Source of the DNA: Methanoregula sp. PtaU1.Bin051
GTDB lineage: Archaea; Halobacteriota; Methanomicrobia; Methanomicrobiales; Methanospirillaceae
Reading direction: 5' to 3'
Assembly: GCA_002067895.1 (NCBI GenBank)
Contig: MVRE01000006.1
Coordinates: forward strand, 248,001-312,000
Length of the DNA: 64,000 nucleotides
In this document: positions 1 to 64,000 of the stretch, piece by piece
How positions within the stretch are numbered: position 1 is the first letter of the stretch
Layout: each line of letters begins with the position of its first letter
Program-made: the position numbers and the translations under genes
Notes under the pieces: generated by a model
The model's input: the letters and a program-made list of their open reading frames with translations, nothing else
Told to the model about the DNA's origin: nothing
Databases searched by the model: none

Positions 1-21
1 CTTTCGGAGATCAGGGATTGA
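1..21 (+). CDS. C-terminal end of a probable antitoxin (partial)
   Basis: The reading frame that enters the window ends in LSEIRD and a TGA at 19-21, overlapping the TTG start of the downstream toxin gene at 18-20. Overlapping stop and start codons are usual in toxin-antitoxin operons, so this is probably the tail of the cognate antitoxin. Only six codons are visible and no fold can be recognised; the call rests on position. Confidence 0.35.
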   Translation, partial: LSEIRD

Positions 22-311
22 CGTTTACCGTCCTCATCGAAGAGGATCTGGCTCAAAGGATCAACAGCTTCGATGAGAAAAGCAGGCGGATTGTCCGGGC
101 AAAGCTTTCTGAACTCAGGGATAATCCCTATCCCGGTAAACGGGGAGACAAGGAAAAATTCTGCCTTAGGGACGGTTTCATCCTCTACCGGTTGCACATC
201 GGAAGATCATGGACTGCCTTTTACCGGGTCTATGATGACGATGGCTGTGTAAAAATCCTCGACGTCATGACCATCGAGCAGGCCCATAAAAAGTACGGGC
301 ACTTCAGATAA
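18..311 (+). CDS. RelE/ParE-superfamily toxin-like protein
   Basis: A 97-residue basic protein with the layout of the RelE/ParE/YoeB fold: an N-terminal helical hairpin (about 10-38, ending in ELRDNPYPGKR), then beta strands with YRLHIGRSWTAFYRV and ILDVMTIEQAHKKYG. Arg and Lys are placed as in ribosome-dependent mRNA interferases, and the -DVMTIEQAHKKY- tail resembles the C-terminal strand of this family. Start is TTG at 18, overlapping the stop of an upstream frame that probably encodes the antitoxin. RelE toxins cut mRNA on the ribosome when the antitoxin is lost; gyrase-type ParE activity cannot be excluded. It lies just upstream of a CRISPR remnant and a reverse transcriptase, an accessory neighbourhood. 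Confidence 0.7.
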   Translation: MTFTVLIEEDLAQRINSFDEKSRRIVRAKLSELRDNPYPGKRGDKEKFCLRDGFILYRLHIGRSWTAFYRVYDDDGCVKILDVMTIEQAHKKYGHFR

Positions 312-364
312 GTCAGTCCATCTTATTTGATATCTTTTTTCGCTGTTTTCAAAGGTTAAAAGTC

Positions 365-469
365 TGAAACCGGAGCCTGCGATTGGAAAGGGTATGAAAT
401 TATTTTCAGGCACCGGAAGGATTCAGCTAGGCAATGCAATGACATCCGCGATGAGAAGGGTATACCGGC
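365..469 (+). repeat. Two decayed CRISPR repeats (array remnant)
   Basis: Two copies of the repeat used in the array at 8006-9660 can be seen in the same orientation. The first ends at 401 and keeps the 3' half (gcgatt, then gaaagggtatgaaa) with one inserted base. The second, 433-469, aligns without gaps over all 37 positions with about 26 matches, including ccgcgat and gagaagggtat. Their gggtat cores lie 68 bases apart, close to the 70-77 base period of the main array. No further copy is visible on either side. I read this as the remains of an older array with the same repeat family. Confidence 0.65.
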
Positions 470-575
470 ATATTGCCGTACTGCAGAAAAAGGAAATTTC
501 TCGTTTATTCCTGAATCCAAACGCTTCCTTAAACAACCGGCTCTGTTGAAATGCTAAGCAATCTCATGTCAAAAC

Positions 576-665
576 GCTCTTGGGGGCTACGGCTTCCGCC
601 TCGAAGAACCCTGATGAGTTCTTCTCATCCTCGTATTTCTGATGAACCATTCGGACTTCGCCCCC
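576..665 (-). repeat. Interspersed repeat copy, pairs with 21168-21260
   Basis: Read on the minus strand this stretch matches 21168-21260 on the plus strand with only scattered differences: both contain ggttcatcagaa, acgaggatgagaagaactc, atcag, gttcttcga, ggcggaa and ccccaagag in order. The core gagaagaactcatcag/gttcttc is a palindrome related to hairpins at 27893-27920 and 48505-48578. The rest of the 312-914 gap holds the CRISPR remnant and the hairpin before the reverse transcriptase; short frames here look non-coding. Confidence 0.7.
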
Positions 666-833
666 GCCGCTGTGGCACAGCGAAGACTGCCTGATGATAG
701 TCTTTTCGAACCTGCCATCCTGATGGATAGCAGATTTCCCCCAAGATGCGATATCAGTCGAAAAAGGTGACACAGGAAAGAATATTGAAGTGAGGATTTC
801 AATAAAGCCAAAAAACCCGTTTATCTGAATCAC

Positions 834-877
834 CGTGCAGGCCGTCTACGGATTGTTCCGCGATTGAAACCTGCACG
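834..877 (+). other. Inverted repeat upstream of the reverse transcriptase
   Basis: CGTGCAGG at 834-841 is the exact complement of CCTGCACG at 870-877, giving an 8-bp stem with a 28-base loop, ending 37 bases before the reverse transcriptase start. The loop contains a gcgattgaaac string. It could be part of a structured RNA used by the RT or an operator; neither can be shown from sequence alone. Confidence 0.4.
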
Positions 878-914
878 CGGCTAGTCCTCTTTTTAAAATT
901 CCGGAGCTTGCACT

Positions 915-2459
915 ATGGATCAACGAACATGGTTTCCAAAACAGATTATTGCCGACCAGGTCTTCTCGAAAGATGACCTCGAATCGATGTGGAACGCAAT
1001 CGACTGGGCGGATGTCCGGGAGTCAGTCTTCCGGCAGCAGTGTGATATCGCACGGGCTGCTCTTGAGGGGGACGGCGCCGGAATCTCACGGCTGCAGGAC
1101 GAGCTCGTGAATTCGGACGACGCAAAGGCTCTCGCCGTCTGGGAAGTTGTGCACCGGAAAAGCAGGGCCACGCCCGGTGTTGACGGCGTTGTCTGGGAGA
1201 CGCCGGCCCAGCGGATGTCGGCCGCTCTCCACCTGAACAATGAGGGTTATGAATCGCTGCCGCTCCTCAGGTTCTTCATTCCCAAGGAATCTGGCAAGCT
1301 GCGGCCGATCGGGATCCCGACGATGCATGACCGGGCCATGCAGATGCTGTACAACTTCGCGCTCCAGCCGGTCGCCGAGACATGGGGTGATCCCCATTCC
1401 TTCGGGTACCGGCTCTTCCGCTCCGCGAAAGACGCATGTGCCGCGATCCGGTCCTTTCTTGCCGGGGAACAAGGCGATGATATCTGGGTGCTCGACGCCG
1501 ACATCACCGGCTGCTTCGACAATATCCGGCACGACTGGCTCCTCAAGCACATCCCGGTATCACGGGACTACCTCCGGCAGGTGCTCAAATCCGGCTATAT
1601 CCATGAAAGCCGGTATTTCCGGACGAGCCGGGGCATACCGCAGGGAGGAATCATCTCGCCGGTCCTTGCGAACATGACGCTGGACGGGCTTGAGCCCCGG
1701 CTCATGAAGGCATTCAGCCGGCCGGTCGACACGACCGATGACCGGCAGGCAGCGGGGGCCGGTCTCCGGTATGTACGATATGCTGATGATTTCGTCGTAC
1801 TTTCCTCGGCCCGGGGTGTTCTCGAGGAAGCATGGGACGAGATTAATGCATTTTTAAAACCACGCGGGCTCACCTTGTCGGATGAAAAGACAAGGATCGT
1901 TTCAGTCCGTCATGGTTTCACTTTCCTTCACTGGCGGTTCCGGAAAGAGGGATCGGACATACCGGTGAGACCCTCCGACGGGTCGGTGCACCATATGCGG
2001 CAGATCCTGAAGGAATTGTTCGGCAGCAGGCCGTTTTCGAACCCCGACGAGCTGATCCAGCAGTTCAATCCTCTCCTGCGCGGGTACGCGTTTTATCACC
2101 GGGATGTTGAGGCAGGGGAACTCTTCCGGTCGCTGGATGAATGCATCCGGGAGAAGATTCTTGCCCTGCTCTCCTGCTGGTTCCCCAACGAAAGCCGGGA
2201 ATCGCTGGAAGGCCGGTTCTTTTCATGCGGTGAAGGAGGTCTCCCGGTGTTTAATACAACTACGCAGTCCCTGTATCTCCTCACAGAAACACCGTTGCGG
2301 ATGCATCAAGGTTTGGAACCGAACCTGAATGCCTTCCTTGACCGGGACCGTCTCATGCACCGTGAAGAGCAGGGCGATCCCCTCGATCGGGCAGTATATC
2401 GGGAACGGATAAAAAGCAGGGAAGAGGGCCGGAAGTACGGCGTGCCGGAGTACTGGTGA
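915..2459 (+). CDS. Group II intron-type reverse transcriptase/maturase-like protein
   Basis: A 514-residue RNA-directed DNA polymerase. RT motifs are in order: RATPGVDG near 85-91, IPKESGKLRPIGIP (122-135), catalytic Asp region DADITGCFDNI (194-204), GIPQGGIISP (240-249) and the active-site YADD (289-292). The QGxxxSP form is that of group II intron enzymes rather than diversity-generating retroelements. A thumb/X maturase-like segment follows (RGYAFYHRDV near 395). The C terminus (EEGRKYGVPEYW) has no HNH endonuclease cysteines or histidines. I could not find an intron domain V hairpin in the 180 bases after the stop, so it may be a solo RT or the ORF of a decayed intron. A CRISPR remnant and an inverted repeat lie upstream. 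It could be a domesticated RT with a defence role, but nothing here proves that. Confidence 0.85.
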   Translation: MDQRTWFPKQIIADQVFSKDDLESMWNAIDWADVRESVFRQQCDIARAALEGDGAGISRLQDELVNSDDAKALAVWEVVHRKSRATPGVDGVVWETPAQRMSAALHLNNEGYESLPLLRFFIPKESGKLRPIGIPTMHDRAMQMLYNFALQPVAETWGDPHSFGYRLFRSAKDACAAIRSFLAGEQGDDIWVLDADITGCFDNIRHDWLLKHIPVSRDYLRQVLKSGYIHESRYFRTSRGIPQGGIISPVLANMTLDGLEPRLMKAFSRPVDTTDDRQAAGAGLRYVRYADDFVVLSSARGVLEEAWDEINAFLKPRGLTLSDEKTRIVSVRHGFTFLHWRFRKEGSDIPVRPSDGSVHHMRQILKELFGSRPFSNPDELIQQFNPLLRGYAFYHRDVEAGELFRSLDECIREKILALLSCWFPNESRESLEGRFFSCGEGGLPVFNTTTQSLYLLTETPLRMHQGLEPNLNAFLDRDRLMHREEQGDPLDRAVYRERIKSREEGRKYGVPEYW

Positions 2460-2594
2460 AGATCTCTGAAAAACTGAAGGCTCCGTGTATCGCCCTGCGT
2501 AAAAAAAATCACAACCTCTCATGAATCCCGCAGAAATATTCCCAGTTAATATCTCATCCTGTCAGACTGGGAAGCCTCTGGAAAAACGCAGAAA

Positions 2595-2643
2595 AATATT
2601 TATATCCAACCTGCACACAGATTAATTGCCAAATCGTTTGGCA
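2595..2643 (+). promoter_or_regulatory. Orphan TATA-like box followed by a hairpin
   Basis: An aaatatttatatcc box (about 2595-2606) is followed about 25 bases on by TGCCAAA-tcg-TTTGGCA (2627-2643), a perfect 7-bp stem with a 3-base loop. No credible ORF starts within 400 bases. The 2460-3127 gap is otherwise without a recognisable gene, so a small non-coding transcript starting near 2625 is possible. Confidence 0.35.
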
Positions 2644-3127
2644 TTGAGCTGCAGCTATTGATAATCTCTTTCTGAATTCCTGTCCTTGCAGCTCTCTCGC
2701 CGCCGGTATCAACGATCCTTTGTGCCGACCTTTTCACGGTGCCGGCGTGCCGGCCGGATCATCTGCTATCCTGCGAACCGTTCCCGAGTAAAACCGGAAA
2801 CGGGGGCAGGTCAGAAGCGCGGCCTTTTCATCTGTTGCTTGTTTGTGGCATAGCTGCACGGCTAGCCTTGGCTCCGGCCGGATGCCCGGGTGCTGATGGA
2901 ATGTCTGGATGCCGGTAGAGTGTCCGGATAACCGACAGAAAACAAGCTGTTGGATCTCTTCTGATTTTCCGATTCATGCCGGCATCCGTCCTGCAAACGG
3001 GCGAGTAATCCCGGACCTCGCGGCCAGGCAACACGCCGCAGCACCGGGATTACGATGACCCCGCGCTCAGTCATTTTTCTGATGTTTTTCGATTATCGAT
3101 TGTTTTTGCATTTCTGGAGTTGAATAA

Positions 3128-3808
3128 ATGAAATTACCGAATCATCATCTGGCACTTTATTATTGTACCATCGTGTGTCTCCTGCTGGCAGGACTTTTCG
3201 CAGGCTGCACGGCACCGGGGCAGCATGGGAACGAAACTCCGGAGCCGGTCGTTCCGGCCGTTGCTACCGAAACGCCGCTCCCGGTACCTGCCGCCACGCT
3301 TCCTGAAACGACCGCCCCGTCGATCACTTATGCTACCTATACCAGTTCTGCGCATGGCCTGACGATTCCGTACCCTGCGGACTGGCAGGTGCAGGAGATG
3401 GACGAGGTTGCACTCCGGGACTACGGGCGCATGACAACGTGTTTCGTCACCTTCCGCCCCCCGTCGGACGATCCCGATGCCGCCATCAGCGTGGATGCCG
3501 ATGTGCTGTGGGCAAAGGAAATCCAGGATTACTTCAACGCAGCTGTTCTCGCCCACCAGAAATACTACGGGGCCGGCTGGGACATCACCAAACACAACTA
3601 CCAGCTCAAGGTCTCGGGGATCCGATCCTACCGTCTCGATTTCATAGTCCCGGCAATTACCCATGAGAAATCCCTGTTCGGGGTGCAGTTCTTCACGCCC
3701 GTAGGGAAGAACGTGTATATTTTCCGGTTCAGGGCCCACGAGAGCGCGTATAATGAATATCTCGACGATATTGAGGAGATGATCCGTAAAACAAGGATTG
3801 AAATCTGA
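3128..3808 (+). CDS. Exported lipoprotein, PsbP-like
   Basis: A 226-residue lipoprotein: hydrophobic signal segment 9-25 ending in the lipobox LFAGC (Cys27), then a Pro/Thr/Glu-rich linker (30-70) and a globular domain from about residue 75 (SSAHGLTIPYPADWQV...). The IPYPADW motif and alternating strands resemble the PsbP-like fold found in archaeal surface lipoproteins. The protein should sit on the outer face of the membrane. It is the first of a run of exported proteins (3128-7599). No catalytic residues are evident. The role is unknown. Confidence 0.6.
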   Translation: MKLPNHHLALYYCTIVCLLLAGLFAGCTAPGQHGNETPEPVVPAVATETPLPVPAATLPETTAPSITYATYTSSAHGLTIPYPADWQVQEMDEVALRDYGRMTTCFVTFRPPSDDPDAAISVDADVLWAKEIQDYFNAAVLAHQKYYGAGWDITKHNYQLKVSGIRSYRLDFIVPAITHEKSLFGVQFFTPVGKNVYIFRFRAHESAYNEYLDDIEEMIRKTRIEI

Positions 3809-4068
3809 TGTTTTTATGGTGATCCGGCAGTGGACCGGCCCGCCATTCCGTGAACCGGTATCATCCTGCGGGGCAGGATAACTGAATGACGGGTACGGCC
3901 GGCCTATGGGATCAACCGGGAGTTTTCCTGAATGTACACCGGATCTGTTGCCGGAAAGATCCCTTCGGGATATCCTGAGATCCGGCGTCCTGTATCGCCG
4001 ATGATTATCCTGCCCGCCATTCATGACCGGCGGGATCAGCGGGACCTGCGTCATGACACGATTGTGTG

Positions 4069-4422
4069 ATGGAAATGAACCAGAAAAGAATTGTTATTGC
4101 GGCATGCCTCCTTGCCATGCTCATGGCGGGAGCAATCAATGCCGGGTGTTCAGCCCCGGCCGTGGAGAACCCCACGGCTGTCGGGAAATATGTTGACGAA
4201 GACGACCACAAGTTGTTCATCGAGCTCAATTCCGATGGGACCTTTTACCTCAAGAAGAGCGCTTCTTCCGGATACCACGGGAAGTGGGAGCTGAAAGCGA
4301 ACAAGCTCCGGCTCCATATCGAGATGATGGGCTTAACCATGGAGCTGGAGAAACAAGGTGATACGCTCTATGAATTCACCGATAGCGGACGGGTCAGCAA
4401 ACGGTACATCAAAGAGAAATGA
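4069..4422 (+). CDS. Small lipoprotein of unknown function
   Basis: About 117 residues. A signal segment IVIAACLLAMLMAGAINAGC carries a lipobox with Cys27, followed by a small beta-rich domain with the pattern GKYVDEDD...FIELNSDGTFYLKK...GKWELKANKLRLH. This strand pattern (short antiparallel sheet with SDGTF and GKWE turns) recurs in archaeal lipocalin-like or META-like lipoproteins and in the neighbour at 4444, suggesting a shared domain. GTG 4066, ATG 4069 and ATG 4075 are all possible starts. Function unknown; likely surface-anchored. Confidence 0.6.
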   Translation: MEMNQKRIVIAACLLAMLMAGAINAGCSAPAVENPTAVGKYVDEDDHKLFIELNSDGTFYLKKSASSGYHGKWELKANKLRLHIEMMGLTMELEKQGDTLYEFTDSGRVSKRYIKEK

Positions 4423-4443
4423 CTGCAGGAGGGGTGCTATTTC

Positions 4444-5265
4444 ATGCCCGGAATTTTACACGTTTCACCAGCCCTGTTCGGCATCGGCATCCTGATCCTG
4501 GCCATTACAGCCGGCTGTACAACTGCCCCGGGATTCTCCGGGATCTACGTTTCCGAAGACAACCCGCAGGCCTACCTCGAATTCCGGCCCGGTGGAGCTG
4601 TATATTCCACGATTGACGGGAGCCCGGAGGAAGTGGCCCGGTGGACGCAGCCGAGCGAGGGGCAGCTCACTCTCTGTGGAAAGGATGTGGAGGAGTGCCT
4701 GGACCTCGCAATCGGCGAGAATTCTATCTATTACTACCAGAGCGGGAGAAAGATCTCCATGTTCCGGGCGGAAAGGATCCCAAAGCCGACACCGACTCCC
4801 GAAAAGACCGGAGTTGCCGCAACTCCTGCATATACCATGAGCAGTATGCAACTGTTGGGCGGCGTATTCGGGCTTTCTGCCTCGTCCAGCCCGGCATATC
4901 TCGACTACATCCAGTTCACGCTCGGGGCAACACCCGGCGGGAACCCCGTCGATCTCTCGAAGATCGCGGTCTCGTATTCGGACGGCAGGACTGAGTGGCC
5001 GGCCTATGCCTATGTGCCCGGCAGTTCGGTTGCCGGCACCAGTGTCGCCCGGTCGGCCCGGTGGGGGATCTCGAAAATTTCCGGAAGTCCGTCCGGCAGC
5101 ACGATCCTGTCGCAGGGCGCCGAGTATACAATTGTTGCCGGGCTGCCTGCGACCACAACGCCCAATTCGAAATTTACTCTGACGTTCCGGATGCCGGACG
5201 GCTCGGAGCTCAGGGTTGAACGGACCGTTCCTGCAACGCTCCAGATGGTAAACGTACTGTATTGA
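4444..5265 (+). CDS. Lipoprotein with C-terminal archaellin-like domain
   Basis: A 273-residue lipoprotein: signal segment LFGIGILILAITAGC (lipobox Cys25), an N-terminal beta domain (GFSGIYVSEDNPQAYLEF..., about 28-115) like the preceding protein, a PTPTP linker (118-125), then a domain from about 135 to the end. That domain has the strand order of archaellin/type IV pilin heads: DYIQFTLGATPGGNPVDLSK, VSYSDG, WGISKISG, LSQGAEYTIVAGLP, FTLTFRMPDGSELRVERTVP and a hydrophobic end. Archaellins normally carry an N-terminal class III signal and polymerisation helix; here a lipobox replaces it, so the head would be membrane-tethered and not filamentous. It might act as a minor pilus component or anchor. 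Confidence 0.6.
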   Translation: MPGILHVSPALFGIGILILAITAGCTTAPGFSGIYVSEDNPQAYLEFRPGGAVYSTIDGSPEEVARWTQPSEGQLTLCGKDVEECLDLAIGENSIYYYQSGRKISMFRAERIPKPTPTPEKTGVAATPAYTMSSMQLLGGVFGLSASSSPAYLDYIQFTLGATPGGNPVDLSKIAVSYSDGRTEWPAYAYVPGSSVAGTSVARSARWGISKISGSPSGSTILSQGAEYTIVAGLPATTTPNSKFTLTFRMPDGSELRVERTVPATLQMVNVLY

Positions 5266-5475
5266 AACAGAACTTCGGAGATCCCACACTTTGGGATCGA
5301 TGAATTGCGAGGGGGGTGTTTCTCTCCTCTTTTAAAACGATCCGGCCGGTTGGATTCTTTGGCATTTCCATGATGGAAGATTCTGCGATGGAACAGTACA
5401 GGCCACGACCGGGGATTGCGCATCGTATATGAGAGCACTTCAGCAGCTGAAGGAAAACAGGAAAAGGAGATTGTT

Positions 5476-5946
5476 GTGGAAGGCTGGAACAAGAGCGAGA
5501 AAACCCTGCTCATTGCAGGAGTACTCTGTATTGCATTGATACTGGTCGGGATTACGCTGTGGCTGTTTGTCTGGCCGCCAATTGAGCGGTCGATTACAAA
5601 AGCCCAGAATGAGATGCGGGTGGCAGCGGAGAAAGATGCAAACACGCTCCTTGCCCCATCCGGTTCAGACCTGAAGGTTGTCGGTTCGTGGTCGTACCGT
5701 ACCGGTGCGACACATGCACTGGTCATCTACAAGTTCGATGCCAATGGTGATGCCCTGTGGTATTACGGGGACTCGGTCTTCGGAACCGACTCAGGGCGTA
5801 CTGGAGCATGGGGGAGGGTCAAGGGAACCGGCGAGCTCGTGTTCCGTGAAGGCGAGGGATCCTTCACCGCAGACAAGCCCCTTAAGTACGATGCCTCCTC
5901 AGACACCCTGACCATCAATAACCGGCAGAAAATGAGCCGGGAATAA
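5476..5946 (+). CDS. Single-TM protein, paralogue 1 of a tandem family
   Basis: 156 residues from GTG 5476, which follows aaaaggaga with correct spacing. A short cytoplasmic EGWNKSEK start is followed by one TM helix (about 10-32, LLIAGVLCIALILVGITLWLF) and an outside domain ending VVGSWSYRTG...FDANGDALWYY...WGRVKGTGELVF, a small beta sheet. The adjacent gene at 6087 is the same length with the same start and layout, and about 50 bases upstream of both starts are nearly identical (agcagctgaaggaaaaca), so the pair arose by tandem duplication. Function unknown. Confidence 0.65.
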   Translation: MEGWNKSEKTLLIAGVLCIALILVGITLWLFVWPPIERSITKAQNEMRVAAEKDANTLLAPSGSDLKVVGSWSYRTGATHALVIYKFDANGDALWYYGDSVFGTDSGRTGAWGRVKGTGELVFREGEGSFTADKPLKYDASSDTLTINNRQKMSRE

Positions 5947-6086
5947 TCGTGGATTGAGTCAGCTCAGATGTAAGAATGATACACCGGAGACGGTTTCATG
6001 CATTAAGGATCCTTTTCATGCATGTCAACCGGAATGCCGGTGCGACCACTTCAGCAGCTGAAGGAAAACATGAAAAGGAGATTGTT

Positions 6087-6557
6087 ATGGAAGGCTGGAA
6101 CAAGAGTGAAAAAACTTTGCTCATCATCGGCGTCTTCATCATTGCCGCCGTCCTCGTCGGCACAGTCGTGTATTTCATCGGGATGCCGATGGTGCAGCGA
6201 TCGATCGAACAGGCAAAGCATGCGGCGTATGAGGCAAAGCTGAAGGACGATATGACCATCATCCCACCCAAGGGAAGCGATCTTGACATTGCCGGCCGAT
6301 GGGTGGACGCAATCTCGTACCAGTGGACCGGCAAGCCCGCGTTCGAGTACGTGTTCAAAACCGACGGAACATACACGTTCAGGTATACGGAACGGAGCAG
6401 CGTGACGACCGGGAAGTGGGGGCGGCTGAAGGGCAGCAACCAGCTGGTGACCAAAAGGGACAGCGATACTTACGAGTTCTCGTCGGGCAGCCCGCTCCGG
6501 ACGGATTCGTCAGGCCGGCTTTTCTGCGACGGGTTTGCGCTGGTGCGGATGTACTAG
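6087..6557 (+). CDS. Single-TM protein, paralogue 2 of a tandem family
   Basis: 156 residues from ATG 6087, after aaaaggag. It begins EGWNKSEKTLLIIGV, has one TM helix (10-32) and an external domain with DIAGRWVDAISYQWTG, FKTDGTYTFRYTE and GKWGRLKGSNQL. It aligns along its whole length with the 5476 protein; the G-W/T-G-x-W-G-R-L/V-K-G pattern is shared. The external domain looks like the small beta-sheet domain of the lipoproteins just upstream, so this block may encode a set of related surface sensors or binding proteins. No enzymatic motif seen. Confidence 0.65.
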   Translation: MEGWNKSEKTLLIIGVFIIAAVLVGTVVYFIGMPMVQRSIEQAKHAAYEAKLKDDMTIIPPKGSDLDIAGRWVDAISYQWTGKPAFEYVFKTDGTYTFRYTERSSVTTGKWGRLKGSNQLVTKRDSDTYEFSSGSPLRTDSSGRLFCDGFALVRMY

Positions 6558-6644
6558 CGGCAGGATGCGTGGCTGATCACCGGGGGATTCTGAACCCCCG
6601 ATGTTGTCGGTACAATCCCCTGCAGAGTCGTGAGAGGCCGGATA

Positions 6645-6779
6645 ATGAATGTCTGGAAATGTGGCAGGAAGATCCTGCTTATTACAGGTGCCATCTGCAT
6701 TGCAGGATTTTTGATCGCAACAATGCTCTGGCTCGTCGTCTGGATGCTCTCCGTCCGGTCGGTTTCGGGAGCCCGGTAA
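6645..6779 (+). CDS. 44-residue membrane peptide, truncated third paralogue
   Basis: An ATG at 6645 opens 44 codons: MNVWKCGRKILLITGAICIA followed by GFLIATMLWLVVWMLSVRS and a short tail. The order charged N terminus, ILLITGA-like start of the helix, and LWLVVW end of the helix matches residues 1-40 of the two proteins upstream (EGWNKSEKTLLIAGV...LWLFVW). The external domain is missing. It is either a remnant of a third tandem copy or a real small membrane protein; coding use is not proven. Confidence 0.45.
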   Translation: MNVWKCGRKILLITGAICIAGFLIATMLWLVVWMLSVRSVSGAR

Positions 6780-7014
6780 AGGGTTCAGGTGACTGCGGAG
6801 AGTGACGTAACCGCAGCCTCCTGCCATCCGGGCTTTGGAGGGAAGAGAGATTTTTAACCATGGCAGACCCGCGTACCAGCGGGCTTTTCCTGCCGGACTG
6901 TTCAAGGCATGCCGGATCCGGTAGGGTACCATCCGGCGGTAACGCCGCCATCTGCTGAATGTTCATGCCATATCGGATTTGAAAAAAAGCGAAAACAAAA
7001 GGAGGTTATCGTAT

Positions 7015-7599
7015 ATGTTGGAATTGGTCTTTGAAAGAGCAAAAGGAATGATACTGAATCCTGTCGGGAATTTCCGGCTGGCTGCAAACGATACGATCTC
7101 GTTTACTGTCGTCTACTACCTGATCCTGCTTGCCGTCTTCGGCATCCTGTTCTCATTCGCCCTGTCGGGTCTTAACAGGTATATGCTGTATAATGCGCAG
7201 TTCATGACGACAATCATCGTCATGCTGGGCCAGATGATTGTTTCGCTGTTCGTATCGACAGGATGGTTCCACCTCTGGGTTTATGTCGTGGGCGGCCGGC
7301 AGGGGATCGTAACGACGCTGAAGGTTGTGGCGTATGCCATGACGCCATACCTGCTCATTGGCTGGCTCATCCCGGTAGGGCTGGTCGCCGGTTTTGTCTG
7401 GTACCTCGTCCTCGTCGTGCTTGGAATCCGGGAACTCCAGCAGCTGCCGACCGGCCGGGCGGTTCTTGCCTTTGCCCTTGCCCTCATCGTCGGGTTCATC
7501 ATCGCCTTTGCGGTCCTGATCCTGATTGATCCGAGTCTCTTGTCCGCGTTGTCGGGAAGCACGCAGGGCGGATCGTACCGGCCGTCATATTCGTTCTGA
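7015..7599 (+). CDS. Yip1-family integral membrane protein
   Basis: 194 residues from ATG 7015, preceded by aaaaggaggt at 7000-7009. After FERAKGMILNPVGNFRLA, the usual start of archaeal YIP1-domain proteins, there are about five hydrophobic helices (TVVYYLILLAVFGILFSFAL, IVMLGQMIVSLFVSTGWFHL, VAYAMTPYLLIGWLIP, FVWYLVLVVLGI and a last one near 165-185). The P-x-N-F-R-x-A start and the AYAMTPYLL motif fit the family. Molecular role in archaea is unknown. It closes the run of envelope proteins before the CRISPR leader. Confidence 0.75.
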   Translation: MLELVFERAKGMILNPVGNFRLAANDTISFTVVYYLILLAVFGILFSFALSGLNRYMLYNAQFMTTIIVMLGQMIVSLFVSTGWFHLWVYVVGGRQGIVTTLKVVAYAMTPYLLIGWLIPVGLVAGFVWYLVLVVLGIRELQQLPTGRAVLAFALALIVGFIIAFAVLILIDPSLLSALSGSTQGGSYRPSYSF

Positions 7600-7897
7600 C
7601 TCCACGGTCCAGTGGAATTTCCCGCACGTTGCTGTCCGGCAGGCTTGCTAACAGCAAAGAGAGCCTCGAAAAAGTCCCTTGGAACCCAGTGACAGGCGGA
7701 GTTTTGGGAGAATGGTTCTTAAAAAAATCCCGGGCTCCGGTGATCATTATGCAATACAAAAATTGTCCCAAGAAAAAAATGCAAAAAATGCGTTTCACGT
7801 CTGGTACAGGTTCATAGCACTTTTCCAAAAAAGCCGCAGACATTCATTGTCGTTTGATAAGCGTTATATACTGGTTCAAAAAATTTCACGACGGAAG

Positions 7898-7942
7898 TGC
7901 GCTGGTCTTTATATATCCTGGGGGTCTGAGGAGACCAGCGCA
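7898..7942 (+). promoter_or_regulatory. CRISPR leader promoter with an 11-bp palindrome around the TATA box
   Basis: The A/T-rich 7600-8005 stretch has no gene and serves as leader. A TATA element tttatatatcc (about 7907-7917) lies between TGCGCTGGTCT (7898-7908) and its exact complement AGACCAGCGCA (7932-7942). Transcription would start near 7940 and run into the first repeat at 8006. The palindrome could be an operator for a repressor of array transcription or a leader RNA hairpin. Leader side is inferred because repeats decay at the other end and the repeat ends in GAAAAC on this strand. Confidence 0.6.
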
Positions 7943-8005
7943 ACGACCCTGAAAATCCGGGCATAAATTGCAAAGCAAAAGGTTTTTAGGCCAAAAAAGC
8001 GCACT

Positions 8006-9660
8006 GTTGCAACGAGACCCGCGATTAGAAGGGTATGAAAACGCACTCACACCGTCGCAACGGAAAAATCTAGAGGAGAGTTGCAACGAGACCCGCGATT
8101 AGAAGGGTATGAAAACAGTTACGTGTCCTCCCAAGAATCCGTGCATCCATCCACAGGTTGCAACGAGACCCGCGATTAGAAGGGTATGAAAACGTCTTTG
8201 AGCGTGATAACAACCCGTGCCGCGCCCTCCGGGTTGCAACGAGACCCGCGATTAGAAGGGTATGAAAACTTGAAGGATCGGGCGCGTAATTTTCCGTGTG
8301 TCTGTTGCAACGAGACCCGCGATTAGAAGGGTATGAAAACTGCGATCCAATTATTACCATAAGTAATAATTCTACGTTGCAACGAGACCCGCGATTAGAA
8401 GGGTATGAAAATTGAACTGCGCGGCGAACGCGGCAGACGAAAGTGGTTGCAACGAGACCCGCGATTAGAAGGGTATGAAAACTCCGAGTTTGCGACGATA
8501 TTCGCGCTTGGCTTGTATCTCGGTTGCAACGAGACCCGCGATTAGAAGGGTATGAAAACTTCTGGCTCTCCACGTATTTCATTAGCACCTATTAGTTGCA
8601 ACGAGACCCGCGATTAGAAGGGTATGAAAACTCTGCCTCAGCGTCGAGGGGGATATCCTCAATTTTGTTGCAACGAGACCCGCGATTAGAAGGGTATGAA
8701 AACACTTTCAATCTGTTCCTTGAGAAGCTCTCTCAGATTGGAAGTTGCAACGAGACCCGCGATTAGAAGGGTATGAAAACAGAATCCCTTGCGGTATTTT
8801 TTATCTGTTCCATTCATAAGGTTGCAACGAGACCCGCGATTAGAAGGGTATGAAAACTCAAGGCTGGTGATGCTGGTTTCGTACGGATAACGTTGCAACG
8901 AGACCCGCGATTAGAAGGGTATGAAAACCCCAAAAGAAATTCTCTCGGTAAATCTTTGGGTCGATTTGTTGCAACGAGACCCGCGATTAGAAGGGTATGA
9001 AAACATGACCTCATACAGGATCGAAATGATCCCACCGACCACGTTGCAACGAGACCCGCGATTAGAAGGGTATGAAAACGTTCGGCGGTGGCGGGGTGCT
9101 GCGTCAAATTAACGTTGCAACGAGACCCGCGATTAGAAGGGTATGAAAACATCAACGCGCTGTGCTACGACCCGGGGCGGGAGCGTTGCAACGAGACCCG
9201 CGATTAGAAGGGTATGAAAACTTAATGATCCCGCCTCCCTCGAGTTCTCCGGCGTTGCAACGAGACCCGCGATTAGAAGGGTATGAAAACATCCGGCACG
9301 TGGAACCTGATATACTGTTTTTCAGTTGCAACGAGACCCGCGATTAGAAGGGTATGAAAACAGAGTTGGGGTTGGGGCCGGAACCGGCATCGTCTGTAGT
9401 TGCAACGAGACCCGCGATTAGAAGGGTATGAAAACGATACCCTTTTCCGAAACAAGGCTTCTGATGCGCCGATGTTGCACTATCACCCGCGATCAGAAGG
9501 GTATGAAAACGGAAGATCCAGCTGTTACCAAACCCGATTAGCTTTTCAATTGCCATGATACCCGGAATTAGAAGGGTAGGTAACTGGAACTCCATCACCT
9601 TGCTTACTATATTGTCTGGATTTGTTGAACAATCGCGTGCGATCAAAAGAGCAGGGTGGC
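8006..9660 (+). CRISPR. CRISPR array, 20 intact and 3 decaying repeats
   Basis: A 37-base repeat beginning GTTGCAACGAGACCCGCG and ending AGAAGGGTATGAAAAC starts at 8006, 8080, 8157, 8233, 8304, 8376 (last base T), 8446, 8523, 8595, 8667, 8744, 8821, 8892, 8968, 9043, 9114, 9185, 9254, 9325 and 9399. Spacers between them are 32-40 bases and all differ. Three further copies keep the register but decay: 9474 (six changes), 9549 (about ten changes, one base short) and 9624 (about half the positions conserved). Decay marks the trailer, so the leader is on the left and transcription is plus. No cas gene is in the window; processing must use Cas proteins encoded elsewhere or the array is silent. Frames reading HTLLIAGLVAT across it are artefacts. 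Confidence 0.97.
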
Positions 9661-9684
9661 CTTATTGATAGTGGGATAATTTCT

Positions 9685-9707
9685 ATCGGCCACAAAAGAA
9701 GGCCGAT
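9685..9707 (+). terminator. Hairpin between the array and the NYN gene
   Basis: ATCGGCC at 9685-9691 pairs exactly with GGCCGAT at 9701-9707 across a 9-base A-rich loop. It lies just after the last decayed repeat and 58 bases before the NYN gene start. It may end array transcription or sit in the leader of the next gene; there is no T-run after it. Confidence 0.35.
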
Positions 9708-9764
9708 GAAACGCAGATTCGAAGTTCCGTTGATTCAATTGGTTTGAAAAAAGTGAGGATTGAT

Positions 9765-11105
9765 ATGGTATTCAACACAGCAGTCTTTTACGATCTGGAA
9801 AATCTCCTGAAAGGGTATGACTATACCCATGGTTTTGTCTCTCGTTTGTCATTGAAACGGATTCTGGAAGAAATCCGGCAGAGCGATCGCATCGGGGAGA
9901 TTGCAATTCAGCGTGCATACGCCAACTGGAGCGATCCCCGGCTGGGACAGATGCGCAGCCAGATTAATGAGCTGGGCATTGATCCCATCCAGGTGTTCGG
10001 GTTTTCGTATGACCAGAAAAAGAACGCAGCCGATATCCAGCTGGCTATCGATGCCATCGACCTGATCCATACCCGCCCGGCAATTGACGTTTTCGTCATC
10101 ATATCCGGTGACGGCGGTTTTGCTGCGCTGGCAAAGAAGCTGCATGAATACGGCAGAACCGTGATCGGATGTGCCTACAGGCACTCTGCAAGCAAGACGT
10201 TCCTTGCCGTATGCGATCACTTCGTCTGGATTATCGATCCCGACGATGAGATCCACCTGGGAAAACAGGCCCATGACGGTATCCCGTCGGGCACACAGGA
10301 TCCACGGAACAGCATGGTGGATACGAAGATCCAGAAAGTCACGATGCAGTCAAGGGATACCGTGATTGCAAAGACCCGCGAACTACTGGACTGGTACTCG
10401 AAGAATCCCCTGAGTAAGAATGAGATACTGAAAACAGGCATCCCGTTATCGGTCGTCCGGGAAGGCCTCGGCGTCGTTATCCCCGATTTCCAGCCGGTAA
10501 ACTTCGGTTTTGTAAAATTTATCGATTATTTGCGATGCGCATGTACGGGAACACCATTTGCGGTAATCCGCCGAATCAATAGCCAAGTCAACGTAATATC
10601 ACGGAACGGGAACTACCAGCAGGAAGAACTGTTACCTGATTATGATATCAACGAAATCCATACACCTGAGAACTACCGCCTGTTGCTGGCAACCGGCAGC
10701 CCGTCCCTGAAATTCCCGCCTCCGGCCGATCTTAAACACATTATTGCATGGCTGGTTCAGGATCCGCCGGTTGATCTTCCGTTTGAACAAATCCTGGATG
10801 ATGCTGAAACGATGTGCGAAAGCCGGATACAGCCGGAGTCGATAAAACTCGCCCTCCACAGTCTTCTTGCAATCGCGGAACTATTCGACCGCGAACCTGA
10901 TGGTTCACCGCTGGCGGAACAGAAATTTTCGCTCCGTCAGTCCCTGCGGGAAGAGTCCGCACTGATGGAAAAACTCCGTCAGATCGTATGCGGAAAATTA
11001 CGTGCAGTACTTGGTGATGACAATATCAGTGAAGAGAGTCTTGATGAGATACTTCCAAAACCGGTCAGGATGGATCAAATGCATCAGGACTCATGGGCCG
11101 TCTAG
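9765..11105 (+). CDS. NYN (PIN-like) putative RNase with OST-HTH/LOTUS domain
   Basis: 446 residues from ATG 9765 (gtgagg 8 bases before). Residues 4-155 form a LabA/NYN-type PIN-like nuclease domain: FYDLENL (Asp10), KKNAADIQLAIDAID (Asp90), IISGDGGFAALAKKL (Asp116) provide the metal-binding acidic set. A second part (about 205-290, LLDWYSKNPLSKNEI...GFVKFIDYL) fits an OST-HTH/LOTUS RNA-binding winged helix; the C-terminal 150 residues may hold another helical domain. NYN proteins are RNases acting on structured RNA or tRNA. The gene starts 104 bases after the last decayed CRISPR repeat and precedes csx16, so a role in crRNA metabolism or as a defence effector is plausible, though NYN-OST-HTH proteins also occur without CRISPR. 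Confidence 0.75.
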   Translation: MVFNTAVFYDLENLLKGYDYTHGFVSRLSLKRILEEIRQSDRIGEIAIQRAYANWSDPRLGQMRSQINELGIDPIQVFGFSYDQKKNAADIQLAIDAIDLIHTRPAIDVFVIISGDGGFAALAKKLHEYGRTVIGCAYRHSASKTFLAVCDHFVWIIDPDDEIHLGKQAHDGIPSGTQDPRNSMVDTKIQKVTMQSRDTVIAKTRELLDWYSKNPLSKNEILKTGIPLSVVREGLGVVIPDFQPVNFGFVKFIDYLRCACTGTPFAVIRRINSQVNVISRNGNYQQEELLPDYDINEIHTPENYRLLLATGSPSLKFPPPADLKHIIAWLVQDPPVDLPFEQILDDAETMCESRIQPESIKLALHSLLAIAELFDREPDGSPLAEQKFSLRQSLREESALMEKLRQIVCGKLRAVLGDDNISEESLDEILPKPVRMDQMHQDSWAV

Positions 11106-11248
11106 GTTCAGGAGATTGGCATTTCCCTGAAGTACGTGGCGGGGGATTTGAGACCGTGCACAACAAAAAAATTCAAGGCTGAAATTTTTTGATGATCCAG
11201 GAACTATGACAGATCACTTTTCAAGAGGATATAAAGTCAAATGACGAC

Positions 11249-11273
11249 TTTTATATGATTAAAATAAGGAGGT
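11249..11273 (+). promoter_or_regulatory. Promoter and strong Shine-Dalgarno of csx16
   Basis: An A/T box tttatatga (11249-11257) and aaggaggt (11266-11273) lie before the ATG at 11281. The SD is a full anti-16S match at 7-base spacing. The TATA is so close to the ATG that either the mRNA is nearly leaderless, which would waste the SD, or the ataaag at 11230-11235 is the true box. Either way csx16 appears to have its own promoter, separate from the NYN gene. Confidence 0.45.
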
Positions 11274-11280
11274 AATTTCA

Positions 11281-11589
11281 ATGATTTACATCGTGACCCG
11301 GCATGCCGGAGCTGTCGCCTGGCTCCGTGCGAAAGGATTCGGTGGCGAGGTGGTGCCCCATCTCACGGGGGATCAGATCCGGCCCGGGAACATTTACATC
11401 GGCGTGCTGCCCGTTCCGATGATCAAGCTAATCCTTGATGCAGGCAGCCGGTTCTACCTGCTCATGCTGCCGGAGGTCACGCCGGCCCAGCGGGATCAGG
11501 AGATGACGCCAACAGAGATGGACGCGGCCGGCGCACGGCTGGTCGAAGTGAAACGGATCGAGATTGCGCCGGTGGATATGAAGGAATAA
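11281..11589 (+). CDS. csx16: CRISPR-associated protein Csx16 (probable ring nuclease)
   Basis: 102 residues with the Csx16 (VVA1548) pattern along the whole length: IVTRHAGAVAWLRAKGFGG at the N terminus, VPHLTGDQIRPGNIYIGVLP in the middle, then FYLLMLPEVTPAQRDQEMTP and MDAAGARLVEVKRIEI. TRHxGAxxWL and GVLP are the usual signatures. Csx16 is an accessory of type III CRISPR systems; to my knowledge it has recently been reported to degrade cyclic oligoadenylate, i.e. to act as a ring nuclease that switches off the signal made by Cas10. No cas10 is present here, so the signal source must be elsewhere. Length is normal and no frame damage is seen. A Fic-like gene follows by 46 bases in the same direction. 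Confidence 0.85.
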   Translation: MIYIVTRHAGAVAWLRAKGFGGEVVPHLTGDQIRPGNIYIGVLPVPMIKLILDAGSRFYLLMLPEVTPAQRDQEMTPTEMDAAGARLVEVKRIEIAPVDMKE

Positions 11590-11635
11590 GGAGTCTTCAT
11601 CATCTTTAGCCGAAATTTATTTGGGAGGGCAGAAT

Positions 11636-12247
11636 ATGATAACCAAAGAACAATGGTCTGAAAGGGTCCTTAAAACAGTGAGCAGCTTTTCAAGGACAAT
11701 ACACGGAATTTCCGATACGTCAAGTGCGACAGAAAAACCAAAACTTACCGTGAAAGAGGGGAAACAACTTATTGATCGCACTTCTCGCAATCTTTTGCAG
11801 GCGATAGAATATCTTTGGGTCAATCGTTCAATTTCGTTTATCACTTCTTTGGAAGTTCAGGATTTCATTGATTCTCTAGCCATGATTATAAGTGACGGAC
11901 TGCTTCAGCAGGGGCAGTCCCTGTATCGGACATGGGATACCCAGTACGGTCAAACACACCCATCAGAAATTTCAGAGCAATATCATGAATTCTGTAAATG
12001 GTTTCTGTCAACAATGGATTCACATGATCCGGCTGCGACAGCAGCAATCGTGGAAAAGCGACTGAATGGGGAAATCCATCCATTCAGTGACGGGTGCGGC
12101 AGGACTTCCATGCTCCTTGCCGCATTTGTATTATTGCGTCACGACATCAATCCTGCAGTTTACCATTCACGGAAAGAATATTTTGAACTGATTGGCAAAT
12201 CAAACGATGAGGAATGGATTAGGTATTATCGTTCACTTCTTCCATGA
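11636..12247 (+). CDS. Fic/Doc-like protein with a variant active-site motif
   Basis: 203 residues from ATG 11636, preceded by gggagg. The all-helical protein carries IHPFSDGCGRTSM at 147-159, matching the Fic core HPFx(D/E)GNGRxxR except that the Asn is Cys153 and the last Arg is Met159. Catalytic His148, Phe150, Asp152 and Arg156 are kept. Fic proteins move AMP or another nucleotide group onto a target side chain; the changed residues normally shape the anion hole and triphosphate contacts, so substrate use may be altered or lost. It follows csx16 by 46 bases and so is probably co-transcribed. No antitoxin-type inhibitory helix (S/TxxxE[G/N]) is recognised. It could be a defence effector, or a passenger. 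Confidence 0.6.
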   Translation: MITKEQWSERVLKTVSSFSRTIHGISDTSSATEKPKLTVKEGKQLIDRTSRNLLQAIEYLWVNRSISFITSLEVQDFIDSLAMIISDGLLQQGQSLYRTWDTQYGQTHPSEISEQYHEFCKWFLSTMDSHDPAATAAIVEKRLNGEIHPFSDGCGRTSMLLAAFVLLRHDINPAVYHSRKEYFELIGKSNDEEWIRYYRSLLP

Positions 12248-12296
12248 TCGTTCTCTTAAAAAACGGACCATTGCAATCTTGGATTAGAGTAATAAG

Positions 12297-12614
12297 TCAT
12301 TCCGAAATTTCGATCAAATCGCCAACGGTAAATTGAGGATCATTACTAATTACAATAACATAGCGATCCATTTTGGGATCGAAAATGCTGATGGCAGAAA
12401 AATATTGTGCTAACCTGTAACTGATGGCAGCAGCAACTGGCAGAGACGCAGGGCCGTTAATTTTAATCAGCCCTCCTCCAGAAAGTTCTCCTTCTCTCGC
12501 CATTTGATCCAGTCGGGAACAAGCATCTTTGACTATCTCGTCATTCTGTGCGTCATCCTTGTTAAATTTCACATGAATGACATCCTTGTCCCGGTAAATC
12601 ACATATGAATCCAT
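12297..12614 (-). CDS. Csx3-like protein (ring-nuclease family fold), variant active site
   Basis: 105 residues. The second half follows Csx3: GGGLIKINGPASLP (residues 46-59, for Csx3 GVVISGRGP), SIFDPKMDRYVIVIS (76-90, for Csx3 AVYDPRLGAVVVQS) and VGDLIEI (97-103, for EGDVIDV). Asp79 of the DP(R/K) motif is present, but the histidines usually found upstream of it in Csx3 are replaced by Arg and Tyr. Csx3 enzymes bind or cleave cyclic tetra-adenylate as multimers. It lies 42 bases downstream of the NTPase gene at 12657, same strand, so the two form an operon; in many genomes the two are one fused protein. That context strengthens a call that similarity alone would leave moderate. Confidence 0.65.
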   Translation of the reverse strand: MDSYVIYRDKDVIHVKFNKDDAQNDEIVKDACSRLDQMAREGELSGGGLIKINGPASLPVAAAISYRLAQYFSAISIFDPKMDRYVIVISNDPQFTVGDLIEISE

Positions 12615-12656
12615 AGTGCGGTCCTTCTTTCATATTCAGATATCTGATTGACATTC

Positions 12657-13271
12657 TTATAAATATAAAATGTGTTCCGCAAGAGCTTGGACCATCGGAC
12701 GCCCTGAAACATCCAAGCCTCGTTCAAGATGATGGATTGACCCGCGAAGGATATTATCATTGATCAGAGGCAGAATCGTATCATCACTACCATCATAGTC
12801 GGAAACGATTTCTGCAACGATATTTAAATCAAGTTCTTGAGCAAATTTTCGCCATTCTTCAAATTTTTCGCTATCTCTGGAAAGAATTACAATATGAGTA
12901 GCATTTTTGCAAATTTTTTTATTTTCCTCAGACGGTATACCGCCGATGTCAACAATTGTTAAAGGAAGACGACACTTTTCCACATGATTGCTGATTCTAT
13001 TCACAAATTCTGGAGTAAAGGACTTCTTATAATTCTTCTTCAGCTGTTGAGCCCGAGAAGGATTTTTTTTATAAGAAACTTGAAACCAGCATCCTTCTCC
13101 ATCTGGTGCAGCGGTGATAAAAAACGGATACGTGTCTTTTTGTTTTCTTATGATGGCTTTTTTTAATCCCTCCCGTAATACACTTTTACCTGAGTGTGAC
13201 GGGCCACCGAGAACGATCTTTTTATGGGCTCTATGCGACGACGATGATAAACGACTTCTCTCAAGACTCAT
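12657..13271 (-). CDS. P-loop NTPase of the Csx3-associated (Csx3-AAA) family
   Basis: 204 residues. Walker A is GGPSHSGKS at 22-30. The rest follows the NTPase domain that is fused to Csx3 in other organisms: APDGEGCW (55-62), FTPEFVNRI (85-93), PLTIVDIGGIPSEEN (103-117), THIVILS, a W in the sensor region, AEIVSDYDG, LRGSIHHLERG and SGRP. Here it is a separate gene placed upstream of csx3 in one operon, whereas fusions have Csx3 first. The NTPase is thought to modulate the ring nuclease or act on nucleotides; its reaction is not established. It is transcribed toward csx16 and the Fic-like gene, the pairs being convergent, with its promoter in the A/T-rich gap after 13272. Confidence 0.75.
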   Translation of the reverse strand: MSLERSRLSSSSHRAHKKIVLGGPSHSGKSVLREGLKKAIIRKQKDTYPFFITAAPDGEGCWFQVSYKKNPSRAQQLKKNYKKSFTPEFVNRISNHVEKCRLPLTIVDIGGIPSEENKKICKNATHIVILSRDSEKFEEWRKFAQELDLNIVAEIVSDYDGSDDTILPLINDNILRGSIHHLERGLDVSGRPMVQALAEHILYL

Positions 13272-13528
13272 TATAATCCATTCTTAAATACATGCCATCA
13301 ATCTGTCTAGGAACGCCAAATTATTCATTCACTGATGGATAATGTGACTATCGGGATAAGAATGATAGCCATTGTATTTTTGTGTTAAGGATGTCCCTTA
13401 TTTGCAAACACCAGTCCGAAGGATACAACCCTTCACTGCTCCTTTTTTGTTTGACACAATATACATTTTTCGTGTTTAATGCTGATGTGTTTAAAACCAC
13501 GGATGCTGTTCTTTGGACCCGGGCTCTT

Positions 13529-13673
13529 CTGTTGTATCACCACAACAGTGCCATCACCTACGATGAAAAGGTGATTACATGCAAGGTTCATTATCTCTGA
13601 TTTTAAGGAAGAACTCGAACCCCTTAAAAAAGTACAAATTCAGGACTTGATGAGAATAATGTCAGAATTATTC
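13529..13673 (+). other. Three consecutive perfect hairpins in a gene-free gap
   Basis: The 13272-13808 gap has no convincing gene. Within it lie CTGTTGT/ACAACAG (13529-13535 and 13542-13548), ATCACCT/AGGTGAT (13553-13559 and 13569-13575) and GAATAAT/ATTATTC (13654-13660 and 13667-13673), each a perfect 7-bp stem. They could be a small structured RNA, a leader of the membrane-protein gene at 13809, or operators. A 72-codon frame over part of this region (13382-13600) lacks a good start signal and family look. Confidence 0.4.
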
Positions 13674-13808
13674 AGACCCCACTTTTAATTGATTTTTTGA
13701 TACTTCAATGAACAAATCCCATTGAATATCTGGAACATGAAACGGATGATGACTATCGGAAGATCTGATGAAAACAGTATGATGATTGAATATCATGTTG
13801 GAGGGATT

Positions 13809-14729
13809 ATGAATTCACGAAAGGAAACTGTTTCAATATATTTATCGTTGGGAATTACTTATGTACGGCGTATGAGATACGCGTGGCGCATACTCCTTAC
13901 GGTACTGGTTGTCGTTGCCGTCCTGTCTGTACCGGTCTCTGCAAAGATCCAGTATACAGCGGATGTCAGGTACGATGCCAGCGGCACATTGCCGGGATTC
14001 GGGGAAGAGATCCCCGTCACACTGGTCATCGCTCCCGGAGAAAATGCGATAAAGAATTTAGTAATTACGCTTCGGGAAGCAGATGCGTTCATAGACGATT
14101 CGAATCCCAGTTTTATCACGAAGAAAATTTCACCGGCAGGTGCATCGATCAACATTACCCAGTCGGGATTGTCATTCATGATCGATCAGCTCCAGCAGGG
14201 GCAGACGATAACGATTGACTTCATCGCCTATCCGAAAACGCTCCAGCAACAGAAACTGCATGTTGCGGATGTCGGGTTCAGTTATACCCAGATGGGGGAC
14301 CGGATCGACCAGCCGTATGAACCGGTTTATGCAGATATGTCGGGATCTTCGTGGTTCCAGCTCCAGTCCGCCAACAAAGAGACCTCAATCGTCAAACAGA
14401 ATGCAGAAACAGAAACCAGGAATGCCCAATTCGCCCTGTCAATAGGATTCGTCTTGGTTATCGTGGCTATCGTTATAATTGCATATGTTCTGATAAAACG
14501 GGGCTCATATGTCAGGGAATGTGCGGCACTCAAGGAGAGCAAGAACCAGCTGATGCACGAAATCCTGCGGAAAGTGGAGCTGGCCGAGAACAACAAGGCA
14601 GAGCTGGAGTCGCTGAAAAAGAGACTCCGGACCGAACTAGGGCCGGACACACATGCAGTGACTGCCAAAACAGGCGAAACCGTTACAAAATCCACGTACA
14701 AGGATGACAAGGACTCGGGATTTGAATGA
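13809..14729 (+). CDS. Exported membrane-anchored coiled-coil protein, partner of the tubulin-like gene
   Basis: 306 residues if ATG 13809 (after ggaggg) is used; ATG 13872 would start directly at the signal peptide RYAWRILLTVLVVVAVLSVPVSA. The order is signal peptide, an external beta-rich domain of about 190 residues (IQYTADVRYDASGTLPGFGE...), a TM helix (FALSIGFVLVIVAIVIIAYVLI) and a cytoplasmic coiled coil (ECAALKESKNQLMHEILRKV..ELESLKKRL). The cytoplasmic coiled coil is well placed to bind the filament-forming tubulin-like protein whose ATG lies 14 bases after this stop. Tubulin-like families of this kind have been predicted to act in membrane remodelling together with membrane partners; the partnership here is inferred from synteny. 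Confidence 0.6.
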   Translation: MNSRKETVSIYLSLGITYVRRMRYAWRILLTVLVVVAVLSVPVSAKIQYTADVRYDASGTLPGFGEEIPVTLVIAPGENAIKNLVITLREADAFIDDSNPSFITKKISPAGASINITQSGLSFMIDQLQQGQTITIDFIAYPKTLQQQKLHVADVGFSYTQMGDRIDQPYEPVYADMSGSSWFQLQSANKETSIVKQNAETETRNAQFALSIGFVLVIVAIVIIAYVLIKRGSYVRECAALKESKNQLMHEILRKVELAENNKAELESLKKRLRTELGPDTHAVTAKTGETVTKSTYKDDKDSGFE

Positions 14730-14742
14730 GGAGGTAAAAAAT

Positions 14743-16920
14743 ATGGAAATTCCGACACTGGTAATAGGAACCGGCAGAGGCGGAATCAGTATTGTCCAGA
14801 CCTATGCCGAGATGGTGAATGAACTTAAGATCAAGGATTACTATCAGTTCATTGCGATTGATTCGAGCACCAAGGATCTCGATGCTATCATCAAGCGGGG
14901 ATATTCCATCAATGCGGTCAATATCAGCGAAGAAGGGTATGCTGTCCCGAACCTGATACCCCAGTGCCAGTACCTGTATGACGGTATCGAACCCAAAGGT
15001 GTTGGGGCAATCCGTGATCGTGTCTATGCCCGGTTCCTGCTCGACCTGAATATGGATAAGGTCGACGGTGCCATAACGGACGCGATGGCAAAAATGCTGA
15101 CCGTATGGCAGCAGACGAAAGGGAGCAAGACCAAAGAAGCATTGATATGGGTCGTCCATACGCTTGGCGGAGGGACGGGGAGCGGGTCGTTCCCGACCCT
15201 TATTGCAAAGGTCCGCCAGTTATCTGACGGGATATTGAAAGAAAGCGGCATGAAGCCGTTCATCTTTTGTATTGGAATCCTTCCGTCGGCAACAAACATC
15301 AATGACATCAGCACAGCAAAATTCGACAAGAAGTACACCGCAAACTCCTACGCCGCACTCCGGGAAATAAAAAAGCTCCATACAGCAAAAGATCTCACCA
15401 TTGTCCCGTTCAACCCGGCACGCAGGCCAAAAAAAGAGATACCGGTAAAAAGCCGGCCGTTCGACCGGTATTTCCTCTTTGGCATCAACGAAGACCTGCT
15501 TGCAAGGATGAAGGATGATAAGGATGATAGGGCTGACGAGGTCGAAGAGTATCTTGACGGGGTTAACAAAACGATCGCGTACACGATGCTGTACCTGCCG
15601 CACTATCCCGGCGGCCTTGAAAACATGTGGCATAACCAGAAGGACCGGCCGTTTACGATTTTCGGTGAGAGCGAGCTGACGATCCCTCTCGAAGATATGC
15701 GGAAATACGCACAGGAAAACGACACTCTTGGAAAAGCTCCGGATCCTGAGAAAAAGAAGAGGCTGGACTCCGTTGCAGAGACACTGGCAAAAAGTCCGAC
15801 CGATGATCTGAACGAATCCAGAATTGAAGAGGACTGTCTCTCCATCGCGCAGAGCGAACGGCTGCGCTGCCTCAAATATTTTGTCGGCCAGGTGCAGCAT
15901 GAGTTTGACAAGGAGCTGACAAGAGTCGAAATCCAGTTCAGTGATAATATCCTGCGTCTGGGGGAGTCATTAAAACGCCTTGACTGGGCAGCGGCCGGCA
16001 TGCAGAATTTCGATAACCAGAATATTGAAGACAAATACCGGCAGATTGTAAGGGTCGTCAAAAACCGGATTGAAGATAACCAGAAGTTCATCGACAGCCC
16101 GTTCCAAACGCCGAGAATCTTTGAACGGAAAAAGCGGTCGGACCAGAATGAGAAGAACAGTAAAAAGCTCCGGGAACTCGAAATCCAGTATGACCGGTTC
16201 ATCAAGATACGTGCATTGAAAAAATACATTGACACAAGCCTTGGCAAGAAACTTGTTGATGTCGCCGGCATCCAGGACTTTGGAGCCGGAAATATTGCAG
16301 GCCATATCCGTAAAAGAGAGGCCAGGCTTGAACTGCTCGGAAACCACTTAATCGACAGCGGGATTGGCAGGGTCATAAGGCTTGGCGTTCCCGAAGACAA
16401 GGTGACACGACTCACTCTGGAAGATCCCGGTGGAATCAGGATATCGGAAATTAATTCCATGGCAAAATTTATCGGGACAATGGGCATTGAGAATGCAAAG
16501 GTCGAGTCGTTGATCAAAAACAGGATCGATCTCGCCTCCAACTATACAATAAAAGTTGCGGTCGGATTAACACCCGGGGCAGAGACCGGTTTTACTGCCC
16601 AAGACGAGCTGGTCGTTGTCAACCATGAGAACAATGATCAGATCCTCAAGCGGTTCAGCAACCTGATGAGCCAGTGGAATCTGGGGCAGATCCGAATTGA
16701 CGGGTTTGACAACGGGCGTCTGGTGTTCATGCCATTCCAGGTCGGAGTGGAACTTGAACAGACGAAGGATTTCGTATACCGGGAAAACGAGTACCAGAAT
16801 GGCGAACTGGCAAAGATCATCGGGATAGATAATATCGGTATCATCTTTGCCCACCCGGAATGGTTCCCGGAAGATGAGGTAGTGCGGCGGGCTTATCCGA
16901 AGATTTTTTCTGCGAAATAA
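14743..16920 (+). CDS. Large FtsZ/tubulin-superfamily GTPase-like protein (tubulin_2 type)
   Basis: 725 residues from ATG 14743, preceded by gaggaggt at 14729-14736. The N-terminal GTPase domain shows TLVIGTGRGGISIVQTY (5-21) and the tubulin signature HTLGGGTGSGSFPTLI (139-154), with FIAIDSS at 37-42 and CIGILPSATN further on. It is about twice the size of FtsZ; the second half is Lys/Glu-rich helical (e.g. FERKKRSDQNEKNSKKLREL) and then mixed alpha/beta. The size and lack of the FtsZ C-terminal tail separate it from cell-division FtsZ and CetZ. It matches the FtsZ-like families described by comparative genomics as possible membrane-remodelling GTPases. It forms an operon with the membrane coiled-coil gene just upstream. 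Filament formation and nucleotide use are untested. Confidence 0.75.
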   Translation: MEIPTLVIGTGRGGISIVQTYAEMVNELKIKDYYQFIAIDSSTKDLDAIIKRGYSINAVNISEEGYAVPNLIPQCQYLYDGIEPKGVGAIRDRVYARFLLDLNMDKVDGAITDAMAKMLTVWQQTKGSKTKEALIWVVHTLGGGTGSGSFPTLIAKVRQLSDGILKESGMKPFIFCIGILPSATNINDISTAKFDKKYTANSYAALREIKKLHTAKDLTIVPFNPARRPKKEIPVKSRPFDRYFLFGINEDLLARMKDDKDDRADEVEEYLDGVNKTIAYTMLYLPHYPGGLENMWHNQKDRPFTIFGESELTIPLEDMRKYAQENDTLGKAPDPEKKKRLDSVAETLAKSPTDDLNESRIEEDCLSIAQSERLRCLKYFVGQVQHEFDKELTRVEIQFSDNILRLGESLKRLDWAAAGMQNFDNQNIEDKYRQIVRVVKNRIEDNQKFIDSPFQTPRIFERKKRSDQNEKNSKKLRELEIQYDRFIKIRALKKYIDTSLGKKLVDVAGIQDFGAGNIAGHIRKREARLELLGNHLIDSGIGRVIRLGVPEDKVTRLTLEDPGGIRISEINSMAKFIGTMGIENAKVESLIKNRIDLASNYTIKVAVGLTPGAETGFTAQDELVVVNHENNDQILKRFSNLMSQWNLGQIRIDGFDNGRLVFMPFQVGVELEQTKDFVYRENEYQNGELAKIIGIDNIGIIFAHPEWFPEDEVVRRAYPKIFSAK

Positions 16921-16941
16921 CGGGAAGATTGGGCCATACAG

Positions 16942-17044
16942 TTATGATGGCCCGAATCCCCGGTACAACCCCGCTTCTCGCGCCCAGTCAACGGCCTGCT
17001 GGTACTCGCTGGAAGTGATCCTTTGCCACAGCTCGCCAATCATA
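16942..17044 (-). pseudogene. 3' fragment of a second radical SAM (PflA-like) gene
   Basis: Read on the minus strand it encodes WQRITSSEYQQAVDWAREAG then LYRGFGPS and a stop. The intact protein at 20026-20967 ends RRRITSGEYRQAVDWAREAG then LYRGFGTE. The DNA is also nearly identical (ccggtacaaccccgcttctc is shared). Upstream sequence is unrelated, so only the last ~30 codons remain. A second fragment of the same gene lies at 18440-18512, with the MFS transporter gene between. Confidence 0.85.
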
Positions 17045-17087
17045 CACCTTCTTCATCACCGGGAACGATTCTTTCTTTGAAAACATC

Positions 17088-18350
17088 ATGCAGGACCGCC
17101 GGCCGGAGAAACTTTTGGGGATGCCCCCGGAGAAGGGGAGGTGGGCGCTCGTTGTCGCAGGCCTGATCATCAACCTCTGCCTCGGGGCCGTGTACTCGTG
17201 GAGCGTGTTCGTGCAGCCGCTCACCGGTTATTTTACCGGAAGTCTCGGCCAGGCCGTGACCGTGAACGACATGCTGATGCCGTACTCGGTGATCCTCGCG
17301 GTCTTTGCGGTGACGATGGCGCTGACCGGGACGTTTGTCGAGACCCATGGCCCCCGGAATGTCACAGTCGCCGGCTGCGTGCTGACCGGACTCGGCTGGC
17401 TGCTCGCGTCGCTGGCCTCGTCGGCTGCGATGCTGTCCCTCATGTACGGCGTTGTCGGGGGCATCGGGATCGGGATCGCGTACGGGGCCACGGTCGCGGT
17501 TGCGGCCCGCTGGTTCCCGGACCGGCGGGGGCTCGCGGTCGGGCTGACGGTGTTCGGCGTCGGGTTCTCGGCCGTTGCCACCGCAAACCTTGCCGGGTAC
17601 CTCATCGCCGCGTACGGCGTCATGAATACGTTCCGGATCTTCGGCCTCGGGATCATCATCGTAACCGTCCCCCTTGCGCTCCCGCTCGCGTTCCCGCCGG
17701 CGGGATGGAGGCCTGCCGGCTGGAACCCTCCCGTGCCGGGAGAAGGCGGGCACGCGATGTGCGAGTGCAACCGGAGAGAGATGGTAAAGTCCCCGGCGTT
17801 CTACGGCCTCTGGGCCTGTTACTTCATCGGGTGCACCGCGGGGCTGATGGCGGTCTCCATCTCCCAGCCGGTCGGGACCGAGGTTGTGCATGTCGGCACC
17901 GGCCTTGCGACCGTGCTCGTCGGGTTCTTTGCAGTCTTCAACGGGAGCGGCCGGCCGGGCTTCGGTGTCCTCACCGACCGGCTCAACCCAAAAAACACCG
18001 CGATGATATCATTCGTCCTGATAGCCCTTGCCGCCCTCCTGATGTGGCAGGTGCCGGCAGTCCCGGTCTACATCATCGCTTTTGCCGTGCTCTGGGGCTG
18101 CCTTGGGGGTTGGCTTGCCATCGCGCCGACAGCCACGGCACATTATTTCGGGACGTGCGATTACCCGCGGTGCTACGGCCTGGTCTTCCTTGCCTTCGGT
18201 GCGGGAGCGATCGCCGGCCCGCAGCTCGCCGGGTTCATTCGGACAACGACCGGGAATTATCTCGGGGTGTTCCCGTACGTGCTCGCCCTCGCTGTCATCG
18301 GTTTTTTCATCGCATTCGTCCTGATGAAACCGCCAAAACAGAAATCCTGA
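17088..18350 (+). CDS. MFS transporter, oxalate/formate antiporter (OFA)-like family
   Basis: 420 residues with 12 predicted TM helices. The start (PEKGRWALVVAGLIINLCLGAVYSWSVF) and the motif GAVYSWSVFVQPL are typical of the OFA family. A central cytoplasmic loop with CECNRREMVKSPAFYGLWACYF links the two halves, again a family feature. Substrate could be formate, oxalate or another small carboxylate; family members are diverse. The gene is more G+C-rich than its neighbours and lies exactly between two pieces of a broken radical SAM gene, so it appears to have been inserted. The ATG 17088 choice is supported by the family N terminus; no clear Shine-Dalgarno is seen. Confidence 0.85.
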   Translation: MQDRRPEKLLGMPPEKGRWALVVAGLIINLCLGAVYSWSVFVQPLTGYFTGSLGQAVTVNDMLMPYSVILAVFAVTMALTGTFVETHGPRNVTVAGCVLTGLGWLLASLASSAAMLSLMYGVVGGIGIGIAYGATVAVAARWFPDRRGLAVGLTVFGVGFSAVATANLAGYLIAAYGVMNTFRIFGLGIIIVTVPLALPLAFPPAGWRPAGWNPPVPGEGGHAMCECNRREMVKSPAFYGLWACYFIGCTAGLMAVSISQPVGTEVVHVGTGLATVLVGFFAVFNGSGRPGFGVLTDRLNPKNTAMISFVLIALAALLMWQVPAVPVYIIAFAVLWGCLGGWLAIAPTATAHYFGTCDYPRCYGLVFLAFGAGAIAGPQLAGFIRTTTGNYLGVFPYVLALAVIGFFIAFVLMKPPKQKS

Positions 18351-18439
18351 TATTTCCTGCCGGGGCGCACAATCGTATTATTGATAAATGTGATGCGAGC
18401 TTTCTCATGAACTGCACGTGAAGACTCATACGCCCGGTC

Positions 18440-18512
18440 ATGTTCGAGTATCCTTACGGATGCCGGCGAGGTTGCCGGGCAGGACGAGGTGTCGGATCAT
18501 CAGGCTGCCTTT
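18440..18512 (-). pseudogene. Internal fragment of the broken radical SAM gene
   Basis: The minus strand reads GSLMIRHLVLPGNLAGIRKD, matching RGLIIRHLVLPGGLAGTREV in the intact paralogue at 20026-20967. In the intact gene this segment and the C-terminal one at 16942-17044 are about 40 codons apart; here they are separated by about 1.4 kb holding the MFS gene. No other part of the gene is visible. The remaining bases of 18351-18584 show nothing else. Confidence 0.75.
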
Positions 18513-18584
18513 TTTTCAAAACGCCGTAACGCTCTCGGTGCCAGTCACCCGCATGCGAAGGAAGGGGAAGGAGGAACGCCCGTT

Positions 18585-19193
18585 TCAGCCCGCCTTCCGT
18601 TCCATCACGATCGCCGCAAGCCTCCTCGCCTCGGCAGCCCGCTTCCCCACAGACTGATCCTCCTGCTCAAACAACGGATCGATCTTGTCCCGGATACTCC
18701 AGCGCTCTGAACCGTCATCGCCCATCGACAACCATGCGGACAACCTGTACAGGCACAGCTCAGAATCCTTACGTTTTTTAATCCGGATGAAGAGCCGGGC
18801 GGTCGTCCGGTCAGGTATAGCCATGACGGTGTCCTCGCAGACTTTTGTCAGCAGGCAGATCTTCTCCTCCATCCAGCGGGATGAAAGCGCTTTCTCGTTG
18901 CATGCTGCGAGATAATCGATCGTAAGCGAATCCTTTCCCTGAAAATTTTCGACCATCCCGATCACCTGGATCTCAAGGACCAAAAACGCCTCCCCTTCCA
19001 GGATCCCCCGCCGCGCCTCTTCCTCGGTCCGCTCCGTAATCTCCGGCCGGTATTTTATCTCAGTTACTTCCTCAAATGGTTTCTTTGGCAACCGTTTCAC
19101 TCCGTTCTTTCTGGTAAGAATCTGTATATTACCGTACACGTGCCGCATCATCAGGCATTGCATCAGGATTGCCGTACACCCCTCGGCCCGCAT
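18585..19193 (-). CDS. Hypothetical protein
   Basis: A 202-residue frame rich in charged residues, with no family I recognise. The likely core is from VYGNIQILTRKNGVKRLPKKPFEEVTEIKYRPE to the end; the first 18 residues (RAEGCTAILMQCLMMRH) may be untranslated, since Met15 or Met16 are alternative starts. It has a hydrophobic strand pattern (EAFLVLEIQVIGMVENF, ARLFIRIKKRKDSELCLYRL) compatible with an alpha/beta domain, and a Lys/Arg/Ala-rich tail. It diverges from the VapBC operon. Coding nature is likely from residue balance but not proven. Confidence 0.5.
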   Translation of the reverse strand: MRAEGCTAILMQCLMMRHVYGNIQILTRKNGVKRLPKKPFEEVTEIKYRPEITERTEEEARRGILEGEAFLVLEIQVIGMVENFQGKDSLTIDYLAACNEKALSSRWMEEKICLLTKVCEDTVMAIPDRTTARLFIRIKKRKDSELCLYRLSAWLSMGDDGSERWSIRDKIDPLFEQEDQSVGKRAAEARRLAAIVMERKAG

Positions 19194-19228
19194 CAGGCTG
19201 CGAACAGAGATCCTCGCGCCCGGATCTT

Positions 19229-19250
19229 ATTTATAATCTATAGCGCTATA
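19229..19250 (+). promoter_or_regulatory. vapBC promoter with palindromic operator
   Basis: A TATA-like ttatttataatc overlaps the 12-bp perfect palindrome TATAGCGCTATA at 19239-19250, 13 bases before the antitoxin ATG at 19264. VapB-type antitoxins bind palindromes in their own promoters, so this is the likely autoregulatory site. Confidence 0.55.
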
Positions 19251-19263
19251 AGTTATAGCAGGT

Positions 19264-19587
19264 ATGCAGCAGAACGCAACAAAGCACGGAAAGAGCCGCC
19301 GGATTCAGGTAAAGAAAACCGGTATTAATCTCCCGGCCGGGGCGGGATCGGGCCGGGGATCCGGGAAGGAGCGCGGCCGGCACAAGACCTCGATCCAGGT
19401 CTCGGGGATGACCAAACTGGATCTTGACCGGGTAAAGACCGAGGCACGCACGGAAACGTACGAGGAGGCGATCCGGTTCTTACTTGAGGAACGCAAGAAG
19501 CACCGCCCCAAAACCTTCGGGCTCCTTGCCGGCACGCCGTCATTTGTGCGGGACGAGGAGGGGGATTCCTATCGGATACGTCATTGA
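19264..19587 (+). CDS. VapB-like antitoxin
   Basis: 107 residues. The N-terminal half is very basic and glycine-rich (QNATKHGKSRRIQVKKTG, GAGSGRGSGKERGRHK), followed by a region like a ribbon-helix-helix unit: TSIQVSGMTKLDLDRVKTEA and TYEEAIRFLLEERKKH. A C-terminal tail would wrap the toxin. The stop (19585-19587) lies inside the start region of the PIN-domain gene, so translation is coupled. The long basic N terminus is unusual for VapB; a later start is possible but no better ATG follows. Family call is based on RHH-like pattern and on the neighbouring toxin. Confidence 0.6.
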   Translation: MQQNATKHGKSRRIQVKKTGINLPAGAGSGRGSGKERGRHKTSIQVSGMTKLDLDRVKTEARTETYEEAIRFLLEERKKHRPKTFGLLAGTPSFVRDEEGDSYRIRH

Positions 19588-19942
19588 CACGTGGGTCTGG
19601 GTGGAATACTGGCGGGGAAATGAAGCGATGAAACAGTGGGTCGAGAACAAATCCCCGCTCGTTACCTCAGCGATCACGCTTACGGAAGTTGTACGGTTTT
19701 TTATTGCAGGAGGGCAGGACGAGGCAACCATCCGGATATGTCTTGATGACATCCGCGCAAAAAGCTCCGTCATTCCGCTGGACGAGGAGATCGCGGTCGC
19801 TGCAGGACGCCTGAAAAAAAGGGAGGTTGCCGGCATCGCCGACGCAATCATCCTTGCCACGGCACGCAGCGGGGATCACAAGGTTGTGACCGGTGATCCG
19901 CATTTCCGAAAAATCCGTGACGCCGTGTATGTCGGTCCCTGA
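19544..19942 (+). CDS. VapC-like PIN-domain toxin RNase
   Basis: PIN-domain protein of about 125-132 residues. Acidic metal ligands are visible in YVIDTWVWVEYW (Asp), TLTEVVRFF (Glu), IADAIILATA (Asp) and VVTGDPHFRKI (Asp). VapC toxins cut tRNA or rRNA. The family normally starts right before YVIDT, but no ATG is there; TTG 19544 would add seven residues more than usual, and gaggagggg at 19556-19564 sits at good spacing from an ATC codon at 19571, hinting at a rare start. It overlaps the antitoxin gene by about 40 bases. Confidence 0.8.
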   Translation: MCGTRRGIPIGYVIDTWVWVEYWRGNEAMKQWVENKSPLVTSAITLTEVVRFFIAGGQDEATIRICLDDIRAKSSVIPLDEEIAVAAGRLKKREVAGIADAIILATARSGDHKVVTGDPHFRKIRDAVYVGP

Positions 19943-20025
19943 ATCATAAGGCCGGCAAAAAACCGATACGGGAAATTGACAGCCCTGCAATAATTTCCAA
20001 ACCCTTTTCCATCGGCTGATCCGCC

Positions 20026-20967
20026 TCATTCCGTCCCAAACCCCCGGTACAACCCCGCTTCTCGCGCCCAGTCAACAGCCTGCCGGTACTCGCCTGATGT
20101 AATCCTCCGCCGCAGTTCCCGGTACGCAGGATTCTTGGAAGAGATTTCCATCGCGTGCCACATAGGCCGGTACTGGGCCATGACATTAACGTAAGAGTCC
20201 GATGAAAGCTCCGAAGCGATGAACTGCATGACCTCGCGGGTGCCCGCAAGTCCTCCAGGCAGCACGAGGTGCCGGATGATCAGGCCGCGGGCTGCGATGC
20301 CGTCAATCACGAGAAGGTCGCCCACCTGCCGGTGCATCTCCTTGAGCGCCGCCCGGTTAATGTCCACGTAGTCCGGCGCGTGGGAGAGATCGAACGCAAT
20401 CGCATTGCTGCCGTACTTGGCATCGGGCATGTAGATGTCGAAGATGCCGTCAAGGAGTTTCAGGGTGTCGACCGAGTCGTAGCCGCCGGTGTTGTAGACG
20501 AGCGGGACGGAGAGCCCCTTCTCCGCTGCGATCACGAGCGCAGCGAGGATCTGGGGGACGACGTGCGATGGCGTTACGAAGTTGATGTTGTGGCAGCCCC
20601 GGCGCTCCAGCGAGAGCATCATTCCCGCAAGCTCGTCCGCGGCCACCTCCTGCCCGTCGCCGCACTGGCTGATGTCGGCGTTCTGGCAGAAGATGCACGC
20701 CATGTTGCAGTGCGAAAAAAAGATCGTGCCCGACCCGCCACACCCGACCAGCTCCGGCTCCTCGCCGTAGTGCGGGCCGGTGCTCGCGACCTGCGCCCGG
20801 GCGCCGGTCCGGCAGAACCCTTTCTCATCGCGTGTCCTGTCAACCCGGCACTGCCGTGGGCAGACCGTGCACTCCGAAAGGAGCTCTGCGGCAGCATCCG
20901 CTCTCCGTTCAAGTTCCCCGCTTGCAAGAAGGGCGCGATAGGACGGATAGGTCATTTTCTGGATCAT
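20026..20967 (-). CDS. Radical SAM protein, pyruvate formate-lyase activase-like
   Basis: About 313 residues from Met at 20967 (or 20955). The cluster-binding CNMACIFC motif (Cys 87, 91, 94) marks a radical SAM enzyme; ahead of it is a second Cys set, CTVCPRQCRV...GFCRTG, found in the PflA-like/YggW-like family of archaeal and anaerobic bacterial activases. NTGGYDSVDTLKLLDGIFDIYMPDAKY and RHLVLPGGLAGT are further family motifs. The substrate is unknown; the family includes glycyl-radical activases and enzymes linked to AmmeMemoRadiSam proteins. Two fragments of a second copy lie at 16942-17044 and 18440-18512. The gene is expressed toward the vapC end. Confidence 0.85.
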   Translation of the reverse strand: MIQKMTYPSYRALLASGELERRADAAAELLSECTVCPRQCRVDRTRDEKGFCRTGARAQVASTGPHYGEEPELVGCGGSGTIFFSHCNMACIFCQNADISQCGDGQEVAADELAGMMLSLERRGCHNINFVTPSHVVPQILAALVIAAEKGLSVPLVYNTGGYDSVDTLKLLDGIFDIYMPDAKYGSNAIAFDLSHAPDYVDINRAALKEMHRQVGDLLVIDGIAARGLIIRHLVLPGGLAGTREVMQFIASELSSDSYVNVMAQYRPMWHAMEISSKNPAYRELRRRITSGEYRQAVDWAREAGLYRGFGTE

Positions 20968-21167
20968 GGTATGGGTGAGTGAGGATAGAGCGCCGGAGGG
21001 CATGAAGGTTGTTTGGGATTTTTCTGTTCGTATTTTTTTCAACATACGAAGATAGACTTACGAAAGCTCCCCGCCTCAGGGCCTCTCTGAGGCACGGCGG
21101 GGCGGACAAGGGAGTTCATGTTAAAACGGATTTCCACAGATATCGCATCGCGGGGGATGCCCACGCG

Positions 21168-21260
21168 GAGGGGGTGGAGTCCGAGTGGTTCATCAGAACC
21201 ACGAGGATGAGAAGAACTCATCAGAGTTCTTCGAACCGAAGGCGGAACCCCCAAGAGAGT
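21168..21260 (+). repeat. Interspersed repeat copy, pairs with 576-665
   Basis: Plus-strand counterpart of the element at 576-665, sharing the blocks ggttcatcagaa, acgaggatgagaagaactc, atcag, gttcttcga and ccccaagag. It lies in the 20968-21315 gap between the radical SAM and ThiI genes, both read leftward. A 100-codon frame across it (21009-21311) is explained by the repeat and is not called as a gene. Confidence 0.7.
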
Positions 21261-21315
21261 AAAAAACATCTAAGAAAAATGATTGCATCTGTCTTTTTGC
21301 TAATGCTCTGAATAA

Positions 21316-22494
21316 TTACTCTAAGATCGCACCGTCTTTCGCCTTTACGATCTCAGTATTTTCAACGGCCCCGTCAACAATCTCCCGGATCTTAATCTTC
21401 TCCTCGAACTCAGTAATCTCCGAAAGGTCAGCCGCAGTCGCCGGCATCTTCGGCACGGCCCGGCAGGCAAGATCGCCGGGGTGCGCATCGAACGTCCCGA
21501 TATATCGGGCGATGTCGATTGTCTCCTGCTTGTCATAGGTGATGAGCGGGCGGAGCACGGGGACGTCGGCGGCCGGGTCGATCACGGCGAGGTTTGCAAG
21601 CGTCTGGGACGCGACCTGACCGAGGCTCTCGCCGGTGACAAGCGCGAGGGCGTGCTGCTGCCGCACAAGATCGCTTCCCGCCATCATCATGAACCGCTTG
21701 CAGATCACGCACCGGTCCCTCGGCAGAACCCTTGTCTCCTCCATCGCATCGTAGAGCGGCTCGCTGTTGATAACGAGCAGGGGGAGCACAAAACCGCGAC
21801 ACCAGAGCGATAGCTTCTTGTGGTTTTCGATCGCGGCCGCCCGGACGTCTGGCCCAGCCCATCTCCCGGCGTCCATGTGGATGTGGGTCACCTCGCTCCC
21901 GCGCTTCATCATCAGCCATGAGGCGACCGGCGAATCGATGCCGGAGGACAGGAGCACGCATGCCCGCCCCTGCGTGCCGAGCGGCAGGCCGCCGGGCGCC
22001 GGGATCCTGCGATCGTACACGAACCCTCCGAAGTCGCGGGCCTCAATAAAGATCTCGTAGTCCGGGTGGTCAAGGTCGACGCGGACACCGCTGATACTGT
22101 CATATACGGCTCTGCCTATCACCTCCCCCATCTGCTGGCTTGTAAACCCGGAGACCCCCTGCCTCTTCGCACGGACGGCAAAACTCATGCCGGGTTGAAG
22201 CTTCTCTCCCGCCATCATGACCGCAGCTTTACTCAGATCATCCAGACGATTGCCGGTCCGTGCCGCCACACCCACGTCCACAACCCCGAAAATGCGGGAC
22301 ACGACCGACGCGATCCTCTCCGGCTCCTCGCCAAGCACCAGCATCCGCCCCCGGTTCAGGTCGAACGTGTGGGAGAGCCCCTCCGAATCGAGAGCCTTTT
22401 TTATGTTACGTGAAAGAAGCCCGATGAAATGACGCTTGACCGGCTCGCTTTTTAAGAAAAGTTCGCCATACCGCACGAGCACGCAGGTCTCCAT
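21316..22494 (-). CDS. thiI: tRNA 4-thiouridine synthase / ThiI-like sulfurtransferase
   Basis: 392 residues from ATG 22494 (ETCVLVRYGELFLKSEPVKRHF, the standard ThiI start). Residues about 1-60 form the ferredoxin-like domain, 60-165 the THUMP RNA-binding domain (ISGVRVDLDHPDYEIFIEA), and from 175 the PP-loop adenylating domain with LLSSGIDSPVASWLMMKRG. The C-terminal rhodanese domain of E. coli ThiI is absent, as in many archaea, where the sulfur donor differs. It activates U8 of tRNA for thiolation and may act in thiazole synthesis. An upstream extension in the frame is not used because the ATG at 22494 fits the family. Confidence 0.95.
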   Translation of the reverse strand: METCVLVRYGELFLKSEPVKRHFIGLLSRNIKKALDSEGLSHTFDLNRGRMLVLGEEPERIASVVSRIFGVVDVGVAARTGNRLDDLSKAAVMMAGEKLQPGMSFAVRAKRQGVSGFTSQQMGEVIGRAVYDSISGVRVDLDHPDYEIFIEARDFGGFVYDRRIPAPGGLPLGTQGRACVLLSSGIDSPVASWLMMKRGSEVTHIHMDAGRWAGPDVRAAAIENHKKLSLWCRGFVLPLLVINSEPLYDAMEETRVLPRDRCVICKRFMMMAGSDLVRQQHALALVTGESLGQVASQTLANLAVIDPAADVPVLRPLITYDKQETIDIARYIGTFDAHPGDLACRAVPKMPATAADLSEITEFEEKIKIREIVDGAVENTEIVKAKDGAILE

Positions 22495-22659
22495 TTTCAA
22501 AAGCCTCTTATTATCCGCCCAGCCCGGCAACCGTGAAAAACGGTTGCAGGTGCCGGCATCGTCCAAGAGTCATTGGCCTTCCGCTCTCATAACGTTTCGC
22601 GGGAAGCGGGATGGAAAAAAATCCCCCTTTACGCCGGAAAAAAGGAAAATGATTTAATC

Positions 22660-23319
22660 ATGACAGAAGGAATGTGTACTAAAATGGCGAAGAAAGCAGC
22701 AAAAAAGGCGGCGGAAGAACAACCGCTGAAGTTGTTCTATATATTCTACAATCAGGAACGGTGGGACAACTGGCTTAATTCCATGAAGGACGCGAGCTTC
22801 GAGGTCGATCCCAAGGCCGATGAAATGCCCGAGGGTTTCCGGATCCTTGACAGTTTCTCGGTCGATATAACCATCGAGGTCTTAAAGATCATCAAGCTCT
22901 TCCAGAACAGGCGTTTTTCAAAGGAAGAGGCGCTTGACCGGCTCGGCAAGGTCGAACTGATCATCATGTCCGCGCCGCCTGAAGGTGACTTGAAGGAGAT
23001 TGTCGAGATCCTCCAGCTCCAGAAACTTGTCCTGTTCGCCTCGTGCCGGAAATATATCGAAGGAGCCTATGACAAGGACATAAAAGTGCTCGTCAAGAAG
23101 GGCAAGGACCTCCTTGATACGGACATGGAGGGAGCGCTCGACTGTGCAGCGCAGGTCGGCGCGGCCGTGCTCGGCGGGGCATCCTGCTGCAGCAAGTACG
23201 TAAAGGATGATCTTGAAAACCCCACGCTCTTTGACGAGTGGCTGATCGAGTGCGAGCGGATGAGCGACGCGATCGCTTCTTTAAAGAACTTTGACGAGAC
23301 TGTCGGGGACGAGGATTGA
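22660..23319 (+). CDS. DUF2150-family protein
   Basis: 219 residues from ATG 22660, or 211 from ATG 22684 (agaagga lies upstream of the latter). After a lysine/alanine-rich start (AKKAAKKAAEEQ), the conserved body LFYIFYNQERWDNWLNSMKD, FEVDPKADEMPEGFRILDSF and VDITIEVLKIIKLFQNRRFS corresponds to the methanogen/euryarchaeal DUF2150 family. Helical C-terminal part with CAAQVGAAVLGGASCCSKYV. Function unknown. Its stop overlaps the TTG start of the next gene, so the two are translationally coupled. Confidence 0.75.
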   Translation: MTEGMCTKMAKKAAKKAAEEQPLKLFYIFYNQERWDNWLNSMKDASFEVDPKADEMPEGFRILDSFSVDITIEVLKIIKLFQNRRFSKEEALDRLGKVELIIMSAPPEGDLKEIVEILQLQKLVLFASCRKYIEGAYDKDIKVLVKKGKDLLDTDMEGALDCAAQVGAAVLGGASCCSKYVKDDLENPTLFDEWLIECERMSDAIASLKNFDETVGDED

Positions 23320-23768
23320 TAGCGGACAGGGCGCGGTTCCGGATTGCACGGAGGATCGAGCGGCTCGCCGGCTACCGCCTGCCGGACCGCGCTTTTTCCG
23401 GAACGATGCTCACCGCTCTCACATCAGGCATCAACTACGATGCATTCGATTTTGCCGTCCGCGAACAGCTCCTATCCTTTTTCAACGATTTCCTGAGGTG
23501 CAACTGCAGGGATTCTCCCCTGTGCGGGTGCCCGGAAAGGAAGTTCGCACAGAAGATCCTCGAACTGCGCGAGAACGGGCTCGACCACCGCCAGATCGCA
23601 TCGTTCCTGCTTGACGAGTACGGGATCGAGATCTTCCCGGCCGACATTCTCTCTTTCCTCGAGGACACAGTGCACGTTCTCGAAGCGCTCTCGGATATCT
23701 CCCGGCTCAAGGGACGGCAGGAACTTGCGAAAAAAACCGACGAGCACATCCGCCTGATCGAGCGGTAA
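23316..23768 (+). CDS. DUF5814-like protein, Ski2 helicase tail homologue
   Basis: 150 residues, TTG start at 23316 overlapping the preceding TGA. It carries CNCRDSPLCGCPERKFA, a Cys cluster, followed by ILELRENGLDHRQIASFLLD, EYGIEIFPADILSFLEDTVH and VLEALSDI. This is the module found at the C terminus of archaeal Ski2-like helicases and as a free-standing DUF5814 protein. The cysteines probably bind zinc. No helicase domain is attached here. A nucleic-acid or complex-assembly role is inferred only from the fusion. Confidence 0.6.
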   Translation: MIADRARFRIARRIERLAGYRLPDRAFSGTMLTALTSGINYDAFDFAVREQLLSFFNDFLRCNCRDSPLCGCPERKFAQKILELRENGLDHRQIASFLLDEYGIEIFPADILSFLEDTVHVLEALSDISRLKGRQELAKKTDEHIRLIER

Positions 23769-23848
23769 TTCCGACAACCCCCTTTTCCTGCCCCTTTGTC
23801 CTCAAACGGCAGCATCACAAAAAAGGGCCTGCCGGGCCAGTATAATTC

Positions 23849-24220
23849 TCAGCGGGAACAGGAAAGAGCTGTCCTGACAACATCGCAGAGCTGGGGGCGG
23901 CGTACGGGTTTTAAGAGATAGGTGTGAAAGAGTTCGCCGTATTTGTTCCGATCGTCCTCCATAATGGGCTTTCCTGTGATCATGACGACCGGGATCGTGC
24001 TCGTCTCCGGGTTCTCCTTGATGGCGGCAAGTGTCTCCCAACCGTCCATCGGGGCCATCATGACATCGAGAAGGACCAGGTCCGGCCGCACCTGTCTGAT
24101 CTTCTCGAGGCATGATTTGCCATCGGATGCCGTGACTGCAATATGCCCCTCCCTTGACAGGAAAATCTTGAAAAGGTTAACAATATCGATATCGTCGTCA
24201 ACAATGAGGATTGTTCCCAT
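23849..24220 (-). CDS. Single-domain response regulator (CheY-like)
   Basis: 123 residues, one receiver domain. Acid pocket Asp8-Asp10 (ILIVDDDID), phosphorylation site Asp52 in LLDVMMAPMDG, switch Thr82 in VVMITGK and Lys104 in YLLKPVRRP are all present. No output domain. It should relay phosphate from a histidine kinase that is not in the window; it is unlikely to be the chemotaxis CheY, since the che genes lie 40 kb away. Monocistronic, on the strand opposite to its upstream neighbours. Confidence 0.9.
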   Translation of the reverse strand: MGTILIVDDDIDIVNLFKIFLSREGHIAVTASDGKSCLEKIRQVRPDLVLLDVMMAPMDGWETLAAIKENPETSTIPVVMITGKPIMEDDRNKYGELFHTYLLKPVRRPQLCDVVRTALSCSR

Positions 24221-24347
24221 CGCAGTTCACCGGTTTTAGTAGCCACTGTGATATTTGCAGGGTACCTCCATAAGGATTACTGAACACATGCAAAATCCAG
24301 TAACAGCGCTGTTTTACGATTCCAAAAAATAAAGAATAAATTTTATT

Positions 24348-24611
24348 TTAGTCCAACGGGATGGTCTCGAGCTGCGAGACCAGCTCCCAGATCCGGGTCC
24401 GGGCATGGACCGGCATGTTGGGATCGTTGCTGATCTCGTCGATCTTGGATATGGCCTCTGCGGCACGCAGGCCGATCTCCTTGTTGTTGTTTAAGAGCAG
24501 CTGCCGGGTCTCGTCTGCCACGCGCCGGATGTTCCGGGGGATGGTACTGTCCTCCATGATGTGCTGCAGCATCAGGATACAGTTCTCGATGGTTTTCTGT
24601 GGATTGGGCAT
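24348..24611 (-). CDS. UPF0147 family protein
   Basis: 87 residues from ATG 24611 ([20 protein letters not shown]). The family motifs [39 protein letters not shown] and [15 protein letters not shown] are unbroken. UPF0147 proteins are small helical archaeal proteins of unknown function. The frame extends further upstream but the family begins at this methionine. It diverges from the zinc-ribbon gene at 24687. Confidence 0.9.
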
Positions 24612-24686
24612 GGTGCCACACCTCGTACCTGTAGTTAATATGCAGAACCCCCATATATAGGTTAAATATTGATGCGACGGTGATCC

Positions 24687-25082
24687 ATGGCGCAGAGAAA
24701 AGAGGACGAGATCATGGCCGAGTATCTCCTTAAAGGGGGAAAGATGCTGGAAAAGACCTGCCGGCAGTGCGGCTGCCCGCAGTTCGAGTTCAAGGGAAAG
24801 ACCTTCTGCGTGGTCTGTGCCGAGCGCGAGCAGGAGAAGAAAGGTACAGCCCCGCAACCGGCAGCAGGGCAGAAAGCCGGCGGGGCAAGAAAGGGAGCGG
24901 CACCTCCGCCTGCATCCGGAACGGCCGGCACTGCGTCCAATGATATCGCCCCAGTGCTTGCCGCAACGATCCTCGACCTCTGCCGGCGCATCCAGGAAGA
25001 AGAGGACCCGGACCGCTGCCTCGTGCTCATGGATGCGGTCCGGACAGGGACCGAGGCACTTCAGATAATGAGGCAGATGTAA
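24687..25082 (+). CDS. SSSCA1/UPF0148-type zinc-ribbon protein
   Basis: 131 residues. The start [20 protein letters not shown] followed by [20 protein letters not shown] is the Sjogren/scleroderma autoantigen 1 (Auto_anti-p27) pattern, with two CxxC knuckles for zinc. After a Pro/Ala/Gly-rich linker (45-80) a helical tail follows. The family is widespread in archaea and of unknown function. The neighbour in the other direction is UPF0147. Confidence 0.85.
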
Positions 25083-25221
25083 AACAGATATTTATTTCAT
25101 ATTCTCATTTTTTCAGTTGCCCCGACGTGAGCCTCCGTAGGACGGCGAACGCTCGGGGGATGCTCGTCAATCCGGTATATCCTATTAAAAACTACGAGAT
25201 CCCCCGCCAGTTCGGCGCCTC

Positions 25222-25269
25222 GAAGGTTTTCGACCTTCTCAAATCAGCTATCGCTTGCGCGATAGCTGA
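25222..25269 (+). other. Tandem hairpins in the gap before hef
   Basis: Two stems: GAAGGT/ACCTTC (25222-25227 and 25233-25238) and the perfect 10-bp TCAGCTATCG/CGATAGCTGA (25244-25253 and 25260-25269, loop 6). They lie in a 268-base gap between two convergent genes and may act as a two-sided terminator. The surrounding 25083-25350 sequence holds no gene. Confidence 0.5.
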
Positions 25270-25350
25270 ATTCTTCGTTCCTCACGGCGGGCAGAAAGGT
25301 TTTAATTTTATGATCTTTTGGTTTCTGGCTGTGAAATTGTTTGAAATATT

Positions 25351-27588
25351 TCAGGAATACTGTCGCCGGCAGAGGTCGTAAATCCTCTGCGCCGTCTTCT
25401 CGCCAATCCCTTTTATGGCAACGAGATCCTTGAGTTCTGCGTTTGCGATCGCCTGCACCGACCCGAAATGCGCGAGCAGCAGGCGGGCGCTCTTCATACC
25501 GATCTCCGGGAACGCGGAGACGACGTATTCCTGGTCCTCGCGGAGCGAGCGATGGGTCTTGTGGGGATGGACTTTCCGCTCCCCCCGCTCACTCTCCTCG
25601 CGTTTAGCGAGTACGAAAAGCATCTGAGCGGTGTCCTGCGGGTCTTTCGTGAAGAGGAGAATCACTCCTAAGTCTACCGTGATTGCCGCAAGCACGCCGC
25701 GTATCGCGTTCTTGCTGACATTCCGCTCCGTCGTGATATCCCCACCCTCGATAATCAGCACCGGCCGCGGCACCGCATCGGCAAGTACCTTGACCTGCCC
25801 GAACAGGTCCCGGTTGATGAGCGTATCTACGAAATCGGCGGCAGTCTTGCGCTCGACGAGGATCCGGTCGCCGATCGCGTAATCGCCAACCGGCAGGCGC
25901 TCGAGCCGGATCGCGGCGCCGAGCGATGAGAGGACTTCCACGACTTTCGAGGATGTCTCGCGGTCGTCGATTATGATCTTCGGCCCCTGTGGGGTGAAGG
26001 CTTCGATGCCGGCCTGCACGTCTTCGGTAACAGGCCTCTGGTGCACCGGACCGGCCGCCATACTTCTCATGCTCTTGTGCATCATCTTCTCCTTGGCCGA
26101 GCTCACGTACCGGTATACTTCGTCTGATGTTCCCTTTGTTACGAGCAGGACCACCCGGCCGGCCCCGGACCTGCCTGTCCTGCCCTTCCGCTGGATCGAC
26201 CGGATCTCGGACGGCACGGCCTCGTAGAAGATCACCATGTCTGTCGAGGGGACATCAAGTCCCTCCTCGCCGACCGATGTTGCAACCAGCACCCGGAACT
26301 CCCCCTCCCGGAAGCGCGAGAGCGCCGCGATCTGCTTCTTCTGGGAAAGCCCGCGTTCGGCATCCTTTGTTGCCTGCCCGACAAACCGCTCGCAGGCAAT
26401 CCCGTTCTTTGACAGGTAGTCGACGAGGAGCTGCACGGTGTCCCGGAACGTGGCAAAGAGGATGATCCGGCTGTCAGGGTGCGCTGCCAGTTGTTCGCGG
26501 ACGAGGGTGAGCGCAATCGCCGGCTTGGGGTGCATCTCCTCAGTCCAGCCAAGCGTCCGCTCGAAAAGGCTGCGGAACGATGGATCCTTCGCGAGCCGCT
26601 GGCTCGCCTTGCTGCCACCGGGCCCCGTCCCTTCCGCGATAAGTTTAGCGATGTACCCCTTGAAGACCTCGCTCCCCTGCGACTCGGCAAGGGTCACCGC
26701 GTGCTTCAGTTTCATCAGCTCCGCGTAGACTGACGCGGCGGAGTAGCCCTGCGGGTCACGGTCCCGTATCCGCTGCTGGATCTGGGCATTGAGCGCACTC
26801 AGCGCCTTCATCGTGAGCCGCTCGCGTTTCGGAACTGTGAAGTGAATAGAGGAAAGGAGCGCGAGCCGGTCCTCGATCAGCGCATTGATGGTCGCAATCG
26901 CTGCCTTCAGTTCTGGCGGCAGGTCGATCTCTAGTATCTCGAAGTCCCTCTGATGCACGTACGGCGCGACATCGGGATCGATCTCCGTCCGGGTCTCGAC
27001 GTGGACGATCCCGAGGTTGCCGCAGACTTCCGCAATCTTCTCCTGCTGCCCGCCCGGTGATGCAGTCATGGCGAGCAGGAGCGGCTTTGCCGCTGTTGCA
27101 AGGTACCTCTGCGCGAGGAAAACATATGCATAGTTCCCTACCGCCCGGTGGCACTCGTCCACGATCAGCAGCGTGACGTCGGAGAGCGTATACCGCCCGG
27201 CAATCACGTCGTTCTTCACCACCTGCGGGGTTGCAAAGATTGCCATCGCCCGGTTCCATTCCGCGGTGCGCTCGTCGGGCGGTGCCTCGCCCGTGAACAT
27301 GGCAAACGGCGACACACCCGGCCCGGCAGGACTCTTTGCGAGCAGGTATCGCTCGAAGAACCGCAGGTGCTGCTCGACAAGCGGCTTTGTCGGGGCCAGC
27401 ATCAGCACCTTCCCGCCCTCGTTGTAGAGCCGGGAGGCGGCTGCAAGGAGCGCGACAGCGGTCTTCCCGAGGCCGGTGGGCAGGATCACCATCGTGTTTG
27501 CATCCAGTGCCTTCATCGCGATCGAGAGCTGGTACTCCCGCGACTCGATGGCATCCGGTTTTATGAGAGGGTGGGTGATGAAGGTCAT
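25351..27588 (-). CDS. hef: Hef-type helicase/structure-specific nuclease
   Basis: 745 residues, usual Hef length. An SF2 helicase comes first: Walker A PTGLGKT (37-43), DECH box IVDECHRAVGNYAY near 140, and helicase motif VI FYEAVPSEIRSIQRKGRTGR near 475. It is followed by an XPF-type nuclease domain with GDRILVERKTAADFVDTLIN (ERKxxxD motif, near 580), and a C-terminal double helix-hairpin-helix (ARLLLAHFGSVQAIANAE, LVAIKGIGEKTAQRIYDL). Hef acts on stalled forks and branched DNA in euryarchaea and is the archaeal FANCM/XPF relative. All catalytic motifs look intact. Confidence 0.95.
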   Translation of the reverse strand: MTFITHPLIKPDAIESREYQLSIAMKALDANTMVILPTGLGKTAVALLAAASRLYNEGGKVLMLAPTKPLVEQHLRFFERYLLAKSPAGPGVSPFAMFTGEAPPDERTAEWNRAMAIFATPQVVKNDVIAGRYTLSDVTLLIVDECHRAVGNYAYVFLAQRYLATAAKPLLLAMTASPGGQQEKIAEVCGNLGIVHVETRTEIDPDVAPYVHQRDFEILEIDLPPELKAAIATINALIEDRLALLSSIHFTVPKRERLTMKALSALNAQIQQRIRDRDPQGYSAASVYAELMKLKHAVTLAESQGSEVFKGYIAKLIAEGTGPGGSKASQRLAKDPSFRSLFERTLGWTEEMHPKPAIALTLVREQLAAHPDSRIILFATFRDTVQLLVDYLSKNGIACERFVGQATKDAERGLSQKKQIAALSRFREGEFRVLVATSVGEEGLDVPSTDMVIFYEAVPSEIRSIQRKGRTGRSGAGRVVLLVTKGTSDEVYRYVSSAKEKMMHKSMRSMAAGPVHQRPVTEDVQAGIEAFTPQGPKIIIDDRETSSKVVEVLSSLGAAIRLERLPVGDYAIGDRILVERKTAADFVDTLINRDLFGQVKVLADAVPRPVLIIEGGDITTERNVSKNAIRGVLAAITVDLGVILLFTKDPQDTAQMLFVLAKREESERGERKVHPHKTHRSLREDQEYVVSAFPEIGMKSARLLLAHFGSVQAIANAELKDLVAIKGIGEKTAQRIYDLCRRQYS

Positions 27589-27686
27589 GGGAAGGTGCTC
27601 TCTTATAGTTCCAACAGATAATGATTTTTTAAGTAATTAATTAATCACGAGTTCTCCCACCCCCATCGGGGGTCGCTCGGCCGACT

Positions 27687-27920
27687 CGAAGACTCACGTC
27701 TTCGAAGACCTGCGGTCTTCTCATGTCTTGGGTCTTATGACCATCGACATTCTCCAATCGGCCCTCGCTGATGCGACGGTCAATTCCTGTCGGGGCCTCG
27801 CTGGGCAGATTACCTGTATGGGACATGAAAAGGTAAGTGAGGCCGCCGCGGGGGCGCCCAGTTGGGGCATCGAATTCCGCTGGAATGAGATGGCGAGAAG
27901 AATCATCAGGTTCTTCGAAG
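27687..27920 (+). repeat. Palindrome-rich gap between hef and glyS
   Basis: The 27589-27967 gap contains CGAAGAC/GTCTTCG (27687-27704) followed at once by GAAGAC/GTCTTC (27704-27720), and near 27893-27920 gagaagaa-tcatcag-gttcttcga, the core of the palindrome family at 576-665, 21168-21260 and 48505-48578. A 71-codon plus frame across it shows no family features. The region may mark decay of a mobile palindromic element or serve as a terminator. Confidence 0.5.
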
Positions 27921-27967
27921 CGGTGGCAGGTATCGCAATGTAAAAAAGAAAAATGCGCTTATTATTT

Positions 27968-29689
27968 TTACTTACACAGCGATGCAAACGTCCGGCTGCC
28001 GGCAACAAGCGCACAAACGATCTCCGGCACATCCGCAATCGAGATCCGCGCCTGCTTCATGCTGTCCCGGTCGCGGATCGTGACAGTCCTGTCTTCCTTC
28101 GAATCGTAGTCGACCGTGATCGCAAAGGGGGTCCCGATCTCGTCCTGCCTGCGGTACCGCCGGCCGATCGCGCCGGAATCGTCGTACTCGGCAAGGATGC
28201 CGCGGGCATGCAGCGAGTGCGTAATCTCCTCCGCAATCGTGTCGAGACCGTCACGCGCCATCAGCGGGAAGATCGCCACCTGCACCGGCGCAACGGCCGG
28301 GCTGAGCCGGAGCACGACCCTTGTCTCGCCGTCCGCGGTGTCCTCGTCATACGCCTGCTCGAGGACCGCGTAGCACATCCGGTCGATCCCGTAGGACGGC
28401 TCGATCACGTGCGGCACGACATCCTCGCCCCGCACCTCCACGACCTCGTCCCGTACTTCGAAAAGGTCGGCCGGGATATGGATGGTCTCGCCATCAACGG
28501 TAACATCGGTGCCGTTGGGTGTCGGCTCCGCTTTCTCCAGCGCGGCAAAGATCGCCTTTGCTTTCTGCCGGTACTGTTTCCCGAGAACGCTCATGTTGGG
28601 GACGATCCGCCGGCGCTGCACCTTCTTCGGCTCACCGTACTGGATAAAGACGCTCATGTCCGTCCCAGAATGCTCCGCGTGGGCTTTTAAGTCATAGTCC
28701 GTGCGGTCGGCGATCCCGACCGTCTCGACCCAGCCGAACCGTTCGGAGAAGACCTCGGCGTCCCAGCAGTCCGAGGCATAGTGGGCCCGCTCGTTGCACA
28801 TGTGCTGCCGGAACCGGAGCCGGTCCGGCCTGATGCCGATTGCGACAAGCATCTGGTGCGTGAGCGCGAGGTAATACGCAACGTACTCGTTTGCTATCAG
28901 CCCTTTCTGCACCGCATCCTTCATGGAGACGGCAACCGCCTCGCCTTTCTTCTCCTGCGCATCCGAGGTATAGAGCGGCATGGTATAACCGGCGTACCGG
29001 GAAAACTTCGGGTGGTTCTTCTCGTTGGGATGTACGAAGATCTCGGCCTCCGCCTGTGTGAACTCGCGGAGCCGGATCATCCCCTGCCGCGGGGAGATCT
29101 CGTTCCGGTATGATTTGCCAATCTGGACGGCGCCGAACGGGAGCTTGTCACGGTAGAACCGGAGGAGCCGGGGGAAATCGGTAAACATCCCCTGTGCTGT
29201 TTCCGGGCGGAGGTAGCCTGTGCGCTGGGAACCCGGCCCGATGGTGGTCTTAAACATCAGGTTGAAGTTGAAGACCTCAACCTTGCCAAGCACCTCCCCG
29301 CAGGACGGGCACTTCTCATGAGCGAGCCGGGCCTCGAGCTCGTCGGCACTCATGGTTCCGGCGTTTACAAAGCAGTACTCCTCCGCGACATGATCAGCAC
29401 GGAAATATTCGCTGCAGTGCGGGCACTGGAACATCTTGTCCGCAAACCCGGCCACGTGGCCGGAGGCGACAAAGATCGCTTCCTGCCCGATTGTGGGGCA
29501 CTCGATCTCGTAGTAGCCTTCCTGGATGACGTAAAAATCCCGCCAGATATTCTCCACCCGGCGCTTCATCATGGCGCCCAGCGGCCCGTAATCAATGAAA
29601 CCGGCAACCGCGCCGTAACATTCGGAGGTTGGCCAGATGAACCCCCGGCGTTTTGCCAGTTCCATGACCTTCTCAAAGACATCGCTCAT
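27968..29689 (-). CDS. glyS: Glycyl-tRNA synthetase (archaeal/eukaryotic type)
   Basis: 573 residues from ATG 29689 (SDVFEKVMELAKRRGFIWPT). Class II synthetase: FIWPTSECYGAVAGFIDYGP begins the catalytic domain, a zinc-ribbon insertion follows (CPHCSEYF and CPSCGEVLG), then RPETAQGMFTDFPRLLRF and GKSYRNEISPRQGMIRLREF (motif 2), and a motif 3 like LSPAVAPVQVAIFPL leading into the anticodon-binding domain. Single-chain alpha2 type. It charges tRNA-Gly. An upstream in-frame extension of 60 codons is not conserved in type. Confidence 0.95.
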   Translation of the reverse strand: MSDVFEKVMELAKRRGFIWPTSECYGAVAGFIDYGPLGAMMKRRVENIWRDFYVIQEGYYEIECPTIGQEAIFVASGHVAGFADKMFQCPHCSEYFRADHVAEEYCFVNAGTMSADELEARLAHEKCPSCGEVLGKVEVFNFNLMFKTTIGPGSQRTGYLRPETAQGMFTDFPRLLRFYRDKLPFGAVQIGKSYRNEISPRQGMIRLREFTQAEAEIFVHPNEKNHPKFSRYAGYTMPLYTSDAQEKKGEAVAVSMKDAVQKGLIANEYVAYYLALTHQMLVAIGIRPDRLRFRQHMCNERAHYASDCWDAEVFSERFGWVETVGIADRTDYDLKAHAEHSGTDMSVFIQYGEPKKVQRRRIVPNMSVLGKQYRQKAKAIFAALEKAEPTPNGTDVTVDGETIHIPADLFEVRDEVVEVRGEDVVPHVIEPSYGIDRMCYAVLEQAYDEDTADGETRVVLRLSPAVAPVQVAIFPLMARDGLDTIAEEITHSLHARGILAEYDDSGAIGRRYRRQDEIGTPFAITVDYDSKEDRTVTIRDRDSMKQARISIADVPEIVCALVAGSRTFASLCK

Positions 29690-29961
29690 GGTAGTTCCTG
29701 TTGTTTTAGGCCTTCTGCCATATAGTACGACGACTACAACAAAAAGGATACCGAATGGTGGGCCGGCCGAACCCTGCACAATGAGGAGGTAACGTACCCT
29801 GAAGAGATCCGGGAAAAACGGTTTTCTTTCTGCAGAAATATGCCGGTAACAGATCTTATCGCACGCCAATTTAAAGAGTTTTTGGTCAAAGCGCCGATTA
29901 CGACAGAATTAAATAGTCCGCCCGATATTGTATATCCTAATCCCAGTAACGGGGTTACGAA

Positions 29962-30570
29962 ATGGCAGAAGATAAACGAAAGGCACAGCTGTTAAAACTG
30001 TTCAGCTCGATGTCGGGCAAGACCAAGATTGTCGAGCCTATGAAGAATATCCACGGTACGCTGCGGGACAGCGACGCCATCGAACGGGAGGTAGCTCTCG
30101 TCATGCGCGAGATCACCGAACAGGGGATCTTCAAGACTTCTCTAAAGCCGATCCAGCTCGCCAAACTCGTCACCATGTTCTATGCGGACAAGAACGACAC
30201 CGAGATCGCCCGCGAACTCGGGGACGAGAAACTCTCCAAGACGGTTGCCCGCGCGAGGGTGCGGCTCAAGCTCTTCCGCGAACTCGATTTCAAGATGCCC
30301 TTTGACCGGCAGCACATGGAGGATCTCATAAATTCCGGCAAGACCATGAAAGAGGTCTCCGAGGAACTGGGGATCTCCCCGTCCACGCTCCGGGAGTACC
30401 GGCACGTTATCGAGGAACAGGAAGACCCGACCATCGACCCGTACATCAACCGGATCCGGGATGTCATGGAAGACCGGGATCTCTCGGAACAGATGACCCG
30501 GAGCGTCACGACCGACGGTTTCGGCGAATCAATCGACATCACGGAAGCGGAAATGATCGACGTCACCTGA
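29962..30570 (+). CDS. HTH protein, conditioned medium-induced protein 4 (Cmi4)-like
   Basis: 202 residues. It starts AEDKRKAQLLKLFSSMSGKT and has two HTH-like regions: TEIARELGDEKLSKTVARAR and TMKEVSEELGISPSTLREYR. An acidic tail closes it. The layout fits the archaeal Cmi4 family, described as induced by conditioned medium in a haloarchaeon and since found in many euryarchaea. It may be a DNA-binding regulator. A TATA-like element lies in the A/T-rich stretch near 29905-29930. The family name is from memory; function is not known. Confidence 0.5.
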   Translation: MAEDKRKAQLLKLFSSMSGKTKIVEPMKNIHGTLRDSDAIEREVALVMREITEQGIFKTSLKPIQLAKLVTMFYADKNDTEIARELGDEKLSKTVARARVRLKLFRELDFKMPFDRQHMEDLINSGKTMKEVSEELGISPSTLREYRHVIEEQEDPTIDPYINRIRDVMEDRDLSEQMTRSVTTDGFGESIDITEAEMIDVT

Positions 30571-30645
30571 ACAGACAGAACCAAACCGTAAAATATCCCC
30601 TCCCCTTTTTTAGTCCTGACCTGCTCATACGGGCAGGTTTCACGG

Positions 30646-30878
30646 TTATTTCTGCTGCTTCATGAACCGTTCGTAGGTCTCGGATCCCGCGCATTCCCTT
30701 GCATACCTGCACCACTGGATGCAGGACGTAAGATCATTGAACACCACAAACCTGCACCTGCTGCATTTACCGGGACGTCATCGGAGAATATCTCGATCTC
30801 CTCGCCGCACTGGGGGCATTTCTTTATCGAAAGAGTAGGGGTCCTGATAGTGGTCGCCCCCGGGCACCGGTCAACCAT
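30646..30878 (-). pseudogene. Frameshifted small Cys-rich protein
   Basis: Two frames join to make one plausible 78-residue zinc protein. Frame one runs VDRCPGATTIRTPTLSIKKC PQCGEEIEIFSDDVPV; at about 30768 the reading must shift to give KCSRCRFVVFNDLTSCIQWC RYARECAGSETYERFMKQQK and a stop at 30646. The joined product has CPQC and CSRC knuckles and a WCRYARECxGxExYER tail, as in small proteins widespread in anaerobes and methanogens. Unjoined, frame one ends in an unrelated tail. Either a real one-base deletion or a sequencing error explains this. Confidence 0.65.
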
Positions 30879-30998
30879 GGTCTGTAACGCCTTCTCGCTG
30901 TTTCGGTTGCCTGCATAAGAGCCTGCTGGTCGGAGCAGGAAAGAGACGACCGGGTTTTATCGCATAATGTTCATACGCCAGAAGTCCTATCTGGATAT

Positions 30999-31661
30999 AT
31001 GCAGATCACATTTCTCGGCCATTCCTGCGTGCTCCTCACCGGTTCCCGGAAGATCCTGATCGACCCTTTCATTGAGGGGGGGAGCGTGGCATCCGTTAAT
31101 CCCGATATCATTGCAATCACCCATGGGCATGCCGACCACATGGGAGAGGCGGTTGGGCTCCGGAAAAAGACGGTTGCGATCACCGAGATTGCGAAATACC
31201 TGAAATCAAAGGGGATCCCGGCCGAGGGGATGAACATCGGCGGGACCATTGTTGTTGACGGGATCTCGTTCACCATGACCCCTGCGGTCCATTCCGGCTG
31301 GATCGAAGAGGCCGGGATCGCAGCCGGGGGCGGTGCCGCGGCAGGCTTTGTCATCCGCATGGACGGGGTCGCGGTCTACCATGCCGGTGATACAGCCCTC
31401 TTTTCAGACATGAAACTGATCGGGGAGCTGAACCACCCGGATGTTGCGCTCCTTCCAATCGGGGGACGGTTCACGATGGGGCCGGACGAGGCGATGATGG
31501 CCGCCCAGTTCATCGGCGCAAAGACGGTTATCCCCATCCACTACAACACATGGGAAAAGATCGTGCAGGATCCCGAGCCGTTTAAGACAGCCATCGAGCG
31601 GACGACGGATATGAAGGTCCGGATCTTAAAACCCGGTGAAACAACGGAGATCCGGGCATAG
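30999..31661 (+). CDS. UPF0173 metal-dependent hydrolase (beta-lactamase fold)
   Basis: 220 residues. QITFLGHSCVLL, then ITHGHADHMGEAV (the HxHxDH metal-binding motif), VHSGWIEE and AVYHAGDTALFSDMKLIGEL, PIGGRFTMGPDEAM and IPIHYNTW give the full UPF0173 signature. Two metal ions are expected. Substrate unknown. The stop and the start of the lipoprotein gene at 31665 are 3 bases apart, so the two genes are likely co-transcribed. Confidence 0.9.
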   Translation: MQITFLGHSCVLLTGSRKILIDPFIEGGSVASVNPDIIAITHGHADHMGEAVGLRKKTVAITEIAKYLKSKGIPAEGMNIGGTIVVDGISFTMTPAVHSGWIEEAGIAAGGGAAAGFVIRMDGVAVYHAGDTALFSDMKLIGELNHPDVALLPIGGRFTMGPDEAMMAAQFIGAKTVIPIHYNTWEKIVQDPEPFKTAIERTTDMKVRILKPGETTEIRA

Positions 31662-31664
31662 CCT

Positions 31665-32525
31665 ATGGTCCGGGGGTGCATGGTCGCAGGCGTCCTCCTT
31701 CTCTTCATGATCGTACTGCTGGGAGGATGCAGTATGATGCCGGGTAACAAGGCGGGAGAGTCGGCGTATGGGACAGGAAAGAACGCGGTTCCTGTTGAAA
31801 CCGTAATAACTCCGGACACAGGTACGGCAACACGTGGCACGGAGTTTGTTGTTGCTGCGGTCAGTGCACCAGCCGGTACGGTAACGACACCGGTGCCAGT
31901 ATACAGGATCCCGAACTGGTCCTGCTCTGACTGGTCGGCCTGCAACAGGTCAGGGTTCCAGGATCGTTCATGCACCGACCTGAATACTACCGGTTCGACA
32001 GCAGGTCAGCCCGCAGTGCTGCGTTCATGTACCTATAAACCCTCGCTCCCTTCCCCCGGGCCTTACACGGTCAGCATCACAGGCGATATGCTGTGCAGGC
32101 AGACCGCGGAAAAAGCGGTGACCAACCTGAAGTACAGGGCTTCGGGAGACTACGAGTATTTCCGGAAGTATGTCGGCGCAATCAACTGCTCGTTCTCCGA
32201 CATGTGTTATGCATCGATGCTCCGCCAGGGGGAGGCACCGGTTTACACCGTCTGTATCGCTTCGCTTGCAGATCCCCCGACAGTATATATCGACGGGCCG
32301 CTCTGGGATGCCGATCCCCTCTGGCTTGCCGGGGTCCTTGTCCACGAGGCATGCCATTCCGAAGGGTACCAGGAATATATCCTGAAGGAAGGGGCGAACT
32401 ATGACCTGACCGAGTTTTCCGACTGGAAGTTCGAGCGGCGCTGCTGCGACCGGATGCGGACGACATGGAACCAGCTTGGAGCACCCTCGTTTAACTACGA
32501 CCTGTACAGGTTCTGCAATCTCTGA
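31665..32525 (+). CDS. Lipoprotein with a thrombospondin-like segment and HExxH motif
   Basis: 286 residues. Signal segment VAGVLLLFMIVLLGGC (lipobox, Cys22), Thr-rich spacer to about 80, then WSCSDWSACNRSGFQDRSC, a W-x-x-CSxWSxC pattern as in thrombospondin type 1 repeats. The C-terminal domain has HEACH at 227-231 in LAGVLVHEACHSEGYQEY, a possible zinc metalloprotease HExxH, and several cysteines (ERRCCDRM, FCNL) that could form disulfides outside the cell. A third metal ligand is not certain; Glu/Asp residues downstream (GANYDLTEF) are candidates. It is either a surface protease or a metal-binding lipoprotein. Confidence 0.6.
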   Translation: MVRGCMVAGVLLLFMIVLLGGCSMMPGNKAGESAYGTGKNAVPVETVITPDTGTATRGTEFVVAAVSAPAGTVTTPVPVYRIPNWSCSDWSACNRSGFQDRSCTDLNTTGSTAGQPAVLRSCTYKPSLPSPGPYTVSITGDMLCRQTAEKAVTNLKYRASGDYEYFRKYVGAINCSFSDMCYASMLRQGEAPVYTVCIASLADPPTVYIDGPLWDADPLWLAGVLVHEACHSEGYQEYILKEGANYDLTEFSDWKFERRCCDRMRTTWNQLGAPSFNYDLYRFCNL

Positions 32526-32599
32526 GCATGGTATTGCAAAATCAACACGTTAATGAAGGCAAGACACCAAACGACCTGCTATGAAAATGGAGGAAAATC

Positions 32600-32941
32600 A
32601 TGGCCATTGAATGGGATCCGATCCTGTTTATCAACCTCGTCCTGTGCATCATCATCGTAGCCCTAGGATACCTCTGCTCGGTCAGGGCCGGTGAGCGGCT
32701 ACCCCTTTATATCGCAGCAGCGTTCGGTCTTTTCGGCATCTCCCATGCGGCAACTCTGGCCGGCTTCAAGGTTCCCTTAACGATCCCCCTCATCCTGGTC
32801 CGGACGCTTGCCTACCTGCTGGTCATATTCGCCCTTTTCAAGTACCTGAAAGACAGCATGACCGCAAAAGAGACCCGGCAGGCATGGGTCGATTATTACA
32901 AGGGCGAAACCGGAAAGGTAGGCGGGGAGAAAAAGGCGTAA
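32600..32941 (+). CDS. Small membrane protein, three predicted TM helices
   Basis: 113 residues preceded by ggagg. Helices: DPILFINLVLCIIIVALGYLC, LYIAAAFGLFGISHAATLAGF and LILVRTLAYLLVIFALFKYL. A positively charged C-terminal tail (KDSMTAKETRQAWVDYYKGETG) is probably cytoplasmic. Family not recognised, though similar three-TM proteins of unknown function are common in Methanomicrobiales. The next gene, STAS, faces it. Confidence 0.6.
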   Translation: MAIEWDPILFINLVLCIIIVALGYLCSVRAGERLPLYIAAAFGLFGISHAATLAGFKVPLTIPLILVRTLAYLLVIFALFKYLKDSMTAKETRQAWVDYYKGETGKVGGEKKA

Positions 32942-32993
32942 TTTTTTTTTAGGATCCGCCGGATACAACAGACCCGAGCCTTACCCGGCAGTA

Positions 32994-33338
32994 TCAGCCC
33001 GACGACTGTAACTTTTTTAACGCCTCTTCCTTTGTTGCATGGATAGAGAAGATCTGGGTGAAACCTGCCATATCGAAGACCCGGAGGACCTGGGGGCTTA
33101 AGGAGATGAGCGCTGTTTTCGTGCCCCCTTTCATCAGGTTCCGGGTTGTCACGAGGAGGACGCGAAGCCCCGCGCTCGCGATGTAATCTGTTGCAGAAAA
33201 ATCCATGATAACAATCGGGGAATTCCAGCGCATCAGCGCTTTTAAGTCTTCCTCAAGGACCGGTGCATTCTCAGCATCCATACGTTTCGGCATCATGACA
33301 ACAGCCATCTCGTTGTCCCCGGTAATCTCCAGCGTCAT
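32994..33338 (-). CDS. STAS-domain anti-sigma-factor-antagonist-like protein
   Basis: 114 residues, one STAS domain: LEEDLKALMRWNSPIVIMDF, the phosphorylatable loop DYIASAGLRVLLVTTRNL with Ser55, and LSPQVLRVFDMAGFTQIFSI. Archaea lack bacterial sigma factors, so it likely takes part in a phospho-switch with a kinase of the HATPase/SpoIIAB kind, or regulates a transporter. No such kinase gene is adjacent. It stands alone on the minus strand. Confidence 0.85.
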   Translation of the reverse strand: MTLEITGDNEMAVVMMPKRMDAENAPVLEEDLKALMRWNSPIVIMDFSATDYIASAGLRVLLVTTRNLMKGGTKTALISLSPQVLRVFDMAGFTQIFSIHATKEEALKKLQSSG

Positions 33339-33482
33339 CGCCCCGTACTCTCCTTACGTATCGCTACAGTAATGTCATCAGAACAGGTTCATTAACCTGT
33401 AGGATCCGGGTTTTAAAGGATTATTCCGGTAACGGGTAAAGATAAGGGAATGAACCCAACGCCTCATGGTATCCGGCCCGGC

Positions 33483-34427
33483 TTAAGCGTTCAGGCCCGA
33501 ACGATAGTGGTGCGTTCCTGGATGTACCATATCGATCAGGGTCCGGTCAAAGATATCCTCTTCTCTGATCACCTGTGACACATACCCGAGTGCCTGCAGG
33601 GTCTTTGCAAATTTCATAGTAGACACGACATATTCGGAAGGAAGTGCTGCACAATAATTTGGAGAGATGCAATAGGCCGCAAGGACGAATTCCTCATTGA
33701 CCATACCGGTCGTTTCCGCAACAATGCGGGCTGCAGAACGGGGATCATGACGTATCATCTCACACGCCGCTTCGTGAACCTCCAAAAATTTCCTGAGTGG
33801 TTCCGTGTTTTTGAGCATCCGGCGCATGACGACTATGCCATAACTTGGATTAAACGGCCAGAGCTGACTGGCAGGCACGACCAGCCGTGCGCTGCCGTAT
33901 CTCGCGGCTGTCACCGCGAGCGCTGGTGTACCGGCAGCAGCGGTAATCTCGTTGTTCTGGAGTGCGTCAGGAAGGAAATCAGCCCACGGATAATTCGTTA
34001 TGGAAACGTCCCTGATACCATGCTCCTGCAACAGTTCGTTTATGATTACATCGTGGATGGAACCTTTAGGCGGTGTGCCAATCGCTTTTCCGGAGAACTG
34101 TGAGAGGAAATCCGGCATGTTCCTGCACTCTGCAAGCGAACGGACGCCGGTACCGGCGATCATGACCGTGCCCTCGATATGGCCTCCGGCGATGCAGGCG
34201 AGGGATAGCCCTCTGTCGATACCGATGATGACCGGGGGAAGACCGATATATGCGAGATCGATCTTCTGTTCCTGCATGGCGGAAATGATATCCGGGCCAG
34301 AGGGAAAGAGCGTCCATTGCGTAGTTACATCCTGTTTTTCCAGCAGATCCGTTCCTTTCAGGATGAATGCGGTGTGATAGATAGTGGAAAGGTGCCCGAT
34401 CCTGAGTGTTTTGTTCCCCGATGACAT
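33483..34427 (-). CDS. NMT1/SsuA-type substrate-binding-like protein without signal peptide
   Basis: About 314 residues from ATG 34427 (a GTG at 34442 is in frame). After SSGNKTLRIGHLSTIYHTAF it follows the periplasmic-binding fold: FPSGPDIISAMQEQKIDLAY, IGLPPVIIGIDRG, LACIAGGHIEGTVMIAG, and a second lobe with SRLVVPASQLWPFNPSYG-like VVMRR. Related SsuA/TauA/ThiY proteins bind sulfonates, nitrate or thiamine precursors. There is no signal peptide or lipobox, and no permease gene next to it, which argues for a cytosolic sensor or metabolite-binding role. It lies just downstream of the HTH regulator on the same strand. Confidence 0.7.
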   Translation of the reverse strand: MSSGNKTLRIGHLSTIYHTAFILKGTDLLEKQDVTTQWTLFPSGPDIISAMQEQKIDLAYIGLPPVIIGIDRGLSLACIAGGHIEGTVMIAGTGVRSLAECRNMPDFLSQFSGKAIGTPPKGSIHDVIINELLQEHGIRDVSITNYPWADFLPDALQNNEITAAAGTPALAVTAARYGSARLVVPASQLWPFNPSYGIVVMRRMLKNTEPLRKFLEVHEAACEMIRHDPRSAARIVAETTGMVNEEFVLAAYCISPNYCAALPSEYVVSTMKFAKTLQALGYVSQVIREEDIFDRTLIDMVHPGTHHYRSGLNA

Positions 34428-34469
34428 TGATCCGATCCCCACGAACCTTCGTTCTGCCCGATAATCTGC

Positions 34470-34958
34470 CTACCCGATCTTTCGCCCGACAACGCCGATC
34501 GCATCGCGGACGCAGGACTGGTCCGGGCGGAGCATGGAGACCGGAACATCGACAATCTTTTCGATGATGGATGCAAGGATCGGAGCACAGACAATACCGG
34601 CAGCACCGTCTTTTTCCGCCCGTGCGGCAGCGATGATGCATTCCTCAAGGGAGTTGGCAGAATATCCCCGGATAACATAGGTTTTCCCGTTGAACGGGAG
34701 TTCCCGGAACTCGAGCGAGTCGAGGATGAACTTCGCCCCGATCACCGCGATGAACCGGTTGCGTTCCTGCTCAAGCACGGACACAATCTTTTTCACGGTC
34801 GAGAGGCGCGGGTCGCGCTCCCCCATCGTTACTTTGTAGAGCGTGGAAACGGGAATGCCGGTCTGGTCGGCGAGTTCCTTAACCGTCAGGTCCTTCTTTT
34901 CCAGCTCCTCGTTAAGCGCTGTCTTGAAATCGGTCTCGAAAATTCTTTTTGATAGCAT
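34470..34958 (-). CDS. HTH regulator with C-terminal ligand-binding-like domain
   Basis: 162 residues from ATG 34958 (frame continues six codons upstream). Residues 14-50 are a Cro/C1-type HTH: DLTVKELADQTGIPVSTLYK VTMGERDPRLSTVKKI. The C-terminal part, LPFNGKTYVIRGYSANSLEE, CIIAAARAEKDGAAGIVCAP, ASIIEKIVDVPVSML, looks like an alpha/beta sensor domain. It is divergent from the coenzyme M operon, with repeated A/T boxes between them (34973-35034), so it is the likely regulator of that operon. The substrate-binding-like protein downstream may be a partner. Confidence 0.7.
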   Translation of the reverse strand: MLSKRIFETDFKTALNEELEKKDLTVKELADQTGIPVSTLYKVTMGERDPRLSTVKKIVSVLEQERNRFIAVIGAKFILDSLEFRELPFNGKTYVIRGYSANSLEECIIAAARAEKDGAAGIVCAPILASIIEKIVDVPVSMLRPDQSCVRDAIGVVGRKIG

Positions 34959-34972
34959 ATTATCCTTTAAGT

Positions 34973-35034
34973 GCAATTTTCTATGATATAATTATTGCTA
35001 AAAGGAAAATTATTTTACGTAATTGGAAAATTAT
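34973..35034 (+). promoter_or_regulatory. Divergent operator region with repeated GGAAAATTAT boxes
   Basis: GGAAAATTAT occurs at 35004-35013 and 35025-35034, 21 bases apart (two helical turns), with an inverted half site gcaattttc at 34973-34981. The stretch is very A/T-rich and separates the HTH regulator from the ABC ATPase gene. These are the obvious candidate binding sites for the regulator. Confidence 0.5.
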
Positions 35035-35061
35035 ATTTGCCTCCATCTCCTGATCCTGATT

Positions 35062-35865
35062 ATGGAAAGAGATCAGTTCATGGAGCTTACTGTGCTTCCC
35101 GGCACAGACCGCTGCGGGGAAAGAGAGGGTTTTGACCGGATCACCCTGCGTCCCGGTGATACAGTATCGATCGTGGGATCTACCGGGTCTGGAAAATCGG
35201 CATTCATCAATGACATCGAGGTACTTGCCCAGAAAGATACAGTCACAGGCCGTTCGATCCTGATCAATGGCGCCCCGCCATCTGACGACATGGTCCGCGA
35301 TCCGGCAAAAAAACCGATCGCGCTCATAACGCAAAACACCCGGGTCATCGCAGATCTGACCGTCAGCCGGTTCCTCGCCCTTCACACAAAGGCACGGGAC
35401 ACCGATGCCGGGGAACTGATTACAAGGACTGTTGCGCTTGCAAATGAATTCACCGGGGAAAAAATTGCCGGGTCCACGCGGATGACCTCGCTTTCCGGCG
35501 GCCAGACCCGGTCGCTCCTCATCGCCGATGCCATCATGATCGGGCAGACCCCAATCCTGCTCCTCGACGAAGTGGAAAATGCAGGAATCTTCAAAGAGAA
35601 GGTCATCCGCTGTTTAAAGCATTATGAGAAAGCCGTCATTTTTGTCACCCACGACCCCCTCCTCTCCCTGATCACCGACCGCCGGATCGTCATGAAGCAC
35701 GGTGCGGTCGTGGATGTCCTTGAACCGAAGGACGAGGAGCGGGAGATGATCTCGCATGTTTCCCGCATCGATGCGTTCCTCGTGGAGCTCCGGGAGAGGA
35801 TCCGGGCCGGGGACCTGATCACGGGCGATATGCCGATGTGCAGAATGCCCCGTGTCACGGCATGA
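35062..35865 (+). CDS. ABC-type ATPase in the coenzyme M operon
   Basis: 267 residues from ATG 35062 (ERDQFMELTVLPGTDRCGER). Walker A GSTGSGKSAF, Q-loop ITQNTRV, signature LSGGQTRSLL, Walker B ILLLDEVENAG and switch His VTHDP are present, so it should hydrolyse ATP. No permease gene is adjacent; the protein may be soluble, as are the AtwA-type ATPases in methanogens. The C-terminal extension RERIRAGDLITGDMPMCRMP is not typical of importers. Its stop overlaps the GTPase start (ATGA), showing tight coupling. It opens the five-gene operon with cysteate synthase and ComDE. Confidence 0.75.
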   Translation: MERDQFMELTVLPGTDRCGEREGFDRITLRPGDTVSIVGSTGSGKSAFINDIEVLAQKDTVTGRSILINGAPPSDDMVRDPAKKPIALITQNTRVIADLTVSRFLALHTKARDTDAGELITRTVALANEFTGEKIAGSTRMTSLSGGQTRSLLIADAIMIGQTPILLLDEVENAGIFKEKVIRCLKHYEKAVIFVTHDPLLSLITDRRIVMKHGAVVDVLEPKDEEREMISHVSRIDAFLVELRERIRAGDLITGDMPMCRMPRVTA

Positions 35866-36569
35866 AGCTGATCATCGTTGCCGGTCCGCCCAGTGCGGGA
35901 AAAACTGCGGTGATCCGGCAGATCATACGTGAATTTTCAAAATCGGGCAACCCGGCCTTTTTGAAGATCGATGTCGTCCGGGCGTTCGAGGATGATGAAC
36001 TCAGGGAAGAGTTCGGCATTCCTGCAAGGAAGGTATATTCCGGCGATCTCTGCCCGGATCACATGGGCATCATGATCATGCGGGATGCAATTTCCTGGGC
36101 GCAGGGCCTCAATGCAGGTCTCCTCATCATCGAGAGCGCCGGCCTCTGCCTCCGCTGCACGCCCTACACGACGCAGGCATTCGGTATAGCCGTGCTCTCG
36201 GCTGTTTCAGGCAACAATTCCCCGCTCAAGATGGCGCCCATGATCGCACTCGCGGATGTGGCGGTGGTGACAAAGACGGACCTCGTCTCTCAGGCGGAAA
36301 AGGAGGTGTTCCGGGAATGCATCAGGATGGTCACCCCCGCAATCGATATCATCGAGACGAACGCGATCCAGGGTACCGGCATGCGGTACCTGATGCAGGC
36401 GATTGCGGCGTACCCGGACATTACGGATCCCGGTACGATCACCCTCCGGGGCACGCCGCCCCTCGGAGTCTGCACCATCTGCGTCGGAAAGAAAGAGATT
36501 GGATGGCAGCGCCATTTCGGCGTAATCCGGCCGCTTGACGGGGCCGATACCATTTACCGGGGCGACTGA
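35862..36569 (+). CDS. G3E-type (HypB/UreG-like) GTPase
   Basis: 235 residues, ATG 35862 in an ATGA overlap. KLIIVAGPPSAGKTAVIRQI is the P-loop; IESAGLCLRCTPYT gives an E-S-A-G plus CxxC pair; VVTKTDLVSQ is the NKxD-like guanine specificity motif; the tail TLRGTPPLGVCTICVGKKEI holds another CxxC. HypB and UreG load nickel in hydrogenase and urease, CooC/CobW do related jobs, so a metal or cofactor insertion role is plausible. Its position in the operon with a Fe-S protein and CoM genes suggests maturation of an enzyme in that pathway, which is not shown. Confidence 0.75.
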   Translation: MKLIIVAGPPSAGKTAVIRQIIREFSKSGNPAFLKIDVVRAFEDDELREEFGIPARKVYSGDLCPDHMGIMIMRDAISWAQGLNAGLLIIESAGLCLRCTPYTTQAFGIAVLSAVSGNNSPLKMAPMIALADVAVVTKTDLVSQAEKEVFRECIRMVTPAIDIIETNAIQGTGMRYLMQAIAAYPDITDPGTITLRGTPPLGVCTICVGKKEIGWQRHFGVIRPLDGADTIYRGD

Positions 36570-36571
36570 CA

Positions 36572-37186
36572 ATGGTCTGGATCCCGCCGGGCAAAGACTG
36601 CGGGGCCTGCGGCTTAGCAAGCTGCGGGGAATTCCGGATCCTTGCAGAATCCGGTAAAAGAAATTTCTCTGACTGCCCGTATTTTTCAACGGAACTGGGG
36701 TGGTGCGCGACAAAAGCATCTTACTCGGGTACTGACATACTGGGACACCAGTACGATTTTGTACTGGCCGCGTTTGAGGGTGAAATATCGGCACGAAAAT
36801 TTATCGTGCCCTTCCGTGCAGATCTTGTTGAGCGCTGGGATATCGGCCCGGGGGAGATCGTCACCGGCCGCCCGGCCGGAGCCGGGTGCCCAATCTATCA
36901 TGCGCTGCGCGTGATCTCTGTAAACCCGGTCACCGGCGTTCTTGAATGCCACACGGTCGGCCCGCTTGAAGCCCGGAAAGGGAAGGTGCACGACGTCCAG
37001 GCATACCATGTCCATGCTTTCGAAGGTATTGCCGAGGTTATCAGAAATCCGCCGGTACTGGGAGCACGGCAGCGGTTCCTGCCGGGATACTGCATGATGG
37101 ACCTTTCCCATACGGCCGTCATAAACATGGTTCTGAAAAAGAAGGGGGGGATTCATGTCAGGCTCGAGGACATCCGCCTCCTGTAG
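36572..37186 (+). CDS. Fe-S cluster protein in the coenzyme M operon
   Basis: 204 residues. The N terminus CGACGLASCGEFRILAESGK then RNFSDCPYF fits a [4Fe-4S] motif of the Fe-S_4 type (Cx2Cx4CxnC). The rest is an unrecognised alpha/beta domain (FVLAAFEGEISARKFIVPFR, RPAGAGCPIYHALRVI, LECHTVGPLEARKGKVHDVQ). It sits between the GTPase and cysteate synthase with 2- and 6-base gaps. Similar proteins are known in methanogens but I do not know a demonstrated function. Since the last steps from sulfoacetaldehyde to coenzyme M are not fully settled, it is a candidate participant. Confidence 0.65.
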   Translation: MVWIPPGKDCGACGLASCGEFRILAESGKRNFSDCPYFSTELGWCATKASYSGTDILGHQYDFVLAAFEGEISARKFIVPFRADLVERWDIGPGEIVTGRPAGAGCPIYHALRVISVNPVTGVLECHTVGPLEARKGKVHDVQAYHVHAFEGIAEVIRNPPVLGARQRFLPGYCMMDLSHTAVINMVLKKKGGIHVRLEDIRLL

Positions 37187-37192
37187 GCATCC

Positions 37193-38467
37193 ATGATCCC
37201 TAAGTACCGGATCCGGTGTGTTGGCGGGAACGAGCTCGTTACGGATATCACGCGACTCTCCTGCCCTGACGGTCATGATTCCCTGCTCAGGACCGAGTAC
37301 CGTGAGCGGAGGCTCCGGCTCGCGCCGTTTTCCGGGATGTACCGGTACCTCGCGTGGCTTCCGGTAGAGCGTCCTATGCTCCCCGCAGGCGGCCCGGTGA
37401 CTTTTACCCATGAAGGGCTATCTAAGGAGCTCGGCCTTTCCCGCCTTTCCATCTCTTTCTCCGGCTATTTTCCAGAATACGGGGCGAACCTTGTTACCGG
37501 CTCGTTCAAGGAACTGGAAGCCTCCCCGACCATGCAGCGGCTGGAGGAACTCGGGGGAAAAATCCCGGTGATCGCCTCGGCAGGAAATACCGGCCGTGCC
37601 TTTGCAGGAATATCCGCACGGTGTAAGAAGCCGGTGGTTATCGTCGTACCGGAACAGGCGCTCTCCCGCCTCTGGACGGTTGAGCCGTCACGGGATGTCT
37701 TCCTTGTTGCAGTTAGGGGGGATTATACCGATGCGATCGCTCTTTCCAGCATGCTTGCGGATGTCCCCGGCTGTGTGCCGGAGGGCGGTGCGAAGAACAT
37801 CGCGCGCCGGGACGGTATGGGCACGGTGATGCTCGATGCCGCAGTGAAGACTGACAGGATGCCGGATCACTATTTCCAGGCGGTCGGCAGCGGCACCGGC
37901 GCCATCGCCGCATGGGAGGCGGCGCTGCGGTTACGGGCCGACGGGCGGTACGGGATAATTCTCCCGAAGCTGCACTGCGCACAGAACGAACCGTTTACAC
38001 CGATAGTCTCGGCATGGCACGTCCACCGCCGCACGATTATTCCGGATACTGACATGCCGGATCCCGTCAACAAAGTCCGAAACGTGATGGCCGATGTGCT
38101 CACCAACCGCAACCCCCCGTATGGCATCGCCGGGGGACTGTTTGATGCGCTGAAGGATACCAATGGTCTGATGTACAGCGTCACCAACGCGGAAGGCAGG
38201 AGTGCGATGAAGATGATCCATGATGTCGTGGGAATCGACCTCGATCCTGCCGCAGCGATTGCGACGGCAGCTCTGATCCGGGCCATTGAGGCCGGTACCG
38301 CGAAACCGTCGGATACCATCCTCCTGAATTTGACCGGCGGGGGATATGAGCGGATCCGGGAAGACTTCACGCTCTTTCCCGTAGAACCTGTACTTACCGT
38401 GCGGCCGGACGAACGCGGGGACGAACTGTTTGTCACGCTCAGGGAGTGGACTAAACGCTATGGATGA
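37193..38467 (+). CDS. Cysteate synthase
   Basis: 424 residues, a PLP enzyme derived from threonine synthase. PKYRIRCVGGNELVTDITRL is the family start; the PLP lysine is Lys106 in LVTGSFKELEASPTM; IPVIASAGNTGRAFAGIS binds phosphate; FQAVGSGTGAIAAWEAAL is the glycine loop. In Methanosarcinales and Methanomicrobiales the enzyme makes cysteate from O-phosphoserine and sulfite, the first committed step of an alternative CoM route. Its stop overlaps the start of the sulfopyruvate decarboxylase gene, which uses the next but one intermediate. The assignment rests on this context and on the sequence type. Confidence 0.9.
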   Translation: MIPKYRIRCVGGNELVTDITRLSCPDGHDSLLRTEYRERRLRLAPFSGMYRYLAWLPVERPMLPAGGPVTFTHEGLSKELGLSRLSISFSGYFPEYGANLVTGSFKELEASPTMQRLEELGGKIPVIASAGNTGRAFAGISARCKKPVVIVVPEQALSRLWTVEPSRDVFLVAVRGDYTDAIALSSMLADVPGCVPEGGAKNIARRDGMGTVMLDAAVKTDRMPDHYFQAVGSGTGAIAAWEAALRLRADGRYGIILPKLHCAQNEPFTPIVSAWHVHRRTIIPDTDMPDPVNKVRNVMADVLTNRNPPYGIAGGLFDALKDTNGLMYSVTNAEGRSAMKMIHDVVGIDLDPAAAIATAALIRAIEAGTAKPSDTILLNLTGGGYERIREDFTLFPVEPVLTVRPDERGDELFVTLREWTKRYG

Positions 38468-39590
38468 GAAACAGATCATCAGCCAGATGAAATCGCAGGG
38501 GATCGACCTCGTGTGTTCCATCCCCTGCGATAAGGCAAAAGGGCTGTTCTTTTCCCTGCCGGAAGAGTTCCGTCATATCGGGCTTACCCGCGAGGAGGAC
38601 GGAGTGGGGATCTCGGCCGGTGCATACCTTGCCGGCGCCCGCCCGCTTGTTGCCCTCCAGAGCTCGGGGCTTGGGAACATGCTGAATGCTATCCTCTCCC
38701 TTACGGTGACGTTTGGCATCCCGCTCCCGATCCTCGCGAGCTGGCGGGGAGGCGAAAAAGAATCGATATTGGCACAGGTACCGTTCAACCGCTCGCTGCC
38801 ACGGATCCTGTCGGCGGCCGGGATACCCTGTACAATCGTATCCGGTCCGGATAAGCCGGATGAGATCGGGGACGCAATCACTGCATCTTACAGGAGCCGG
38901 CAGCCGCACGTCGTCCTTGTACCGCCGGAATGCCTTGAAGAATCCGGATGCCCCGCAACTGCCCTGCCGCCCGCCCCGGCCCTCCGCACTCTCTCTATCT
39001 GCTATGAGAGGAAATGGCGGATTCCGGTTATGCGAAGGTACGACGCAATACGGCAGATTGCATCGCTTGTGAATGATGAAATATTGGTCTCAAACATCGG
39101 CGTCCCGTCAAAGGAGCTTTTTGCTGCACGCGATCGGCCGGAGAACTTCTACATGCTCGGGAGCTACACACAGGCATCTGCGATCGGGCTTGGCATTGCG
39201 GTCGCCCTGCCGAAAAGACGTGTAATCGTACTTGACGGCGACGGCAGCCTGCTGGGCTCTTCAGTCCTTACTGTGATCGCCGCTTCCGCGCCAAAAAACC
39301 TCACGATTGTCGGGCTGGACAATGGCGTCTTCGGCAGCACCGGAAACCAGCCACGGCCGGGGACAAAAACCGCGGACCTCGCTCTCATGGCGCTGGGTGC
39401 GGGGTTCGCCGTCAGCAGGGCCGTACACGAACCGGGAGAACTCGCGGAGGCGATCCGGGCATCTGCAGGAAACGGACCCTCGTTCATCCACACCCGGATC
39501 CTGCCGGGGAACGCGGACGTTCCGAATATACCCATAGCCCCTTCACAAATCCGCGACCGGTTGATGACCGCTTTGAGGGCTCGGAAGTAA
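38460..39590 (+). CDS. comDE: Fused sulfopyruvate decarboxylase (ComDE)
   Basis: 376 residues from ATG 38460, overlapping the previous stop. The N-terminal half is the ComD-type PYR domain (IDLVCSIPCDKAKGLFFSLP, LTREEDGVGISAGAYLAGAR with catalytic Glu), the C-terminal half the ComE-type PP domain with LDGDGSLLGSSVLTVIAASA and DN, the GDG...N motif for Mg-thiamine diphosphate. It decarboxylates sulfopyruvate to sulfoacetaldehyde. In Methanocaldococcus the halves are two proteins; here they are fused, as in Methanosarcina. An aminotransferase for the step between is not in the window. Confidence 0.9.
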   Translation: MDEKQIISQMKSQGIDLVCSIPCDKAKGLFFSLPEEFRHIGLTREEDGVGISAGAYLAGARPLVALQSSGLGNMLNAILSLTVTFGIPLPILASWRGGEKESILAQVPFNRSLPRILSAAGIPCTIVSGPDKPDEIGDAITASYRSRQPHVVLVPPECLEESGCPATALPPAPALRTLSICYERKWRIPVMRRYDAIRQIASLVNDEILVSNIGVPSKELFAARDRPENFYMLGSYTQASAIGLGIAVALPKRRVIVLDGDGSLLGSSVLTVIAASAPKNLTIVGLDNGVFGSTGNQPRPGTKTADLALMALGAGFAVSRAVHEPGELAEAIRASAGNGPSFIHTRILPGNADVPNIPIAPSQIRDRLMTALRARK

Positions 39591-39622
39591 AGGATAGTGT
39601 GACCAACAGTCCCCCGGCATCC

Positions 39623-40051
39623 TTACCAGTGACGTTTCCCTTTTATAAACCCGGCAATGCCCTTCTTTCTCAATACAGCGAGATTCTTCCTGTGTGCATC
39701 CCCATGGAATTCGTTAAGGAAGTCGAGCTTGACACAGGAGTCCGCATCGGCGCACTCCCGGCAGCCTTCGATCTCCCTGCTCCTGCAGCACTTCCTGATC
39801 TTACAGAAAGGCGGCCCGCCGCCGATCCTGCACCCTTTTTTGGACCTGAACTTCGCCATCTGCCCGAGCAGTTCGTAGCATTCGGGGTACTGCCTGAATG
39901 CTGCGGCAAAGGGGTATTTCGATACCGCCTCTGTGAATTTCCCGTACTTTACTGCCCGTAGTTCCTTTCGGAGATCTCGGGCAAGATCCGCAATCTTCCC
40001 GGTATGCCCGTGGCAGTCGAGGCAGCAGAGCCCGCAAATACGTGACAACAT
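39623..40051 (-). CDS. DUF3795-type Cys-rich protein
   Basis: 142 residues. It starts ICGLCCLDCHGHTGKIADLA and has clusters GCRIGGGPPFCKIRKCC and GCRECADADSCVKL, the zinc-binding layout of DUF3795. The family is common in anaerobic archaea and bacteria and has no known function. It follows the CoM operon in convergent orientation. A possible start is at 40051 (LSRICGLCC). Confidence 0.8.
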   Translation of the reverse strand: MLSRICGLCCLDCHGHTGKIADLARDLRKELRAVKYGKFTEAVSKYPFAAAFRQYPECYELLGQMAKFRSKKGCRIGGGPPFCKIRKCCRSREIEGCRECADADSCVKLDFLNEFHGDAHRKNLAVLRKKGIAGFIKGKRHW

Positions 40052-40169
40052 CTATTTCTTCCATGGGGAAGTGTTCCCTTTAAAAGTTTAAACTGGTGCT
40101 GCGCGCGGAGTGCAAATGAGCCGGTATTTAAACTGGTAAAAAGGTAGTTGCATCAGTCTTTCCCGGCTA

Positions 40170-40592
40170 TTATACTGTTTTTCCCGACCCGTGGGAGTGC
40201 TCGCCGGGCACCCAGCGGCCGCCATCCCTCGTGAGTTCCTTCTTCCAGATGGGGACTTTTACCTTGATCTCCTCGATGATGAACCGGGATCCCGCATACG
40301 CCTCCTGCCGGTGCCCCGCGGATACCACGATTGCGAGGATGTTCTCGCCAATGGCAAGCCGCCCGATCCGGTGGACGATGTCGACATGGAGGAGCGAAAA
40401 CTTCGCCGTTGCCTCCTTTGCAATCTTTTCAAGTTCCGGCAGCGCGACTTCGGTGTATGCCTCCAGTTCGATCTCCCGGATGTCGTCGTCGCGTACGATC
40501 CCGTCAAAGACAACGATCGCCCCGGTACCGGGTTTCCTCGCTTCCGTAACCAGTTGAGCGATATTTACGTCTTCTTTCTGGATAGCAATCAT
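40170..40592 (-). CDS. moaE: Molybdopterin synthase catalytic subunit
   Basis: 140 residues from ATG 40592. GAIVVFDGIVRDDDIREIEL, LEAYTEVALPELEKIAKEAT, VHRIGRLAIGENILAIVVSA and KVPIWKKELTRDGGRWVPGE are MoaE motifs, including the lysines used in catalysis. It joins two sulfur atoms from MoaD-thiocarboxylate onto precursor Z to give molybdopterin, used by formate or formylmethanofuran dehydrogenase. It follows moaD by 16 bases in the moeB-moaD-moaE order. Confidence 0.9.
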   Translation of the reverse strand: MIAIQKEDVNIAQLVTEARKPGTGAIVVFDGIVRDDDIREIELEAYTEVALPELEKIAKEATAKFSLLHVDIVHRIGRLAIGENILAIVVSAGHRQEAYAGSRFIIEEIKVKVPIWKKELTRDGGRWVPGEHSHGSGKTV

Positions 40593-40608
40593 CGGACCAC
40601 GTTCCCTG

Positions 40609-40887
40609 TCACCCGCCTGCAACCGGTGGAAAGACGGCAATCTCGTCGCCATCGGAGATACCGGTCCTTCCGGCATCCGAAACGTCGACCCGTTTCCCGT
40701 TCTGCATCAGGATCACGAACTCGCGGAAATTCCCGCTTTCATCGAAAATGGCATTATAGCCTTCCCTGTTCTTTTCTGTAACCGACCGGACAAGATCTGC
40801 GATGTTTGTCCCGTCTTTAAATCCCGCCATACTCTCGGCCCCGAGCAGTTCCCGGAACCTGGCAAAAAAACGGATCCTTACCGTCAT
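40609..40887 (-). CDS. moaD: Molybdopterin synthase sulfur carrier subunit
   Basis: 92 residues from ATG 40887 (TVRIRFFARFRELLGAES). The ubiquitin-like fold ends in VAVFPPVAGG with the terminal Gly-Gly needed for adenylation and thiocarboxylation. Its ATG overlaps the stop of the E1-like gene (ATGA), so the carrier and its activator are translated together. Partner of MoaE. Confidence 0.9.
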   Translation of the reverse strand: MTVRIRFFARFRELLGAESMAGFKDGTNIADLVRSVTEKNREGYNAIFDESGNFREFVILMQNGKRVDVSDAGRTGISDGDEIAVFPPVAGG

Positions 40888-41639
40888 CGTACCCTCTTGT
40901 GCATCGTTGTATTCTTTGAAGTGCTGCATACCGGGCATGCCGGGTTCCGTTCAACCGCCATCTCCTCGGCGCGCGACGCTTTGCCGTCCCAGATGAAGAG
41001 CCGGTTTGCTAGGAGGTCCCCGTCTTTAACAAGATACTTGATGACCTCCGTTGCCTGGATCGCACCGATAACCCCCGGGGTCGTACCGACTACGGGGGAG
41101 ACCTCTTCCGGCGGGGCTTTTGGAAAGATGCAGGCAAGGCAGGGGGTTTTATCCGGAATGATCGTCGTTGCCTGCCCGAAAAATCCCTGGATGGCCCCAT
41201 GGAATAACGGGATTTTCTTTTCAAGAGCGGCCCTGTTCAGGATATACCGGGCGGGGAAATTGTCCAGCGCGTCGACAATGCCGTCTGCATTTCCGACAAG
41301 CTTCGAAACGTTCTTTTCACCGATTGCGGCAGTTATGGCATTCACTTCGGTATCCGGATTGATCTCCGTAAGCTTCTCCGCAATGGATGAGCTCTTCTCC
41401 CTTCCGATGTCACGGTCGTAGTGCAGGATCTGCCGGTTGAGGTTGCTTTGTTCGACAATGTCACGGTCAACGATTGTAATCTTGCCGATGCCGGCAACGG
41501 CAAGGTATATCGCGACCGGGCAGCCAAGACCCCCTGCCCCTGCGATGAAGATTTCGGATTGTTTCAGTCTCTCCTGCCCTTCTTCCAAAAAGAGCAGGAT
41601 CTGCCGTTGATACCGTTCAAGTTCGCGCCGTGATATCAT
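40884..41639 (-). CDS. moeB: E1-like adenylyltransferase (MoeB/ThiF family)
   Basis: 251 residues. ELERYQRQILLF and FIAGAGGLGCPVAIYLAVAG mark the ATP-binding start; NLNRQILHYDRDIGREKSSS is the Arg/Gln finger region; the zinc site is CLAC plus CPVC. It activates the C-terminal glycine of MoaD (and perhaps of the SAMP at 44795). The catalytic Cys of UBA/MoeB proteins may be in TPCLACIF. First gene of the moeB-moaD-moaE operon; a gap of 174 bases with A/T stretches upstream should hold the promoter. Confidence 0.9.
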   Translation of the reverse strand: MISRRELERYQRQILLFLEEGQERLKQSEIFIAGAGGLGCPVAIYLAVAGIGKITIVDRDIVEQSNLNRQILHYDRDIGREKSSSIAEKLTEINPDTEVNAITAAIGEKNVSKLVGNADGIVDALDNFPARYILNRAALEKKIPLFHGAIQGFFGQATTIIPDKTPCLACIFPKAPPEEVSPVVGTTPGVIGAIQATEVIKYLVKDGDLLANRLFIWDGKASRAEEMAVERNPACPVCSTSKNTTMHKRVR

Positions 41640-41813
41640 TGTTCATCCTGCCATAATCTACAGATGTGTGACCGTTCCGGATCCGATTTTTTGTTTGTCT
41701 GCAGGTTCTTTTTGTTCACCCTTGATGATGTAATTATTTATTGAAGATTGCCGGCATTCTTCCGCCACACAAATGTACTTTAGGCCGGAAACGCGATAAC
41801 TTAAGGTTGTGAT

Positions 41814-42188
41814 GTGATGGAGGCCCCGTGCCAGAAGATTGTCTGGGATGTACTGCCGGCAATCCGTGCGGTGATAGCAGTAGAGCTTGTCAGACGCGGT
41901 GTCTCACAGACACGGGCGGCAAAGATGCTGGAGATCGCCCCGTCGGCAGTATCCCAGTACCTGTCCGGCAAGCGCGGGTACCGCATCGAGTTCGATGACG
42001 ACGTGAAGAAGTCCATCGGGCAGCTGGCGCAGGATCTCAGGGAGGGACGGGTCAGGAATAACCTCGTTCAGAGGATCTGCGATATCTGCCGCCAGTTGCG
42101 CGATGAAAAGGACCGGTGCGGGAAGGACCAGAGCCGGTGCAGCCCCCCTCCCGCGACGGGTTCCAAGCGGCGGAGATCCAATCGGTAA
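41814..42188 (+). CDS. HTH-type transcriptional regulator
   Basis: 124 residues. An HTH of the Cro/C1 kind is clear: GVSQTRAAKMLEIAPSAVSQ YLSGKRGYRIEFDDDVKKSI. The C-terminal ICDICRQLRDEKDRCGK has a CxxC that could bind metal or sense redox state, and the tail is Lys/Arg-rich. It is transcribed divergently from moeB and precedes larE by 16 bases, so it may control the molybdopterin/formate-dehydrogenase block. Start at ATG 41814 or two codons later. Confidence 0.75.
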   Translation: MMEAPCQKIVWDVLPAIRAVIAVELVRRGVSQTRAAKMLEIAPSAVSQYLSGKRGYRIEFDDDVKKSIGQLAQDLREGRVRNNLVQRICDICRQLRDEKDRCGKDQSRCSPPPATGSKRRRSNR

Positions 42189-42204
42189 CGGGGTCTTGTC
42201 TCAT

Positions 42205-43002
42205 ATGGAATTGTCTGACAGGAAGGCCCTGCTTAAAAAAATTATTGCGGATAAAGGGTCGATGCTGGTCGCATTCTCTGGCGGTGTCGATTCCGGGCTC
42301 CTCGCATATCTGGCCCGGAACCTGTTAAAAGAAAAATGCCGGTGCGTTCTCCTTGACAGCCCGGTTATGCCCCGCGATGAGATCCGTCAGGCGGAGGAGA
42401 TTGCAAAGAACCTCGGGCTTGCCCTTGAGATCATTCCCGCCCCGCTCATGGAATCCGCGCACTTCAGGGGTAACCTGAAAGAACGGTGCTACCACTGCAA
42501 AAAGATACTGTCGGGGATTTTAAAGAAGAGGGCAGAAGAACTGGCCCTGTCCTGCGTTGCCGACGGCCTCAATGTAACGGACACCGGAGAATACCGGCCC
42601 GGAATCCGTGCGAGCGATGAAGAGGGCATCCTCCACCCGTTTATCGAAGCCGGAATAACAAAGGAGGAGATCAGGGCCATTGCACGGGAAAACCGGCTCC
42701 CGTTCTGGGACAAGCCTTCAGCAGCCTGTCTTTCTTCCCGGATCCCATACGGGGAAGAGATCACGGAAAAGAAGCTTCTGATGATCGAGAAAGCGGAAGG
42801 GTACCTCCACCGGCTGGGGATCCGGCAGCTGAGAGTCAGGCTGCATGGAAAAATGGCGCGGATTGAGGCTGACGATGAGGGAATGGCAACAATTTTTGCC
42901 AATAAAGGTGAAGTGGTAAAAGTATTCGAAGAGATCGGGTTTTCCTCTGTAACCCTCGACCTTGCCGGCTACCGCAGAGGGAGCATGGACGAAACGATCT
43001 GA
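42205..43002 (+). CDS. larE: LarE-like ATP-dependent sulfur transferase
   Basis: 265 residues from ATG 42205. PP-loop SGGVDSGLLAYLA near 25-37, KERCYHCKK near 92-100, ADGLNVTDTGEYRPGIRAS, and KPSAACLSSRIPYGEEI with Cys175, the residue that donates its own sulfur in Lactiplantibacillus LarE (Cys176). LarE makes the nickel-pincer cofactor for lactate racemase; in archaea without that enzyme the target may be another organosulfur cofactor. It lies between a HTH gene and fdhD, so a link to formate dehydrogenase sulfuration is possible. Confidence 0.85.
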   Translation: MELSDRKALLKKIIADKGSMLVAFSGGVDSGLLAYLARNLLKEKCRCVLLDSPVMPRDEIRQAEEIAKNLGLALEIIPAPLMESAHFRGNLKERCYHCKKILSGILKKRAEELALSCVADGLNVTDTGEYRPGIRASDEEGILHPFIEAGITKEEIRAIARENRLPFWDKPSAACLSSRIPYGEEITEKKLLMIEKAEGYLHRLGIRQLRVRLHGKMARIEADDEGMATIFANKGEVVKVFEEIGFSSVTLDLAGYRRGSMDETI

Positions 43003-43020
43003 CTGGACAGGTGGTATGCG

Positions 43021-43845
43021 ATGAAGAAAAAAGAACCCGGCAACGATCCGGAAGCCATGGCCGGTATTGGAGAGGATCGCCGGATGTACAGGGGTATCCC
43101 CGCCATCCAGATCTCCGGCGACCATGCGTCAAGGGTGACTCACGAGGTTATCGAGGAGATCCCGTATGCGCTCTTCATCAACGGCCGTCATGCCATGACG
43201 GCGATGATGAGCCCGGTCCGGCTCGAAGATTTTGTCACCGGTTACCTCTTTACGGAACAGATCATAAAAAAGCCGGAGGAGATCGAGTCGATTAGGATCG
43301 AGAAGAACCGGATCAGCGTGATCACAAAAAACCTGTTCAAGGTTGTCGGGCCCAAGAAGACCATCCTCTCGGGCTGCGGGGGCAGCACGTCCTATATCGA
43401 TACGGAAAAATTACCGAAAATACGCTCGGACCTGACGATTACGGCACAGATGATCCGGGACAGGACAAAGGAAGGGCTCGAATCCGACCTGCATGTCAAG
43501 ACCGGGGGCATCCATGTTGTCGTTCTGGCTGACAAGGAGGGCATTATTACATGCGCCGAAGACATCGGGAGGCATAATGCAATGGACCGGGTGATCGGTT
43601 ACGGGTTGGGGAACGGCACCGACTTTTCAAAGACCTTCGTTATCTGTTCCGGCAGGATCTCCTCCGAAATGGCCCGCAAGTGCCTGACCGCCAATATCCC
43701 GATCATGATCTCACGGGGTGCGACAACAACGCTTGCCATCGATATCGCAAAAAGGACCGGCTTAACCGTCGTCGCCTTTGCCCGCAGCATGAAGATGATG
43801 GTTTATACGAACCCGGAACGCATCGAAGACGCCCGGGTGCCCTGA
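43021..43845 (+). CDS. fdhD: FdhD-like formate dehydrogenase accessory sulfurtransferase
   Basis: 274 residues. FDGR-less start then EIPYALFINGRHAMTAMMSP, EDFVTGYLFTEQIIKKPEEI, TGGIHVVVLADKEGI, CAEDIGRHNAMDRVIGYGL and SGRISSEMARKCLTANIPI match FdhD. The usual CGxC sulfur-handling motif is CGGS here (LSGCGGSTSYI): the first Cys is kept, the second replaced by Ser. FdhD passes sulfur to the Mo/W-bis-MGD cofactor of formate dehydrogenase, the route by which formate-using methanogens gain electrons. It closely follows larE. Confidence 0.88.
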   Translation: MKKKEPGNDPEAMAGIGEDRRMYRGIPAIQISGDHASRVTHEVIEEIPYALFINGRHAMTAMMSPVRLEDFVTGYLFTEQIIKKPEEIESIRIEKNRISVITKNLFKVVGPKKTILSGCGGSTSYIDTEKLPKIRSDLTITAQMIRDRTKEGLESDLHVKTGGIHVVVLADKEGIITCAEDIGRHNAMDRVIGYGLGNGTDFSKTFVICSGRISSEMARKCLTANIPIMISRGATTTLAIDIAKRTGLTVVAFARSMKMMVYTNPERIEDARVP

Positions 43846-43857
43846 TTTCCGGAGCTA

Positions 43858-44793
43858 TCACAGCAGGGATGCAATCAGCTGGCATGTCTGGCAGACCGTG
43901 CCCGAGCATGGCTCCCCGCATTCCCTGCACCGGTTGATAGCCCCGCCAAGCGGGATGCCGTCAAGTACGGATGTCAGGCGCTCTTTTCCGGAAACAAGTC
44001 TTTTCATGGTGCCCGGGTGCCGGTACTCCAGCGAGCTTAAGCGGGACCGGATCTCAGCCCGCAGCGCATAGCGGGTGTACGGGCACTCGGGGAGTTCCGG
44101 GAAACGGCCCCTGGCCATGAGGAAGACCGCGATCTCCTTCTCCGATATGTCTTTGAGTGGTTTTATCCGCGGGATAAAACAGTCGCCGGAACGCGAACTG
44201 CTGTCGCGTACGAGCCGCGCAAGGTCTCCCCGCAGGGCATTCATCAGAACCGATTGCGCTTCGTCATCGAGGTTATGGCCGGTCGCAATTTTTGTTGCCC
44301 CGGCAGCTTGTGCAGCGGATAAGAGCGCTTTCCTCCGCAGGATTCCGCAGATGCTGCAGGCCCGCTCTTTCTGACTCTCCAGGATCGCATCAAGATCTTT
44401 CCCGAAAAGGCCGGAAAATGAGACGATTACCTGTTCGATTCCCAGTTCCTCTGCAAGGCTCTCTGCCGACCGGATCGTGTCGCTGCGGTAACCGGCAATC
44501 CCTTCATCGACCGTTATTGCAACGAGCGTGATATCGTCACTTGCCGTTACCAGATCCCTGAGCAGGAGTAGGAGCGCGGTGCTGTCTTTCCCTCCGGAAA
44601 AGGCAACCGCGATCCGGTCGCCGGGGGCGATCATGGCATGGGAAGTGATCGTCTCCCTGACCCTTTCTGACAAGTCGGCTGCAAAGTGCTCCGCACAGAG
44701 CTGGCGATTGCGATCTCTCAGCCGGATTACGGAAAGCTCGTTGCAGAGAGCACACCGGATCCTGCCGTCATTTCCCGGATCAGAAGTCGCCAT
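43858..44793 (-). CDS. tRNA 2-thiolation enzyme (TtuA/Ncs6 family)
   Basis: 311 residues. N-terminal zinc knuckle CALCNELSVI, PP-loop IAVAFSGGKDSTALLLLLRD, CSICGILRRKALLSAAQAAG, ATGHNLDDEAQSVLMNALRG and a C-terminal zinc ribbon CRECGEPCSGTVCQTC. The central Cys residues bind a [4Fe-4S] cluster in TtuA/Ncs6 proteins. It thiolates U34 or U54 of tRNA using sulfur from a ubiquitin-like carrier. That carrier is probably the 64-residue protein encoded just upstream, whose stop is one base from this start. Confidence 0.9.
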   Translation of the reverse strand: MATSDPGNDGRIRCALCNELSVIRLRDRNRQLCAEHFAADLSERVRETITSHAMIAPGDRIAVAFSGGKDSTALLLLLRDLVTASDDITLVAITVDEGIAGYRSDTIRSAESLAEELGIEQVIVSFSGLFGKDLDAILESQKERACSICGILRRKALLSAAQAAGATKIATGHNLDDEAQSVLMNALRGDLARLVRDSSSRSGDCFIPRIKPLKDISEKEIAVFLMARGRFPELPECPYTRYALRAEIRSRLSSLEYRHPGTMKRLVSGKERLTSVLDGIPLGGAINRCRECGEPCSGTVCQTCQLIASLL

Positions 44794-44794
44794 T

Positions 44795-44989
44795 TCAGCC
44801 CCCGTGTGCGATCCTGATGATCCGGATCGTGTCGCTGCCGCCTACAACCCATTCCTCCGGTACGACATTGCCCCCAACCGAGACGATAACTTCCAGCGGA
44901 TTGATCCCGAACCGTTCGAGGATCGACCCGACCGTGCACCTGTCTCCACAGATGTCGTACGAGCTGGAATCCGGCAGGATAACAATCAT
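44795..44989 (-). CDS. SAMP/ThiS-like ubiquitin-fold sulfur carrier
   Basis: 64 residues ending IIRIAHGG, with a C-terminal Gly-Gly. VILPDSSSYDICGDRCTVGS, ILERFGINPLEVIVSVGGNV and WVVGGSDTIRI give the beta-grasp pattern of ThiS, MoaD and SAMP2. It would be adenylated by the MoeB-type E1 and carry sulfur to the tRNA thiolase at 43858, as in Haloferax SAMP2-NcsA. Possible protein conjugation is an added role of SAMPs. The small size and gene coupling support the call. Confidence 0.8.
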   Translation of the reverse strand: MIVILPDSSSYDICGDRCTVGSILERFGINPLEVIVSVGGNVVPEEWVVGGSDTIRIIRIAHGG

Positions 44990-45078
44990 ATTCTCAAGTA
45001 CGGTTTCGTTCTTTCACCCTTTGGTCTTTTCTTAGCGCTGCCTTTTTGCCTGCGGGATGAAAAGAATAGGATACAGGT

Positions 45079-46002
45079 ATGGCAGCAGCGCCGGATAACA
45101 AGGTCCTCTCATCAGAGATCCTCCGGTTGAAAGAGGAGAGGGACGCGATCATCCTCGCCCATAATTACCAAATCGGGCCGATACAGGACATTGCCGACAT
45201 TACGGGGGACTCCCTCGAGCTTGCCCGTGCCGCTGCGCGAATGGAGGGGGACGTGATTGTCTTCTGCGGGGTGGATTTCATGGCAGAGACCGCAGCGATC
45301 CTCTCGCCGGAGAAGATTGTCGTGCTGCCTGCCGCAGACGCCTGCTGCCCGATGGCGGGGATGATCACCGCGGACGAACTCAGGCTGGCGAAGTCGAAGA
45401 ACCCGGATGCCGCCGTTGTATGCTACGTAAACTCGACCGCAGAGGTCAAGGCCGAGAGCGATATCTGCTGCACCTCATCGAATGCGGTTGCCGTCGTGCA
45501 GTCGCTCACGGAAGACCGGGTGATCTTCGTCCCTGACCGGAACCTGGCCCTGTATGCGGCCCGGTTCACGGACAAGGAGATCCTGCCATGGGATGGGTTC
45601 TGCATCGTCCATGACCGTATCACTGCAGGACATGTGCAGGAAGCACGGAAGCGCCACCCTTCTGCAACCGTGCTTGTCCACCCGGAATGCCGCCCGGATG
45701 TTATCGATGCTGCCGACCATGTAGCGAGCACATCGGGTATTATCCGGTATGTCTGCAGTTCTTCGGACAAGGAGTTCATCATCGGCACGGAGATCGGCAT
45801 CCTGCACCGGCTGAATAAGGACTGCCCGAAAAAAACCTGCCACCCGCTCTCAGAATCGATGGTATGCACAAATATGAAGAAGACAGATCTTGCCATGGTG
45901 TGCGACGCCCTCACAACACTCCGCCCGAGGATTACCGTGCCGGAGGAGACGGCAGCACGGGCCCGGCGTGCTATTACAAGGATGCTTTCGGTTGACGCCT
46001 GA
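45079..46002 (+). CDS. nadA: Quinolinate synthase
   Basis: 307 residues. IILAHNYQIGPIQDIADITG is the NadA start, VIVFCGVDFMAETAAILSPE, LPAADACCPMAGM (cluster Cys near 89-90), CYVNSTAEVKAESDICCTSS, FVPDRNLALYA, VHPECRPDVIDAADHVASTS and CHPLSESMVCTNMKKTDLAM follow. It condenses iminoaspartate and dihydroxyacetone phosphate to quinolinate for NAD synthesis and needs a [4Fe-4S] cluster. No nadB/aspartate dehydrogenase or nadC in the window. Confidence 0.95.
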   Translation: MAAAPDNKVLSSEILRLKEERDAIILAHNYQIGPIQDIADITGDSLELARAAARMEGDVIVFCGVDFMAETAAILSPEKIVVLPAADACCPMAGMITADELRLAKSKNPDAAVVCYVNSTAEVKAESDICCTSSNAVAVVQSLTEDRVIFVPDRNLALYAARFTDKEILPWDGFCIVHDRITAGHVQEARKRHPSATVLVHPECRPDVIDAADHVASTSGIIRYVCSSSDKEFIIGTEIGILHRLNKDCPKKTCHPLSESMVCTNMKKTDLAMVCDALTTLRPRITVPEETAARARRAITRMLSVDA

Positions 46003-46166
46003 CACGGCGCAGGGCCTGTTATCCGACAGGAATTGATCCATGCCGCTCCATCGGCACGCCACGGAGGCCACCGTTTCCGAAGCTATTCGGCTCCCTCTGT
46101 TGTTGTTTTCGCTACAAATGTTTTATCAGGTGTTCATACCAATCTTATCCTCCATTAGGATAACCC

Positions 46167-48434
46167 ATGCGTTCCCCGTTTGAATGGCTCTCGTCACTTA
46201 TCCAGTCGCACCCGAAAGTCGTTGCGGCAGTATTCATTCTCTTCATAGCTCTTGCGCTGTACGGTACGACGCTAATCACGATGGAGACCGGTACAGAGAC
46301 GTACCTTGACAAGAACACGGAACGCTGGATGCTGCTGGATCTCTATACAAAAACCTTCCAGGCAGACAGTGTCATGATCCTTGTCGAAGCAGATAATGTG
46401 CTCGATCCCGACGTCCTAGCCTATGTCGAAGCGCTTGAAGACGATTTATCGCGGGAGCGGTATGTGACGGGAACCAGCAGTATCGTGGACTTAATCAAGG
46501 ACAGGAACGGGGGCGTGCTGCCGGCCAACAGCGCGGAGGTATGGCGGATCAAGGAAGAATTGCCAGCGGGGATGCTGGAACGGTACCTGCCTTCAAACAC
46601 CATGCTGATCGGCGTAGTGTCCCTTGAAACAGGGCTTGAGGACTCCCAGAAATTCAGCCTGCTTTCCCGTCTTGAGAAGCGGATCGGAATGTCGGACCGG
46701 CCTCCCGGTGTCACAATTGTTGTGACCGGCGACTCTGCCTTTTCCAAGGAGATGTCGGCAGAGATGAGCAAATCCATGGGCACGCTGATCATGGCTGCGA
46801 TGGTACTGATGGTGATCGCCGTCGGGCTTCTCTTCAGCCATGTACGGTACCGGCTCCTCGCTGTATTTATTGTCGGGACTGGTCTCGTCCTCACGTTCGG
46901 GTTCATCGGGATCGCCGGTATGCCGATAACCATGGTCACGATTGGTGCGTTTCCCGTCATGATCGGGATCGGGATCGATTATGCGATCCAGTTCCACCAG
47001 CGGTTTGACGAGGAAGCACGCAGGGTACCGCTTGCCGAAGCGGTCAGGATCACGATCACCAAAGCCGGCCCATCAGTACTCTATGCCATGCTTGCAACGG
47101 CAATGGGCTTTATCGCGCTGACAATATCCCCACTGCCGATGATCCGGAGTTTCGGTCTGGTCTGTGTGATCGGTATATCCTGCTGTTATATCGCGGCCAT
47201 TGTAATCGTCCCGACTATCGGGCTGCTTGCGCAATACCGGCCGGTAGTTGATGACGCTGTGCCAAAAAAGGGGAAGATGTCGGGGATGGAGAGATATAAT
47301 AGCATGGTCGGGCGGTTTGTCGGATTCGTTTCGAGAAACCCGGTACCGGTCCTGATCCTCTGTGTCCTGATTACGTTCATCGGGTTCCAGATGGACAACC
47401 AGATCATTGTCAACACAGACGAGAAGACGTTTGTCCCTGCCAATATGCCGGCCAAAGTGAACCTTGACAAGGTCAAGCGCACTATGGGCGAAACGTCAAC
47501 AACACCCCTTCTCGTGCGGGGAGACGATGTCCTCTCTCCGGATGCCATCCGCTGGATGGACGAGCTCCAGCAATACGAGGAGACGCACAACAGCAAGGTT
47601 ACCGGGTCGGTTAGCATTGCATCATACCTGAAACAATACAACAACGGCATCCTGCCGGCAAGTATCCCGGATATCCAGTCTGTTCTGTTAAAGATACCAA
47701 AAGAAACGAGGGATCGGTATGTTGACGGAAAGATCGTTGCGGTAATCGAATTCTCCACGGTCGACATGCCCAACGACATCGCGATGTCGATGATCTCGAA
47801 TATGGATAAGGACCTTTCATGGAAAGTCCCGCCCCCGGGTGTCTCGGCCTCATTCACCGGCCGTGGAGAGATGTTTGCCAACCTGATCAGGGAGATCCGG
47901 AACGGCAAGACGCAGATGACCCTGCTGGGGTTCGGGATGATCCTTGCCTTCCTCTATCTGATCTACCGGAAATTTGTCAAGGCGGCAACCCCGCTCGTGC
48001 CCATCATCATGATTGTCGGGTGGAACGGGCTTATTATGTATGTTCTGGGGATCGATTACACGCCACTGACAGCGACACTCGGTTCGATGTCGGTCGGGGT
48101 GGCTTCCGAGTATACTATCCTGATCATGGAACGGTACTACGAGGAACGGGCTAACGGGCTCCCCCTTATGGACGCGGTCCGTTACAGTATCCAGCAGATC
48201 GGAACAGCAATCACGGTCTCCGGTATGACCACGGTCTTCGGATTTGCCGCCCTCACGATCTCCGCGTTCGGCATCATCAGCAACTTCGGGACAGTAACAG
48301 TTATCTCGGTATTCTTTGCCCTCATCGGTGCAATCATCGTGATGCCGGCGATCCTTGTCATAATCGGCGGTCTTGAAAACGGGGGAAGCAAAAAACGTCA
48401 GTTATCCGCTGAACTGCCCGGGACAAACGAATAG
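46167..48434 (+). CDS. RND-superfamily exporter (HAE3/MmpL-like)
   Basis: 755 residues with internal duplication: each half has one TM helix, an external domain of about 160 residues and then five TM helices. The first half has RYRLLAVFIVGTGLVLTFGF and FPVMIGIGIDYAIQFHQRFD; the second half repeats ATPLVPIIMIVGWNGLIMYV and MSVGVASEYTILIMERYYEE. The GIDYAIQ and VASEYTI positions are the RND motif D sites. Archaeal HAE3 members are thought to move lipids or hydrophobic compounds, often with lipoproteins. No periplasmic partner is adjacent. Confidence 0.9.
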   Translation: MRSPFEWLSSLIQSHPKVVAAVFILFIALALYGTTLITMETGTETYLDKNTERWMLLDLYTKTFQADSVMILVEADNVLDPDVLAYVEALEDDLSRERYVTGTSSIVDLIKDRNGGVLPANSAEVWRIKEELPAGMLERYLPSNTMLIGVVSLETGLEDSQKFSLLSRLEKRIGMSDRPPGVTIVVTGDSAFSKEMSAEMSKSMGTLIMAAMVLMVIAVGLLFSHVRYRLLAVFIVGTGLVLTFGFIGIAGMPITMVTIGAFPVMIGIGIDYAIQFHQRFDEEARRVPLAEAVRITITKAGPSVLYAMLATAMGFIALTISPLPMIRSFGLVCVIGISCCYIAAIVIVPTIGLLAQYRPVVDDAVPKKGKMSGMERYNSMVGRFVGFVSRNPVPVLILCVLITFIGFQMDNQIIVNTDEKTFVPANMPAKVNLDKVKRTMGETSTTPLLVRGDDVLSPDAIRWMDELQQYEETHNSKVTGSVSIASYLKQYNNGILPASIPDIQSVLLKIPKETRDRYVDGKIVAVIEFSTVDMPNDIAMSMISNMDKDLSWKVPPPGVSASFTGRGEMFANLIREIRNGKTQMTLLGFGMILAFLYLIYRKFVKAATPLVPIIMIVGWNGLIMYVLGIDYTPLTATLGSMSVGVASEYTILIMERYYEERANGLPLMDAVRYSIQQIGTAITVSGMTTVFGFAALTISAFGIISNFGTVTVISVFFALIGAIIVMPAILVIIGGLENGGSKKRQLSAELPGTNE

Positions 48435-48490
48435 AAAACCGATCCTTTCGATTAAGACGGAGTGCTCGGTAAAAAATATAAATCTTTTTT

Positions 48491-48578
48491 GAAGGATGCG
48501 AAGCGTTCGAGAAGAAAATCATCAGATTTTCTTGGAAGGATGCGAAGCGTTCGAGAAGAAGATTGTTAAATCTTCTTC
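48491..48578 (+). terminator. Tandem 26-bp repeats each followed by a perfect hairpin
   Basis: gaaggatgcgaagcgttcga (continuing to 26 bases) occurs at 48491-48516 and again at 48535-48560. Each is followed by a stem: AAGAAAATC/GATTTTCTT (48512-48533, 9 bp) and GAAGAAGATT/AATCTTCTTC (48555-48578, 10 bp, loop gtta). It lies between the RND gene and mscL, which converge, so it would end both. The second hairpin overlaps the mscL stop. The cores belong to the interspersed palindrome family. Confidence 0.7.
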
Positions 48579-48943
48579 GAAGTGTCTCCTTTCATGATAT
48601 ATTTCACGATAAGGAACACTGCAAGCGCAATGATAACGAAGTCGATGATATTCCCCAACATATCCCCGGCCAGGAACTTGACCGGCCCAATGTCGAGCGT
48701 TGCAGTCCTCCAGTCGCCCTGCGGCATGATAACGGCGATGACCGGCATGATGACGTCGCTGACAACCGCTGTCACCAGCTTGGTTGCAGCTGCGCCGATC
48801 ACAAAAGCCACCGCAAGCCCGATCACCTGGTACTTCCTGAGGAATTCCATGAACTCCTCCTGGAAGCCGCGGGCACCTTTTGTCAGGTCCCTGACCCCTT
48901 CCCCAACTAACTTTTCAGCCTGGTTCAGATCTTTAGATGCCAT
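48566..48943 (-). CDS. mscL: Large-conductance mechanosensitive channel
   Basis: 125 residues. GFQEEFMEFLRKYQVIGLAV, AFVIGAAATKLVTAVVSDVI and IDFVIIALAVFLIVKYI give the N-terminal amphipathic helix, TM1 with the gate (GAAATK) and TM2. The pentameric channel releases solutes under osmotic shock. Ends KKI just inside the hairpin. No other osmotic gene nearby. Confidence 0.95.
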   Translation of the reverse strand: MASKDLNQAEKLVGEGVRDLTKGARGFQEEFMEFLRKYQVIGLAVAFVIGAAATKLVTAVVSDVIMPVIAVIMPQGDWRTATLDIGPVKFLAGDMLGNIIDFVIIALAVFLIVKYIMKGDTSKKI

Positions 48944-49094
48944 ACCGGTATCACCAGAATGTGGACGTCCCTTACGTCCGATGACAGGAGATTGGTTGTT
49001 CTCGTTACCTAAATATCTTGGCTTCCCTCAGGGATCCGGTAACAAGCTGCCTCTCCGGGAAAATCTGCAGTCATGAAGAAAAAGGAGGATCCGT

Positions 49095-52000
49095 TCACTT
49101 CTGGCGCAGGAGCCTGATGAGATCGTTCTTCATCCGCTGCACTTTCTCGTCATGGGGCCGCAGGGCAAGAACGCGGTTGAGTGCGGCAAGGGCCTCGCGG
49201 TGCCGCCCCAGCATCTGGAGGGCGGTGCTCTTGTTGAACCACGCGACTGGATCGCTCTTTTCGAGTGCAAGCGACCGATCGAATGCGGCGAGGGCATCGG
49301 CATGCCGCTGCAGTTCCCCAAGAACGCACCCTAAAAAGAACCATCCCTTGGCAATGGACGGGTCGATGGCAAGGCCGCGCTCGTAGGAATTTACGGCCTC
49401 CTCGAACATGCCGGTGTTCTTCAGCGCAGAGCCCCGGTTGATCCAGCCTGCCGCGTTTTCAGGATCGATGGCAAGGGCCCTGTCGTATGCCTCGACCGCC
49501 TCCATATGCATTCCCATATGGCTCAGTGCAGACCCTTTGTTGTTCCACGCTGCGGCATCAATTGGGTTAAGGGCAAGTGCATGGTCAAAGACGGAGATCG
49601 CTTCTTCGAATTGGCCCAGCCGCATCAGCGCATTACCCTTGTTGAAAAGGGCATCCGTATCGTCCGGGTTAATCGCAAGCGCTTCGTCGAACGCTGCGAC
49701 AGCCTCGGTATGCCTGCCGAGCCGGCTCAGTGCAGACCCCTTGTTGTTCCATGCTTCGGCATTGGCCCGTTCGATGGAAAGTGCCCGGTCAAGGGTAGCG
49801 AGCGCTTCCTCGGAGCGACCGAGGCGATTGAGCGCATTGCCCTTGTTGTACAGGAGTTCCGCATCGTCCGGTTTGAACACAAGTGCCCTGTCATATGCTG
49901 CGATTGCTTCATCATACCGTCCCAACTTGTGGAGCGCAAACCCCTTGTTCCGCCAGCCGACCGGGTGATTCGGCTGGAGTGCGAGGGCATGGTTGTATGC
50001 TGCGACTGCCTCCTCGTGCCTCCCCAGCCAGTGGAGGGCATTGCCCTTGTTGTTCCAGTCAGCGGCCTGATTGGGATCCAGTGAGAGTGCATGGTCGTAG
50101 GCTTCGACAGCTTCTTCGAACCTTCCCAGTTGGCTCAGGGCAAGACCCTTGTTCTTCCAGCTGGCCGTAAGTAACGGGTTGAGACCGAGTGCTTTCTCGT
50201 ATGCAGTAACCGCTTCCTCGTGCCTCCCCAACCTGTCCAGAACAGATCCCATGTTGTTCCATGCATCGGCATCATCCGGGCGAAGGGCAATGACACGGTC
50301 GAGTGCCGGGATCGCATCGGCCGGCCGGTTCAGGGCGATGAGGGCAAGGGCCTTGTTCTGCCATGCCTGCCAGTCATCCGGTTTTACGATGAGGCCATTA
50401 TCATATGTAACGACAGCCTCATCATATCTCCCGAGATCGGTCAGTGCGTTGCCCCTGTTGAACCAGGCATCGTTGTTTTTGTCATCAATGGCAAGCGCTT
50501 TGTCAAAAGATGCGATAGCTTCCTCGTGGCGACCGGTCATGCTGAGTGCAGTGCCGCGGCTGGTCCACCCGGTTGAGTCACGGGGGTCAAGGAGCACCGC
50601 CTGGTCGAGTGCAGTGATTGCCTCTTCCGGCTTTCCCTGCCGGATCAGTGCCAGCCCCTTGTTGTGGTATGCGGTAGCATCGTCCCGCCGGATCGCAAGA
50701 ACCCTTTCAAATGCCGTGACCGCTTCCGGGTATTCCGCAAGCCGCATGAGGATGACCCCCAGACCGAACCAGATATCAGCGTCCTGCGGGAGCTTCTCAA
50801 GAGCCTTGTCGTATGCTGCAACAGCATCGTGGAAATGCTCCAGCTGTTCGAGAGCGGCTCCTTTGTTTGCGAGCACAATCGGATCGGATGGGTCGGCAAG
50901 GAGTGCCTTGTCAAGGGCAGCAATGGCATCATCGGGTTTACCGAGGCTGATCAGGGCAGCACCTTTTGCATTCCATGCCGCAGCCCATGACGGTTCTATG
51001 AACAAAGCCCTGTCATAAGCCGCGATGGCCTCACGGTATTGCCCGAGATCCGAGAGGGCATTGCCCTTCCTGTACCATGCACCGGCATGACGGGTGTCGA
51101 TGGCAAGCCCGCTCTCATAGGCAGCGACAGCTTCATTCAGGCGCTTTACTTTGACAAGAGCGTCAGCTTTCCCGAACCAAGCTGCCGTGGATTTCCCATC
51201 AATGGCAAGCACACCGTCATACGCCGCGATCGCATCTTCATACCTTTGCAACCTGATCAATGCGGCCCCTTTACCCAGCCAGGCGCGGATTAATGAAGGG
51301 TCAGCAGTAATTGCGCGACTGAATGCAGCGACAGCCTCTTCTGAAAGATCAAGCCGGCAGAGTGCCTGGCCTTTGCGGCACCATGCCACTGCGTGATCAG
51401 GGTCGATGGTGAGTGTGCCGTCGAGGGCCACGAGCGCCTTGTCATACTGCCTGAGATCGTACAGGAGGGTCCCCATATTAAACCAGGTATCGCGGGTATT
51501 GTCGCCTAGGGCAATCGCCTGTTCATAAGCAACAATGGCTTCTTGCGGGCGTTCGAGCCGGAACAGCGCCGTACCTTTGGCAGACCAGACGGATGCATCA
51601 TCAGGTTTTAATTCCGCAGATTTTTCAAAAGCGGCGATTGCATCGGCATATCGGTTCATCTGCATGAGTACATGGCCCCGCCGGGTCCATGCCATTGCAT
51701 CGTACGGTGCATAGGAAACCGCCTTGTCGTACGCCTGGGCAGCATCGTCTATCCGGCCGATTTTTTCCAGGCAGATTCCCCGGTTATGCCACATGGACGG
51801 ATCGTCAGGCCTGATAGCGAGCCCCTTATCATATGCATCGATTGCCTCCGGAAACCGGTTGAGGGTCATCAGCGTTATACCGATGCTGCTCCAAGCAGCC
51901 GCATCTTCCGGATTTATCGCGATCGCTCGGTTGAAGGAATCGAGTGCAGCCTCATACTGCCGTATCCCGGTAAGCGCCACGCCCCGCTGGATCCAGATCC

Positions 52001-55000
52001 CTGCCATCTTCGGATCCGTAGCGAGCGCCCGGTCATATTCAACTATTGCGTCTTCGGTCCTGCCGATGCTCTCAAGTGCCTTCCCCTTGGCGAGCCGTGC
52101 AGGGATGTCATCCGGCCGGATGGCAAAACCGCGGTCCAGCGCTGAGACCGCCTCCCGGTACCGCCCGAGAGTGCAGAGGAGCGAACCTTTCTGGAACCAC
52201 GCCGATGCGTCTGAAGGGTCGAGGCTGGCAGCCTTGTCGTAAGCGTCCGATGCTTCCTGTACCCTGCCGAGCGTTTCGAGCACTGATGCTTTTTCCCGCC
52301 ACAGCCCGGCACTTACCGTGCCTGCCGCTGTTGCCTTGTCAAATGATTCCAGCGCCTCGGTGTTCCTGCCGAGCCCGGCGAGCGCTCTTCCCCTGAGGCG
52401 CCATAAATGTCCGTTTGCCGGATCTTCAGCGAGACAACGGTCAAAGGATGCGATTGCGTTCTCGTACTGGTTGTCGTCAAGAAGCACCGATCCAAGGCTC
52501 TGCCACGCCTCATTGTACTCTGGTTGGATCTCAATTGCTCTTCTGTATGCGGCTATGGCATCCGGCCTTTTTCCAAGCGCTTCCAGGGCCGCCCCCTTAT
52601 GATACCATGCCTCGGCATTCTGCGGCAGGATCGTTATCGCGGTTTCATATGCCGCGATCGCCTCCTCGTACCTGTTCAGGCCGGAGAGCGCGTGCCCTTT
52701 ATTGAACCACGCCTGTGCATAGGACGGGTTAAGATCGATGGCCGTATCGAGCGCGGCAACTGCGCGTTCATTCTCATTCATGTTGATGAGGGCCGATCCT
52801 TTATTGTTCCAGACAATGGCGTCATTGGCATCGAGCGCGAGCGCCTTGTCGAAAGAGTCAAGAGCTTCTGCGTACCTTCCTAGCTCGTTGAGTGTCGACC
52901 CCTTGTTGTTCCACGTGACAGGATCAGAGGGATGGAGTGTCAGGGCACTGGTATACGCACGGACGGCTTCCTCATAGCGCCCGGTACCGCTCAGCATGTT
53001 CCCTTTTGCCGCCCAGGCTTCTGCGTATGCCGGGTCGAGACTCAGGGCTTTCTCGTACTCTTCCAGAGCACCGGCCTGGTCGCCTTTACCCTCCAATGCC
53101 CTGCCCCGTGCGAAACGGGCACGGGCATCGTCCGGCTGCAGGGCAAGGGCATGATCCAGCGAATCGATCGCTTCTGCATTCCTGCTGAGCCTGATTAAAA
53201 TAACCCCTCGTTCTGTCCATGCACTGGCGTTGTCAGGGGTCTTTGCAAGCACCTGGTCAAATGCAGAGACCGCGCTCTCATATTGCCCGGTGCCGGCAAG
53301 GGCTGTTCCGCGCCCTGCCCATGCAGCCGTGTTTTCAGGATCCAGCGCTATCGCCCGATCGAACGCAACGATGGCCTCCTCAAGATACCCCAGTACGGTC
53401 ATCGCGGAACCTTTTGCCGACCAGACAGCTGTGAGGTCGGGATTGATGACAAGGGCACGGTCGAAGGCGGCTGTTGCCTCATCATACCTGCCGGTTGCAG
53501 CAAGTGCCCGCCCCTTACCGGCCCATGCGGAAGCATCATCCGGTTTTAATGCAAGAGCCTTGTCAAAGAACTCTGCAGACTCCTCGTTGCGCCCGAGCAC
53601 TGAAAGTACCATTCCTTTCCGGATCAGGAGATCTGCATCATCAGGCCAGGATGAGAGGGCCGAGTCGAGCGCATTTACCGCCTCATCGTACCTTCCGAGG
53701 TTGCACAAAGTAATTCCCTTACCGGCCCATGCTGCAGTATTGTGGGGATCCAGCGCTATCGCACGGTCGAAGGCGACAATCGCATCTCCATACTTTTTGA
53801 GCTGGATGAGGGCGGATCCTTTCTTCTCCCAGATAGCCCCCAGTGATCCGTCAATAACAAGCGCGTTGTCAAAAGCACCTAGCGCTTCTGTAATGCGGCC
53901 TTGTGACAGGAGCGCGATGCCCTTCCCGGCCCACGCAGGTGCAGAACCGGCATCAAGGTTGAGGACGATATCGAATGCCGCAACTGCTTCATCGACCCTG
54001 CCCAGCTGCCGGAGGATCTCAGCCTTAGAAAGCCACGTCTCAGTGCCATGTGGCTCGAGCGTGAGAACATGGTTGTATATCTCAAGGGCTTCTGCAAGCC
54101 TGTTTACGGCGACCAGGGCCCCCCCAAGGTTTTTCCAGATTGCCGGGTTGTCCTGATCCAGCGCGGCAGCCTTGGAAAATGCCTCCGCTGCCTCGCTGTC
54201 CCTGTGCAGTGTTTTAAGAACAGATCCCTTCCGGTTCCAGACAATCGCCTGGTCGGGTTCCAGCGCAAGGGCACGATCGAGAGATGCAAGTGCCTCCTCG
54301 TTCTTCGTGATGCCGGCAAGTGCCGTTCCCCTGCCCGCCCACGCCTGGCCGGATTCGGGGTCGATTGCTAGCGACCTGTCGAATGCGACGATTGCCTCGT
54401 CATACTTCCGTATCTTTAAAAGCGCTGCGCCTTTGCTATACCAGAGAACGGCATCGTCGCCAATGATATGCAGTGCCCGGTCATATGCACGGATCGCAAC
54501 ATCGTACCTCCCGATCTCGGCAAGCGCGTTCCCCTTGTTCATCCATGCGGCCGCATAGTCCGGGCGTATCGCGGTCGCCTGCTCGAAAGCGGCGATTGCC
54601 TCGCGGTGCATGCCGAAATTGAGGAGGGCGAGTCCCTTGTTATTCCAGATTGCGGCGTCCTTCGGTTCGATATCGAGTGCCTGCTGGTAGGTCCTGATAG
54701 CATCCTCGTAGTGCCCGAGCTCGCGGAGCGCCGTTCCTTTCGCGTCCCAGACAGAAGCATCCTTCGCTCCCATCTCGATCGCCCGGTCCAGCGACTCGAC
54801 CGCTTCGATATACTGCCCAAGCCGGAGCATAACCATGCCCCGCCCTCTCCAGACCTCCGGGTCCTGAGCGTTGATACGGGCGGCGTTATCGAAGGATTCT
54901 ACTGCATCCTGCTCCCGGCCAAGGCGGTCGAGAAGATCCCCCCTGACAACCCATGCACGGGAGTCTTTGGGTTCAAGGGTAAGGGCGGTCGTGACAGCTG

Positions 55001-56666
55001 CAAGGGCATCTTCCGTCTGGCCGAGCGATGAAAGGAGCAGGGCTTTATTCAGCCATGCTGTATTGTCGTGAGGATCAGCAGCAATGGCCTTTTCATAGGA
55101 TGCAACGGCGTCGGCAATCCTCCCGAGTTCCTTTAATGCCCCGCCCCGGTTGCACCAGATGATGGCGTCTGCAGGATCGATGGCGATCGCATTGTCATAA
55201 GCTTCAACAGCCTCCTCATGCCGCCCGAGACGGTCGAGCGCTGTACCTTTGTTATTCCAGATCGCCGGATCGTACGGATCCAAGGCGATGGCCCGGTCGT
55301 AAGCGGCTATTGCCTCTTCATACTTTCCTGCAGGGAGCAAGGACAGTCCTCTGGCATGCCATGCAGCCGCAGTGTTCTCTTCGGCCGCCACCTGTTCAGG
55401 GTTTTCAGCGGGGAGGATCCGGGCTTCGGCAGGTTCACCGCGACTTTCCGCGCCCGGTTCCGGTACCGCAGATGTTTCCGGCTCCTGCACCGATTCCGGT
55501 CCGGGCTCTTCTTCAGGCTCCTGTATGCCGACAGGTTCCGCAACGCCTGCTTTGTCAGCCTGTTCAATTTTTTCAGCCTGTTCAATATTTGGTATATCTC
55601 CGGCTTCCTCTGCTGCAGTAATCTCAGGGGGGAGGGCAGGTGATTCTTCCGCTTCTTTACCTGAACCAGTAACAGGCTGGTCAGGCAGTTCCGTTTGTGC
55701 GGCCACGGTAACCTCGTTCTGAAACACGGGGATCCTGGATGTCGCAGCAGCGCCGGCAGGCTCCTCCGGCAATGGTATTTTCTTTAGTTCCAGATCTTCT
55801 CCGACGGGAGCTGTGGATCCATAAGCGGGATCGATGGCTGCAGCGGTCTCGAATGCGGTTGCGGCGCGTTCTGCATGGTTCAGGTCCTTAAGAACCTCGC
55901 CCTTTGCAAACCATGCGGCCGCAAAATGCTGGCGTGCAGCTGTCGCATGGTCGAGCGCATTGAGGGCATCGGTGTTCCTTCCCATCCGGTGGAGCAGGGT
56001 TCCCTTTGAATACCATGCGTCAGCATGTTTCGGATCGAAAGCGAGAGCGGTGTCATAGGCTTCGAGTGCATCATCCCGACGATCAATCTTTTCCAGGGCG
56101 TTTCCCTTGTTATACCATGCGGAGGCCGATTTCGGGAAGATGCCGATTGCGCGGTCGATGACGGCAATTGCGTCCTGATATTTTCCAAGCTTGATAAGGA
56201 CACTGCCGATGTTGTTCCATGCGTCGGCATCATTGGGCCGAAGGTCGATCGCCTTTTTAAATGCCTCTACGGCCCTGTCGAGCTGGCCGAGGTTGTCGAG
56301 AGCGGTTCCCCGGTTGAACCAGATTATAGCCTGTCCGCTGTCGATGGCGAGCGCACGGTTGAGTGAGACAAGGGCCTCCTCGTACCGTTCCAGCTTGTTG
56401 AGCGCCGATCCCTTGTTGTTCCATGCGACTGCATTGTCGGGATTCAGTCCGAGCGCCTTGTCGTACGCATCGTTTGCCTCCTCGTACCGGCCGAGCCTGT
56501 TCAGGGCGTTTCCCTTGTTGTACCATGCATCGGCATTACGTGGCAGTACGGTAAGCACGCGGTCGAATTCAGCAATTGCCTCTTCATGCCTGCCAAGCTT
56601 GATAAGCGCGATCCCCCGGTTGAACCACTTGTAAGCATCCTCCTGATCACTGATCTCTTTACGCAC
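49095..56666 (-). CDS. Giant TPR-repeat protein (2,523 residues)
   Basis: GTG start at 56666 after ggaggg. Residues about 10-280 form eight TPRs (AWYNKGNALNRLGRYEEAND AYDKALGLNPDNA is a typical unit). A Pro/Glu/Ala-rich linker (about 300-425) follows, then about 60 further 34-residue units to the end, total near 70 TPRs. Consensus W-x-x-[KR]-G-x-[AV]-L-x-x-[LM]-G-R-x-x-E-A-[IV]-x-A-[YF]-D-[KR]-A-[LI]-x-[IL]-x-P-[ND]-x-A. Such a chain would make a right-handed superhelix on the order of nine full turns, a scaffold for many partners. No signal peptide or TM segment is visible, so it is probably cytoplasmic. The DNA is one long 102-base tandem repeat on the minus strand. The DnaJ-TPR protein at 56831 is the upstream neighbour. 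Confidence 0.9.
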   Translation of the reverse strand: MRKEISDQEDAYKWFNRGIALIKLGRHEEAIAEFDRVLTVLPRNADAWYNKGNALNRLGRYEEANDAYDKALGLNPDNAVAWNNKGSALNKLERYEEALVSLNRALAIDSGQAIIWFNRGTALDNLGQLDRAVEAFKKAIDLRPNDADAWNNIGSVLIKLGKYQDAIAVIDRAIGIFPKSASAWYNKGNALEKIDRRDDALEAYDTALAFDPKHADAWYSKGTLLHRMGRNTDALNALDHATAARQHFAAAWFAKGEVLKDLNHAERAATAFETAAAIDPAYGSTAPVGEDLELKKIPLPEEPAGAAATSRIPVFQNEVTVAAQTELPDQPVTGSGKEAEESPALPPEITAAEEAGDIPNIEQAEKIEQADKAGVAEPVGIQEPEEEPGPESVQEPETSAVPEPGAESRGEPAEARILPAENPEQVAAEENTAAAWHARGLSLLPAGKYEEAIAAYDRAIALDPYDPAIWNNKGTALDRLGRHEEAVEAYDNAIAIDPADAIIWCNRGGALKELGRIADAVASYEKAIAADPHDNTAWLNKALLLSSLGQTEDALAAVTTALTLEPKDSRAWVVRGDLLDRLGREQDAVESFDNAARINAQDPEVWRGRGMVMLRLGQYIEAVESLDRAIEMGAKDASVWDAKGTALRELGHYEDAIRTYQQALDIEPKDAAIWNNKGLALLNFGMHREAIAAFEQATAIRPDYAAAWMNKGNALAEIGRYDVAIRAYDRALHIIGDDAVLWYSKGAALLKIRKYDEAIVAFDRSLAIDPESGQAWAGRGTALAGITKNEEALASLDRALALEPDQAIVWNRKGSVLKTLHRDSEAAEAFSKAAALDQDNPAIWKNLGGALVAVNRLAEALEIYNHVLTLEPHGTETWLSKAEILRQLGRVDEAVAAFDIVLNLDAGSAPAWAGKGIALLSQGRITEALGAFDNALVIDGSLGAIWEKKGSALIQLKKYGDAIVAFDRAIALDPHNTAAWAGKGITLCNLGRYDEAVNALDSALSSWPDDADLLIRKGMVLSVLGRNEESAEFFDKALALKPDDASAWAGKGRALAATGRYDEATAAFDRALVINPDLTAVWSAKGSAMTVLGYLEEAIVAFDRAIALDPENTAAWAGRGTALAGTGQYESAVSAFDQVLAKTPDNASAWTERGVILIRLSRNAEAIDSLDHALALQPDDARARFARGRALEGKGDQAGALEEYEKALSLDPAYAEAWAAKGNMLSGTGRYEEAVRAYTSALTLHPSDPVTWNNKGSTLNELGRYAEALDSFDKALALDANDAIVWNNKGSALINMNENERAVAALDTAIDLNPSYAQAWFNKGHALSGLNRYEEAIAAYETAITILPQNAEAWYHKGAALEALGKRPDAIAAYRRAIEIQPEYNEAWQSLGSVLLDDNQYENAIASFDRCLAEDPANGHLWRLRGRALAGLGRNTEALESFDKATAAGTVSAGLWREKASVLETLGRVQEASDAYDKAASLDPSDASAWFQKGSLLCTLGRYREAVSALDRGFAIRPDDIPARLAKGKALESIGRTEDAIVEYDRALATDPKMAGIWIQRGVALTGIRQYEAALDSFNRAIAINPEDAAAWSSIGITLMTLNRFPEAIDAYDKGLAIRPDDPSMWHNRGICLEKIGRIDDAAQAYDKAVSYAPYDAMAWTRRGHVLMQMNRYADAIAAFEKSAELKPDDASVWSAKGTALFRLERPQEAIVAYEQAIALGDNTRDTWFNMGTLLYDLRQYDKALVALDGTLTIDPDHAVAWCRKGQALCRLDLSEEAVAAFSRAITADPSLIRAWLGKGAALIRLQRYEDAIAAYDGVLAIDGKSTAAWFGKADALVKVKRLNEAVAAYESGLAIDTRHAGAWYRKGNALSDLGQYREAIAAYDRALFIEPSWAAAWNAKGAALISLGKPDDAIAALDKALLADPSDPIVLANKGAALEQLEHFHDAVAAYDKALEKLPQDADIWFGLGVILMRLAEYPEAVTAFERVLAIRRDDATAYHNKGLALIRQGKPEEAITALDQAVLLDPRDSTGWTSRGTALSMTGRHEEAIASFDKALAIDDKNNDAWFNRGNALTDLGRYDEAVVTYDNGLIVKPDDWQAWQNKALALIALNRPADAIPALDRVIALRPDDADAWNNMGSVLDRLGRHEEAVTAYEKALGLNPLLTASWKNKGLALSQLGRFEEAVEAYDHALSLDPNQAADWNNKGNALHWLGRHEEAVAAYNHALALQPNHPVGWRNKGFALHKLGRYDEAIAAYDRALVFKPDDAELLYNKGNALNRLGRSEEALATLDRALSIERANAEAWNNKGSALSRLGRHTEAVAAFDEALAINPDDTDALFNKGNALMRLGQFEEAISVFDHALALNPIDAAAWNNKGSALSHMGMHMEAVEAYDRALAIDPENAAGWINRGSALKNTGMFEEAVNSYERGLAIDPSIAKGWFFLGCVLGELQRHADALAAFDRSLALEKSDPVAWFNKSTALQMLGRHREALAALNRVLALRPHDEKVQRMKNDLIRLLRQK

Positions 56667-56830
56667 CCGATCCCTCCATTCGGAATTGTAGTCAAGGAGT
56701 TATCGGGAAGCGAAGTATAAAATCCTTATAGTACGTACCGACTCAATAATCTGGAATTTGGCAGTACCGGCTTTTTTTCTTGGTTGGTTGCCCTCCCAAC
56801 CGGTTTTAATCTGTTTACAGTAAAAATAAC

Positions 56831-57799
56831 TCAGAAAGAGGGTGAAAACACCGGTCTGATGACAATATCCCGGTACAGTGCGTTGCTGTTGCGTGACAGG
56901 GATACACCGGCATTTTCAAACGCGATCCGTGCCTCTTTCTCTTGCCCAAGACCCTCGAGTGCAAAGGCCCTGTTGTTCCAGATCCACGCGACATCCGGGT
57001 TGCGGGTAAGGGCTTTATCAGTATAGACAAGGGACTCCTCATACCGGCCGAGCCCGAGAAGCGCTGCCCCTTTCTGGGCAAGAGCGAAGGAGTCACCGGG
57101 GGTGATCTCAAGTGCACGGTCAAAAGATTCTGCCGCCTCCTCGTGCAGGCCGAGGGCGTTCAAAGCCAGTCCCCGGTTGTACCACAGGTCGCGCCCGGCA
57201 CCCACCGGATCCTGTGCGATCACCGCGTTGTATGCACGGAGCGCTCCTTCATAGTCTCCCGAAGCGTAGCATTCATCCCCCGCATCTTCCTGTGCCTGCA
57301 TTGTATCCCGGGATACAGCTGCCGGGAAGATGGGTATTGCCTCTGCACCGGAGTCATGCGGACTGTAGGTTCCGGCGACATCCGGAAGGATCAGAAAAGC
57401 TACGAAGGCAATAAGGCAAAGGATACACAGCCCGGCACAGCCCGTGGCAGTGAACCTTGCAGTTTTGGAGCTGAACTGTATCCTTGACCCCACGCGTTTT
57501 ACGGCCCGGTACAACCTGCTCCAGCGACTGCCCGTATCCCTGCTTCTCTCCTGCCAGGGAGCGGTATCTGCGTCGAACGGGACCTTACCGGCGAGCGCCC
57601 GGTCGTACCTCGCCCTGCGTTCAGGATCGCAGAGTACTTCGGCCGCTTCGTTGATCTCTCTCATCCGCTCTTCGGCGTCCGGATGGCGGGAAATATCCGG
57701 GTGCCACTCCTTAACCTTCCGCCGGAATGCGGATACTATCTCATCAGCCGTCGCATCGGATGAGACGCCAAGGATGTGGTAATAAGTGATCCTCGCCAT
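56831..57799 (-). CDS. Membrane DnaJ-domain protein with TPRs
   Basis: 322 residues. Residues 3-70 are a J domain with the HPD motif at 33-35 (VKEWHPDISRHPDAEERMRE INEAAEVL). A TM helix spans 116-139 (FTATGCAGLCILCLIAFVAF LILPD). The C-terminal 130 residues hold four TPR-like units (YNRGLALNALGLHEEAAESF, LAQKGAALLGLGRYEESLVY). With an internal J domain and a TM segment it is a membrane-bound co-chaperone with TPRs on the other face, as judged by hydropathy. It stands upstream of, and reads the same way as, the giant TPR gene, with which it shares TPR style. Confidence 0.85.
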   Translation of the reverse strand: MARITYYHILGVSSDATADEIVSAFRRKVKEWHPDISRHPDAEERMREINEAAEVLCDPERRARYDRALAGKVPFDADTAPWQERSRDTGSRWSRLYRAVKRVGSRIQFSSKTARFTATGCAGLCILCLIAFVAFLILPDVAGTYSPHDSGAEAIPIFPAAVSRDTMQAQEDAGDECYASGDYEGALRAYNAVIAQDPVGAGRDLWYNRGLALNALGLHEEAAESFDRALEITPGDSFALAQKGAALLGLGRYEESLVYTDKALTRNPDVAWIWNNRAFALEGLGQEKEARIAFENAGVSLSRNSNALYRDIVIRPVFSPSF

Positions 57800-57919
57800 G
57801 AAGATACCGGTGCCCGTTTTTCCTTAATCCGTTATCCCGCGATCCGGCGATTGGGCGCCGGAACGGCCGGATCCTCAGGATCCGGATCAAACTATGATTT
57901 TAAAAACCTTCCATACCGT

Positions 57920-58780
57920 TCAGACAAGCGGATCAGGTTGGGCGTCCCCGGCGACCGGGAGTTTTGTCGTCTTAATAACGAACGGCTCTTTCGAGCGGGC
58001 CATCTTCTGCACGATAATTATCTTCCCCTTCTCCGATACGGCAAAGACCGGTATTGCTGTTCCCGCCTGTACGAGTGCCCGTTTTCCTGCTATCTCCCGG
58101 ATCGCTTTCGACGCGCATGATGTCAGGAGATCTGAGGCGGCAACAAGGCGCTCCGCCTCGCTTTGGGAAAGGCCGGTTACGTGCACCGCCACTATCAGGG
58201 TCTCCGGATAACGGGACCTTATCTGTTCGGCGGATGCCGGGTCGGCAACGGTAACCGCGATCTTTCTGAACCCCTGTGCCACGGCACGTTCCACGCCGAC
58301 CACCTGATCGAGACATGCGCTCTTTTTGTCAATGACAATCCCCCCGTTCTGTTCGATCCGTTCGATTACTGCAGGAATCGGGCAGGTCGCAACAAGCCCC
58401 GACATCCGACCCCCGATTCCCTGAACAAGTTCCGGGGTGGTGGCGATCACGGTCCCTGCCCCGTCAGATGCGATGACAACGGCATCGAGTAGTTTCTCGT
58501 GGATCGCAAAACTGAGCAGCTCCGATGCCCCGAACCCGACAAATTCCCTCCGGTCGACCACCTCCCGCCGGTCCGTGCACATGCCGAAGGCCTTTATCCT
58601 GTGGGTGATGTTCTCCCTGACCGCCTCTTTCGTGATCGCGGATATCGGGTATGCAAACCGCTTTGCAAGCGGGCAGTCCTTGATGACCGGATCCCCGACC
58701 TCGACGACCTCGCCGTCCCGTATTACGATCCTGCATTTTCCGATTGCCTCGATGATATGTTCGCCGTCTCCGGATCCCAT
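57920..58780 (-). CDS. Methanogenesis marker 8 protein (DUF2099)
   Basis: 286 residues from ATG 58780, which has aaggagct at the right distance; an in-frame upstream ATG is not preferred. HIIEAIGKCRIVIRDGEVVE, VGDPVIKDCPLAKRFA, IKAFGMCTDRREVVDRREFV, GFGASELLSFAIHEKLLDAV and VIASDGAGTVIATTPELVQG are typical of DUF2099/marker 8. The family is limited to methanogens (and related MCR-bearing archaea) and its function is unknown; several conserved Cys suggest metal binding. This gene is one of the best arguments for the methanogen assignment of the window. Confidence 0.92.
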   Translation of the reverse strand: MGSGDGEHIIEAIGKCRIVIRDGEVVEVGDPVIKDCPLAKRFAYPISAITKEAVRENITHRIKAFGMCTDRREVVDRREFVGFGASELLSFAIHEKLLDAVVIASDGAGTVIATTPELVQGIGGRMSGLVATCPIPAVIERIEQNGGIVIDKKSACLDQVVGVERAVAQGFRKIAVTVADPASAEQIRSRYPETLIVAVHVTGLSQSEAERLVAASDLLTSCASKAIREIAGKRALVQAGTAIPVFAVSEKGKIIIVQKMARSKEPFVIKTTKLPVAGDAQPDPLV

Positions 58781-58899
58781 CGCACCAGCTCCTTTTCTTT
58801 TATTCATGGTCGCGGGATCTTCATAACGCTGCCCCTATCTGCATGCTTCCGGACTCCGTATCCTACAGGATTATTGCGGATCGCAAACGATAGCTCCGT

Positions 58900-59652
58900 G
58901 TGGCAGGAACAGTACGGTACATTGAACTGGATGCCGCCCGCGGGGTTGCAATCCTGATGATGATCCTGTTCCATACGCTGTTTGACCTCTCATTTTTCCA
59001 GTTGTACCCGGTCAATGTCGCATCCGGTTTCTGGAGATATTTTGCATTTGCAACAGCATCGCTCTTCCTTCTTATCGCTGGCATTTCACTCTCGCTAAGT
59101 CATGCGAGGGCCCTGCACTCGATACAAACACGGGCAGGCATCGTAATCAAGTACCTGAAGAGGGGAGCCTTCATCTTCGTACTCGGCCTGCTGGTGACGC
59201 TGGCAACATACCTGTATCTCCATGAAGGATTTGTTATCTTTGGAATCCTGCAGGTAATCGGAGTTTCGATCATGCTCTCCCCGCTCTTCTTCCGGTTTAA
59301 TGAAAAAAACATCCTGATCGGGGCGGTGCTCATCGTGATCGGAATGGTTTTTTCTTTTGCGTCCATCGATGGTCCCCTCTGGCTGGTCCCGGTAGGTATC
59401 CATCCTGCGGATTTCTGGTCCGTTGACTACGAACCGGTCTTCCCGTGGTCCGGGCTCGTGCTCATCGGGATGGGGCTTGGCAGTTATATCTATAAGAACG
59501 AAAAACGGGCGTTTACTTTGCCGGATAACGTCATGCGGTTTTTCATACCTTTATCATTCCTTGGAAGACATTCCCTTCTGATCTACCTTGTCCACCAGCC
59601 GGCAATCCTGCTCATCATGCAGGTTCTGACCGGTGCCCGTGTTTACTGGTGA
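58900..59652 (+). CDS. DUF1624 (acyltransferase-like) membrane protein
   Basis: 250 residues from GTG 58900. The start RYIELDAARGVAILMMILFH TLFDLSFF is the heparan-glucosaminide acetyltransferase catalytic-like (DUF1624) pattern: R-x-x-x-x-D-x-x-R-G-[VI]-A, then His21. About seven TM helices follow. LGRHSLLIYLVHQPAIL near the end is shared with the acyltransferase-3 group. Likely moves acyl groups onto cell-surface sugars. No partner glycosyltransferase is nearby. Confidence 0.8.
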   Translation: MAGTVRYIELDAARGVAILMMILFHTLFDLSFFQLYPVNVASGFWRYFAFATASLFLLIAGISLSLSHARALHSIQTRAGIVIKYLKRGAFIFVLGLLVTLATYLYLHEGFVIFGILQVIGVSIMLSPLFFRFNEKNILIGAVLIVIGMVFSFASIDGPLWLVPVGIHPADFWSVDYEPVFPWSGLVLIGMGLGSYIYKNEKRAFTLPDNVMRFFIPLSFLGRHSLLIYLVHQPAILLIMQVLTGARVYW

Positions 59653-59724
59653 CAAGACCTTCAGACGGCCAAGAACCGGTATGCGATCAACCCCTTCCGG
59701 GTTTCCGGATACCGCTGCAGGAGG

Positions 59725-60714
59725 ATGTCGGTACGTCTCTTTAATCCTGCCACACAGTCTATATTTTTTATTATAATGCTCTGGATCCTATTCTCTGCAC
59801 TGGGCTCTGCGGCGAATGCCGGATATTTCATCGCTGTAAAAAGACTTCTTGCCACAACCGACCGGAACGTTCTTGCGGCAGGCAGCTTCTTCATAACCGG
59901 TATTTTTCTTCTCCTGCTGGCGCTGGTCCGCGGGATCCCCCCGCTGGGAAATGAACTTGTTATAGCGGTTATCGGGACCTCCGTTCTCAATATCATAGCA
60001 ACAACTCTTGTCTACCGGGCACTTCCAGCAACAGATATCTCGCTTGCGGTCCCGATGATCTCGTTCACTCCTGTCTTCCTGATTGTGTCGTCATTTCTCA
60101 TCCTGGGAGAGATCCCGACCCTTTTGGGGATTGCCGGAATCTGCGTTATCGTCACAGGCTCCTATCTCCTGAACCTTTCCCAGACGCATACGAGTCTTGC
60201 TGACCCGTTCCGGGCAATACTACGCAACCGCGGATCCATATCCATGCTTGCAGTCGCTTTCATCTATTCAATCTCGCTGAACTTTGACAAGATGGTCGTC
60301 CTGAACTCAGACCCGGTCTTCGGTTCGGCTCTTGTCTGTCTTGTCCTCGGCCTATCATTTTTCATCATCAGACAGGTCTCGGTCATGCATCGGGACACGG
60401 GACAGGCGGGATTTACTGATACGGTTCATCAAAGGTTGGCTGCGCAGGCAAAACGGAAGGGGATAATGGGTCCGTATATCGCAGGCGCACCTGCATTTAC
60501 CGGCATCGGGATTATGCTCACCATTGAAATGATAACGATCAACTACGCATTCACCCTGCAGATCGTACCGTACGTCATCGCGATCAAGCGGATGAGTATC
60601 ATACTGATGGTATTCTATGGCACCATTATTGCACACGAAGGGGAAGTGATCCGAAGGCTGGCCGGCGCCGGTTTCATGGTTGCCGGGGCCATCCTTATTA
60701 TCCTGTCAGGGTAA
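59725..60714 (+). CDS. EamA/DMT-family permease
   Basis: 329 residues with ten TM helices in two EamA halves: MLWILFSALGSAANAGYFIA starts the first and AVAFIYSISLNFDKMVVLNS the second. PATDISLAVPMISFTPVFLI is the conserved P-x-x-x-x-x-x-P segment of the family. Substrate unknown. The start is uncertain: ATG 59725 has a Shine-Dalgarno too close, ATG 59776 lacks one. It ends 15 bases from the convergent adenine deaminase stop. Confidence 0.8.
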   Translation: MSVRLFNPATQSIFFIIMLWILFSALGSAANAGYFIAVKRLLATTDRNVLAAGSFFITGIFLLLLALVRGIPPLGNELVIAVIGTSVLNIIATTLVYRALPATDISLAVPMISFTPVFLIVSSFLILGEIPTLLGIAGICVIVTGSYLLNLSQTHTSLADPFRAILRNRGSISMLAVAFIYSISLNFDKMVVLNSDPVFGSALVCLVLGLSFFIIRQVSVMHRDTGQAGFTDTVHQRLAAQAKRKGIMGPYIAGAPAFTGIGIMLTIEMITINYAFTLQIVPYVIAIKRMSIILMVFYGTIIAHEGEVIRRLAGAGFMVAGAILIILSG

Positions 60715-60728
60715 CTGTTGGACCGGAT

Positions 60729-62393
60729 TCACGAAAAAAGAGGCACGTCAGAGAAACGTTCCACGTCAAAAACGCCGCGGTCTGTTATCCGCAGTGACGG
60801 GATTACCGTCAGCGACAGGAATGAGAGGTACATGAACGGATCTTCGATCCCTCCCATTAATCCGGTCATAGCATGGAGGGATCGGATCTGTCCGACGACC
60901 TCCTCATACGGCAGGGTAGACATCAGGCCACCGCAGTCCAGCTGAAGGCCGGCCTTCTCATGCCCGATGACAGCCGCCATCCCGCCCTGCATCCGAATTA
61001 TTTCCGCAATCGCGGACAGGATGTCGGAATCGCTCGTTCCCACAGCAATCACGTTATGGGCGTCATGGGCGATGCTCGATGCTATTGCCCCCTTCAGAAA
61101 GTTAAATCCCCGCACAAGCCCGACAGCGCTTGCCCCGGTGCCATACCGGTTACAGACGACAACTTTCAGGATATCACGTGCCGTATCCGGCACGGTCTCG
61201 CCATCGCATTCGATCATAAGCGGCTCCGTGACAATCTGGTGCGGCACGAGCCCGATCACACGGGCGGTACCTTTCCCCCGGATCCTGATCACTTCCCGGG
61301 TTGGCAGGCTGCAGCGGAACGATGGCGGGAGTGCAGAACCTGAAGTCCTTTTTATGGAATCGGGCTCCCTGCCGGCAACGAACACTTCCTTGATGACAAA
61401 ACGGTCCGGATCGTCAACCACGCAGAAGTCTGCACGCCGCCCGGGGGAGAGGGCCCCCCTGTCGGCAAGCCCGAAACGCTCAGCCGCCGAGAGCGTTGCC
61501 ACCCTGATTGCCAGCTCCGGGGCAACTCCGCATGCGACGGCTTTCCTGATGCAGCGGTCGATGTGCCCTTCTTCAAGGAGAAGGTCTGCATGGCAGTCGT
61601 CTGTTGCGAAACAGCACCGGGCCGCGGTCTTTTCGGTCAGCAACGGGGCGAGTTCTTCGATATTCCGCTCTGTTGAGCCCTCCCGGATATAGATATACAT
61701 CCCGGCTTCCAGTTTCTCGTACGCCTCATCGAGCCTTGTACACTCATGGTCGCTCTGGAGCCCTGCAAGGACATAGGCATTAAGACCCCTGCCCGAGAGG
61801 AGCGGGGCATGTCCGTCACGGATGGAAAAGAGGCCGATTTTCTCAAGTACTTCGCTGTCACCGGCAAGGACGCCGGGATAGTTCATCATCTCCCCCAGTC
61901 CCAAGACTCCCTCATACCCTTTGAACTTTGCAAGATCCTGAGCAGAAAGAACTGCACCACCGATATCCCGGGGCGTTGCAGGTACGCAGGACGGTAACAT
62001 GTACCTGATGTCGACCGGAAGCCCGGCCCGTTCCGAGAGCATGAACGCGATTCCATCGGCACCTGCAACATTTGCGATCTCATGAGGGTCGGCGATCACG
62101 GCAGCGGTTCCGTGCTGCGCCACCAAATAGGCATACTCACCGGGTGTCAGCAGAGAACTCTCGATATGTACGTGTGCATCAATCAGGCCGGGCACTAGAT
62201 ATCCCCCCTGCAGGTCATGTTCCGTAATCCCGGTATAATCCCCCATCCCGAGAATAATCCCGTCCCTGACGGCAAGATCGCCATGCACCCAGGTGAGGGT
62301 GAATGGATTGAAGATCTCGGCATTGGTAAAAACGGTATCAGCGGGCACGGCCCCGCGTGCGGCCTGGATCAGGCGGGAAGTGTCGGGATGCAT
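60729..62393 (-). CDS. ade: Adenine deaminase
   Basis: 554 residues, amidohydrolase fold. YLVPGLIDAHVHIESSLLTP gives the HxH metal site and IESS unique to adenine deaminase; DPHEIANVAGADGIAFML, LGLGEMMNYPGVLAGD (Glu ligand), DGHAPLLSGRGLNAYVLAGL and FATDDCHADLLLEEGHIDRC follow. C-terminal domain from about 400 (DSDILSAIAEIIRMQGGMAA) is complete. It turns adenine into hypoxanthine in purine salvage. Binuclear Mn/Fe. Upstream gap is short before the next lipoprotein gene on the same strand. Confidence 0.93.
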   Translation of the reverse strand: MHPDTSRLIQAARGAVPADTVFTNAEIFNPFTLTWVHGDLAVRDGIILGMGDYTGITEHDLQGGYLVPGLIDAHVHIESSLLTPGEYAYLVAQHGTAAVIADPHEIANVAGADGIAFMLSERAGLPVDIRYMLPSCVPATPRDIGGAVLSAQDLAKFKGYEGVLGLGEMMNYPGVLAGDSEVLEKIGLFSIRDGHAPLLSGRGLNAYVLAGLQSDHECTRLDEAYEKLEAGMYIYIREGSTERNIEELAPLLTEKTAARCCFATDDCHADLLLEEGHIDRCIRKAVACGVAPELAIRVATLSAAERFGLADRGALSPGRRADFCVVDDPDRFVIKEVFVAGREPDSIKRTSGSALPPSFRCSLPTREVIRIRGKGTARVIGLVPHQIVTEPLMIECDGETVPDTARDILKVVVCNRYGTGASAVGLVRGFNFLKGAIASSIAHDAHNVIAVGTSDSDILSAIAEIIRMQGGMAAVIGHEKAGLQLDCGGLMSTLPYEEVVGQIRSLHAMTGLMGGIEDPFMYLSFLSLTVIPSLRITDRGVFDVERFSDVPLFS

Positions 62394-62404
62394 CGAATAA
62401 AGGA

Positions 62405-62752
62405 TCAGACTACAACATCCTTGATGCTTGCGGTCTTCCTCTCGTTGTTAATAGTAAGGTAGATGTAGAGCTTGTAAGTCCCGGGCTCTAGGTGTAGTGG
62501 AACTGCAACACTGTTCTCGCCTTTTTCCAGCATGGCAGTGACAACGGTATTGGTCAGTTCCCGCTGTTCCATGTTCCGTATCTCGTATGTCCGTACCTGG
62601 AGACCGGCGGTAACCGGGTTCCCGCTGTTGACGATATGAACGGTCAGGTGATCCTGCGAGGATGTCACCTCCCCGATTGCCAGCGACGTACAACCGGCAG
62701 TGATGAGGAATGCGATGCAGAGCATACAGCACAGGAACCTGCAGCTGGTCAT
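62405..62752 (-). CDS. Small lipoprotein
   Basis: 115 residues. LCIAFLITAGC is a lipobox (Cys21); the rest is one beta-sandwich-like domain with LTVHIVNSGNPVTAGLQVRT, VAVPLHLEPGTYKLYIYLTI. It resembles small CARDB or fibronectin-like domains found in methanogen surface proteins. It ends 11 bases before the ade gene on the same strand; co-transcription possible. Function not known. Confidence 0.65.
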   Translation of the reverse strand: MTSCRFLCCMLCIAFLITAGCTSLAIGEVTSSQDHLTVHIVNSGNPVTAGLQVRTYEIRNMEQRELTNTVVTAMLEKGENSVAVPLHLEPGTYKLYIYLTINNERKTASIKDVVV

Positions 62753-62992
62753 AATGCAACAGTAAAGTTTATAGAATAAAAAATATGTGGTCAGGAGAGG
62801 TTGTGCAACAGTCGTACGAGCATTGACTTGCTGGGGGGCCGGTCCTCCATAACCAATCCATCCGCAATGCAGGTACGCCAGACAGCAGGGCGATTCCCAC
62901 CAGACTATTAAAGGACGAAGACCAAAGCAGATCTAACGTACGGTGTTACCATATGAAAAGTACAACAAGTGCATTGAACGGAGTGAACAGCG

Positions 62993-63463
62993 ATGGCCGG
63001 AATAGTTGATGTTGTGGAATTTGACCTTGGCAGCGAACGCTATGCACTGGACATCCATCTCGTCCGCGAGATTGTCGAGATGATGCCGATAACGCCCATC
63101 CCCCGTGCTCCCGCCCACATCACCGGCGTAATCAACCTCCGTGGCGAGATCACGAATATCATGAACCTGCATACCATTTTAGGCCTTCGCTCAAAGGAGG
63201 CGGAAAAGACCCAGAAGATCATTGTTTTCATGCCCGAGGCCGCCGGGGGCAACAATGTCGGGGTTATCGTGGACAGCGTCATGAGCGTTACACCGGTCTT
63301 AGAAGACCAGGTTGAAAGGAGCAACAGTGCAATTGCCGGCGGAGACTCCCAGTATATCAAGGGGATCATCAAGATCGATACGGGAGATGGTACCGGCGGA
63401 GGAAAGAGGCTTGTTCTCTGGCTTGATCTTGAAAAAGTACTTGCAGAGGTCACGAAACAATAA
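62993..63463 (+). CDS. cheW: Chemotaxis coupling protein CheW
   Basis: 156 residues, ATG 62993 after ggagtgaac. IVDVVEFDLGSERYALDIHL VREIVEMMPITPIPRAP, HITGVINLRGEITNIMNLHT ILGLRSKEAEKT and VGVIVDSVMSVTPVLEDQVE are the CheW core. It links chemoreceptors to CheA. cheR follows 72 bases on. Together they indicate that a chemotaxis operon continues past the right edge, consistent with archaellum-based motility. Confidence 0.93.
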   Translation: MAGIVDVVEFDLGSERYALDIHLVREIVEMMPITPIPRAPAHITGVINLRGEITNIMNLHTILGLRSKEAEKTQKIIVFMPEAAGGNNVGVIVDSVMSVTPVLEDQVERSNSAIAGGDSQYIKGIIKIDTGDGTGGGKRLVLWLDLEKVLAEVTKQ

Positions 63464-63535
63464 TCAATAAATGCTTCCGGCCCTCTGCACTGGCCGTTAG
63501 CGATAAGCAGACAGGAACGAAACGGGAGATGTCCA

Positions 63536-64000
63536 ATGCCGGAAACCAAGGCACCGGATACGAAGGATGACTTCAACTTGCTGAAGCGGTATATCGAACA
63601 GACACTGAAGATCCAGTGTTCGAACTACAAGGAAGATTATATCAAGCGGCGGCTGCTTTCACGGATGCGTTCGACCAACCAGGCGACGTACTCAGATTAT
63701 CTTTATTACCTGAAAGGGCACCCGGTCGAACTCGATCCGCTCAGAAACGCGCTGACGATCAATGTAACCGAATTCTTCCGCGATACCGAGGTCTATAACC
63801 TAATCCGTACTGCTCTGCTTCCAGAACTTTTCAGGCAGCGAAAGCGGATCCTGATCTGGAGCGCCGGTTGTTCGAGCGGCGAGGAGCCATACTCGCTTGC
63901 TATGATCCTTTCGGACATGATGATGACCAACAAGGAGATCTCCGCCCAGATCGTCGCGACCGATCTTGACGAGGTCATCCTTGCTAAGGCAAAGGCGGGC
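63536..64000 (+). CDS. cheR: Chemotaxis methyltransferase CheR (partial, runs off the edge)
   Basis: 155 codons visible from ATG 63536, with gggag upstream. The N-terminal helical domain (DFNLLKRYIEQTLKIQCSNY, DYIKRRLLSRMRSTNQATYS DYLYYLKGHP) leads to VTEFFRDTEVYNLIRTALLP and the SAM-binding loop ILIWSAGCSSGEEPYSLAMI. The methyltransferase domain breaks off after IVATDLDEVILAKAKAG. CheR methylates receptor glutamates with S-adenosylmethionine. Confidence 0.95.
   Translation, partial: MPETKAPDTKDDFNLLKRYIEQTLKIQCSNYKEDYIKRRLLSRMRSTNQATYSDYLYYLKGHPVELDPLRNALTINVTEFFRDTEVYNLIRTALLPELFRQRKRILIWSAGCSSGEEPYSLAMILSDMMMTNKEISAQIVATDLDEVILAKAKAG

Follow-up and report, generated by a model that had tools for sequence, protein, structure and literature searches.

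FtsZl1, described in 2010, is a tubulin-superfamily branch without an assigned function; a guess from gene context led to the prediction of membrane remodelling (PMC2875224). Methanospirillum hungatei JF-1 was among the species aligned for the family, and neighbours encoding vWA, kinase, GTPase or OmpA proteins are typical of most FtsZl1 operons without defining them (PMC2875224). CRISPR is absent from the main text of that paper (PMC2875224). The FLSHclust paper notes proteins with a tubulin domain close to CRISPR loci and counts them among the vWA-related systems, together with kinases and phosphatases (PMC10910872). A survey of type III effectors (PMC11229360) and one of ring nucleases (PMC12409355) mention neither tubulin nor DHH in their main texts. 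A search of mainly open-access main texts for tubulin in type III CRISPR or cOA signalling gave no account of the gene pair described here and no experiment on it. The FtsZl1 family itself is already known.

The pair is located in a 64,000-nucleotide stretch of DNA from the methanogenic archaeon Methanoregula sp. PtaU1.Bin051, referred to as the window. A membrane partner of 306 aa, recognized from its open reading frame and predicted topology, is encoded at 13809-14729 (+), and a Tubulin_2/FtsZl1 GTPase of 725 aa, recognized from Pfam PF13809 and an AF2 model, at 14743-16920 (+). The two genes are separated by 13 nt, and the gap contains a GAGGAGGT ribosome-binding site. An earlier note on this DNA had proposed a two-gene operon, and this is supported, both open reading frames being real, on the same strand and at these positions.

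The GTPase matches the Pfam model PF13809 (Tubulin_2) with 73.7 bits (E 2.1e-20), above the curated cut-off of 27, and the general Pfam Tubulin model weakly; Pfam gave no match to FtsZ_C or CetZ_C. The GGGTGSG loop, which the earlier note had pointed out, is situated at residues 142-148 in the nucleotide-binding domain and is invariant across the nine members of the clade defined below. Judged by its sequence, the protein is a member of the FtsZl1 family of Makarova and Koonin 2010. It would be expected to bind and hydrolyse GTP and to polymerise; the conserved positions of the clade alignment contain no clear match to the catalytic T7-loop acids.

The AF2 model of the GTPase monomer, built on a 7-sequence alignment (pLDDT 75, pTM 0.54), has a predicted tubulin/CetZ fold. 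Among known structures Foldseek ranks CetZ2 best (E 7.5e-8), with TubZ also among the matches, and VIA-align returns Z 19.0 for both CetZ 3zid_B (295 residues, rmsd 6.0) and tubulin 8yal_E (311 residues, rmsd 4.4); the tubulin fold put forward earlier is therefore upheld by structure prediction. The model further reveals an H7-like helix (264-287) bearing the invariant N275, with conserved GLEN-W and FGESEL motifs downstream of it. Helices at 335-349, 358-411, 428-451, 459-498 and 515-537 form a long coiled-coil/helical region after the GTPase domain. Since the structure alignments span model residues 2 to ~696-711 and cover nearly the whole target, residues ~335-600 appear to be a helical insertion (~270 residues) within the tubulin fold, followed by the tubulin C-terminal (activation) domain at ~620-710; model confidence is low beyond residue 600, so this placing of the C-terminal domain is a prediction. 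The large extra region that the earlier note had put at the C-terminus is thus predicted to be internal.

Three canonical FtsZ/CetZ genes, with open frames of 375-396 aa, are present at separate loci of the window genome, which makes a primary division role of the pair unlikely. The idea that its GTPase is a canonical division FtsZ was dropped on this ground. We also note a second large tubulin-family protein in this genome (G000, contig C3; L129:2894-5059), a CetZ-like protein of 721 aa in which Tubulin and CetZ_C fall within the first 381 residues and ~340 are extra; similar long frames occur in genomes G070 and G053.

The membrane partner, for which Met22 at 13872 is an alternative start, has hydrophobic segments at ~25-47 and ~205-233. 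Its predicted layout consists of an N-terminal signal/anchor (~25-47), a beta-sandwich, a TM helix (~205-233), a cytoplasmic coiled coil (to ~276) and a basic tail. In the AF2 model (pLDDT 75), an N-terminal helix precedes a beta domain (47-176). Next comes a long helix (181-259), in which the TM helix continues into the cytoplasmic coiled coil, and residues 278-306 form a disordered tail. The hydrophobic segments and the model agree with the topology first proposed, namely a signal peptide, an outside domain, a TM helix and a cytoplasmic coiled coil. The ectodomain (46-183) is predicted to be extracytoplasmic and Ig-like, and its nearest structures are of the MSCRAMM/CNA type (Z 12.2, 126 residues, 3.1 A). 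Foldseek matches of the partner to adhesins indicate no more than a shared Ig-like fold. The tail is disordered and basic, its last residues being SGFE. A Phe-ending basic tail is present in seven of the nine clade loci and absent from L025 despite the adjoining array, and it is therefore not a strict CRISPR mark.

A cas6-cas10-RAMP-card1-cas1-cas2-array locus begins ~12 kb before the window. The window itself contains a further CRISPR array (8006-9510; repeat scan) with 20 near-identical copies and a degenerate last copy of a 37-nt repeat, GTTGCAACGAGACCCGCGATTAGAAGGGTATGAAAAC, which is identical to the repeat of the cas10-cas1-cas2 locus array just upstream of the window. This array is followed directly by a gene for an NYN-domain nuclease of 453 aa (9744-11105, +), and then by csx16 (11281-11589, +), fic, encoding a Fic-domain protein (11621-12247, +), csx3/crn3 (12297-12614, -), the AAA half of a Csx3-AAA protein (12657-13271, -) and the pair. 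Csx16 and Csx3 belong to cA4 ring nuclease families (PMC12409355). NYN RNases associated with CRISPR have been published before. In the PADLOC Csx3-AAA model, Csx3 and the AAA part are one fused protein, whereas separate genes encode them here. The earlier description of an adjoining defence island was correct in that defence genes are nearby; these form the end of a type III CRISPR locus, a link that had been missed. None of the vWA, kinase, GTPase or OmpA neighbours is found next to the pair in the window, where the neighbours are NYN, csx16, fic, csx3, AAA and MFS genes; a vWA-like ORF ~2 kb from the partner gene in G073 is a single case.

Other features of the window may be recorded here. 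A group II intron-type reverse transcriptase (RVT_N, RVT_1, GIIM) is encoded at 915-2459, between the cas1-cas2 locus and the window array, and a similar-looking ORF is situated at a comparable place in G070 (L075:18385 onwards). A giant protein of 2523 aa, nearly all tetratricopeptide repeats (49 TPR_1 stretches), is encoded at 49095-56666 (-). A sigma-70 promoter scan did no better on the sequence than on shuffled versions, as expected in an archaeon.

Strong GTPase matches were obtained in six of the 232 genomes of the class and strong partner matches in exactly the same six. These genomes together with loci L025, L026 and L027 make up a clade of nine loci, and the two genes are adjacent in every one of the six genomes and the nine loci. 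Conservation of the gene pair, the lack of which the earlier note had named as a refutation, is thereby supported. The closest relative is in G070 (56% identity), and the others share 34-43% identity. Of the three additional loci, L025 belongs to Ca. Syntrophoarchaeum, while L026 and L027 lie in two bins with the labels Thermotogae and Aerophobetes, respectively, which may be wrong. The GTPase relatives were recovered from the genome contigs by an alignment-based search; a single-sequence search of the same contigs gave none. A scan of viral contigs gave no relative and thus no sign of viral carriage.

A more distant version of the pair occurs in G276, and partner homologues adjoin two haloarchaeal FtsZl1 genes (L060, 2e-15; L061, 1e-34). 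This points to the pairing as an old feature of archaeal FtsZl1, and the haloarchaeal cases, in which the same kind of partner is present without CRISPR, suggest that the pair works outside CRISPR too. The view that only CRISPR-type loci carry the membrane gene was dropped for this reason. At two other loci (L063:4310-7929, L062:1646-5487), the gene after a distant archaeal FtsZl1 gene (860-930 aa) encodes another single-pass membrane protein with an ectodomain. Membrane proteins are thus repeatedly paired with FtsZl1 even where the partners look unrelated. Large HD-motif proteins, with no confident match in Pfam, are encoded a few kb from the pair in Syntrophoarchaeum-type loci (L027:7414-10464, L059:16507-18387).

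Seven of the nine clade loci adjoin CRISPR arrays or type III cas/csx genes, compared with none of 25 distant archaeal FtsZl1 loci (Fisher p 7e-6, indicative only, as the genomes are related and the controls are mutually related and partly short). The two unlinked loci are contigs of 6 and 11 kb, and G073 and G075 represent one species. Cas10 is encoded in 21 of the 232 genomes, namely in 5/6 of those bearing the pair and 16/226 of the others (Fisher p 2e-5). Wherever the contigs permit a measurement, Cas10 lies ~10-24 kb from the pair, and the GGDD cyclase motif is present in all six Cas10 proteins read (G000, G070, G073, G075, G005 and L026/L077). A search for Cas10 in G053, G542 and G544 found none. 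In the tree, CRISPR linkage is not gathered into one clean clade, and some branches are long.

The gene orders vary. In G070 the order is csx16, DHH-HD-CE, partner and GTPase, with arrays close by and Cas10 24 kb away. The M. hungatei genomes (G073, G075) have CARF5-HTH, a small membrane protein, partner, GTPase, DHH-HD-CE and two Csx1, followed by Cmr1 in G075 and by an array in G073, where Cas10 is 24 kb away. The pair and DHH-HD-CE of G005 are on a contig that opens with an array, and the repeat of this array is also found at the end of the cmr-cas1-cas2 contig. L026/L077 carries a cas10-cmr operon, DHH-HD-CE, an IS21-like insertion, partner and GTPase, and L025 has an array 0.8 kb beyond the GTPase gene. 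Ring nucleases and CARF proteins found near the pairs include Csx1, CARF5, Card1, Csx16 and Csx3. Neither the GTPase nor the partner matches CARF, SAVED or another known cyclic-nucleotide sensor in Pfam, NCBIfam or PADLOC, the latter two of which lack a model for either of them. Because no known cOA sensor is thus present in either protein, the pair is not filed as a cOA effector.

The DHH-HD-CE protein has HD-CE (PF24391), HD and weak DHH domains. Its gene adjoins the pair in five loci (G070, G073, G075, G005 and L026) and is absent from the window genome. It also occurs away from the pair: in G218 after a cmr operon and csx16, in G031 fused to Csx16 and 3' of Cmr5, Cmr6 and Card1, and in G053 after csx16 on a different contig from the pair. 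These csx16/cmr settings mark DHH-HD-CE as a type III gene independently of the pair. Its usual neighbour in such CRISPR loci is csx16, and the Csx16 fusion is seen in one genome. The genes identified are L007:7118-8950, L009:11650-13332, L008:3250-4950, L010:2575-4239, L026:3450-5231, L099:9580-11400 and L098:2819-4885. Both DHH and HD are folds of hydrolases, and the protein may plausibly degrade nucleotides. We also observed a similar trio away from CRISPR in G021 (L136:7948-13961), which consists, in this order, of an HD-CE gene, a CetZ/Tubulin_2-like gene and a gene for a secreted/membrane protein.

The genomic association of the pair with type III CRISPR is well supported by comparative sequence data. 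The gene orders show that the pair has a recurrent place in type III loci predicted to be cyclase-competent, frequently in the company of DHH-HD-CE, a ring nuclease or a CARF protein. Antiviral immunity may thus have taken a cytoskeleton-like device into its service. We consider the chances about even that type III CRISPR-Cas has recruited the pair, an archaeal FtsZl1 (Tubulin_2) module, as an accessory tethered to the membrane. In such a mechanism, the GTPase would bind and hydrolyse GTP and polymerise, and the coiled coil and tail of the partner would hold the polymer to the membrane from the cytoplasmic side, much as ZipA or SepF do with FtsZ. Viral RNA sensed by Cas10 would cause the membrane-bound polymer to be assembled or switched, either directly or indirectly via nucleotide signalling. 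The switched polymer could alter the envelope, with a block of division, virion exit or membrane function, and DHH-HD-CE could remove a nucleotide signal or substrate and so set or reset the response. As neither protein has a known cOA sensor, activation may be indirect, may proceed via an unrecognised site, or may be absent. Against the accessory role, besides this lack of a sensor, the pair is confined to a handful of lineages, two clade loci on short contigs lack a CRISPR neighbour, haloarchaeal FtsZl1 genes have such a partner away from CRISPR, and in the window genome the pair is outside the cas operon itself, ~23 kb from Cas10.

The foremost rival to an accessory role, although on balance somewhat unlikely, is that the pair is the general envelope-remodelling or stress module predicted for FtsZl1 in 2010, which would simply be located in CRISPR/defence islands or be carried along with them and contribute nothing to CRISPR immunity. 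The partner ectodomain and TM helix point to the envelope, the partner gene adjoins haloarchaeal FtsZl1 away from CRISPR, and Tubulin_2 or CetZ-like genes of G021 and G062 stand beside other membrane proteins and an HD-CE protein with no CRISPR matches. However, linkage at 7/9 versus 0/25 loci and Cas10 in 5/6 versus 16/226 genomes, across pairs as divergent as 34-56% identity, exceed what islands alone readily give, and the neighbouring DHH-HD-CE gene is itself a type III gene. A stand-alone antiviral system, co-located in the defence island and independent of Cas10 signalling (abortive infection by membrane-tethered filaments, for example), would fit the patchy distribution (6/232 genomes), the NYN, Fic and Csx3-AAA neighbours, and the Syntrophoarchaeum-type loci in which the pair is present and cas10 was not detected; the linkage is nevertheless particular to type III genes and not to a mixture of defence genes, neither protein is covered by a PADLOC model, and this explanation is quite improbable. 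A TubZ-like filament that segregates or positions mobile-element DNA is most improbable, since the distant profile similarity of the GTPase to RepX/TubZ and the TubZ structure matches are set against a conserved partner that is an ectodomain membrane protein, and a phage or plasmid TubZ system was dropped as the neighbourhood of the pair showed neither a plasmid replicon nor a gene for a TubR-like DNA-binding protein and the viral-contig scan gave no relative.

A bolder version of the accessory role, which we regard as rather doubtful, is that a membrane-tethered tubulin-superfamily polymer constitutes a new class of type III CRISPR effector, whose assembly would be triggered by Cas10-made nucleotides, sensed by the GTPase, the partner or DHH-HD-CE. 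In infected archaeal cells the polymer would then seal off the envelope, remodel it or put it out of action. The type III CRISPR-linked subclade provides a concrete and testable setting, antiviral signalling, for FtsZl1 proteins. If the accessory role is true, a cytoskeletal output would join effectors that are now mostly nucleases, proteases and pore-like membrane proteins. DHH-HD-CE, the companion of the pair, is another type III gene yet to be characterised, and its product may act on signal nucleotides.

The pair can be compared with several known systems. CetZ and the FtsZ1/FtsZ2 of the window genome share the predicted fold, CetZ giving the best structure matches; in contrast, they are encoded at separate loci and have canonical length, and the GTPase of the pair lacks FtsZ_C and CetZ_C. 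ZipA and SepF are membrane tethers of FtsZ. By analogy, a single membrane protein is proposed here to hold a tubulin-superfamily polymer at the membrane, but the partner has an Ig-like ectodomain and no known sequence relation to ZipA or SepF, and its tethering role is inferred only. The type III membrane effectors Cam1, Csx23, Cam2/Cam3 and CorA resemble the pair in that a membrane protein is present in a type III locus with a cyclase-competent Cas10. Cam1 and Csx23 differ in that each has a nucleotide-binding domain itself, as has been proposed for Cam2 too (PMC11229360); none of these effectors is described with a tubulin-fold GTPase partner. The tubulin-domain proteins of the FLSHclust systems are likewise close to CRISPR loci (PMC10910872), whereas the GTPase here has no adjoining vWA and its companions are a single-pass Ig-ectodomain protein and DHH-HD-CE. 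With the FtsZl1 proteins described in 2010 (PMC2875224), the GTPase shares the N-terminal tubulin GTPase domain, the GGGTG(S/T)G motif, the large coiled-coil/helical region and membrane-protein neighbours. In contrast to them, the subclade of the window has no adjacent vWA, kinase or OmpA gene and resides in type III CRISPR loci with DHH-HD-CE, and the AF2 model predicts two elements not identifiable in 2010, namely a helix resembling H7 and a tubulin domain at the C-terminus.

Follow-up and report, generated by a model that had tools for sequence, protein, structure and literature searches.

Coenzyme M (CoM) is essential for biological methane formation, and its sulfonate group is built from sulfite. 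Two enzymes are described in published passages as taking up this sulfite: cysteate synthase, which combines it with phosphoserine, and ComA, which combines it with phosphoenolpyruvate (PMC12713407, PMC3087415). Where methanogens grown on sulfide obtain the sulfite for CoM is treated as an open question in passages of two papers; one suggests a siroheme protein oxidising sulfide, some methanogens being without it (PMC3448663), and the other likewise considers this reverse reaction possible (PMC6286981). In B. subtilis, a second operon beyond ComA/ComB was inferred to serve phosphosulfolactate synthesis (PMC517825). For the thiol-forming step, experiments in M. acetivorans identified MMP16 (ComF) as the primary CoM synthase, L-ASST was put forward as possibly replacing it in part where sulfide is available, and E. 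coli carrying the MMP16 homologue MJ1681 on a plasmid was reported to turn sulfoacetaldehyde into CoM (PMC12068725).

The closest described system appears in the same paper, where the legend of Fig. 2 (Chadwick et al. 2025, PMC12068725) reports frequent colocalisation of CoM biosynthesis genes with those of an ATPase, a Ni2+-binding GTPase and a COG2000 Fe-S protein, to which it assigns no known role. The clustering of these genes with CoM genes is already in print, and since the paper covers the thiol-forming step as well, neither the clustering nor a vacancy at that step is new. It was the only paper found to connect COG2000 with CoM in a search whose coverage left out most subscription journals.

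The operon and its gene products

The window, a stretch of 64,000 nucleotides from Methanoregula sp. PtaU1.Bin051 (genome G000), contains the genes for an ABC ATPase, a HypB-like GTPase and an Fe-S protein, hereafter the trio, followed by two genes of CoM synthesis. The operon and its upstream neighbours are arranged as follows.

33483..34442, minus strand: SsuA/NMT1-like binding protein, adjoining the HTH gene (PF13379)
34470..34976, minus strand: HTH regulator, divergent from the trio (PF01381)
35062..35865, plus strand: soluble ABC-type ATPase of the trio (PF00005, 57.2 bits against a cut-off of 25)
35862..36569, plus strand: HypB/UreG-like G3E GTPase of the trio, predicted to bind metal (PF02492, 46.6 bits against a gathering threshold of 20.7)
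36572..37186, plus strand: COG2000-type Fe-S protein of the trio (PF04060, 30 bits)
37187..37192, plus strand: junction of 6 bases, where MMP16/ComF (about 1.15 kb) sits in relatives and is absent here
37193..38467, plus strand: cysteate synthase, sulfite-using (TIGR03844 equivalog, 611.6 bits against a cut-off of 324.9)
38460..39590, plus strand: ComDE, fused sulfopyruvate decarboxylase (TIGR03845, 199 bits, and TIGR03846, 235 bits, both over cut-off)

Coordinates, domain matches and spacing bear out an earlier note on this DNA, which described five genes overlapping or lying within a few bases of one another. As read from the sequence, the ATPase and GTPase genes share an ATGA overlap, the GTPase and Fe-S genes are 2 bases apart, the Fe-S gene is separated from cysteate synthase by 6 bases, and cysteate synthase overlaps ComDE by 8. 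The identification of the last two genes in the same note also stands, both being over curated family cut-offs. Among 87 related loci an HTH regulator lies beside the trio in 23 and an SsuA/NMT1-like gene in 12; the SsuA/NMT1-like protein of the window has no evident signal peptide, judged by eye, and the pair (window positions 33483-34976) is a possible sensor of CoM or of a sulfonate. Downstream of the operon, positions 40170-43845 hold a block of sulfur-transfer genes (MoaE, MoaD-like, MoeB, LarE and FdhD) with partial synteny in loci L262 and L033.

In alignments of 32 homologues, the Walker A, Q-loop, LSGGQ, Walker B and H-loop residues of the ABC ATPase are invariant, as are the CPDH, the CxRC and the C-terminal CxxC with its following histidine in the GTPase. 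No permease partner for the ATPase is encoded among the five genes. The GTPase scored 68.7 bits against the HypB equivalog TIGR00073 (cut-off 121.2) and 27.7 bits against the UreG equivalog (cut-off 204.2). The Fe-S protein joins an N-terminal 4Fe-4S domain, with four cluster cysteines, to a C-terminal beta-rich domain in which C106, H110 and C174 are invariant and H180 is found in at least 90% of the aligned rows, a diverged form of the protein included and one row stopping before H180. AlphaFold2 gave a pLDDT of 88.9 for the whole protein and 91.1 for the C-terminal domain. The protein had no NCBIfam match; PF04060 is the model matched here, and the name COG2000 is taken from PMC12068725. 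Fold searches with the C-terminal domain gave no match that convinced as a relative, the best having Z 4.0 and an rmsd of 2.5-2.6 across 63 residues, and such empty searches are no evidence of a new fold.

The set of ABC ATPase, GTPase and Fe-S genes recurs in nearly all of the 87 related loci, and its clustering is therefore not a matter of chance. ATPase and GTPase genes are adjacent in 78 of 84 archaeal and 21 of 22 bacterial loci, and GTPase and Fe-S genes in 81 of 84 and 22 of 22, the 84 archaeal loci exceeding the number of genomes because a few contigs were counted twice. In archaea the Fe-S gene abuts MMP16 in 44 of the 84 loci, where the two matches often share one base, and runs directly into cysteate synthase in 16, which include the named Methanoregula loci L031-L034 and L036. 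In the archaeal locus L154 (7286-10628), a gene for a NifS-type cysteine desulfurase separates the GTPase and Fe-S genes of the trio; SufB/SufC-like genes lie near this trio, the SufC label coming from a reading of the sequence. Extra or lone methanogen copies of the trio in L169, L170, L172, L269 and L270 do not adjoin CoM genes within the stretch fetched, and G068, G211 and G358 also hold copies away from CoM genes.

Occurrence in archaea and bacteria

Among 61 genomes of the order, the Fe-S protein is present in 39, cysteate synthase is over cut-off in 40 and MMP16 (model TIGR03287) is over cut-off in 39. Cysteate synthase was found in 39/39 genomes with the Fe-S gene against 1/22 without it, whereas the corresponding figures for MMP16 are 37/39 and 2/22, so that the tie of the trio to cysteate synthase is no looser than its tie to ComF, joint absences included. 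This co-occurrence with cysteate synthase is a new observation. The two Fe-S genomes without MMP16 are G000 and G017; MMP16 occurs without the Fe-S gene in G049, together with cysteate synthase, and in G046, which has no cysteate synthase either. A diverged form of the trio, its Fe-S protein about 31-34% identical by tblastn, adjoins cysteate synthase in other methanogen families (L156-L159, L161-L164), mostly with ComD/ComE adjacent too. In the archaeal phylum, by comparison, 392 genomes include 26 with a ComA over cut-off, and only G201 among these 26 has a full-length Fe-S match, which led us to reject the trio as a universal companion of ComA in archaea.

Most relatives with the trio have MMP16 placed between the genes for the Fe-S protein and cysteate synthase. 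Genome G000 has the cysteate synthase and the sulfopyruvate decarboxylase of the type 2 (cysteate synthase) CoM pathway, and no MMP16/ComF was detected in it: the highest TIGR03287 score comes from a paralogue, 164 bits where the cut-off is 363.95, in a genome listed as 96% complete. Its relative G017, which is one contig and is given as 99% complete, likewise has only the paralogue as best match, below the cut-off. That both genomes keep the trio, cysteate synthase and ComDE without an MMP16 over the cut-off is a new observation. Among the loci with the direct junction, the rest of the genome was checked for MMP16 in these two and in G037 and G055, and in the latter pair it is encoded elsewhere. 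Since G000 is without ComF, its L-ASST-like paralogue (G000:C20) is a likely candidate for the thiol-forming enzyme there, and a natural loss of ComF from an otherwise intact pathway offers a test of whether L-ASST can replace it. The thought that the trio serves L-ASST was given up, because genomes of the order that have no Fe-S gene still carry genes of the L-ASST type.

Scanning with an alignment of the Fe-S protein gave 66 loci, in which the ATPase and GTPase genes lie beside the Fe-S gene except on contigs cut short. By the GTPase tree 22 of the 66 are bacterial and group as a single clade (support 100/100) next to the archaeal sequences; they belong to Heliobacteriaceae, Desulfotomaculaceae, Peptococcaceae, unclassified Bacillota and one genome labelled Desulfovibrio. 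Loci L040, L046 and L071, labelled Nitrospirae, Nanohalarchaeota and Bacilli, group with methanogen sequences in the same tree and are probably mis-binned contigs. ComA was found in 20 of the 22 bacterial locus genomes. In a sample of 199 genomes from the phylum of G405, a full-length Fe-S protein occurs in 17, short matches having been discarded as looking like the 4Fe-4S domain of corrinoid proteins, and ComA is over cut-off in 16 of these 17 against 60 of the 182 others (Fisher p 8e-7; co-occurrence p values here ignore phylogeny, and the bacterial trio is one clade). Nine of the 17 overlap the locus genomes, giving a union of 30 bacterial trio genomes; 28 have ComA, and in G409 and G415 it was not detected. 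Immediately upstream of the trio there is ComA in L065 and L070 and ComA-ComB in L052 (3 of 22 loci in all; in L052 ComA passes PF02679 and TIGR03849, and ComB passes PF04029), and ComA lies within 8 kb in L066, L067 and L073. In most bacterial loci the trio is a stand-alone operon.

The ComDE alpha domain was over cut-off in none of the 30 bacterial trio genomes, G411 having a 99-bit relative, and these genomes therefore have no known source of sulfoacetaldehyde. Of the 30, 22 encode a COG1900 protein; two of these proteins were scored and, at 141 and 132 bits, fall short of the MMP16 cut-off of 364. None was found in the other 8, among them the heliobacteria G412, G413, G414 and G420. By these results the known later steps of CoM synthesis are lacking in the bacterial trio genomes. 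The intact trio in Bacillota, heliobacteria included, without sulfopyruvate decarboxylase and mostly with ComA, is likewise new, and literature searches, which do not reach most subscription journals, gave no report of a bacterial trio with ComA.

In trio-negative bacteria, ComA neighbourhoods were examined for sulfite-making genes in 40 of 60 genomes, the recurrent neighbours being a major-facilitator transporter, ComB and DUF441. An ABC ATPase cluster beside ComA in 14 of these 40 loci was dropped, as the clustering had lumped unrelated transporters. Across 66 ComA loci of Bacillota (L202-L261 with L052, L065-L067, L070 and L073; ComA not detected in 2 of the 66), the same neighbours were counted 39 (transporter), 33 (ComB) and 32 (DUF441) times.

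These distributions divide the central suggestion of the earlier note, which regarded the three proteins as strong candidates for a missing thiol-forming reaction of the CoM pathway or its maturation. The link to sulfonate or CoM synthesis survives, for the note proposed to check co-occurrence with cysteate synthase, and every one of the 39 Fe-S genomes has this enzyme while 21 of the other 22 are without it. The vacant step is not supported: ComF already has that role and the trio occurs in bacteria without ComDE or COG1900 proteins, so the trio as the missing thiol-forming enzyme was set aside. One point in favour of the note is that G000 itself has no ComF. Contrary evidence had been looked for in archaea that cluster the trio without making CoM, and the order yielded none, but its stronger form is present in the bacteria that lack the rest of the CoM route.

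Possible roles of the trio

In our judgement the trio probably belongs to sulfonate synthesis. Cysteate synthase and ComA are unrelated yet both use sulfite, and sulfite is thus the common substrate that links the two partners of the trio. We tentatively prefer the reading that the trio is accessory to the sulfite-consuming, sulfonate-forming step and, in strict anaerobes, would most likely supply the sulfite; with the same reserve, sulfite supply may be considered the most economical specific role. More doubtful is the wider proposal of an unrecognised anaerobic route from sulfide or cysteine sulfur to sulfite, which methanogens would use for CoM and Bacillota for sulfolactate, and which would feed two unrelated sulfite-users.

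From gene order, motifs, co-occurrence and linkage, all of them observed, we infer each biochemical step of the preferred reading, sulfite as the product included. The entry step served would be cysteate synthase in these archaea and ComA in Bacillota. The Fe-S protein would be the catalytic part, with C106, H110, C174 and H180 holding a putative metal or sulfur site and the 4Fe-4S domain passing electrons, while the metal-binding GTPase and the soluble ABC ATPase might load or energise the C-terminal site. The feed could be sulfide or cysteine-derived sulfane sulfur.

In favor of sulfite supply we count the complete link to cysteate synthase (39/39), the association and linkage with ComA, the lack of ComDE in 30/30 bacterial trio genomes, the cysteine desulfurase gene inside the L154 trio and the distribution of ATP sulfurylase. 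It had been predicted beforehand that ATP sulfurylase would be rarer in trio-bearing ComA bacteria, and this was borne out: among 76 ComA genomes, PF01747, a model that misses the CysDN-type enzyme, was found in 1 of 16 with the trio against 28 of 60 without (p 0.003). For the sulfite-supply reading this contrast is suggestive only. Several findings count against the reading, however. Neither the trio nor PF01747 is present in 32 of the 60 ComA-positive, trio-negative bacteria, and Heliophilum fasciatum (L075), which has both the trio and ComA, grows on sulfate and is reported to have CysNDC, AprAB and CysH (PMC9147875). Those genes amount to a sulfite source invisible to the PF01747 test. Furthermore, archaeal ComA genomes are mostly without the trio, G049 has cysteate synthase and MMP16 but no Fe-S gene, ComA was not detected in G409 and G415, and in archaea the Fe-S gene abuts MMP16 (44/84) more often than cysteate synthase (16/84).

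The frequent junction with MMP16 is also what sustains the main rival, namely that the trio matures or feeds MMP16, or the L-ASST paralogue where MMP16 has been lost, by metal insertion or by delivery of sulfur or electrons for the thiol step. MMP16 is moreover present in 37/39 Fe-S genomes of the order, and two loci (L167, L168) have the trio and MMP16 with cysteate synthase not nearby. We nevertheless regard this explanation as unlikely, since the trio persists in G000 and the one-contig G017 with MMP16 missing, some genomes of the order that lack the Fe-S gene have L-ASST-type paralogues, COG1900 is absent from 8/30 bacterial trio genomes, and MJ1681 is reported to work from a plasmid in E. 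coli (PMC12068725).

Of similarly low probability is a role for the trio in maturing the metal center, for example nickel, of another enzyme, its connection to CoM being regulatory or historical. That the trio is linked time and again to cysteate synthase and ComA argues against this role, as does the fact that genomes of the order without cysteate synthase are also without the Fe-S gene; what speaks for it is the HypB/UreG-like GTPase, with its invariant CPDH and two further Cys pairs, which is described as Ni2+-binding (PMC12068725), and the many stand-alone operons in bacteria. Still less probable is a part in sulfonate or sulfite defence, such as sulfite detoxification, or in CoM salvage. 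A cytosolic SsuA/NMT1-like neighbor in 12/87 loci would fit this, but the five genes include no permease, and genomes without cysteate synthase, which would be expected to need salvage more, are without the Fe-S gene too. As regards sulfite supply, the reading that we prefer, the question of the sulfite source becomes testable through a set of three genes that accompanies the sulfite-using step in these archaea and in Bacillota.

Comparison with described systems

The trio of PMC12068725 has the same three gene types beside CoM genes. The operon of the window differs from it in being without MMP16/ComF, and the bacterial trio with ComA goes unmentioned in the abstract, in sections 4 and 6 and in the further passages available from that paper. 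The nickel-delivery GTPases HypB and UreG have in common with the trio GTPase a nucleotide-binding domain and a Cys/His metal motif, whereas the extra CxRC and C-terminal CxxC, and scores below both family cut-offs, set the latter apart. The large subunit of the corrinoid/Fe-S protein resembles the trio Fe-S protein in its N-terminal 4Fe-4S domain, by PF04060 and by a match in structure that spans 42 residues (Z 5.1, rmsd 2.4-2.5), but the trio protein has no match to the corrinoid domain. Finally, the yitBA-yisZ genes of B. subtilis lie beside yitCD (ComB/ComA) and form a gene set that was proposed, together with yitCD, to serve phosphosulfolactate synthesis. We take the yitBA-yisZ products to be sulfate-reducing enzymes, leading from sulfate to sulfite, and it is in this that they differ from the trio.
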